Shown here: positions 1-21,339 of the stretch, piece by piece
Position numbering within the stretch: position 1 is the first letter of the stretch
Layout of the letters: each line of letters begins with the position of its first letter
IMG/VR virus record: IMGVR_UViG_3300017788_000210
Location: 1 to 21,339 of that record
Strand: one strand, 5' to 3'
From: a virus
DNA: 21,339 nt
Notes under the pieces: model-generated
The model's input: the letters and a program-made list of their open reading frames with translations, nothing else
What the model was told of the DNA's origin: nothing
Databases searched by the model: none
Made by a program: the position numbers and the translations under genes

Positions 1-357
1 ACCACTTACCATACGCTCGATAATAGCGTCTTGGATTGCAGTGTTTACACGACCGCTCAATACATCAGCTGCAGACCAGTCTGTGAAGAAATCTTTCTTA
101 CAGATTTGACGCTGAACTTGAAACTCTTCGAGAGTCAAGATGCGCTCAGTCAAAGTGATAGTACCTGTTGGTGTGAAGTCACATGTACCAGCGGCAAATG
201 TTACATCATCATTGATTTTACGTGCTACTGATTTGTAAGGCACGTTAGGCTTTAGCGTTACATACTGCATTGAAGCATTTGCTTGCAAAGCCTTCTTTAC
301 GATTTCACCAGCTAATTCACCTGCATAGGTGGTGGTGAGTGAAGTTGTTGTTGGCAT
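1..357 (-). CDS. Major capsid protein, N-terminal part (runs off the window)
   Basis: Only the first 119 codons are present; the gene continues beyond base 1. The start is ATG at 357-355 (MPTTTSLTTTYAGELAGE), preceded by an AT-rich leader and no Shine-Dalgarno. The Thr-rich opening, the YAGE motif, the 'LKPNVPYK' segment and 'LTERILTLEEFQVQRQICKKDF' style block resemble capsid proteins of Bacteroidetes phages as I remember them. Position supports this: it directly follows a scaffold-like acidic coiled-coil gene (24-base gap), and a prohead protease lies further upstream on the same strand. The identification is family resemblance plus context; the diagnostic HK97-fold core would lie outside the window. 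Another abundant virion protein is possible. Confidence 0.6.
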   Translation of the reverse strand, partial: MPTTTSLTTTYAGELAGEIVKKALQANASMQYVTLKPNVPYKSVARKINDDVTFAAGTCDFTPTGTITLTERILTLEEFQVQRQICKKDFFTDWSAADVLSGRVNTAIQDAIIERMVSG

Positions 358-381
358 ACTTAAATTAAATTATGAGGTGAA

Positions 382-990
382 TTATTTACTTTGTTTAGCA
401 CGCAGTCCTTCCATGAAGTCGCTGAATGAGTTACCATTCGATGCGGCAACAGGTGCTGCGTTTTTCTTAAATTCTTGTGACTTAACAGAAGGTACTGCAG
501 GAGCTTTCTTAACTGAAGCAAGTTCAGCCTTAATAGCTTCGGCATCATTCTTAGCAGATTCTACTGCGGCAGCTAGTTCGGTCTTCTCACCTTCTAGTGC
601 GGCAATACGCTCGGACAATTGACCAATAACAGCAACGAGGTCTTCGCTGCTCATCTCAGTGGATTGTTCTTCTTTTTCGATTTCAGCAACCTTACCATCT
701 TCCCCTACAGAGACTTTGGTAACACCGTCCTCAAGCAGGTACTCACCTGCAGGTACTGGGACTGGATTGCCTTCAGCATCTTGCGTGTAGATGTCCACAC
801 CTACTACCCACTCATCAGCGGTAGAATAGATTTTAGTACCATCGGACAAAGTGCCTTCTACTGCAAACTTTACTTCCGTTGCCGGAGCTTCAGCCGCTGC
901 AGTTTCTTCTTCGAACTTGATACCAACGCTTGAAGGGTCAATGCCGTACTTATTGAATACGGATTTAATTTGTTCTTTGATATTCGACAT
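382..990 (-). CDS. Scaffold-like acidic coiled-coil protein upstream of capsid gene
   Basis: A 202-aa protein beginning MSNIKEQIKSVFNKYGI. An in-frame upstream ATG at 1023 would add 11 residues (MLLLLYPNIQQ), but that lies inside the likely promoter, so 990 is preferred. Residues about 35-105 form a compact beta-like region (VKFAVEGTLSDGTKIYS, VPAGEYLLEDG) rich in acidic residues. Residues about 110-165 are a Glu/Ala/Lys heptad-like coiled coil (LSERIAALEGEKTELAAAVE). The tail is Ala/Pro/Lys-rich and ends SDFMEGLRAKQSK. Acidic coiled coil just before the capsid gene and after a protease gene is the usual place for a head scaffold. Size and layout fit, but I recognise no diagnostic motif, so the role is inference. 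Confidence 0.5.
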   Translation of the reverse strand: MSNIKEQIKSVFNKYGIDPSSVGIKFEEETAAAEAPATEVKFAVEGTLSDGTKIYSTADEWVVGVDIYTQDAEGNPVPVPAGEYLLEDGVTKVSVGEDGKVAEIEKEEQSTEMSSEDLVAVIGQLSERIAALEGEKTELAAAVESAKNDAEAIKAELASVKKAPAVPSVKSQEFKKNAAPVAASNGNSFSDFMEGLRAKQSK

Positions 991-1014
991 TTGTTGGATA
1001 TTTGGGTATAGTAG

Positions 1015-1043
1015 CAAAAGCATCGTTTTGTTACATCCAACAA
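1015..1043 (-). promoter_or_regulatory. Candidate Bacteroidetes-type promoter for scaffold and capsid genes
   Basis: On the minus strand TTG (1043-1041) is followed after 18 bases by TGCTTTTG (1022-1015), one mismatch from TAnnTTTG. Transcription would begin about 20 bases before the ATG at 990. The upstream operon ends at the terminator near 1245, so the head block needs its own promoter; that is the main support. Confidence 0.35.
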
Positions 1044-1057
1044 TCGTTGTATCTTAG
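1027..1057 (+). promoter_or_regulatory. Candidate Bacteroidetes-type promoter for the RHH gene
   Basis: TTTG at 1027-1030 and TATCTTAG at 1050-1057 (one mismatch from TAnnTTTG) are separated by 19 bases, the same spacing as the two stronger plus-strand promoters in this window. The ATG at 1081 follows after an A-rich leader. Confidence 0.4.
1038..1049. promoter_or_regulatory. Inverted repeat CAAC-AATC-GTTG, candidate operator
   Basis: CAAC (1038-1041) and GTTG (1046-1049) are inverted copies around four bases. The site overlaps the -33 element of the minus promoter and lies immediately before the -7 element of the plus promoter, so one dimeric repressor could act on both. The adjacent 43-aa RHH protein is the obvious candidate ligand. 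The short arms make chance occurrence possible. Confidence 0.3.
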
Positions 1058-1080
1058 CAATGTAAAAAATTACAACAATT

Positions 1081-1212
1081 ATGAAAACACCCCAAGTAAT
1101 GACTAGCAAGGTCACAGTGCGTATGACCGATAAGCAATTAAAGACTTTGCGTAAACAAGCCAAACAGCATAACATGAACGTTGCCGAATATGTCCGCGCC
1201 AGCGTCCTATGA
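1081..1212 (+). CDS. Small ribbon-helix-helix (Arc/CopG-type) DNA-binding protein, 43 aa
   Basis: A 43-aa protein on the opposite strand to the surrounding head genes. Residues 9-16 (SKVTVRMT) form the basic beta-strand of an RHH fold. They are followed by helix 1 (DKQLKTLRKQAKQHN) and helix 2 (NVAEYVRASVL), the classic 'strand, helix, turn with small polar residue, helix' pattern. Its size is typical for a minimal dimeric RHH repressor. It has its own candidate promoter and ends 15 bases before a strong terminator, so it forms a one-gene unit divergent from the scaffold and capsid genes. The likely job is autoregulation and control of head-gene timing; the fold is well supported, the target is inferred. 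Confidence 0.7.
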   Translation: MKTPQVMTSKVTVRMTDKQLKTLRKQAKQHNMNVAEYVRASVL

Positions 1213-1227
1213 TAGGTAGTTTTTGGT

Positions 1228-1263
1228 AAAAAAAAGAAGGCCCACGTTAGGGCCTTTCTTTTT
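1228..1263. terminator. Bidirectional intrinsic terminator
   Basis: GGCCC (1239-1243), loop ACGTTA and GGGCC (1250-1254) form a perfect stem. It is extended by the A-rich 5' flank (1228-1238) pairing with TTTCTTTTT (1255-1263) with one bulge. U-tracts follow the stem in both directions. On the plus strand it ends the RHH transcript; on the minus strand it lies about 55 bases after the subtilase stop and ends that operon before the head genes. Confidence 0.8.
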
Positions 1264-1317
1264 AAACACTAAATACCTTTAACCTTTTATGCTATTTAAC
1301 CACGAGGCTAATATACA

Positions 1318-3387
1318 CTATTTTTTGATTTGCATACGTGCCGTGTTATTTGTGCTGTCGTTATCAGGCACACCATTAACGGCTGTTATAGTCAACACGT
1401 AGTCAGTTGGCAATGGCACGGGTGGTAAGCTCACATTGTAAACGCTGCCCATTCTTACACTTTTACCAACCTCAATACGATCAGCACGATTCCAAGTACC
1501 CGTGAAGCCACCAACAAGGCCGTGGTTTACCTTTATGCTGGTAATAACCACATTGCCTTTGTTATAAAAGGTATACCATATACGCACACGGTTAGCATCC
1601 AGCCACTCGTATCTGTCAATAGTTACACTTGCATCTAATCCTTGTGCGGGTGGGTTGACTAGTGTAATGTTTAGACCTGTGCTAATGGTGTTATCATTCT
1701 CATTGGTTTCCTTAATGACCATGTTAGGGTCGATTGTAAGTGAGAATTGACACACACCCGTTTGATTGTTCGGCAATCCAAATGGTGTTGTTTTAGTCAC
1801 TACCGTTTGGCCTTTTGGTATGGTCACATCACCGGTGTAAAATATAAACTTAGTACCATCTGGACGGGTAAACGTTAGATGCACAGTTGTAGTCACATCG
1901 CTAGTATGCACCTTGTCAAGATTAACGCTATAAGTCACGTTAACGCTACTGCCTTGCACAGCCGTTGGAAGTGTTGAGATGTTACCAAATAGGTTGTATT
2001 CAGCAACAGGCACAGGCACAGGGTCACCACCGTCTAAAGTCTTGGCAATGGTCACGGCATTGAACATGCTAACTACACCATAACCTAACTCTAAACTTTT
2101 ACCATTGACATCATACACGTAGCCGCCCGTTTTACGGCATGCTTGGCGTAGCACATCCGTTACCTGCGCTTCAGTCAAGGTAGGATTGGCAAGAATAACA
2201 CTTGCCGCTACACCCGCCATAACAGGGCATGAACACGATGTACCACTGAACGCAGTATAGTTGCTATCGGCCTTATAACCTGCAGCACCTGTGCGGTCGG
2301 TAGTGGGGCATGATGTGCCGGGAGCGGCTGCAAATGTCTTTGGCCCGTAGTTACTAAACGAAGCGCGTGCATTAGATTGATTCGATGCACCAACAGCATG
2401 CACCATAGGATAGATAGCTGGAGCTTGCGTGAAGTTTGGATTGGTTTGATTACCTGAACTTGCAAAGATTGGTATGCCCTTACCGCCACGCCCTATTGTT
2501 TTAGCTTGCGTTAATGCGTTTTGAAACAGTGGATATGCATTTGGATTGCTGCCGCCCCAACTCATTGAGATAGCAAGGCAGTTAGGGTTAGCTATTGCCT
2601 TGTTAGCCGCACGTGTTACTATAGTGTCCGATGTTTGAAAGCCACCACTACTAGTTGAACCGTAACCGATGTGCAGGAATTGCACCTTTAGCTTATTGTT
2701 TCCAAGTGAGGAAACACCTATGCCGTTATCCGTTGCCGCGCATATAAGTCCGCTGCATGGTGTGCCGTGCTTTTCATACTCACTCACTGGTCTTACATCG
2801 GCAGAATCCGTAACGCAGTTCCATGATGTATCACTAATGCGGCCAACTAAATCTTCATGGTCTACATCGCATGCAATATCCAGCACAGCCACCTCACCAT
2901 ATGCAGCACCGTCTATTAAAGACCATGCTTCTGCAGCTTGTTGATTAGGTAAGTGCCATTGCCCGGTATAAGTGTAGGCATCTCCGTCCATTGCGTATGG
3001 CTGTATGTAATCAGGCTCTACACTCGTAAATAGTTTGCTATCCATTAACGCTATGTAGAACTCATTGAACGCAGCGAAGGCAGGTACTTCTACGAATAGC
3101 GTATTAGTCAAGTTAAAGACCTCAGTAACTACTATTTTTTTCTTTGCTAAATACGCACGCGCTGCGTCTAAATCAGAGGCAACAAGTATGGCAAGACCTG
3201 TAGCAATTTGGTCTAGTGATCCATCAACTTCATTTACCTGTGAAACCTTAGTATGGTCGGGAGTAACACGCTCCTTGTCTTCAAACACGATGATGTTAAA
3301 CGGCTCATGCACCGCAATGACATTAGCCTTTGTCTTGTTCTTGTTAAAGGATGCTTTATCCTTAAACTTAACGCTGTTTATTTTCAT
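1318..3387 (-). CDS. Subtilisin-like (S8) serine protease with two CARDB-like domains
   Basis: A 689-aa protein. Residues about 1-130 look like an I9-type prodomain (FVEVPAFAAFNEF, then SVEPDYIQP) with no signal peptide. The subtilase domain spans about 140-450. It has Asp170 in VAVLDIACD, His207 in KHGTPCSG, oxyanion Asn313 in ASSGNQ and Ser384 in SGTSCSCP. The usual D-[ST]-G at the catalytic Asp is D-I-A here, and the core is unusually Cys-rich. Two beta-sandwich repeats follow (about 465-580 and 590-689), each with a CARDB-like end (KETNENDNTIST; VPDNDSTNNTA). The start overlaps the stop of the XkdF-like protease by 4 bases (ATGA), so the two are translationally coupled. Subtilases are not standard head-module genes. 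It could be virion-borne, help maturation, or act on the host; the catalytic family is sure, the role is not. Confidence 0.88.
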   Translation of the reverse strand: MKINSVKFKDKASFNKNKTKANVIAVHEPFNIIVFEDKERVTPDHTKVSQVNEVDGSLDQIATGLAILVASDLDAARAYLAKKKIVVTEVFNLTNTLFVEVPAFAAFNEFYIALMDSKLFTSVEPDYIQPYAMDGDAYTYTGQWHLPNQQAAEAWSLIDGAAYGEVAVLDIACDVDHEDLVGRISDTSWNCVTDSADVRPVSEYEKHGTPCSGLICAATDNGIGVSSLGNNKLKVQFLHIGYGSTSSGGFQTSDTIVTRAANKAIANPNCLAISMSWGGSNPNAYPLFQNALTQAKTIGRGGKGIPIFASSGNQTNPNFTQAPAIYPMVHAVGASNQSNARASFSNYGPKTFAAAPGTSCPTTDRTGAAGYKADSNYTAFSGTSCSCPVMAGVAASVILANPTLTEAQVTDVLRQACRKTGGYVYDVNGKSLELGYGVVSMFNAVTIAKTLDGGDPVPVPVAEYNLFGNISTLPTAVQGSSVNVTYSVNLDKVHTSDVTTTVHLTFTRPDGTKFIFYTGDVTIPKGQTVVTKTTPFGLPNNQTGVCQFSLTIDPNMVIKETNENDNTISTGLNITLVNPPAQGLDASVTIDRYEWLDANRVRIWYTFYNKGNVVITSIKVNHGLVGGFTGTWNRADRIEVGKSVRMGSVYNVSLPPVPLPTDYVLTITAVNGVPDNDSTNNTARMQIKK

Positions 3388-3980
3388 TTGGATGGGTTTA
3401 CTTTACTCAATAGCTGGTCAAGCTCCAGCACCAACTCGGCTTCGTAGTTCTTTACACCACTCATGGCTACACCTACTTCGTTAAAAAAGCCTTCAATGCT
3501 GTAGCCTTTTATCTTGCCCTCCTTAACATCACTCCACACATGCTCCTCGTCTACGTGCGTGCCGATGAACCATGTACCATCGGGTAGTTCGGGCAAACCT
3601 AATTCAATGCTCTTATCATTCTTACCCTCTTTTAACCATGATTCTACAACCGTCACACCTGTTACGGGAATCTCATGCTGCAGGTTAGTGGTGTGTTGCA
3701 GGTTCTTTTTGAAGAACTGATGCGCTATCTTTTGAACTGTTGCCTTTTCAAAGTATACATAGTAAGGCTCGCCCTTCTCATCATAACGTAGTATCTCTTT
3801 ATCCGGAATAAGCGCGGGGCCGTATAACATTCTACGCTCATCATTCAATGCGCTTAGTTTCATCTTGCTTAGTGCTATCCAGTTCTCCTCAATAGCTGGC
3901 ACATCGACAAGGCCCATCGCCGTAATGCCTAAACGCCCCTCTTCATCTATTACACATTTTACTACTTTTCTTTTTTCCAT
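3384..3980 (-). CDS. XkdF-like prohead protease
   Basis: A 198-aa protein matching the XkdF-type phage serine protease pattern. The elements are ITAMGLVDVPAIEENW near the start, YGPALIPDKEILR (53-65), PYYVYFEKATVQKIA (72-86), TNLQHE (98-103), VTVVESWL (109-116), DGTWFIGTHVDEEHVW (134-149) and IKGYSIEGFF (157-166). Candidate active-site residues by analogy with assemblin-fold proteases are His102 and Ser114. The family cleaves scaffold and capsid N-termini inside the prohead. It starts a transcription unit (candidate promoter just upstream) and overlaps the subtilase gene by 4 bases. The conserved N-terminal strand begins only a few residues after the ATG, which supports the start at 3980 despite the very short leader. 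Confidence 0.85.
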   Translation of the reverse strand: MEKRKVVKCVIDEEGRLGITAMGLVDVPAIEENWIALSKMKLSALNDERRMLYGPALIPDKEILRYDEKGEPYYVYFEKATVQKIAHQFFKKNLQHTTNLQHEIPVTGVTVVESWLKEGKNDKSIELGLPELPDGTWFIGTHVDEEHVWSDVKEGKIKGYSIEGFFNEVGVAMSGVKNYEAELVLELDQLLSKVNPSK

Positions 3981-3984
3981 GTTT

Positions 3985-4016
3985 CAAAGTTATTTATATT
4001 TGTTCGGTTTCGTCAA
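3985..4016 (-). promoter_or_regulatory. Bacteroidetes-type promoter for the protease block
   Basis: On the minus strand TTG (4016-4014) is followed after 21 bases by TAACTTTG (3992-3985), a perfect TAnnTTTG. Only four bases (AAAC) separate the element from the ATG at 3980, so the mRNA would be leaderless or nearly so. The AT-rich spacer adds support. Confidence 0.45.
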
Positions 4017-4040
4017 TATATGTTTATCGCTTAGGTTTCA

Positions 4041-4068
4041 AGCTGTCCAAACGTGGGCAGCTTTTTTT
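4041..4068 (+). terminator. Hairpin with plus-strand T-tract after the tape measure gene
   Basis: AGCTGTCC (4041-4048), loop AAACGT and GGGCAGCT (4055-4062) pair over 8 bp with one G-U. Seven T follow on the plus strand. Read on the minus strand, the direction of the genes, there is no U-tract after the stem, so it should terminate antisense transcription better than the tail operon. It may instead act as a 3'-end stabilising hairpin for the tape measure transcript. Confidence 0.4.
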
Positions 4069-6091
4069 ATCCTATGCGTGCAAGGTCTTCTACGTTCTCC
4101 CTTGCTTCGGCTGCACTGGCAACATCACTAGCTAACACGTATGCGCGTGGCGTAAGTTGTTCGGGTCTATCTTGCAGGAATGAAGCGGCTAATGGATTGA
4201 ATTGTGCAACACCACCTCCACCTGTATCACCACTACCTGTAGATAGTACACTTGTGTTGGTGTCATTACCGCCTGTTGCACCACCACCAAACTGCGAGTT
4301 TTTAATCTTAATGATTTGTGCCAAACCTAATGCACCTGCAATGGCAGCTTCTACGAATTGTTGACCTGTGGCAAGTTTAATAGGGTTACCACCTGCAGTC
4401 AGCGCACCTGTTACGGCTGATGCTGTTTGCACAGTTGCAGCACCAATAGCTAGTGCTTTGTCTGTTTTAAACTTCTTACGTGCATCACGTTCACCATTCT
4501 TAGTTGATGCATCGCTAAAGGCTTGAATAACTTGTATCGCACTTTGTGCGAGTTCTAGTCCTTTCTTAAAACCTGCTTGCCTTGTTGCTACTTCTTGGTC
4601 AACACCTTTTTGAATTATCGCATTTACTTCGGCTTGATTTTGTTCTGCTATTTGCTTTTGCAGTTCCGCATTGCCTTTAGCTTGTTCTCGCAGTTTAGCG
4701 TACTTAGCGTCAACTAATGCTATTTCTTTATCTTGGCCTTCCGCCATTAGTGATATCTCAAGGTCACGCGCATCTTGTTGCGCTTTTAATTGAGCATCAA
4801 AATCGGTTACTTCTGTCTTAGTCGATTCAATAGGCTTGGCTGCATCCTTACGAATTTGCTCGGTAATCTTTGCTGATTCTTCCGCTGTCTTTTTGCGTAT
4901 AGCAAGTATTTGCTCTGCTAGCTTTTGTTCAGCCGCTAATTGATCAGCTGCATTCTTTTCCCGTTGTGCTTTCTCTTTTGCATCCTGCGCGTTTAAGATT
5001 CCGTCACGCTGGTTGACTAATCCTGTCAATGTCTTTTCTGCCTCTTTAAGCGATGCTTCACCATCTTTCTTTACCTGCTCAGGATCGAATATCTTTTTTA
5101 CAATAAAGTTGTTTACGTCTTCAAAGACCGATGTAATATCTATCTTTTCTACATCTAGCCCGAGCTTATTGAGTACGGTTATCGCACCATTGACAAAGTT
5201 TTGAAAGAACTCGGCAAGTTTGCGCTGTGGAAACGTAACAAAGTCTAGAAATGTCTTTAAGTATTCAGCATTGCGCTGTGCTGCTTCCACTTGCGATTTT
5301 AGCTGTGTGCGTGCTGTTTCTACCACAACCTGTTGCTCAAGTATAGCCGTGTCAAGTGCCTTTAACTTGAGGTCGGTTATTTGTTTTTCAGTTAAGCCTT
5401 GACGCTTTAATGATTCTTCTTGCGCACCAATTGCATCTACTTGTTCCTTTGCAAGTGTGGCGCGTTCCTTTTGTGCATCTAACGCCTTTTGTTCAGCATC
5501 GGTTACACCGTCAATAAGCGATAGCAACTCATCGGCATAAACAATAGCAGCGGCAATGGCTGCACCAATTAAGAATATAGGATTAGTAAGTAATGCCTTA
5601 CCAACCGATGCAAACGCGCTACCAATGCTGCTTATACCTTTGGCAATATCACCCGGCTTGATATCGGTTATATTCTTTGCAAGTAGTTTTGCACCTTCCG
5701 CAGCACCTTCAAAGTCAAGATTAGCAATACGTCCAGTAACTAATCCAAGTGATGAACTCACACGCTCAAATGCACTACCTGCCTGTGTACCTACTGCTTC
5801 AGCTGCATCACTTATCTTATCTTTTAATTCTGAAGCAGCCTGTGCTAACTCTACATATTTTTCACTATTAGGTTCTGTGTTGGCTAACTGCACTTGTAAT
5901 TCACGCAGCTGCGCCTTCAGTGACTTACTGGAAGCAACTACTTCTTGTTCAGCCTGCGCAACATTCTCAAATGACTGCGAACTGTTGTTAATGCTAGTCG
6001 ATGTAGCATTGATTTGCGTGTTCAGTTCCTTTAGGTTCTGCTCACTTTCGGTTGTGTCAATTACGAACTGCCTAACAATTGGTTCAGCCAT
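4067..6091 (-). CDS. Tail tape measure protein
   Basis: A 674-aa, mostly helical protein. An N-terminal coiled coil (about 10-100; SEQNLKELNTQINATSTS) leads to a hydrophobic Ala/Ile-rich segment (about 165-190; PIFLIGAAIAAAIVYADELL). A long Glu/Lys/Ala/Gln coiled coil follows (about 195-520), then a second small-residue hydrophobic stretch (about 545-610; ALTAGGNPIKLATGQQFVEAAIAGALG). A Gly/Thr linker and a conserved-looking tail (TPRAYVLASDVASAAEARENVEDL) close it. Composition, length, the two hydrophobic patches and its place at the end of the tail gene run are typical of tape measures. By the usual 1.5 angstrom per residue rule it implies a tail near 100 nm. The start overlaps the stop of the small membrane-protein gene (TAATG). 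Confidence 0.85.
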   Translation of the reverse strand: MAEPIVRQFVIDTTESEQNLKELNTQINATSTSINNSSQSFENVAQAEQEVVASSKSLKAQLRELQVQLANTEPNSEKYVELAQAASELKDKISDAAEAVGTQAGSAFERVSSSLGLVTGRIANLDFEGAAEGAKLLAKNITDIKPGDIAKGISSIGSAFASVGKALLTNPIFLIGAAIAAAIVYADELLSLIDGVTDAEQKALDAQKERATLAKEQVDAIGAQEESLKRQGLTEKQITDLKLKALDTAILEQQVVVETARTQLKSQVEAAQRNAEYLKTFLDFVTFPQRKLAEFFQNFVNGAITVLNKLGLDVEKIDITSVFEDVNNFIVKKIFDPEQVKKDGEASLKEAEKTLTGLVNQRDGILNAQDAKEKAQREKNAADQLAAEQKLAEQILAIRKKTAEESAKITEQIRKDAAKPIESTKTEVTDFDAQLKAQQDARDLEISLMAEGQDKEIALVDAKYAKLREQAKGNAELQKQIAEQNQAEVNAIIQKGVDQEVATRQAGFKKGLELAQSAIQVIQAFSDASTKNGERDARKKFKTDKALAIGAATVQTASAVTGALTAGGNPIKLATGQQFVEAAIAGALGLAQIIKIKNSQFGGGATGGNDTNTSVLSTGSGDTGGGGVAQFNPLAASFLQDRPEQLTPRAYVLASDVASAAEARENVEDLARIG

Positions 6092-6264
6092 TAGTAGATA
6101 AGTTTAGCGATTAGATATATTAATAGAAAAAACAGGAAAGTGCGCCACGCATACAGCGTAATAAACCACAGCACACGCTGCCACTTGCGAAGTGAGTAAA
6201 CGTGTTGGGGCATGGTCTTAATACCGAGCTGCAAATAGCGCAATGAGTTTTTGATGTTGTCCAT
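6091..6264 (-). CDS. Small membrane protein between hub and tape measure genes
   Basis: A 57-aa protein from the ATG at 6264 (MDNIKNSLRYLQLG). A TTG nine bases upstream is possible but would overlap the preceding stop. Residues about 33-56 (VLWFITLYAWRTFLFFLLIYLIAKLIY) form one hydrophobic helix interrupted by an Arg, preceded by a basic segment (YSLRKWQR), which suggests a cytoplasmic N-terminus. It starts one base after the stop of the baseplate gene and its stop overlaps the tape measure start (TAATG), so it is co-translated with tail genes. Function is unknown. A holin-like role cannot be excluded but nothing specific supports it. Confidence 0.65.
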   Translation of the reverse strand: MDNIKNSLRYLQLGIKTMPQHVYSLRKWQRVLWFITLYAWRTFLFFLLIYLIAKLIY

Positions 6265-6265
6265 T

Positions 6266-9200
6266 TTATGCAAGTTTCATTTGTTGGTATTGTATCGAAG
6301 CTGCTACTATAAAGGTATCAGGATAAGTGCCACCTGTTACAGTTACATTTATTCGATGTTCATCGGTATCGGTTGCCGTATCGATGCCAAATGCAAAGAC
6401 ATTAGTACCAATTGCTCCTATCGTGTTAAGCGTAGTAATTGCACTGGCATTAGCCATACCTCCATACTTGTCAAGTGTAAAGTGATGCAGTGATGCTTCA
6501 ACCGCTCCTAAAGTGTCTTTAATTGTAACGTTCATCAAAACGCTCCATGCAGTATCATCGGGAATCTCGATGTATTGACCTGTCACACCTTCAATGTCCA
6601 AGTCAAAGACATCCCCACTAGTAGCCACGTCAAACTTTTTCTGCAACACAAACTGCCCGAACTGCGCCCAGCCTTGATACGATGTGCCTACTATCCCCTC
6701 ACGATAGCCACCGCCTATGTGAATACCCGGAAGATTTGTGTATACGTTCTTGCCAAGTAGACTGCTGCCTTGCACATCTTTCGTTAGTGTAAGGTGTTCG
6801 CCCACGGCCAGCATGTCTTTATTGCCATTCTCAATAGTTACAGCCTCACCCGTTATGATGCTATCTGTTATCTGCGCATTGCGCACGGTAGACTTAACAA
6901 CACGCGGTGAAGGATTTGTACTACTCCCCGATGCAGGTGAGTTTGGCCTATCTCCTGTTGGAACGTTTGCCCAGCACACACCTAAGTCTTCATCCCAAGT
7001 ATAGCCATAACGCAAACAGCAATCCTGTGTTGATGCTATCGGGTCGCCATTTGCATCTTCAAAGTTCACTTCACCATTAACGCTAACCGATGCAGGTGTG
7101 CCGCTGCAGTCTTCTGATTCCTCAACTATTTTGAGCAGCTTAACCTTCGTGCTTTCATAGTTGCCCACCTTGTAATCATTAACCTCAAGTATGCGCCAAT
7201 AGCTATCTTGAATCCACACTTTATCACTAAACTTAAATGTAAGAATATCTTTAAGATCAAGCGCAAATGATGCCTCCATAATTCGTCCATCAGGCGAATA
7301 CAGCGCATTCATATAGCTGCGCCAATACTTATTGAAGAGGTTGTTGTAAGGATTAGAATAGATAAAGTGTGGCGGCACTTCAGGTGCCCAGTTCAAATCT
7401 TCATCATCTATCTCTGCATATACTTGGCTGTAATTATTTAGCACGGGTATGGCATCGTATACAACCGTATTGCCACCTTCATCGTATAGCTGTATATTCC
7501 ATGTGCCTGCTTCAAATAAACAGCGCGGCCCGGGTGCAATGAATTGCAATTGATCATTTAAGAACATCGGCATGACATAGCCATTACCATTCACTACGCC
7601 ACTTGGTGTTGATCGCGTTACGAGTTGTATGCGCTGGTCACCTATTGCAAAGTCACTCGATGCCGTGTTAGGATTGACGGTATAACCTACAGCCTCGTAA
7701 TCCCCATACACGCGCTCTGCGTTTTTATATTGCTTCGATAGCAAGTCTTCACCCGCCGTATAGGTGAATTGAAATTTACCTTTTTGCAGGTCTACTGTAC
7801 TGCTTAATACGATGTCTTTTGATGTGTCGAGCTTTGGTGTCCAGTCCAAAGTATCACCACTGCCTAGATAGCTTTGCTGTGGCACGATGTATATCTTAGA
7901 CGGGTTTGCCCTATCAGGTACGATAGCACAGTTGTGCATCTTAATTACATCCGTCACGAAGTCAATCTGCTTCATATCGGGAGAATTAAACAAGTAGTAA
8001 ATAGTCTGTCCGTAGCTAAGGTGTGCAATACTTAATTGAACTGAACTACCTGCATTAAATGTGGCCGTGCCTGTGCCTTGTTTAAATGTAAACCACTCTA
8101 TAGTATCACCCGGATTTAGGAATACTGAATGAGTAAAGTTCCAATTACTATTACCCGTAAAGAACTGCGTGTCTATTATATTGATAACTTCCGTTCCATT
8201 GCGTATAGCTTGCACAAATATGCGTGCGCTATTGCCTGTGATATTCACAAGCATGTTAAGTGTAAAGCTATAACGGCCCATAAAAGGCGCAGTGTATGTA
8301 TACGTTGCAGGATTGTAATCATTTTGATTATCGTATACTTCCGTATCAAAAGGTATATAACCATTGGTAAGAAAGTTAGTACCTATCTCTGCCAAGAATC
8401 CTAATCCACCCGTAGTATCGCTACCATGCAGATAACGGCTATTGCACCACGGCATCCAGTATGTTTCAAGTATGTTCTCCAGCGTACCTGCTGACAATTC
8501 AAATCCAGCGTCACTAATAATATTCTCAAACATCCACCACCAACTAAGTGCAGGCGTCAGGTCTGCAGGTCGCACGGGTATGCTAGGGTCTTGCAATGGG
8601 CGTGTATTAGCCTCACCATTCTCACTCCATAATTGACCACGATCTAAGATAGTCCAAATGCGTGAAGCAAGTGGTGTAGTCACATTGTTGTAACTGCATG
8701 TTTCATCTAACGTTGTTAGTGCCGTAATATCTGCGAGCTTCTTTTCACCAATGTTACGCACGAGGTCGGGTGTCTCTGCATAGAATGCTAGTTCCACCTC
8801 GTTAATGCGGTTCAGATTCTTGTACACCTTGCGCACACGCACGTAACCTGTGGCAATGGGTAGCGTGTCAACACGTATCTCTGCGGGTAGTTTGTAGTGA
8901 AAATAGTTTTCAGTCCCGGCTGTTACGTTAACATCGAACAGCGCACCTAATGCCTGTTGGTTATTGTCGCTATACGGCACACGGAACTCGCGGCTGAATG
9001 CACCCTGTGAAGTGAAGTTGTTAAGGTCTTGGAACTTCCAGTTCTGGCTTATGCTTTCGTTCTCATATAAATCTAAGTAGGCTGATGTATTTTGATATAT
9101 ATCTACCGTACCATTAGCGGAAAAGGTGTAAGGAATACAACTAGCCGTTAATTCTAAAATCATGAACGTACCATTCCACGGCGTGAAAACGCTGTACGGC

Positions 9201-9370
9201 TGTTTGACCGTACCGTATATAGCATCCACATATACTAGCTCATTACCTAGATAGGCTGTGATATCTTGAAAAACACGTATACCAAGACATCCAGCAAGAC
9301 CTGAACTTTGCGCATTTGCGGTAACAAGAAATTTACTGCCACCTACTATTAGTTGTACCTCTCCGTTCAT
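6266..9370 (-). CDS. Baseplate / tail-hub protein with C-terminal adhesin-like region
   Basis: A 1034-aa beta-rich structural protein. The N-terminal about 130 residues are compact (VQLIVGGSKFLVTANAQ). From about 95 a segment with DLYENESISQNWKFQDLNNF and SREFRVPYSDNN resembles baseplate proteins of Bacteroidetes phages. The middle (about 460-760) has hub-like blocks (DWTPKLDTSKDIVLSSTVDLQ, then FNKYWRSYMNALYSPDGRIMEASF). After about residue 770 there is a Cys-containing segment (DCCLRYGYTWDEDLGVCWANV), a Ser/Pro/Thr linker and a C-terminal beta domain (about 850-1034) that could contact the host. Position between distal tail protein and tape measure gene fits a tail-tip role. The start follows the previous stop by one base. 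The exact fold is inferred. Confidence 0.65.
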   Translation of the reverse strand: MNGEVQLIVGGSKFLVTANAQSSGLAGCLGIRVFQDITAYLGNELVYVDAIYGTVKQPYSVFTPWNGTFMILELTASCIPYTFSANGTVDIYQNTSAYLDLYENESISQNWKFQDLNNFTSQGAFSREFRVPYSDNNQQALGALFDVNVTAGTENYFHYKLPAEIRVDTLPIATGYVRVRKVYKNLNRINEVELAFYAETPDLVRNIGEKKLADITALTTLDETCSYNNVTTPLASRIWTILDRGQLWSENGEANTRPLQDPSIPVRPADLTPALSWWWMFENIISDAGFELSAGTLENILETYWMPWCNSRYLHGSDTTGGLGFLAEIGTNFLTNGYIPFDTEVYDNQNDYNPATYTYTAPFMGRYSFTLNMLVNITGNSARIFVQAIRNGTEVINIIDTQFFTGNSNWNFTHSVFLNPGDTIEWFTFKQGTGTATFNAGSSVQLSIAHLSYGQTIYYLFNSPDMKQIDFVTDVIKMHNCAIVPDRANPSKIYIVPQQSYLGSGDTLDWTPKLDTSKDIVLSSTVDLQKGKFQFTYTAGEDLLSKQYKNAERVYGDYEAVGYTVNPNTASSDFAIGDQRIQLVTRSTPSGVVNGNGYVMPMFLNDQLQFIAPGPRCLFEAGTWNIQLYDEGGNTVVYDAIPVLNNYSQVYAEIDDEDLNWAPEVPPHFIYSNPYNNLFNKYWRSYMNALYSPDGRIMEASFALDLKDILTFKFSDKVWIQDSYWRILEVNDYKVGNYESTKVKLLKIVEESEDCSGTPASVSVNGEVNFEDANGDPIASTQDCCLRYGYTWDEDLGVCWANVPTGDRPNSPASGSSTNPSPRVVKSTVRNAQITDSIITGEAVTIENGNKDMLAVGEHLTLTKDVQGSSLLGKNVYTNLPGIHIGGGYREGIVGTSYQGWAQFGQFVLQKKFDVATSGDVFDLDIEGVTGQYIEIPDDTAWSVLMNVTIKDTLGAVEASLHHFTLDKYGGMANASAITTLNTIGAIGTNVFAFGIDTATDTDEHRINVTVTGGTYPDTFIVAASIQYQQMKLA

Positions 9371-9371
9371 G

Positions 9372-10655
9372 TTATGTCCAGTATTCGTTAGCGATGCGCA
9401 TCTTTAAAGTTACGTTGTATAGCTTGCCGTCACGTGTGTTCTTTTCTACATACGATGTATCATCTATATTGACGGGTATGTTAATAGGCTTACCTGCATC
9501 TTCAGTCAACCATTCAACCTGATTGCTCACAAGTAGTGAACGCAGAAACTTAAACTCGCCCTCACTAATGTAGTCGCTGGTTATTGTTATAACCTGTTGC
9601 ACAAGGTTGCGCCTTTCCTGTAAACCTCTGTCGGTTGCATTGAACACACCCGTAGTGCCATTATATAAAACCTTGCGGAACTTCTTGCGGTCTATTTCGT
9701 CGGTGGTCTCTGACTTTTTAATGAAGTTAAAGTAGTCCCATCCACCACGACTATTGACAAAAGCCAATCGCATATTGTAATACTTGCAATCGTGCTGCCC
9801 ATATACACCTGCGTTGTAAAATATAAACGGCTCACTCTTTTGCGTTGCACCATTAAACACCGTGACAGTATAGCACCTCCAGTTGGGGAATAGTGAAGGC
9901 TTAACGGTAAGTGCTGTGTAATCATTTAGGTTGGCAGGGTAAACAGGCAAGCCCTCGATGTCATATCCATTGAGGTTAAGTGTCGCAGTAGTGGGTGCAC
10001 CTGCACTAGAATAAATAGTAATCTTGTAAGTGTCTACCGTGTTATTGGTAAGGTATGTGTCATTGCCGGGTATGGATAGCAAGCCGTAGTCTGTTTCAAA
10101 CACAGGAATCCACACCGCGTTAGCTGTTGAGCCAAAGCCCCAGGTAGATGCAAGTAAATTATTTACCATGCCCTCTACCCTATCGGACATCGGGCGGCTA
10201 CTAGTTGATGTAAGCGAATACTTAACCTTGTTAGTACCTGTCTGAACGTTTGGTTTATACGCATCGATTACTTGGAAGTAGCCATTAATTACAATCATAG
10301 CATCCCCTTCAACCTCGCTGCCCTCAGCAAGTGTTAGCACACCTGATACTATCCACCATTCACTAAGCGTAAAGCTCACGTTCAACTTGCTATTATCATC
10401 TACCGTATCATCTGTTTGGTAGTGTGCATCAGGCCCCAACACATTACGCATATCATCCACTAATGGGTTGATGTCAAAGTATAACCTATTATCGGGTGCA
10501 GCTGGTACATAAAAGCTGTATGTCTTGCCTTCAATTACCACTTCAACACCATAACGGAATCCGCTCTGTGCGGTCTCGGTACTCGTTGCAATGATCATTA
10601 GCTTTTGACCTCTTACCGCCCATGCATACGGCTGGTCACTTATTGTTATTGCCAT
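9372..10655 (-). CDS. Distal tail protein-like
   Basis: A 427-aa beta-rich protein without signal peptide (MAITISDQPYAWAVRGQKLM). Notable blocks are YSFYVPAAPDNRLYFDINPLV (about 46-66), a Cys/Tyr-rich segment CKYYNMRLAFVNSRGGWDYFNF (about 292-313) and a C-terminal half with KSETTDEIDRKKFRKVLYNG and GEFKFLRSLLVSNQVEWL. The 'RLAFVNS.GGWDYFNF' block followed by a small C-terminal beta domain is recurrent in Bacteroidetes phage tail genes as I recall them. Its place between tail completion protein and hub protein fits a distal tail (Dit-like) role. It overlaps the upstream gene by a single base (TAATG). Assignment is by context and resemblance, not by a diagnostic motif. Confidence 0.5.
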   Translation of the reverse strand: MAITISDQPYAWAVRGQKLMIIATSTETAQSGFRYGVEVVIEGKTYSFYVPAAPDNRLYFDINPLVDDMRNVLGPDAHYQTDDTVDDNSKLNVSFTLSEWWIVSGVLTLAEGSEVEGDAMIVINGYFQVIDAYKPNVQTGTNKVKYSLTSTSSRPMSDRVEGMVNNLLASTWGFGSTANAVWIPVFETDYGLLSIPGNDTYLTNNTVDTYKITIYSSAGAPTTATLNLNGYDIEGLPVYPANLNDYTALTVKPSLFPNWRCYTVTVFNGATQKSEPFIFYNAGVYGQHDCKYYNMRLAFVNSRGGWDYFNFIKKSETTDEIDRKKFRKVLYNGTTGVFNATDRGLQERRNLVQQVITITSDYISEGEFKFLRSLLVSNQVEWLTEDAGKPINIPVNIDDTSYVEKNTRDGKLYNVTLKMRIANEYWT

Positions 10656-11173
10656 TATCTTTTGTTTAACAGTAATCGTTGTTCAATGCTTTTTACGTAG
10701 CCGTCTATTAGTCTATCCTTGTATTCGTCCCATGTATCATCGATTGCTTCGCCATAGTAATTGATGCCTTGTATTCCTTTTTCACCAATACTCTTTGCAA
10801 TAGCAAACGCTGCGCTCTTTATATTGCTTTCTGTTGACTTAATAAATTCGCCTTGTCTATTGCGTAACTTTAATCGCTTAATGCGTATCCAGTCTTCAAT
10901 AGGCTTAACAGGTGGCATCTTCGCTCCCGGCTTTCTACCGAGTTCTATCACATCTGCATACTTGCCTGCCTCATCATTTGACACGGTGAAGTCAATAGTC
11001 GGCTTGTTGTATCTAAATTTTAGATTATAGTAAAGCGACTTAGACAAATGCCCAGATGCAAATCTGTTGACCGTCTTACCTCGCACCCTTCTTTTAATGC
11101 GCAGGTTAGATTGCGCACGCTCTATCACGGCAAGCGCATATTCATTCAATATGTCCTCAAATGCATTAGCCAT
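10655..11173 (-). CDS. Tail completion protein (HK97 gp10-like)
   Basis: A 172-aa basic protein. The N-terminal helix (FEDILNEYALAVIERAQSNL) is followed by SGHLSKSLYYNLKF and the signature YADVIELGRKPGAKMPPVKPIEDWIRIKRL (about 72-101). This matches the 'Y-A-x-x-I-E-x-G-x-K-P-G' plus 'P-P-V-x-x-I-x-x-W' pattern of HK97 gp10-type and related head-tail or minor tail proteins. Arg/Lys-rich surfaces fit contact with DNA or the portal side. Start and stop overlap the flanking genes by one base each (TAATG), so it is part of the co-translated tail operon. Confidence 0.65.
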   Translation of the reverse strand: MANAFEDILNEYALAVIERAQSNLRIKRRVRGKTVNRFASGHLSKSLYYNLKFRYNKPTIDFTVSNDEAGKYADVIELGRKPGAKMPPVKPIEDWIRIKRLKLRNRQGEFIKSTESNIKSAAFAIAKSIGEKGIQGINYYGEAIDDTWDEYKDRLIDGYVKSIEQRLLLNKR

Positions 11174-13146
11174 TAGGTGCGCTCAATTACAAATGACATA
11201 GACACAACAGATGCACTTGCCACAGTTGCGTTATTGATTAGCTGAATCGCTAACAAATCACCCGCTGAAACACTTAGGCTATTGGCATTATCACTCTTAG
11301 TAGGTGAAGACCCATCGGCATTTGTTACCGTTACCGTAAGTGCGCTCGATGTGGCGTTATTACGCACGGTAATCACAAGTGAACCTGTGGCACTTTGTGT
11401 ACCACTCATTTTTACATAAAAGTTTTTAATCGTGCCCGCAACAGGTACTGCAAAGTGTCGGTTAGATTCAGTCACATTGAATGTAGTAAGACCTGATATA
11501 GCGGCATAGACAGTTGCAGATAGACCAACCGTTGTAGCGTATACGTTACCATACGCTAGGCTATCCTTCTTATTGTTTAGCTGTGTTTGAATAGCCGATG
11601 TAACACCGTCCAAATATCCAAATTCAGTATCGTTCACCGTACCCGCTCCTATCTTAGTAGCATCTATTCCACTTGGTATATCGCTGGCGGCAAGGTCTGC
11701 ACCTGCCGTTACGAGTCCATCGGCATCGTATGTAATCTTCGTCTTTGTTGCGCCCGTTATCGCAGCATTGCGAGGCATCAACTCACAGGTCTCATCCGGG
11801 AAGGTGTACACACGGTCGGCTACGTTGGCCGATGTCTTTAACGTGGTTTTGTAATCATTATTATTTTTCCACTTTAGATCGCCATTCGTATCTGCCCATA
11901 GCGATGTGCTTTGACCTGTGGCCGTTGCATCCGCGTTTTGATGTTTTAAATGAAGGTGTCCCGCCCCGTTGGTTCCCTCGATATAAATAGATTTGGCGCT
12001 CAACTTGTTAGCGTCTAAATCGACGTCCTGAGTAGCACCTGTGTAGGGCACGAAACCCGAAAGCGCGGGGAATGATTGGAGCGCCCCCGTCCCGTCGATA
12101 TATTGAGCGCTCGAGCCGTTGGCCGTAACCGCCAAAGTTCCCGCCGTGGTAATAGGTGACCCGCCCACCGTGAACGCTGGGTTAAGTGGTGCGGGCATGG
12201 TTAGGGCTACGCTAGTAACCGTACCTCCTCCAGTATTAGGTTGGTTTTTCCATTCATTGGTCTGTGAAAAATATACAAGTATATCCCCATCATTAGGTGA
12301 GCTTACATACACATCGCTAAGGTCATCGAGCTGCGTAGGTATAGATGGGAACGCTTGTAATGCACCCGTGCCATCAATGTAATCATTGATAGTACCCGCG
12401 CCCGTTAAGGCTATTGTGCCAGCACCTGTGATGGGAGAACCTGTAACATTGAATGCAACAGGCGCAGTTAAGGCCACGCTCGTTACCGTGCCGCCTCCAC
12501 CACCACCACCACCACCTGTGGAGTTAATAGTTATCGTGCCGTTGCCGTTATCTACAATTGTGATGTTATTACCCTCTTCTAAGTTAAGCAAGGTCTGCAC
12601 CACGTTATTTACACCATTGGTTTGCAGCGTCACGCCATAGCCTGTGCCACTACCTCCCGAACCACCCGCACCGCCAACAGACCATACTGCAGGGATATCA
12701 CACGCGCTCCAGTCCCACGGAACTTCCAACTTAATCGTAAAGGCTACACCTGTAACCGTGTTCTTTTGCTCTTCCATGAATGGCTCAAATACCACATCAT
12801 TGATAAGCTGCACATCAAAGCCAAATAGCTGCAATCCATTCTTTACTTCAGCTACCAAGTCTTGCCCTAATCGTATGCAGTCGCTAATGACTTCACGTTG
12901 ATATTCTGCCTTGTATTCCTTATCACGTGGGATGTCGGCAAACATGATATGAAAGCCGAACTGCATGCCACCTTGCACGGGTTCAATCGTATCCGGTGTA
13001 ACGTGCATAAAAGGATATTGATCGTCCTGCAGTTGGTCGGCAAGGTCAATCTGTCCGTGCGTGAATCGCTTAATCAAAAAGTGACCCGCAGCAAATGCCT
13101 CAAGTCTATTGATAAGTACGTTATAGCTGTAGTTGTAGCTAGTCAT
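11173..13146 (-). CDS. Tail-terminator-like domain fused to a phage fibre
   Basis: A 657-aa two-part protein. Residues 1-about 152 look like a tail terminator/neck protein (INRLEAFAAGHFLIKRFTHG; YPFMHVTPDTIEP; FGFHIMFADIPRDKEYKAEY; REVISDCIRLGQDLVAEV). A Gly/Ser linker (about 156-170) and nine consecutive Gly (211-219) lead to two fibre repeats. These begin GTVTSVALT near 219 and 308, and each is followed by a YIDGTGALQ(A/S)FP block. Next comes GFVPYTGATQDVDL, a shaft with HLHLKHQNADATATGQ and NVADRVYTFP, and a C-terminal beta-sandwich (about 540-657). Fibres of this style are common in Bacteroidetes phages, but usually not attached to a terminator. The start is the ATG that overlaps the stop of the chaperone frameshift extension (TAATG). 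No frameshift is needed to join the parts. Confidence 0.7.
   Translation of the reverse strand: MTSYNYSYNVLINRLEAFAAGHFLIKRFTHGQIDLADQLQDDQYPFMHVTPDTIEPVQGGMQFGFHIMFADIPRDKEYKAEYQREVISDCIRLGQDLVAEVKNGLQLFGFDVQLINDVVFEPFMEEQKNTVTGVAFTIKLEVPWDWSACDIPAVWSVGGAGGSGGSGTGYGVTLQTNGVNNVVQTLLNLEEGNNITIVDNGNGTITINSTGGGGGGGGGTVTSVALTAPVAFNVTGSPITGAGTIALTGAGTINDYIDGTGALQAFPSIPTQLDDLSDVYVSSPNDGDILVYFSQTNEWKNQPNTGGGTVTSVALTMPAPLNPAFTVGGSPITTAGTLAVTANGSSAQYIDGTGALQSFPALSGFVPYTGATQDVDLDANKLSAKSIYIEGTNGAGHLHLKHQNADATATGQSTSLWADTNGDLKWKNNNDYKTTLKTSANVADRVYTFPDETCELMPRNAAITGATKTKITYDADGLVTAGADLAASDIPSGIDATKIGAGTVNDTEFGYLDGVTSAIQTQLNNKKDSLAYGNVYATTVGLSATVYAAISGLTTFNVTESNRHFAVPVAGTIKNFYVKMSGTQSATGSLVITVRNNATSSALTVTVTNADGSSPTKSDNANSLSVSAGDLLAIQLINNATVASASVVSMSFVIERT
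12490..12516 (-). repeat. Poly-glycine codon run (9 Gly) in the fibre linker
   Basis: Six GGT codons preceded on the genomic plus strand by GGA, GGC and GGC codons give nine consecutive glycines between the globular N-terminus and the fibre repeats. This short triplet repeat could vary in copy number by slippage, changing linker length without shifting frame. Confidence 0.7.
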
Positions 13147-13909
13147 TATCTATTGCGTTTTTTCATTTCTACTTTTTGCACGTACACATAGTCGGCTAGA
13201 TATGTCAAGTGCGTAAATACCTCCATCGCTCCCCGCTCTGTTACTGCATCAAACTTCGTTATGTCCCGTTCCGCTAGTGACTCGATGATGTGGAACCAAC
13301 CATATACGGCTAGGCCGTCTGGTGTTCCTGCGTCATCTCCCTCACTATCTCCGTTATCTCCTTTGCCAAATATTCTAGGGAACTGTTGTATAGTTCTATT
13401 TCTAAAGTCGAAAAAAAAAGCAGTACATTCAGTACATGGTCAAGCGTTAGCTGCAACACTTCGCTCTCATACTTTCGTTTGGCGTTAGGGTGGTAAGGCT
13501 CGATGTCGTAGTATTTGCCGAACTTAGCCTTGACAGGGCGGTATAGTATGCACATCATTTTAAACGCAGCTTCACCGTTTATCTTGCCGTCTTTGTAGAT
13601 GCTGCCGCAGTGCGTGTCTAAGTCGATGTATTCACCGAACGTTAGCTCGTTAAGGTTAGGTACAAAGCCTAACTCTATTGCACCTATTCGCACCTTGCGT
13701 TCAAAGTCGCTGCCGCCTAACTTTATCGCAGCCTCAAAGCGCATAATGATTTCATCTATCACATGCGACTGTAGCTGTCTAATGCTTTCGCTAGACTTAC
13801 CCGTTATGATATGCACCTGTTCAACCTTATCGACTGCGTTTTGATAGTCGATGTACTTGCCAAGTGTCACACCCTTTGCGTTAGCTGCTATGCTGAACTT
13901 GAGTTTCAT
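13146..13909 (-). CDS. Tail assembly chaperone, -1 frameshift (long) product
   Basis: Reading frame 0 from 13909 to 13412 (166 codons), then -1 from 13412 to the TAA at 13148-13146, gives 254 residues. The extension has 88 residues. It starts FDFRNRTIQQ, has an acidic Gly/Asp linker (GDNGDSEGDDAG), a helical part (YGWFHIIESLAERDITKFDAV and FTHLTYLADYVYV) and a basic end (KKRNR). The extension has no start codon of its own. It is open for its full length, and its stop overlaps the next gene's ATG exactly like other junctions in this operon. The layout matches the lambda G/GT chaperone pair: a short form and a longer frameshifted form needed for tail tube polymerisation round the tape measure. 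The frameshift is inferred from sequence. Confidence 0.75.
13310..13909 (-). CDS. Tail assembly chaperone, short (zero-frame) product
   Basis: A 199-aa protein starting MKLKFSIAANAKGVTLGKYI. It contains the blocks LTFGEYIDLDTHCGS (about 89-103) and MMCILYRPVKAKFGKYYDIEPY (about 118-139). 'FGEYIDLD' followed by a 'vLYRPv' helix is a recurrent pattern in tail-region proteins of Bacteroidetes phages. The last 33 codons (after the slippery T-run) overlap the extension read in the -1 frame. It lies between TerS and the tail-terminator gene, 34 bases after the TerS stop. Role: binds tape measure and tail tube subunits during assembly; inferred from family resemblance and the frameshift arrangement. 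Confidence 0.6.
   Translation of the reverse strand: MKLKFSIAANAKGVTLGKYIDYQNAVDKVEQVHIITGKSSESIRQLQSHVIDEIIMRFEAAIKLGGSDFERKVRIGAIELGFVPNLNELTFGEYIDLDTHCGSIYKDGKINGEAAFKMMCILYRPVKAKFGKYYDIEPYHPNAKRKYESEVLQLTLDHVLNVLLFFSTLEIELYNSSLEYLAKEITEIVREMTQEHQTA
13411..13420 (-). other. Slippery sequence for -1 programmed frameshift
   Basis: On the minus strand C followed by nine T is read CTT TTT TTT TCG in frame 0; the heptamer T-TTT-TTT allows perfect re-pairing of both tRNAs after a -1 slip. A small stem (GAACT/AGTTC, bases 13396-13380) lies about 15 bases downstream and could be a weak stimulator. Confidence 0.7.
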
Positions 13910-13943
13910 GCTGTGTTGTATTGTAGTTTTTAACCGTTATTTG

Positions 13944-14276
13944 TTACAGGTCTGAATGTACCTGAATAATAACCTTTTCACCACCGGCACCGGTTACTTC
14001 TTGTCTTTCTACATATCCGCGTTTTTTACCTTTGGTCTTTAGTCTAAATATGATTGCCGCTATTTCGCCATCTTCTATCGCTTCCATCAATTTAATTTCA
14101 GCACGATCGGTAGCGCGTTCATCTTCTATTTGCAAATCTTCAGTTAGTTCAAACTCTTTTATGTACTTATCTGCAGTGTGCCAGTCGCATTTTAGTCTGC
14201 GTGCTATTTCGGATATGTAACCACCCGAACCTTGTATAGCCTTTTTAATATCGGATTTTTGGAAATTGTAAGCCAT
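13944..14276 (-). CDS. Terminase small subunit-like protein
   Basis: A 110-aa protein from the ATG at 14276 (MAYNFQKSDIKKAIQGSGG); an in-frame ATG 39 bases upstream would overlap the endonuclease gene. Residues about 5-50 are a helix-turn-helix (ISEIARRLKCDWHTADKYIKEF). A charged helix follows (EDERATDRAEIKLMEAIEDGE), then AAIIFRLKTKGKKRGYVERQEVTG. 'A-x-x-KL-x-x-AI-x-x-G-x-x-x-A-x-x-F-x-LK-T-x-G-K-x-R-GYVER-x-E' is a well-known pattern of small terminase or terminase-like HTH proteins, which bind the packaging site and recruit TerL. TerL here lies about 7 kb away on the other strand. The gap to the endonuclease stop is 4 bases. Confidence 0.75.
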   Translation of the reverse strand: MAYNFQKSDIKKAIQGSGGYISEIARRLKCDWHTADKYIKEFELTEDLQIEDERATDRAEIKLMEAIEDGEIAAIIFRLKTKGKKRGYVERQEVTGAGGEKVIIQVHSDL

Positions 14277-14280
14277 TGTT

Positions 14281-14883
14281 TTAGAGTATTGATAGTTGTC
14301 TTTTGCGTTTTTCAATAAACAAATTGTTCTTGAACATAGCAGTATTATATATCTTATTGATAAACTTTTCTGCTTCCTGGTGTGTTTCTTTTTGATTGTA
14401 CATTTTGGTTAGGTAACCAAACAAAAAGGGTATTTCCTTAATAAGGAATTCGCTAATCTTGTTGTGTATTTCTGAACCGCGTAACTCAAATGACTTATAC
14501 TTCAAATTTAGTTTATAGAAGTATTCAGTATCATACATAGTGTATTTACGCTCTCTCTGTTTATATTGTCTTTTTGCTTTAGGTGATAACGGTGTTTGCC
14601 AACCACCACCCCCTGTAACCAAATTCATAACATGTTCAAGTTTTAAAAAAGCAGCATTGACATGTTTTGCTTCTGCCGCTAAAACTTCTTTGCGCGTGGA
14701 ATAATGACTAATAATTTCTTTACTAAAGTTTTCCCAGCCATGTTTTTCAATCTTTCTACGAAGTAATGTGCCTGAACCCCGATAACCATCCTTGATATTA
14801 TCGGTACTATGCACACCAATGTACACGCTATTATCAAGATTGCATGTTACTTTGTATAGATAGTTGTATTTCTTTTCCTTCAT
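14281..14883 (-). CDS. GIY-YIG family homing endonuclease
   Basis: A 200-aa protein. The N-terminal nuclease core has YLYKVT (8-13; a variant of the GIY strand), SVYIGVHST (19-27; YIG), GYRGSGTLLRRKIEKHGWENF (33-53) with the catalytic-region Arg, and Glu71 in AAEAKHV. The core ends near residue 90 at NLVTGGGGW. The C-terminal about 100 residues are Lys/Tyr-rich and probably bind DNA. It looks AT-richer than its neighbours, which fits horizontal acquisition. It lies as a free-standing gene between a 46-aa protein and TerS, with 3- and 4-base gaps, and so has entered the operon without breaking a gene. Terminase genes are frequent neighbours of such endonucleases. Confidence 0.85.
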   Translation of the reverse strand: MKEKKYNYLYKVTCNLDNSVYIGVHSTDNIKDGYRGSGTLLRRKIEKHGWENFSKEIISHYSTRKEVLAAEAKHVNAAFLKLEHVMNLVTGGGGWQTPLSPKAKRQYKQRERKYTMYDTEYFYKLNLKYKSFELRGSEIHNKISEFLIKEIPFLFGYLTKMYNQKETHQEAEKFINKIYNTAMFKNNLFIEKRKRQLSIL

Positions 14884-14886
14884 GGG

Positions 14887-15027
14887 TTACTTGTTTTCAT
14901 ACTGCACAATGCATACCGCTATGCGCTGCTGTGCATCTGGATATTCACTTTGCACCTTTGCATCGCTCATGCAGCGTGCGATAAAAGCATTCTTTTCTTC
15001 TTTGGGTGTGGGTGTGGGTAGTGGCAT
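14887..15027 (-). CDS. Small conserved phage protein, 46 aa
   Basis: A 46-aa protein beginning MPLPTPTPKEEKNAFIARCM and ending QRIAVCIVQYENK. The pattern 'F-I-x-x-C-M-S-D-x-x-x-x-x-E-[FY]-P-D-x-x-Q-R-x-A-V-C' recurs as tiny stand-alone proteins, or as N-terminal pieces of head proteins, in many phages as I recall. The function is unknown to me. It sits 4 bases after the Cys-rich gene and 3 bases before the endonuclease. The match to this pattern, rather than length, is what makes it a gene. Confidence 0.65.
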   Translation of the reverse strand: MPLPTPTPKEEKNAFIARCMSDAKVQSEYPDAQQRIAVCIVQYENK

Positions 15028-15031
15028 GTTA

Positions 15032-15481
15032 TTATGGTTTATCTATTTTGCCTAGTTGTCTTCTAAATTCCGTTATTAGATCACGTATGCATGAAGCGCA
15101 TCCGCTTGGGCGTTCGTGCTTCTTTGTTATCTTGCTATACCAATAGTAAAGCATTTGCAAATCTTCCTGTTGTATCTTGTTTGCTTTGCTTACGCGCTGA
15201 ATGAAACTATCCAGTGCAGCTATTTCTTCTTCTTTCATGTCCTGTGCAAACCACTTACGCGCGGGGCATGATGCAAAACGAAACTTTGTCTTTACATCCA
15301 TGAAGCAACCGCACAGCTTTATCTTTTCCTTATAGTAGGTAACATCATTTTCTTCAGGATTGACGTTGTTACCGATTATTGGTGTGCCGCATGTGCCGAA
15401 TGTAGTGTTGTAGAACTTACATTTTTTGCATGTGTTCAATCTCTCGCGTTGAATGTGCAAGGGCACGTTGAAGTTTAACAT
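15032..15481 (-). CDS. Cysteine-rich, probable zinc-binding protein
   Basis: A 149-aa protein. Cysteines are grouped as CKKC (18-21), CGTP (31), CGCF (57-59), CPARKW (72) and CASC (about 127-130). The first four groups suggest a zinc-ribbon or double zinc-knuckle in the first 80 residues. The C-terminal half is helical (EEEIAALDSFIQRVSKANKI). The start (MLNFNVPLHIQRERLNTCKKC) overlaps the end of the sigma-like gene by 65 bases in another frame. The 'H-I-Q-R-E-R-L-x-x-C-x-x-C' opening argues that this start is right. It is probably regulatory or DNA-associated, co-transcribed with the sigma-like gene; the function is not known. Confidence 0.65.
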   Translation of the reverse strand: MLNFNVPLHIQRERLNTCKKCKFYNTTFGTCGTPIIGNNVNPEENDVTYYKEKIKLCGCFMDVKTKFRFASCPARKWFAQDMKEEEIAALDSFIQRVSKANKIQQEDLQMLYYWYSKITKKHERPSGCASCIRDLITEFRRQLGKIDKP

Positions 15482-15875
15482 ATTCTCTTATTCGTTTTAA
15501 TGCTCTATGTATAGCTGTGCGCAAGTAGCTGTATGGTATACCTGTTTCAGCACTTAGTTCTTTGTAGTCGAAGTCGGGTTTACTGTATAGACGCAACAGG
15601 ATTGCATCAAATTCGTTTAGCCGCCCGATTGCATTGTATAGATACTCACCGTCTATGAATGCACCTATCCATGTTTCATCTTGTTTAGTGTCTTCAACCT
15701 GCCTTTCTACGTGAAGCTCGTAGTATTTGCGATACTTTATAGCGTAGTCACTGCGTGCACTGTGCCAGCTAAGCCAAATGGCTCTGTTAATGTATGCTTC
15801 TACCTTGCCCCGGCACACTATATCTTCAACATCTTGATTTGGCCTATCCATTAAACGTGCTAAGACCTCATGCAA
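15417..15875 (-). CDS. Sigma-factor-like regulator, first gene of the late operon
   Basis: At least 152 residues. The C-terminal part (about 100-140; FDYKELSAETGIPYSYLRTA, then IHRALKRIREYVK) is a region-4-like helix-turn-helix. The N-terminal part (EAYINRAIWLSWHSARSDYA) resembles sigma region 2. The first usable start is TTG at 15875. The same frame stays open to 15974 and encodes residues that continue the homology (KHYNAWLDKASRLAHDKQ, then GSDLLHEVL), so the real start probably lies upstream at a non-ATG codon. Being the first gene of the minus-strand operon, it is a good candidate for directing late transcription. Alternatives are an ECF-like or DNA-binding regulator without polymerase contact. 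Confidence 0.6.
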   Translation of the reverse strand: MHEVLARLMDRPNQDVEDIVCRGKVEAYINRAIWLSWHSARSDYAIKYRKYYELHVERQVEDTKQDETWIGAFIDGEYLYNAIGRLNEFDAILLRLYSKPDFDYKELSAETGIPYSYLRTAIHRALKRIREYVKLQRALAHSTREIEHMQKM

Positions 15876-15974
15876 TAGATCACTTCCCTTCTGTTTATCG
15901 TGTGCAAGCCTACTAGCCTTATCCAGCCATGCATTGTAATGCTTTGCGATATTGTAACTAACGCAGTCTATTCC
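15876..15974 (-). other. Probable unannotated N-terminal extension of the sigma-like gene
   Basis: The minus-strand frame of the sigma-like gene is open from the TAA at 15977-15975 onward. It encodes a plausible sigma-type N-terminus (YNIAKHYNAWLDKASRL) but has no ATG, GTG or TTG before 15875. Candidate starts are ATA at 15971-15969 or ATC/CTG further in. Confidence 0.45.
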
Positions 15975-16023
15975 TTACCAAATGTTAAATTTTGACCTTT
16001 TACCTAAAATAATGGCGTAATTA

Positions 16024-16054
16024 TTTGCACCATTAGAAAAAAGGTGTACATTTG
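16024..16054 (+). promoter_or_regulatory. Strong Bacteroidetes-type early promoter
   Basis: TTTG (16024-16027) and TACATTTG (16047-16054, perfect TAnnTTTG) are separated by 19 bases. Transcription would begin near 16061, leaving an A-rich leader of about 26 bases before the ATG at 16087. It drives the plus-strand operon. Confidence 0.75.
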
Positions 16055-16057
16055 TAC
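16046..16057. promoter_or_regulatory. Palindrome GTACA-TT-TGTAC over the -7 element
   Basis: Perfect 5-bp arms (16046-16050 and 16053-16057) around two bases cover the -7 element of the early promoter. A repressor bound here would block polymerase. Candidate binders in the window are the XRE-like protein at 16675 and the RHH protein at 1081. Confidence 0.4.
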
Positions 16058-16086
16058 CCGTCAAAGATAATCAAAAAACAATAACA

Positions 16087-16323
16087 ATGAAAAGAAGTCA
16101 ACCACACACATGCATTCACTGCGATTACACAGTGAACTATGAATTTCCAGTACATGAAGCTGCATTAGAACTACTAAAAAAGTGGAATGCTACTCATGGT
16201 GAAGATGACCAAGTAGAAGAAAGTGATTGGGATATATTCGAAGAGGAGGCAATTGAAATAGTATCACAGGATGATGACGTAGATACTCAATGCGATGAGT
16301 GCTATGATGGATATGATTATTAA
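16087..16323 (+). CDS. Small acidic zinc-ribbon-like protein
   Basis: A 78-aa protein starting MKRSQPHTCIHCDYTVNYEF. Cys9/Cys12 (CIHC) and Cys69/Cys72 (CDEC) could form one four-Cys zinc site at the base of the molecule. Between them lie a helix (VHEAALELLKKWNATHGE) and a very acidic stretch (DDQVEESDWDIFEEEAIEIV). It is the first gene behind the strong early promoter, with an A-rich leader (AACAATAACA before ATG). Early, small, acidic phage proteins often bind host factors, but nothing here identifies a partner; the function is unknown. Confidence 0.65.
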   Translation: MKRSQPHTCIHCDYTVNYEFPVHEAALELLKKWNATHGEDDQVEESDWDIFEEEAIEIVSQDDDVDTQCDECYDGYDY

Positions 16324-16342
16324 TTTAAAACCAAGTAATACA

Positions 16343-16678
16343 ATGACACACACAATCGAAGTTAAACACAAAGTACCTACTACGGTACACATTAGCGAAG
16401 TATCACTCCCGTTCTATTTTAAGGCGGGTAAATACTCACCACACTACTGCGTTATGCAAAGCGATGGCAACCTTATCGAAGTACATTGGCAAGGTGGTTA
16501 CTGGCACATTCAAGTATCACCACACGATGATGCTGATGAGATTGCCGACCGCTTAGAACGTGAGTTTTGCGACCCGCAATACATGCCCATTGATGAGGCT
16601 GTGTTTATGCACAAGTTTAGCGAGGCACACCGAGAAGTATTTTACATGGTTAATCCTGACTTACGACCAAAGCTATGA
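16343..16678 (+). CDS. Hypothetical early protein, 111 aa
   Basis: A 111-aa protein from ATG at 16343 (MTHTIEVKHKVPTTVHISEV). The frame is open further upstream to 16295, but that overlaps the previous gene, and the A-rich sequence before 16343 is a typical leader. The first half is beta-rich with aromatic residues (VSLPFYFKAGKYSPHYCVMQ; IEVHWQGGYWHIQVS). The second half is helical and acidic (DDADEIADRLEREFCD). I do not recognise the family. Its stop overlaps the start of the XRE-like gene by 4 bases (ATGA), so the two are coupled. Confidence 0.6.
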   Translation: MTHTIEVKHKVPTTVHISEVSLPFYFKAGKYSPHYCVMQSDGNLIEVHWQGGYWHIQVSPHDDADEIADRLEREFCDPQYMPIDEAVFMHKFSEAHREVFYMVNPDLRPKL

Positions 16679-16911
16679 GAAAGCAGAATGAACTTAACGG
16701 ACTTATCACGCGGACACTGGGCAGTAAAGCTGCCCTACTCCGTGCGATGCAAAGGAGCAACACGCCCATTACTAAAAAGACGCTGTATAACTGGTGTATG
16801 GATTATCGTACTATCAAAATTGCACAGCTGGTCAACTTAGCTAAGGCGATGGATGTACCTGTATGCGAAGTAATCAATTCAATAACTATAAAACACGAAG
16901 GCGATGAATGA
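16675..16911 (+). CDS. XRE/Cro-like helix-turn-helix protein
   Basis: A 78-aa protein. The HTH core runs from about 15 to 65: GSKAALLRAMQRSNTPITKKTLYNWCM, then IAQLVNLAKAMDVPVCEVIN. The 'L-x-N-W-x-x-x-x-R-x-I-x-I-x-x-L-V-x-L-A-x-A-x-x-V-P-[VL]' end is typical of Cro/C1-type domains. Size and position early in the plus-strand operon suggest a repressor or early regulator, perhaps acting on the palindrome at 16046-16057. ATGA coupling to the gene before and an 8-base overlap with the gene after place it inside one operon. Confidence 0.65.
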   Translation: MRKQNELNGLITRTLGSKAALLRAMQRSNTPITKKTLYNWCMDYRTIKIAQLVNLAKAMDVPVCEVINSITIKHEGDE

Positions 16912-17323
16912 AGTAACACCACCGACTAGAACACAAGCTGCGTACATACGCAAGCACATTGAGACCATGCCCTTTCACACCATGCGAAATAACCTACAGG
17001 TGAACCCGCACACAATGTACATCTGGGTGAAAATGATATACAAGCCTGAACAGTTTATGGTATATACTGACGAAGGGCCACAGCTACATAATCACTACCT
17101 TGTTAGCCTTGACAGATTCAATTACATCGTGAGCTTTAACGTAGGTGTGGAGCATGAGACCATTCAGTATTGCGAGCATCAGGTAGGTTTTGATTACGAG
17201 GTAAGCAAGTTAGGGTACTGGGAGTTTAACCACCTGCGCCATAACGTGCCGACTATTGCCATTAAGACCGATGCTAACTACGTGTCTAACTTCTGGGCAA
17301 CAACTAAACTTTGGCACGAATGA
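16904..17323 (+). CDS. Hypothetical protein with N-terminal HTH-like segment
   Basis: A 139-aa protein. Residues about 8-48 (RTQAAYIRKHIETMPFHTMR, then NPHTMYIWVKMIYKPE) look like a helix-turn-helix: an 'N-L-x-V-N-P-x-T-x-x-x-W' turn as in phage regulator HTHs. The remainder is beta-rich with many aromatic and His residues (LVSLDRFNYIVSFNVGVEHE; WEFNHLRHNVP) and no recognised motif. It overlaps the XRE gene by 8 bases and ends in an ATGA overlap with the VRR-NUC gene. The function is unknown. Confidence 0.6.
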   Translation: MNEVTPPTRTQAAYIRKHIETMPFHTMRNNLQVNPHTMYIWVKMIYKPEQFMVYTDEGPQLHNHYLVSLDRFNYIVSFNVGVEHETIQYCEHQVGFDYEVSKLGYWEFNHLRHNVPTIAIKTDANYVSNFWATTKLWHE

Positions 17324-17682
17324 AGCACGAGGAAAGCAAGATTCAGCAACGCTGTGTGGACTGGTTTAGATACTCATTCCCTCGCGTTTTAATCGCTTCC
17401 TTTCCTAATGGTGTGTACATAGGTGGTACACCTGCGCAAAGAGCAAGACGCTGGAACCTGTTGAAGGCTGAAGGTGCTATGCCGGGTATGCCTGATTTGA
17501 TGATCGCAATGAGTAGTGGGCCATACCATGCGCTGTTCATCGAGATGAAAACCGAGAAAGGTAAACTATCGGACACACAGAAAATCGTTCACGCACAGCT
17601 TATCAATGCAGGTTACTGCGTCAAGGTGTGCAGGTCATTTGAAGAATTCACACAAACAATTAAAATTTATTTAGAGCAATGA
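17320..17682 (+). CDS. VRR-NUC domain nuclease
   Basis: A 120-aa protein from ATG at 17320 (MKHEESKIQQRCVDWFRYSF). A TTG three codons upstream is less likely because the ATGA overlap is the operon's usual junction. The motifs of a stand-alone VRR-NUC are in order: Glu/Gln near the start (EESKIQQ), FPNG (28-31), GAMPGMPDLMI (52-62) with Asp59, FIEMKTEKGKLS (73-84) with Glu75 and Lys77, and Gln87. This is a PD-(D/E)XK-type metal-dependent nuclease. Small phage VRR-NUC proteins usually resolve branched DNA during replication or recombination. Neighbouring replication genes fit this. Confidence 0.85.
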   Translation: MKHEESKIQQRCVDWFRYSFPRVLIASFPNGVYIGGTPAQRARRWNLLKAEGAMPGMPDLMIAMSSGPYHALFIEMKTEKGKLSDTQKIVHAQLINAGYCVKVCRSFEEFTQTIKIYLEQ

Positions 17683-18116
17683 AACATCAGACAAAAAATA
17701 AATACTTAACTGCCATTGAAGATATTCATAAATCAAAAGAATTTCATGGTACTACTTGGAGTAGGAGGTATCGCATAAGCTATGCAGTGATTTTAGCCAT
17801 GAAAGATTTAGATATGATTCATCAAACAAGATATGGATATTATCAATGGATAGGCGATAAATGGCCTACTATGAAAGATATAGATAAAATCTATGACCGT
17901 ATTAAGGAAAAAAATAGAAGATATGCAGATGAACCAATAACTGCAGCTGCAGATATCAATCAACTTAGCATCCAACCCATCAAACGGGTGGAGCGCACAC
18001 AGCCAGTCCCGGTACGTGAAGAGCCTGTGCATGATACATCCAACAGCAAGATGCTCATCATACTAGCCGTTGGCGCATTGGTAGGTTTCTTAATCGCAAC
18101 AATTATTTGGAAGTAG
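17679..18116 (+). CDS. Tail-anchored protein, early operon
   Basis: A 145-aa protein (MKHQTKNKYLTAIEDIHKSK). The N-terminal about 85 residues look like a small winged-helix-like domain (YRISYAVILAMKDLDMIHQT; YYQWIGDKWPTMKDIDKIYD). A Lys/Arg and Pro-rich linker (about 85-122) leads to one C-terminal transmembrane helix (about 125-144; MLIILAVGALVGFLIATIIW) with a single Lys after it. This is the layout of a tail-anchored membrane protein with a cytoplasmic domain. A DNA-binding or protein-binding N-domain tied to the membrane would place a process such as replication at the envelope; that is inference. ATGA overlap with VRR-NUC. Confidence 0.6.
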   Translation: MKHQTKNKYLTAIEDIHKSKEFHGTTWSRRYRISYAVILAMKDLDMIHQTRYGYYQWIGDKWPTMKDIDKIYDRIKEKNRRYADEPITAAADINQLSIQPIKRVERTQPVPVREEPVHDTSNSKMLIILAVGALVGFLIATIIWK

Positions 18117-18136
18117 ATATAGTTTGACTATATTTG
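18106..18136 (+). promoter_or_regulatory. Bacteroidetes-type promoter for the replication genes
   Basis: TTTG (18106-18109) and TATATTTG (18129-18136, perfect TAnnTTTG) are separated by exactly 19 bases. The -33 element lies inside the end of the tail-anchored protein gene. Transcription should begin near 18143, about 100 bases before the initiator ATG, giving a long structured leader. Confidence 0.7.
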
Positions 18137-18140
18137 CAAC

Positions 18141-18232
18141 GCTCCTCAGAATGAAAACATTTTTAAATCCCACCATTACCGCATTGCCATAGCACTTTCG
18201 TGCGCTGGGGAGCCTTTGTGTGTAGTGGTGGG
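18141..18232 (+). ncRNA. Structured 5' leader, possible pseudoknot
   Basis: Two long-range helices can form. Helix A pairs GCTCCTC (18141-18147) with GGGGAGC (18207-18213), 7 bp with one G-U. Helix B pairs CCCACCATTAC (18169-18179) with GTAGTGGTGGG (18222-18232), 11 bp with one G-U. Their order A-B-A'-B' makes a pseudoknot, or two alternative states. A perfect small hairpin GCAC-TTTC-GTGC (18192-18203) lies between them. Helix B ends 10 bases before the initiator ATG, so it could control initiation or transcription. I recognise no known riboswitch family. Likely a cis-regulatory RNA of the initiator gene. Confidence 0.55.
18151..18192 (+). CDS. Possible 13-aa leader peptide
   Basis: ATG at 18151 to TAG at 18190-18192 encodes MKTFLNPTITALP. 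It starts inside the pseudoknot loop and its last codons cover the 5' arm of helix B, so ribosomes on it would open that helix. Evidence is only position and the A-rich context before ATG; it may be chance. Confidence 0.25.
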   Translation: MKTFLNPTITALP

Positions 18233-18242
18233 TATTTGGCCT

Positions 18243-18944
18243 ATGAGAGAATCAACTGTCTTTTATAGATCGTTTTACGAAGCGATTAAAGAACTTGATG
18301 CAGATACACAAGCACAAGTCTATTCTGCCATATTTGAATATGCCTTGAACTTTAACGAGGTTGAAGTTAAGGGTGTGGCTAAGACTGTATTTACCCTAAT
18401 CAAACCCCAACTGGATGCTAACCTAAAGCGATACGAGAACGGGACTAAAGCAAAGGTGAAGCAAGTCGTAAGCAAACAGGAAGCAAAACCGAAGCAAGAT
18501 AGAAGCAAGGTGGAAGCTAATGTAAATGTAAATGATAATGTAAATGGTAATGAGAATGTAAATCATAATCAGAATGATAATGTTTCAAGGTCGCGCTTTC
18601 GCGCTCCAACGTATGATGAGATATTGAATTTTATGAAAGAGAAAAATGGATTAGCTAAAAACCTTTGGACTGATGCCAAAGTAGTAACCGAGGCTAAGGC
18701 ATTCTTTAACCATTACGAAAGCAACGGGTGGATGGTAGGGAAAAACAAAATGAAAAATTGGGAAGCTGCCGTGCGCAACTGGATGAACAACAACTCTAAA
18801 TTTGAAACTCAAAAAATAAATACCAATGCAAAACAACCAACTACAACAGCAGAACACATTGCTAAAGCTGAAGCACTTTTCCGCGATGCAGTCGCTATCA
18901 GTCGAGCACGCGATGAAGCAAGACAAGATAGCACTACTTCGTAA
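18243..18944 (+). CDS. Replication initiator-like protein (DUF6291-like N-terminus)
   Basis: A 233-aa protein from ATG at 18243 (MRESTVFYRSFYEAIKELDA). An upstream in-frame ATG at 18216 would lie inside the leader hairpin. Residues 1-65 match the 'ESTVFYRSFYEAI...YSAIFEYALN...TLIKPQLDANLKRYENG' pattern I associate with DUF6291. Residues about 68-92 are Lys/Gln-rich, and 93-114 alternate Asn with other residues. Residues about 118-185 (APTYDEILNFMKEKNGLAKN, then FNHYESNGWMVGKNKMKNWEAAVRNWM) are a helical domain seen at the ends of phage replisome organisers. The linker is encoded by the iterons and AT-rich tract described separately, as the lambda O gene carries its own origin. Its role as initiator is inferred from this and from neighbours. 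Confidence 0.7.
   Translation: MRESTVFYRSFYEAIKELDADTQAQVYSAIFEYALNFNEVEVKGVAKTVFTLIKPQLDANLKRYENGTKAKVKQVVSKQEAKPKQDRSKVEANVNVNDNVNGNENVNHNQNDNVSRSRFRAPTYDEILNFMKEKNGLAKNLWTDAKVVTEAKAFFNHYESNGWMVGKNKMKNWEAAVRNWMNNNSKFETQKINTNAKQPTTTAEHIAKAEALFRDAVAISRARDEARQDSTTS
18448..18524. repeat. Seven 11-bp iterons (AAGCAA-type) inside the initiator gene
   Basis: AAGCAA starts at 18448, 18459, 18470, 18481, 18492 and 18503, and a variant AAGCTA at 18514: exactly 11 bp apart. A further in-phase AAGCGA lies at 18426. Eleven is not a multiple of three, so the hexamer falls in all three codon phases in turn; protein-level repetition cannot explain it. All sites face one side of the helix, as expected for initiator-binding iterons. 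Confidence 0.75.
18519..18582. repeat. AT-rich hexamer repeat (AATNNN), possible unwinding element
   Basis: About ten units of AAT-G/C-NN in frame with the gene encode Asn at every second residue. It is AT-rich and sits against the last iteron. It could be the DNA unwinding element, a flexible linker, or both. Confidence 0.6.
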
Positions 18945-19515
18945 ACTTGACCGAACCACCACGAAGATTAAAATCATGGAGCTGGTTACGCGATGTACCC
19001 AACTGCTCAATGTGCAGAATAACATGAACGCACTGCAGATAGAATTCTGTGCTGAGAACATCCTAGATAAGATGTGGATGTATAGTCTTGAAGACATTCA
19101 GTTGTGTTTAGATCGTGGTGCTATTGGTGCATACGGTACGATATACAACCGCATCGACCCGGCTACTATCCTTGCATGGTTTCCACTTTATGACCAGCAA
19201 CGCCAAACCATAAGCGAAGCGATGAATGAAAATGCAAAGCAGCAAAACAACATCTATGAAATGTTTCAACATCCGCAGGTGCTGGACGCTATCCAACAGG
19301 CAGCGGATAAGTTGAAGATAGAAGAAGCCCCGGCACAGGAGGCAAAGCGTGTCACACCGTCACGCCTTGAACAAATGCTAATGGATGAATACGATGCGCT
19401 GCCTTCATGGGATAACGACATGCGCTTTCGTGTGTATAGCAACAGACCTTACCAGTTCACTGAGTACAGGAAGGAACGCTACAAAGAATTGATAGAACAA
19501 GAAAGCGAATACTGA
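18913..19515 (+). CDS. Replication-associated protein, DUF6633-like
   Basis: A 200-aa protein from ATG at 18913 (MKQDKIALLRKLDRTTTKIK). The frame is open to an ATG at 18826, but that start would overlap the initiator gene by 119 bases, against 32 here. Helical blocks include LQIEFCAENILDKMWMYSLE, DIQLCLDRGAIGAYGTIYNR and ILAWFPLYDQQRQTI. The 'm-y-L-x-D-I-x-L-C-L-x-R-x-x-x-G-x-Y-G-x-x-Y-x-R-I-D-x-x-x-I-x-x-W' stretch resembles a family (DUF6633-like, from memory) found next to phage replication genes in Bacteroidetes. It may be a helicase loader or primosomal partner of the initiator; this is inferred. The stop overlaps the methyltransferase start (TGATG). Confidence 0.5.
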   Translation: MKQDKIALLRKLDRTTTKIKIMELVTRCTQLLNVQNNMNALQIEFCAENILDKMWMYSLEDIQLCLDRGAIGAYGTIYNRIDPATILAWFPLYDQQRQTISEAMNENAKQQNNIYEMFQHPQVLDAIQQAADKLKIEEAPAQEAKRVTPSRLEQMLMDEYDALPSWDNDMRFRVYSNRPYQFTEYRKERYKELIEQESEY

Positions 19516-20537
19516 TGACACACGGTTCTTTATTTAGTGGCATAGGTGGCTTTGATTTAGCTGCCGAATGGATGGGTTGGGAAAACAAGTTTCATTGCGA
19601 GTGGAATGAGTTTGGGCAACGTGTGCTTCACCATTACTGGCCTGATGCCGAATTATTCACCGATATAACTAAAAGCAACTTTACAAAATATGCAAACAGA
19701 ATTGATGTTCTCACAGGAGGATTCCCTTGTCAACCCTACTCATCCGCAGGAAAGCGACTTGGCAAAGAAGACGAACGCCATCTATGGCCTGAGATGTGTC
19801 GCGCAATTAGAGAGATTAAACCAAGTTGGGTCGTGGGCGAAAACGTTCGCGGCCTTATTAGTTGGAATGGAGGGTTGGTATTCGAAGAGGTGCAAGCTGA
19901 CTTGGAAGCTGAAGGGTACGAAGTACAACCGTTCTTACTTCCAGCTTGCGGTGTCAACGCTCCCCACAGAAGGGATAGAATCTGGTTTGTTGCTTCTAAC
20001 TCCAACAACAAGGGAGGAAGTAATGGACTTGGACAAGTTCAAGGCGAGAATGGAGAAATATCCCAATGGAACAACGATGCCGAATTTAGCAACACAAGTG
20101 ATGGGGCTTCTTCCGACTCCAACAACCCAAGAACCAATGTCGGAGTGCAGGATAAAGAATGGCAGAAGGGAGACGGCATCAGGGGATTCGCACAGTCTAA
20201 ATCTGGGCAAACTTGCGGGAATGGGGATGCTACCAACACCAACGGCACAACTCACAAAACACGGACACACGGAACAATATTGGAACAACAGAATTGGGAA
20301 AAGGCAAATGGATTTATCAATGTGGAATGCAGAAACAAATGGCAAAACTTCCCAACTGTCTCCCCAATTTGTAATGGAGATGATGGGCTTTCCGACCGAT
20401 TGGACTCTATTACCTTTTCTAAATGGAGAAACGAATCAATCAAAGCAGGAGGCAACGCAATAGTCCCCCAAGTAGTTTATCAAATATTTAAAGCAATAGA
20501 ACAGCATGAAAGACTACGACAAGCAAAAAGAGATTGA
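19515..20537 (+). CDS. C5-cytosine DNA methyltransferase (Dcm-type)
   Basis: A 340-aa protein. Motif I is GSLFSGIGGFDLA (4-16). Motif IV is TGGFPCQPYS (67-76) with catalytic Cys72. Motif VI is VGENVRGL (107-114). Motif VIII is HRRDRIWFVA (151-160). An Asn/Ser/Gly-rich target-recognition region spans about 165-270. Motif X near the end (SIKAGGNAIVPQVVYQIFKA) completes the family set. It methylates C5 of cytosine in a sequence-specific way, most likely to protect phage DNA from host restriction; no cognate nuclease is adjacent, so it appears to be an orphan. The recognition region shares its bases with a long ORF in the +1 frame. It lies between replication genes and small ORFs that lead to TerL. 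Confidence 0.95.
   Translation: MTHGSLFSGIGGFDLAAEWMGWENKFHCEWNEFGQRVLHHYWPDAELFTDITKSNFTKYANRIDVLTGGFPCQPYSSAGKRLGKEDERHLWPEMCRAIREIKPSWVVGENVRGLISWNGGLVFEEVQADLEAEGYEVQPFLLPACGVNAPHRRDRIWFVASNSNNKGGSNGLGQVQGENGEISQWNNDAEFSNTSDGASSDSNNPRTNVGVQDKEWQKGDGIRGFAQSKSGQTCGNGDATNTNGTTHKTRTHGTILEQQNWEKANGFINVECRNKWQNFPTVSPICNGDDGLSDRLDSITFSKWRNESIKAGGNAIVPQVVYQIFKAIEQHERLRQAKRD
19690..20463 (+). CDS. Overprinted ORF inside the methyltransferase (+1 frame)
   Basis: A 257-aa ORF lies entirely within the methyltransferase gene in the +1 frame (ATG 19690, TAG 20461-20463). It reads like a real phage family: GSWAKTFAALLVGMEGWYSK and RCKLTWKLKGTKYNRSYFQL (about 48-87) are followed by repeated LLPTPTT/MLPTPTA segments. 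The end is GKTSQLSPQFVMEMMGFPTDW (about 223-243). 'LPTPTxxD...LSPxFVxxMMGFPxxWT' is a pattern I recall in phage methyltransferase-associated proteins. The conserved enzyme motifs VI to X in frame 0 lie over these blocks. Translation is not shown: there is no obvious separate promoter and the ATG has only a generic A-rich context. It may be a true second product or a by-product of frame-0 conservation. Confidence 0.4.
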   Translation: MQTELMFSQEDSLVNPTHPQESDLAKKTNAIYGLRCVAQLERLNQVGSWAKTFAALLVGMEGWYSKRCKLTWKLKGTKYNRSYFQLAVSTLPTEGIESGLLLLTPTTREEVMDLDKFKARMEKYPNGTTMPNLATQVMGLLPTPTTQEPMSECRIKNGRRETASGDSHSLNLGKLAGMGMLPTPTAQLTKHGHTEQYWNNRIGKRQMDLSMWNAETNGKTSQLSPQFVMEMMGFPTDWTLLPFLNGETNQSKQEATQ

Positions 20538-20667
20538 GCTACTACGCAAGCTATTCTTGTTGACAGCTAAGCGAAGTATGCGCCCAGCAATGAGCGATAA
20601 TATGACAATGCGCCTTATCTTTGAAGAGTTGCAATTACTAACCGACAAAGATGAATACAAGCTATGA
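20506..20667 (+). CDS. Small hypothetical protein, 53 aa
   Basis: A 53-aa, mostly helical, charged protein (MKDYDKQKEIELLRKLFLLT), ending LQLLTDKDEYKL. It overlaps the methyltransferase end by 32 bases and the next gene by 4 bases (ATGA). Continuous translational coupling on both sides supports it as a gene; I recognise no family. Confidence 0.5.
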   Translation: MKDYDKQKEIELLRKLFLLTAKRSMRPAMSDNMTMRLIFEELQLLTDKDEYKL

Positions 20668-20846
20668 CAATAGGTGAGTTGTGGGATAAGCTCGCACACT
20701 ATGGAGATGATGTAGAAGTGTACATCGGATACATCGAAGGCCACAGCATCCAGCAACTAGACTTTGATATTGTTGAGACTACCGAACTAGGAGGCAAGGT
20801 TACAGTATCACTAATGCACGAAGATATAAATGTAATTAATAATTAA
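20664..20846 (+). CDS. Small hypothetical protein, 60 aa
   Basis: A 60-aa acidic protein (MTIGELWDKLAHYGDDVEVY, then IGYIEGHSIQQLDFDIVETT). The opening 'T-I/V-G-E-L-x-x-x-L-x-x-Y-x-x-D-x-E-V' is a common pattern of small phage proteins of unknown function. The remainder is a compact beta-like region. ATGA overlap with the 53-aa gene upstream and a 4-base AT-rich gap before the next gene show co-expression. Confidence 0.6.
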   Translation: MTIGELWDKLAHYGDDVEVYIGYIEGHSIQQLDFDIVETTELGGKVTVSLMHEDINVINN

Positions 20847-20850
20847 TACA

Positions 20851-21084
20851 ATGAGTAACTACACAATGCAAGAGGGACAGTTCACCCTATTTAAGAACAC
20901 AAAGACAACCAACAATGCACCTGAATATACGGGTGAGATTATGGTCAACGGAAAGAAGATGCGCCTAGCTGCATGGGTAAAAGAAGGCAAGAGCGGTAAG
21001 TTCTTTAGTGGCAAGATGAGTGAGCCGCTAGTTAAACGTGATGAAGTAAACGAATCACATGGCACGGGCGATTTGCCGTTCTAA
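20851..21084 (+). CDS. Small DUF736-like protein with SSB-like C-terminal tip
   Basis: A 77-aa protein. The first 50 residues form a beta-rich unit (EGQFTLFKNTKTTNNAPEYT, then GEIMVNGKKMRLAAWVKEGK), similar in style to DUF736-like proteins: 'G-x-F-T-L-F-x-N...P-x-Y-x-G'. The C-terminal end GTGDLPF resembles the acidic amphipathic tip (DDDIPF) by which single-stranded DNA-binding proteins recruit partners. A role with ssDNA or a partner of replication is therefore possible, but the core is too short for a full OB fold by eye. The stop overlaps the TerL start (TAATG). Confidence 0.5.
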   Translation: MSNYTMQEGQFTLFKNTKTTNNAPEYTGEIMVNGKKMRLAAWVKEGKSGKFFSGKMSEPLVKRDEVNESHGTGDLPF

Positions 21085-21339
21085 TGATTACATACCTGCC
21101 TAAACAGAATGAAGCATTGCGCGTGCTGGGTAACTCACACCCGGCACGTGTCGTTCTTTTCGGTGGCGCAGCAGGTGGATCAAAATCTTTTATAGGATGC
21201 GCATGGCAGATAAGTCGAAGGTTCAAGTATCCAGGTACACGTGGGTTAATAGGTCGAAGCAAACTTGACACGTTAAAAAAGACCACGCTAAAAACATTTT
21301 TTGAAGTAGCGCACATGATGGGTTTAGCACCTAATGAGC
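21084..21339 (+). CDS. Terminase large subunit, N-terminal part (runs off the window)
   Basis: Only 85 codons are present. The start MITYLPKQNEALRVLGNSHP leads into VVLFGGAAGGSKSFIG (23-38), the Walker A (P-loop) of a packaging ATPase. GTRGLIGRSKLDTLKKTTLK follows, the 'R-G-x-x-x-R-x-x-x-x-L-x-x-t' stretch usual just after it. TerL packages DNA by ATP hydrolysis and cuts it. The Walker B and nuclease domain would lie beyond the window. The start overlaps the previous stop by one base (TAATG). TerL is on the plus strand, whereas TerS is on the minus strand about 7 kb away. Confidence 0.85.
   Translation, partial: MITYLPKQNEALRVLGNSHPARVVLFGGAAGGSKSFIGCAWQISRRFKYPGTRGLIGRSKLDTLKKTTLKTFFEVAHMMGLAPNE

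Follow-up and report, generated by a model that had tools for sequence, protein, structure and literature searches.

A conserved run of nine or ten T in a putative tail chaperone gene pair of Bacteroidota phages: two-product recoding and a possible role for transcriptional slippage

Does a run of nine T in a viral gene mark the point at which two proteins part, and, if so, which machine changes the frame? The question is raised by a stretch of viral DNA of 21,339 nucleotides (IMG/VR record IMGVR_UViG_3300017788_000210; the whole stretch is referred to as the window), for which an earlier note had proposed a programmed -1 frameshift in a tail chaperone gene. Read directly, the minus strand gives GTA CTG CTT TTT TTT TCG, with a run of exactly nine T, a length that no other A/T run in the 21.3-kb window reaches; CTT TTT TTT TCG, the frame-0 reading given in the note, forms codons 164-167 of a 199-aa ORF (G in Table 1). 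Past the slip point, the -1 frame is open for 88 codons (TTC GAC ... AGA) and stops at a TAA (13148-13146) that shares one base with the ATG of the next gene (13146-13144; TAATG). The predicted products are G, of 199 aa, and GT, of 254 aa, with 166 residues common to both. In the -1 frame the preceding stop stands 6 codons before the run, and no ATG, GTG or TTG intervenes; the first ATG lies 65 codons downstream, within the conserved T domain. Between 13146 and 13309 there is no minus-strand ORF of at least 50 aa, and mechanical plus-strand ORFs overlap the interval. Thus the start-less extension ending in a TAATG overlap and the interval left empty by ordinary ORF calling, both described in the note, are found as stated.

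Table 1. Features of the putative chaperone locus and its tail-module neighbours in the window
Feature	Position	Strand	Basis or remark
G, frame-0 ORF, 199 aa; residues 1-166 in both products	13310..13909	-	ORF, relatives, AF2 model
T9 slip run: frame-0 heptamer T_TTT_TTT flanked by a single T on each side	13411..13419	-	Sequence, conservation
Stretch coding in two frames: end of G in frame 0 (33 codons past the shared part), beginning of T	13310..13410	-	Codon-position diversity
T, -1-frame extension, 88 codons; GT predicted at 254 aa	13146..13418	-	Open frame, diversity shift
Next gene; ATG overlaps the T stop (TAATG)	11173..13146	-	N-terminal 149 aa weakly similar to P12024S_41
phrog_29822 gene	10655..11173	-	P12024S family member also matches 'tail completion or Neck1'
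Tape measure-like gene	4067..6091	-	phrog_24676, E 5e-7

The arrangement is conserved in every relative in which the site can be seen. A first set of 228 loci, obtained by scanning IMG/VR and GTDB contigs and including the window and two cultured phages, shows the site in 226 (T9 in 215, T10 in 11; 195 distinct genes). Two further scans added 80 loci each, the best 80 of 586 to 595 confirmed stretches, and all of these are T9 or T10; two of the scans behind the first set were likewise limited to the best 80. One scan used the peptide pattern FFYHLGND, which itself lies on the slip site (63 loci), and the other patterns avoid the run. Some contigs were fetched twice, and distinct counts are therefore stated; excluded before counting were L147 (which shares the contig of L073), L230 and L233 (sharing those of L148 and L149), L234, L240 and L252-L254 (copies of second-subfamily loci) and L232 (which has T9). 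Altogether, 400 rows show the site, 313 of them distinct as judged by 60 bases on either side of the run: 327 have T9 and 73 have T10, with neither shorter nor longer runs. In all 400, T10 loci included, the downstream domain lies in the -1 frame relative to G. The heptamer T_TTT_TTT stands in frame 0 in 386/386 rows of the main family (c1 and c2 both TTT) and in 14 rows of a second subfamily. The presence of both the run and the open -1 frame in every site-showing relative is more than chance would give.

The second subfamily is distant and was found in Bacteroidota prophages and chromosomes by whole-genome profile searches, which yielded 1 new genome in 395 for one order and 0 new in 395 for the phylum; with the new protein as query, 6 of 296 genomes in one family were found. 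It is present in IMG/VR too. Here the T9 sits one codon position later (GCT or GGT followed by TTT TTT TTG), and the T domain is again in the -1 frame. Two loci of the first set lack a visible site, L064 being truncated and L063 carrying a deletion. The run is lost with the deleted stretch of L063 (2475-3137), so that G and T share a single 220-aa frame; this is either a natural variant or an assembly error. On another virus contig (that of L207; 47,685 bases) the G profile matches twice, and either two genes or two joined genomes may be present.

Codon-position diversity indicates that both frames are used. The test covered the loci of commonest layout, 29 of the window type and 27 of the type of locus L102. 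In the window type, the part that codes for G only has mean diversities of.193/.133/.435 at frame-0 positions 1/2/3. In the overlap, the values are.055/.110/.102 and no position is free, while in the part that codes for T only they are.082/.431/.118, the free position being the third base of the -1 frame. This shift of the free position from the third base of frame 0 to that of the -1 frame is what a change of frame in translation would give and shows that the -1 frame is translated, and the constraint on both frames in the overlap indicates that both products are used. In the L102 type, where the G tail spans nearly all of T, the overlap has.006/.039/.025 as against.084/.060/.235 upstream. 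Since the G tail is constrained past the run, the gene has two selected C-termini rather than one product and a by-product.

T could instead be a separate gene with its own start, and the second gene of the pair in the Nonlabens phage P12024S, P12024S_39, is annotated so. However, between the upstream stop and the run, no in-frame ATG for T occurs in 59/59 lineages (ATG, GTG or TTG in 3/59); the first ATG of T lies mostly at least 58 codons inside T or is absent, and the conserved domain starts at the run. An independent T gene is, accordingly, very improbable. Even less credit attaches to the idea that the run truly has ten T and joins G and T in one frame, or that its length varies by phase variation of the DNA. 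In-frame joining can occur, as L063 and the Unahavirus phages (see below) show, but independent assemblies in their hundreds agree with cultured phages and with prophages in chromosomes in keeping the -1 relation, T10 loci are also -1, and both frame 0 and the -1 frame are constrained in the overlap. In-frame fusion and sequencing error were dropped on these grounds. The earlier note had named two observations that would speak against the frameshift, a true run of ten T giving a simple in-frame fusion and stops in the -1 frame of relatives; the L063 deletion is the sole in-frame exception, and no relative has an early -1 stop. The programmed -1 reading is thus strongly supported by the conserved run, the -1 domain, the codon-position signature and the lack of an independent start, and two-product recoding at the T-run is, on this comparative reading of sequences, almost certain.

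What the two products do is suggested by their layout and their neighbours. One start, two predicted products and a longer form reached through the -1 frame, as in lambda G/GT, follow here from the frames, their conservation and the codon signature. The pair lies on the same strand and in the same module as a tape measure-like gene, with about 7 kb and four genes between, and the order in P12024S is similar: in both phages the pair is followed by the phrog_29822 gene and, further down, by a match to a tape measure family. The tape measure-like genes of the window and P12024S do not align with each other (E 0.09). The layout, together with the tail-completion-like and tape-measure-like genes behind it, makes the name tail chaperone likely. 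In a G/GT-type tail assembly chaperone pair, which we consider highly probable from the two-product layout and gene context, G would coat the tape measure protein, and GT, as the minority product, would recruit the tail tube protein.

Sequence and structure searches bear on the name to a smaller degree. Neither G nor T has a named match in Pfam, PHROGs or NCBIfam, and G matches phrog_32199 (8e-13), a family of unknown function. Tail assembly chaperone families are very divergent. Residues 1-166 of G give a confident AF2 model (pLDDT 90.8). The T domain is helical, with a conserved block KWGWYQSIY.LA.GD in its consensus; its model is middling (pLDDT 70.7), and its one BFVD match below 0.001 is nameless. 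A PDB sequence search returned zero matches for G and two chance-level rows for T, and Foldseek against the PDB gave G no match below E 0.001. The HK97 tail assembly chaperone (2ob9_B) matches G weakly (Foldseek E 3.1; VIA Z 2.9, rmsd 3.7, 61 residues); two of 192 re-aligned PDB chains have Z of at least 2, and this chaperone is among the matches listed. The G/GT layout of the earlier note was reproduced, and its chaperone name stands as likely, with a weak fold match and no curated family behind it. The pair may instead encode another tail or neck assembly factor, a reading compatible with either mechanism of slippage and in keeping with the missing family name, the distance from the tape measure gene and the weak fold match. 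We regard this as unlikely in view of the two-product layout with its -1 extension, the tail-module position in two distant phages and the identity, as a tail assembly chaperone, of a PDB chain with Z of at least 2 among the matches listed.

The second part of the question is which machine slips. Tail chaperone frameshifting is textbook ribosomal recoding in phages, and the chaperone frameshifts studied to date are, to our knowledge, all ribosomal. In the present family, two descriptions fit the same letters: an A/T run at least about nine long where the frame changes, as in programmed transcriptional slippage (9 or 10 T in 400/400 rows), and an X XXY YYZ heptamer in frame 0, as in ribosomal -1 frameshifting (386/386 plus 14 rows). 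Because a T9 always contains the ribosomal heptamer, the two mechanisms are inseparable by sequence alone. In the transcriptional case, the host RNA polymerase would slip on the nine or ten T and add one U to the mRNA, and ordinary translation of the lengthened mRNA would yield GT. According to two published accounts, bacterial polymerases slip at about nine A or T (PMC5009743, PMC1088944). Were the mRNA to lose one base instead, 193 of 195 distinct genes would reach a stop within the next two or three codons, and one more after one codon, so that such a loss would merely shorten G.

Three observations favour the polymerase. First, run length is bounded on both sides (9-10) in two subfamilies that differ in codon phase and flanking residues. 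Counted before and after the core heptamer, the Ts number (1,1) in 248 distinct sites, (1,2) in 43, (2,1) in 12, (0,2) in 8 and (0,3) in 2; no combination yielding a run of 8 occurs among them, and variants of 7 or 8 T are absent from all 400 rows. Second, the last T of the core, a base that is free in known ribosomal sites, is invariant even where T to C would be silent in both frames (196/196 rows, 60 lineages). The change is doubly silent in front of a TAT or TAC codon, and its outcome would be UUUUUUC, the site proposed for SPP1. The chance of such invariance is about 6e-8 if the base is assumed free (TTC makes up 24% of Phe codons elsewhere) and the 60 lineages are treated as independent, which they are not. 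Third, pseudoknot-free folding of 59 lineages revealed no downstream RNA stimulator: the mean z is 0.08 for +5..55 and -0.05 for +5..75, with 1/59 and 0/59 lineages below -2, nothing beyond controls. The stretch -25..0 has a mean z of -0.57, with 7/59 below -2, and three control stretches range from -0.46 to 0.23. Downstream RNA structure is common at -1 ribosomal sites, though not required, and lambda-type frameshift sites are not known to require an RNA stimulator.

Several points temper this preference. The outer Ts sit on hydrophobic codons of one or other frame and need no additional rule; for this reason their conservation was rejected as sole proof of a nine-T rule. U in the last place of the heptamer may be a better ribosomal slipper than C. 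The usual pattern has few independent exceptions, namely the second subfamily, the L324 group and the T10 groups. A -1 ribosomal frameshift on U UUU UUU, in the style of the lambda and SPP1 chaperones and with the outer Ts as a by-product of residues needed in two frames, is consequently a possible explanation, if a somewhat doubtful one, to which the frame-0 T_TTT_TTT of all 386 main-family rows tested also lends itself; SPP1 gp17.5* is proposed to use UUUUUUC (PMC6316719). Weighing these points, we hold slippage at the level of transcription, by the host RNA polymerase, to be the rather more probable course. Upstream of its late genes, the window encodes a sigma-factor-like protein (15417-15875, minus strand; phrog_1740, E 2.9e-6), which would fit late transcription by the host enzyme.

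A wider reading, to which we give a probability of roughly 0.55, is that transcriptional slippage sets the ratio of the two tail chaperones throughout a large clade made up of phages and prophages of Bacteroidota, with run length held by selection on both sides and two selected C-terminal domains. If true, dependence on nine or ten T would mean that a second machine has arrived at the same two-product ratio. The family provides natural variants, hundreds of them, in which to study how selection controls homopolymer length, a clear example of long two-frame coding, and a likely name for a widespread pair of 'hypothetical' genes whose second product is seen to be split off or lost in annotation.

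As with lambda gpG/gpGT, there are one start and two predicted proteins, the longer by a -1 change, and the genes belong to the tail module and come before a tape measure gene (PMC5009743). Unlike in lambda, a T9/T10 run replaces the slip site, the frame-0 tail is longer and selected, and the pair does not directly precede the tape measure gene; no sequence kinship is seen. SPP1 gp17.5/gp17.5*, for which a UUUUUUC chaperone site, putatively ribosomal, has been described before, is similar in its U-run and its long frame-0 tail (173 aa, 112 shared; PMC6316719), but the site there is a seven-base heptamer proposed to be ribosomal, whereas here nine or ten T occur without exception. Thermus dnaX and Shigella type III genes share the run of nine A or T at the frame change (PMC5009743 and PMC1088944); they are not tail genes, and polymerase slippage is experimental there and inferred here. 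In the titles and abstracts of the literature searched, there is no report of transcriptional slippage for a phage tail chaperone, nor of any frameshift in the present family; PMC6095929 refers briefly to slippage in the case of a tape measure protein of a prophage.

Among cultured phages, the closest comparison is with Nonlabens phages P12024S and P12024L, whose protein is about 28% identical to that of the window, the match stopping at the run. Their genes 38-39 have the same G, T9 and -1 domain, but are entered in the records as hypothetical proteins 38 and 39, each on its own. In Unahavirus, a related G domain occurs in a 293-aa ORF (hhalign P 2.9e-5; L241:9900-10930, L242, L243); in contrast to the present family, the ORF is single and uninterrupted, and its C-terminal part has no detectable kinship to T. 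Flavobacterium phage 6H has a two-base difference before a T6 and an annotated ORF that stops at 191 aa; it was rejected as an example of a different slip site because the region is a single open frame in its relatives 2A and FPSV-F7.

The gene that follows T is one 657-aa ORF in which a P12024S_41-like N-terminal part is fused to glycine-rich, fibre-like repeats. A 1034-aa structural-type protein (6266-9370, minus strand) carries a C1q-like domain (PF00386, E 3e-7), and a subtilase-family protein (1318-3387, minus strand; PF00082, E 1.3e-31) adjoins the head protease gene in the structural operon.

Follow-up and report, generated by a model that had tools for sequence, protein, structure and literature searches.

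Does the gene at positions 18243–18944 of IMG/VR virus record IMGVR_UViG_3300017788_000210 carry, within its own coding sequence, the replication origin that its product would recognize? The window, by which we mean the whole 21,339-nt stretch analysed (positions 1 to 21,339 of that record), was first interpreted from its letters, and this sequence-only reading described a row of short repeats beside an AT-rich tract in the gene and likened the layout to lambda ori. To our knowledge, almost no metagenomic phage has a known origin.

An 11-bp array and an A+T-rich tract within a DUF6291 gene

Six copies of AAGCAA start at 18448, 18459, 18470, 18481, 18492, and 18503, in exact 11-bp steps, and AAGCTA at 18514 is the seventh, closing unit (Table 1). 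An AAGCGA at 18426 is in phase with the array two steps upstream, the unit between them (18437) being GAACGG; all of these positions had been given correctly to the base in the sequence-only reading. No further pair of AAGCAA at 11-bp distance was found anywhere in the window. Because 11 is not a multiple of 3, the hexamer takes all three codon phases (1, 0, 2, 1, 0, and 2 for the six AAGCAA units). TRF reported the 11-bp array together with an adjoining period-6/18 repeat, which is the AT-rich repeat tract proposed earlier; its A+T content is 78%, compared with 61% for the whole gene and 57% for the window, and its Asn codons are AAT in 11 of 11 cases, versus 5 of 17 in the rest of the gene.

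Table 1. Positions of the array, its host gene, and associated features in the window
Feature	Position	Strand	Basis
Outlying in-phase unit, AAGCGA	18426..18431	+	Letters; same place in most close relatives
Iteron array, AAGCAA x6 closed by AAGCTA (18514–18519)	18448..18519	+	Letters
A+T-rich tract with hexamer/18-mer repeats, presumed DNA unwinding element	18519..18582	+	TRF, A+T content, AAT codons
Presumed initiator gene, 233 aa (DUF6291 N-domain, linker, C-domain)	18243..18944	+	Pfam, PHROG, AlphaFold
C-terminal domain, aa 117–191	18591..18815	+	tblastn; common to phage proteins with a helicase or helicase-loader gene next
Candidate helicase-loader-like gene, overlapping the 3′ end of the presumed initiator gene	18913..19515	+	Adjoins the array gene in close relatives

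A run of at least six AAGCAA at 11 bp arose in 5 of 20,000 synonymous-codon shuffles of the window gene that preserve its protein. The sequence-only reading had proposed autocorrelation against such shuffles as a check, and with 2,000 shuffles the array has a lag-11 self-similarity of 32/44 against 23.0 expected (p 0.001) and a lag-22 p of 0.0005, all of these shuffle values being conservative, since the array has itself shaped the protein that the shuffles preserve.

The encoded protein matches PF19808 (DUF6291) at aa 4–74 with 70.7 bits (gathering cut-off 27.2) and phrog_15768, which has no functional label, at aa 1–211 (E 1e-42). An AlphaFold model (m734852003e07, pLDDT 79) has a confident helical N-domain (aa 1–68) and a folded C-domain, and its low-confidence middle (linker aa 92–115) is the translated array and tract. 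No solved relative was found in a PDB fold search with this model, nor a known DNA-binding fold for the N-domain; with an N-domain predicted to be all-helical and no solved relative, the DNA-reading domain of the protein stays putative.

Relatives of the C-terminal domain are followed by a gene annotated as a DnaC-like helicase loader in a Porphyromonas phage, as a DNA primase/helicase in a Flavonifractor phage, and as a DnaB-like helicase in Vibrio phage Seahorse, and in vB_RanS_PJN03 a DUF6291-type gene is followed by a primase/helicase gene. Family and gene neighbours together suggest that 18243–18944 codes for an initiator. The product of the overlapping gene, 18913–19515, matches phrog_35728, which lacks a functional label, and no labelled Pfam or PHROG family. 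A lambda P fold was considered for it and is not claimed, the match being weak (Z 6.5 over 74 residues, 2.7 Å) and tied with AAA+ lid domains.

The DNA letters of array and tract are constrained in close relatives

Among 48 relatives, 46 are readable across the linker (the N-part is absent from L041 and L043), giving 39 distinct linkers including that of the window. Read by eye, 38 of the 39 carry four or more perfect AAGCAA copies in an uninterrupted 11-bp series, with spacers that vary; the exception, L037, keeps three AAGCAA. Codons were counted in the 35 linkers that match a protein-defined motif and compared with the rest of the same genes, and these counts come from related sequences and are hence not independent. 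Within the array, Lys is AAG in 69/70 cases (231/595 elsewhere), Gln is CAA in 70/70 (160/234), and Ser is AGC in 64/64 (92/437); we read the 35 GCA and 35 GCT counted for Ala as GCA at the first position (35/35) and GCT at the last (35/35). Within the tract, Asn is AAT in 389/389 cases (342/639 elsewhere) and Asp is GAT in 63/63 (195/255). The codon bias is confined to the array and the tract, and the DNA letters are under constraint in both parts. The original argument that the constraint acts on DNA rather than on protein is thus borne out by the three codon phases, the fixed codons of array and tract, and the excess over shuffles. The 60 bp 3′ of the array are richer in A+T than the 60 bp 5′ of it in 89 of 115 arrays.

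Almost every array carrier examined is a phage replication protein

We scanned the collection for four AAGCRA hexamers at 11-bp steps and found at least 120 matches; a spacing control at 12 bp also gave at least 120, AAGCRA at 10 bp gave 69, and a scrambled hexamer, ACAGRA, at 11 bp gave 37. Raw match counts are no test of specificity, because the ACAGRA control matches and a 10-bp class exists, and because the 11- and 12-bp AAGCRA scans and a scan for AACCAA each reached at least 120. Among the 120 11-bp AAGCRA matches listed, 97 lie in ORFs of 150–350 aa and 7 in no ORF. A Pfam scan covered 103 proteins, namely the window's own and 102 distinct ORFs of 110 aa or more that carry an array among the matches listed, and placed 70 of them in DUF6291 and four in DnaB_2 (PF07261), a domain not found in the window protein at E 0.1. 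When 20 of the 33 carriers outside DUF6291 were examined singly, 19 matched a replication-labelled PHROG (DnaD-like helicase loader, replication initiation protein or O-like, primosomal protein, or replisome organizer), and the twentieth, L086, matched the window's own PHROG. Of the array carriers that we looked at, nearly all are thus phage replication proteins, with the tandem repeats inside the ORF, in agreement with the earlier proposal of iterons nested in an initiator gene.

We rejected the idea that AAGCAA is a universal phage iteron: the scrambled ACAGRA control also matched replication initiators with perfect 11-bp repeats, and other cores occur within DUF6291 genes. In the 10-bp AAGCRA class, 40 of 50 scanned proteins are DUF6291; L337, L338, L344, L349, L369, and others have such 10-bp arrays in replication-type proteins and form a second spacing class, also of about one helical turn. 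One DUF6291 gene (L454, 347 aa) holds a 30-unit run of the 11-bp array from about codon 68.

The 11-bp period is kept while the repeated letters change

For a period test, the N-domain was the sole criterion for choosing genes, and for each gene we determined the lag between 5 and 25 that most exceeds protein-preserving codon shuffles (200 per gene, the 21 lags uncorrected). With N-domain profiles that were built from array carriers, and with relatives that are not independent samples, the best lag was 11 or 22 in 27 of 32 DUF6291 genes without near-copies from 80 loci on viral contigs (Fisher p 1e-27 against the control), in 21 of 46 distinct DUF6291 genes from 62 loci in named bacterial genomes (p 4e-15), and in 20 of 35 distinct DnaD-like GWIKLHR proteins from 43 loci (p 5e-17). 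The control set comprised 250 other phage ORFs, out of 451 distinct ones from 600 drawn of 905, and its best lag was 11 or 22 in five. A lag-11 p of 0.02 or less was found in 28 of the 46 genes from bacterial genomes and in 9 of the 250 control ORFs, and 40 of the control ORFs reached p 0.01 or less at one lag or another. In the positive control, lambda O, the test recovered the known iteron spacing as lags 23 and 24; no lag signal came from TP901-1 rep, which is annotated 'replication protein, experimental'. Two cultured phages are also carriers, Riemerella phage GRNRAP2 (lag-11 p 0.008) and Nitratiruptor phage NrS-2 (lag-11 p 0.004, its best single lag being 23).

The units repeated at 11 bp are AAGCAA or AAGCGA, AACCAA, AACCCC, and CAATCAA in DUF6291 genes, and ACAGAA, ACAGCA, and others in DnaD-like genes. 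Whatever the core, A+T-rich sequence lies 3′ of nearly all arrays, and the protein linkers differ accordingly. Since both unit and linker change at a kept 11-bp period, what stays constant is a single turn of the DNA helix and not the peptide, and the linker is a passenger. The comparison of spacing among related phages that had been suggested at the outset thus came out as envisaged, the 11-bp step being kept while the linker protein changes, with the refinement that AAGCAA is one of several cores and that the constant is the 11-bp step. Neither of the two outcomes that the sequence-only reading had named as refuting was observed: codon shuffles seldom produce such arrays, and homologues preserve the spacing with altered linkers.

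A probable origin nested in its own initiator gene

We consider it highly probable that the array and the adjoining tract are a replication origin nested in its own initiator gene, 18243–18944, at which iteron binding leads to melting and helicase loading. We infer binding by the window protein, melting, helicase loading, and origin activity along the following lines. Copies of the initiator would occupy the 11-bp iterons at intervals of one helical turn, hence all facing the same side of the DNA, and the bound initiators would form a filament or a wrapped complex. This complex would melt the adjoining A+T-rich tract, and the replicative helicase would be loaded through the C-terminal domain of the initiator, the 18913–19515 product, or both, with the protein linker being written by the DNA that the origin requires.

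Published accounts of lambda ori, a type found in lambdoid and Stx phages, place iterons and an A+T-rich tract in the middle of gene O, and initiator-binding iterons beside an A+T-rich tract in mid-gene are likewise the layout proposed for the window (PMC7466680, PMC8508860). For the iterons of Stx phages, synonymous recoding with an unchanged protein is reported (PMC7466680). In lambda a helicase-loader gene lies next to O, and the distances between repeats are not a constant multiple of 3. The four 18-bp iterons of lambda stand 20–24 bp apart, whereas the window has at least seven short cores in one-turn 11-bp steps, and no sequence relation was found between lambda O and the window protein. 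SPP1 oriL has direct repeats and an A+T-rich unwinding element within gene 38 that are bound by gp38, and, compared by description, it resembles the window in having both inside the initiator gene (PMC6316719). The likeness to lambda ori drawn in the sequence-only reading therefore holds for layout and extends to SPP1 oriL. The genes of DnaD-like replisome organizers of GWIKLHR type resemble that of the window in having, at the corresponding position, 11-bp arrays with A+T-rich sequence behind them, but differ from it in N-domain and in repeat units (ACAGAA, others). Plasmid iterons are usually longer and lie outside the rep gene. The adjoining of direct repeats and an A+T-rich element is nonetheless described for iteron plasmid origins as it is found here (PMC4980987).

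The best reading is a one-turn-iteron variant of the lambda/SPP1 type of origin, lying within the initiator gene. The kind is already established by lambda ori and SPP1 oriL. The new elements are an 11-bp step of one helical turn that passes through every codon phase, its occurrence in initiators whose N-domains differ, cores that turn over at a constant period, and the proposed role of DUF6291. A literature search, mostly of open-access journals, found no paper on DUF6291 and none on 11-bp iterons in such genes.

Four other explanations were weighed. An initiator or a repressor might bind the array as an autoregulatory operator that controls the operon, with the true origin elsewhere. Operator binding and origin binding look alike in the letters, and plasmid initiators often bind their own operator. 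Nevertheless, we think this most unlikely, because the array lies in mid-gene and adjoins a tract in which every Asn codon is AAT, a layout that is that of the lambda and SPP1 origins. Operator and origin roles may also occur together at the array.

A packaging (pac/cos) or other terminase-related site is a very slender prospect for the window, although arrays do occur beside terminase-like genes (labels by reading). G007 has, besides the array in its DUF6291 gene, a second one at 1323–1383 (in L588) just upstream of a small-terminase-like gene, and in L128 an intergenic run of five AAGCAA at 11 bp (10887–10925) stands just before a large-terminase-like gene. The same array can thus stand outside the initiator gene, a second refinement of the original proposal, and these two may be either packaging sites or additional origins; two origins are reported for SPP1 (PMC6316719), which compares with the two arrays of G007. 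The window array, however, is not at a terminase gene (by reading, there is a terL-like start near 21,086 and an HTH ORF at 13,944–14,315), nearly all of the classified loci have their array in a replication protein, and 14 of the 15 long contigs searched have a single array place, G007 having two.

It is equally hard to credit a neutral minisatellite, that is, functionless 11-bp units spread by slippage. Tandem repeats are common, as the abundance of matches at the 12-bp control spacing and the 30-unit run of L454 illustrate. However, the spacers of the controls are nearly identical, with mean mismatches of 0.13 for 12-bp AAGCRA (20/120 matches listed at 0.4 or more) and 0.12 for scrambled ACAGRA (3/37), whereas those of 11-bp AAGCRA have diverged around kept cores (0.45; 91/120 matches listed); the 10-bp AAGCRA class has a mean of 0.36 (31/69). 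Neutral growth within a gene should also favour periods divisible by 3, and the unit sequence turns over while the period is kept.

Least probable of all is a protein-level repeat, with selection for a flexible, basic Lys/Gln/Ser/Ala linker and the DNA pattern as its side effect. Translation of the array, and the basic low-complexity linker kept in close relatives, would fit this view. However, the choice of codons is fixed nowhere but in array and tract, AACCAA, AACCCC, and ACAGAA units write quite different linkers at the same 11-bp step, and the period is lost in codon shuffles. Codon counts, control scans, and unit turnover led us to reject both the protein-only and the neutral-repeat readings.

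If array and tract are an origin, as we favour, one stretch of DNA is under two codes, with the origin dictating the protein linker, and DUF6291 acquires a proposed function. Many viruses that are unrelated to one another share the 11-bp spacing, also when their repeat letters and encoded proteins are not alike, and the fixed 11-bp period combined with a codon-shuffle test offers a direct, alignment-free way to call an origin and its initiator together.

A pre-array motif may accompany the choice of core

We classed 81 DUF6291 genes (78 from two N-domain sets, the window's, and those of two cultured phages) by core, as AAGC (34), AACC-type (22), AACCCC (4), CAATCAA (2), or none (19). A GG[RKAS] motif precedes the array in 2/34, 22/22, 4/4, and 0/2 of the four array classes, respectively, and is also found in 17 of the 19 genes without an array. 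The predicted pairing of motif and core was fixed before a fresh scan for four AACCAA units (at least 120 loci), in which the motif was present in 17 of 17 distinct DUF6291-like carriers among the matches listed and in none of the 71 remaining AACC carriers, many of which are of GWIKLHR type; a GG motif occurs in 5 of 66 AAGCRA carriers, one of which (L095) has a different GG. On the N-domain tree only three independent pairs fall on supported branches, about two for and none against, and the coupling of core and motif is not significant. As motif and array are adjacent in the DNA, cassette exchange alone could couple them.

These observations suggest a joint reading that we advance tentatively, with somewhat more doubt than conviction: one-turn 11-bp iterons would be a general origin signature of tailed phages across unrelated N-domains, and a pre-array motif would read an exchangeable core, the two forming a self-contained, swappable specificity cassette. 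In DUF6291 proteins, AAGC, AACC, and AACCCC would be read by a plain Lys-rich, a KGGRP, and a GAxxGKxGGRP segment before the array, respectively, such that assembly reads the spacing and the motif reads the letters. If so, sequence would be enough to call origins in thousands of uncultured phages.

Genes without arrays, GC skew, and neighbouring genes

The 19 DUF6291 genes without an array include a Bacteroidota group (Muribaculaceae/Prevotella/Bacteroides), and no such repeat was found in the stretch examined around the genes of this group. Eight Bacteroidota DUF6291 genes (L550, L554, L556, L562, L565, L567, L568, and L575), coding for 185–194 aa, have neither an 11-bp array nor an A+T-rich linker, and are followed by a gene of about 275–296 aa; they possibly have a different role. 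GC skew does not mark the array: its minimum in the window is at 15,875, where gene direction flips, and among relatives G003 disagrees and the minimum of G002 is about 1.7 kb off.

The intergenic segment before the presumed initiator gene (18118–18242) contains TATATTTG, which we take to resemble a Bacteroidota promoter element. Upstream of the initiator gene lies a VRR-NUC domain nuclease (17311–17682; PF08774), and elsewhere in the window are a C-5 cytosine DNA methyltransferase (19515–20537; PF00145, E 3.5e-44) and an ORF resembling single-strand DNA-binding proteins (20851–21084; phrog_18154, E 3e-8). On the minus strand, by reading, a GIY-YIG endonuclease-like ORF (14281–14883) sits beside the HTH ORF, and an ORF for a 689-aa subtilisin-type protease-like protein (1318–3387) lies among late genes.

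Follow-up and report, generated by a model that had tools for sequence, protein, structure and literature searches.

A candidate two-polypeptide C5-cytosine DNA methyltransferase in a viral genome, with motif IX in a nested +1 reading frame

The window (the whole stretch of viral DNA analyzed, 21,339 nucleotides) carries on its plus strand an open reading frame (ORF) of 340 amino acids, here called alpha (19515..20537), which has the features of a C5-cytosine DNA methyltransferase with motifs I–VIII and X. It matches PF00145 (E=3.5e-44) and phrog_363 (E=1.3e-69), and its recognizable motifs are I (SLFSGIGGFD, 19527..19556), which is conserved in alignment A2; IV (PCQ, within GGFPCQPYS, 19716..19742), which holds the catalytic cysteine and has an invariant core in the same alignment; VI (ENV); VIII (PHRRDRIWF, 19962..19988), seen in the sequence and in A2; and X (GNAIVPQ, 20451..20471). 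The predicted structure has pLDDT values mostly of approximately 90 in the core and the C-terminal helix, and its fold is that of the large domain of M.HhaI, with a Z of 19.7 and an rmsd of 3.3 over 199 aligned residues. Residues 166–314 of the model are below a pLDDT of 50 throughout, and frame 0 evolves neutrally over codons 157–276 and indistinguishably from neutrally over codons 277–300. Alpha is thus not classed as a single-chain C5-methyltransferase, since the model and the codon ratios give it neither an ordered target-recognition domain nor motif IX.

Inside alpha, the +1 frame contains a second ORF, beta (19690..20463, plus strand), which runs over 257 codons from the ATG at 19690 to the TAG at 20461–20463 and comprises the region between motifs VIII and IX together with motif IX. 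An earlier note, written from the sequence, had described this 257-codon ORF within the methyltransferase as reading like a recognizable phage family, and both statements hold: beta matches phrog_1008 with E=1.3e-17 (residues 3–239 against positions 36–279 of a 329-position profile) and with E=1.2e-19 at the DNA level, and it is counted as a member because the match spans most of its length. The overlap was said to extend over motifs VI to X; it does so, but it begins earlier, before motif IV. The phrog_1008 family is labeled 'DNA methyltransferase' although it represents a +1 subunit without catalytic motifs, a label that may mislead annotation.

Beta has no match in Pfam up to E=10 and none in NCBIfam, and no relative of solved structure was found either with its profile A1 (E up to 10) or with the Jamun_40 ORF. 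Its predicted structure is poor (pLDDT 55.5), which fits a subunit dependent on its partner for folding but proves nothing by itself. Three LPTP-like blocks occur along beta, at 19993..20004 (LLTP), 20110..20121, and 20230..20241 on the plus strand. In alignment A1, each beta protein has from zero to five such blocks, mostly two to four, and their count correlates with protein length (r=0.67); the varying number suggests a modular recognition region.

The likely start of beta is the ATG at 19690..19692 (+1 codon 59), which is preceded by an A-rich sequence. In all 108 homologues, an ATG lies between the last +1 stop and codon 66, compared with 51% of synonymous shuffles. An ATG at codon 59 or 60 is found in 30/30 sequences that have a +1 stop at codons 50–52 versus 21/78 of those without one, a comparison between related sequences that does not amount to a strict probability. 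No Shine-Dalgarno sequence precedes the ATG at 19690, which would be nothing unusual in a host from Bacteroidota, as the relatives suggest it to be. The first approximately 45 codons of beta (frame-0 codons 59–104) have no protein-level selection in the +1 frame (dNN/dNS 0.88, CI 0.69–1.07), and because of this and the missing Shine-Dalgarno sequence, the true start could lie further downstream.

Beta remained open in none of 20,000 permutations of the frame-0 synonymous codons, which contained 7.9 stops on average. Across 66 distinct homologues sampled with the frame-0 query, the +1 frame has an average of 0.86 stops, mostly the natural terminal stop, versus 7.3 expected, and the +2 frame has 20.3 versus 22.5 expected. 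Among 80 homologous loci fetched by the frame-0 protein alone, 78 keep an uninterrupted +1 frame over the full region, with lengths of approximately 210 to 380 codons, and the longest +2 open run is 22–74 codons; the stops in close relatives that would have spoken against the ORF are thus nearly absent. In the other two loci, L081 and L083, beta is interrupted by one in-frame TAG each. In L081, the TAG sits where relatives have a glutamine (YFQL), and a second ORF of this phage reaches its long form only with readthrough of TAG, so TAG recoding is possible there.

Sampling from the other side, the +1-protein profile A1 was searched against 84,980 species genomes, and the best 80 loci, mostly from Bacteroidota with a few others, were examined. 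An intact frame-0 methyltransferase surrounds the +1 ORF in 79 of these 80 bacterial loci, and in the remaining one, frame 0 ends approximately one codon short of the length taken as intact; as the loci were picked by the +1 protein, an intact frame 0 was not forced. In nearly all homologues, 16–34 codons of alpha remain after the +1 ORF has ended. Both ORFs have been annotated by some depositors, for instance as Tadhana_54/55 in the Paenibacillus larvae phage Tadhana and in PhiXhv-28; most depositors annotate frame 0 only.

Selection along the gene was measured in an OLGenie-style analysis of 46 pairs with no shared sequence, in which every possible change was classed by its effect in both frames. 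The +1 dNN/dNS is 1.01 over codons 1–50 and 0.88 over codons 53–104, with frame-0 dNN/dSN values of 0.11 and 0.17, respectively. Over codons 105–144, the ratios are 0.34 in the +1 frame and 0.27 in frame 0, i.e., there is selection in both frames; this dual-coded stretch (19827..19946, plus strand) encodes motifs VI and VII in alpha and VGSWAKTFAALLVGMEGWYSKRCKLTWKLKGTKYNRSYFQLA in beta. Constraint is found in the +1 frame only over codons 157–276, the region between motifs VIII and IX (19983..20342, plus strand) that is predicted to be disordered in alpha, with a neutral frame-0 dNN/dSN of 0.97 [0.87–1.08] and a +1 dNN/dNS of 0.53 [0.45–0.63]. Over codons 277–300 (motif IX), the +1 ratio falls to 0.22 and the frame-0 ratio is 0.85 (CI 0.63–1.26), while codons 303–326 (motif X) have a frame-0 dNN/dSN of 0.08. 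Plain pN/pS counting agrees with these ratios.

The same succession is visible in the variation of codon positions across 108 homologues. Frame-0 first positions are the third positions of the +1 frame, and coding in the latter therefore predicts more variation at first than at third positions. Codons 1–96 are most variable at third positions, like an ordinary frame-0 gene; third positions are suppressed from approximately codon 109 to 144; first positions are more variable than third over most of codons 157–276; third positions are almost fixed (0.043) and first positions variable (0.232) at codons 289–300; and the frame-0 profile returns at codons 313–324 (motif X). Synonymous constraint is thus strong where the +1 frame is conserved. 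The claim of the earlier note that both frames are conserved over the same bases stands for codons 105–144 but not for the region between motifs VIII and IX, where only the +1 frame is under selection.

A distant family of 79 sequences, that of Burkholderia phage BcepC6B and coliphage N15, repeats the pattern. Its median +1 open length is 318 of 345 codons, and its +1 ratios are 1.02 at codons 1–80 and 0.47 at codons 85–165; codons 169–272 have 0.66 in the +1 frame and 1.01 in frame 0, and codons 273–308 have 0.34 and 0.36, respectively.

The stretch of beta with the lowest +1 ratio corresponds to motif IX (20338..20403, plus strand). For alignment with HhaI, the phmmer query was the frame-0 protein with codons 161–301 read in the +1 frame; NGKTSQLSPQFVMEMMGFPTDW of beta aligned to NGKTRKLHPRECARVMGYPDSY of HhaI (267 onward, 'vNGKTrkLhPrecarvMGyPdsy'), followed by motif X of alpha. 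The local score of motif IX against HhaI is low (8.7 bits) and weak taken alone, and its place in the protein is as expected. The chimera with the +1 segment scored 174.5 bits against PF00145 versus 152 for frame 0 alone; among the control chimeras, deleting the segment gave 149.6 bits, shuffling it 152.3, and reading it in the +2 frame 155.9. No such gain was obtained for the N15, Lacticaseibacillus, and Acinetobacter phage cases, in which the naive junctions shortened the spacing between motifs IX and X.

Other arrangements of the same block occur in actinophages. In the mycobacteriophage Seagreen and 28 related sequences, a single frame runs from the catalytic core through the LPTP blocks and motif IX to motif X. 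The motif-IX stretch PEWMMGWPAGWV has a third-to-first position variation ratio of 6.62 in these 29 in-frame sequences, which is frame-0-like, and the matching stretch of the present family has 0.18; the selected frame thus follows the block and not the position. In Jamun 39/40, OKCentral2016 78/77, and Vagabond 6/5, the catalytic ORF stops soon after motif VIII and the block continues as a gene of its own, so that the +1 family does exist mostly free of the catalytic ORF in some phages and fused to it in frame in others, which argues for a joint function. The frame of Jamun_40 is open for 96 codons further upstream, across the end of Jamun_39 (L180:1569-2579), and its annotated start is probably too far downstream.

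A +1 ORF over motifs VI–VIII (SETLPTSGMTRNG...) also persists in the actinophages with an in-frame block (L176:855-2387 and related sequences), and third positions are suppressed over it at codons 121–165. In Seagreen, this ORF ends in a TAG approximately 5 nt ahead of the in-frame LLPTP, and a link to the block could come from a −1 shift or a restart.

Both frames of the locus are conserved and under codon-level selection, and the methyltransferase motifs are partitioned between them, with motif IX in the +1 frame. The favored explanation, held with a probability of approximately 0.88, is that the locus gives rise to a C5-cytosine DNA methyltransferase of two polypeptides, in which the target-recognition and motif-IX subunit is nested out of frame. 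Alpha would supply the catalytic large domain with motifs I–VIII and the motif-X helix, and its middle would be an unconstrained, probably disordered connector. Beta would be translated from its own internal start and would contribute the putative target-recognition region and motif IX, which are elements of the small DNA-reading domain in M.HhaI. The two chains would assemble into a single active enzyme that presumably methylates the DNA of the phage itself, most likely to protect it from restriction by the host.

The possibility that no second protein exists, and that the open +1 frame follows from the composition of frame 0, had been raised by the earlier note as a family arisen from mis-framed Dcm genes; the label of phrog_1008 and the habit of annotating frame 0 alone are in its favor. 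It retains next to no probability, and the codon-level tests rule out such an artifact: none of the shuffles stays open, the same bases combine frame-0 neutrality with purifying selection in the +1 frame in two families, and in-frame and partly free-standing versions occur elsewhere. The members of phrog_1008 form a true coding family under an imprecise label, and the alternative of a real second protein is supported by the shuffles, the retention, and the codon-level selection. Judged from these sequence patterns, the +1 frame is a real protein-coding gene and not a mis-framed artifact.

Two other explanations accept the +1 coding. The +1 segment might be produced solely by frameshifting on alpha, with a +1 shift after motif VIII that would put the core, the recognition region, and motif IX into a single chain; this would fit the start of the +1-only stretch right after motif VIII and the actinophages in which core and block can share a chain. 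It is nevertheless considered highly unlikely, because +1 codon selection is already present at codons 105–144, upstream of any such shift, because every homologue retains an internal ATG downstream of its last +1 stop, and because the product would have no motif X, given where the +1 frame ends. The chance is slimmer still that the +1 protein is real and unrelated to methylation, for instance anti-restriction or regulatory, and overprints a dispensable part of the methyltransferase. A neutral and disordered frame-0 middle is free for overprinting, and an overprinted HNH endonuclease has been described in the phage methylase of ShiLan, so unrelated nested genes do occur in such genes (PMC11855218). 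Against this stand the presence of motif IX in the +1 frame and its absence from alpha, the block in frame with motif X in actinophages, the retention of the +1 ORF with alpha in 79/80 loci, and the improbability that a C5-methyltransferase without recognition region and motif IX acts alone. An HNH insertion of the ShiLan type was rejected for this locus, as the +1 ORF has no Pfam match and is kept in 78/80 relatives.

It appears somewhat likely that the block with motif IX changed frame in evolution, being in frame in actinophages and nested in the +1 frame in phages of Bacteroidota, Firmicutes, and proteobacteria, and that a large share of the 'single-gene' cytosine methyltransferases of phages consist of two subunits, with the specificity entirely in a mostly unannotated frame. 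Phage cytosine methyltransferases like alpha are currently annotated and cloned as single genes; if half of such an enzyme, with the part that reads DNA, is in the other frame, codon-optimized or purified frame-0 versions would be inactive and specificity predictions from frame 0 meaningless. Among same-strand overlaps in viruses of prokaryotes, the family would also rank with the longest and the most widespread. The nested layout recurs in many phages and prophages, where annotation has mostly missed it, and no description of an overlapping gene of this case in phage cytosine methyltransferases was found in the open-license literature. The gene is a clear natural example of selection that changes frame within a single gene, from frame 0 to both, to +1, and back to frame 0.

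Several known systems share parts of this organization. The hidden HNH endonuclease of ShiLan is also a second protein in another frame of a phage methylase gene whose in-frame reading is featureless there (PMC11855218); it is a homing insertion that occurs sporadically and has no relation to the enzyme, whereas beta is conserved, co-retained, and apparently part of the enzyme. PHROG 1008 includes beta by profile, and its label is silent on an out-of-frame motif-IX subunit inside a methyltransferase. M.AquI (CYCGRG) is a naturally split C5-methyltransferase divided in the variable region (PMC3404938), and it resembles the layouts of OKCentral2016 78/77 and Vagabond 6/5. Its small subunit has motifs IX and X, whereas here motif X belongs to alpha, and the beta gene lies entirely within the alpha gene. 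For artificially split M.SssI, M.HhaI, and M.BspRI, complementation is best with a C-terminal fragment that begins after motif VIII and ahead of the recognition domain (PMC3404938, PMC3439449). This is the same division point as between alpha and beta, although those enzymes are engineered and keep motif X in the C-terminal fragment, unlike here.

The closest counterpart is M.EcoHK31I (YGGCCR), reportedly the subject of a 1995 paper by Lee, Kam and Shaw; its smaller polypeptide is specified within the gene of the larger one, from a different reading frame. M.EcoHK31I is a two-polypeptide C5-methyltransferase with motifs I–VIII and X in the large subunit, where its target-recognition domain is also placed, and motif IX in the small one (PMC3404938). 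Alpha likewise has motifs I–VIII and X without IX, and at the sequence level, an out-of-frame polypeptide inside the large gene carries motif IX; the comparison rests on the division of motifs and the nesting layout, not on the small-subunit sequences. The corresponding region of alpha is neutral and predicted to be disordered, in contrast to M.EcoHK31I, and the conserved block lies in the +1 frame. The system in the window is accordingly filed as a variant of M.EcoHK31I, because its large frame is without a constrained recognition domain, and with it the oddity of M.EcoHK31I becomes a testable general architecture.
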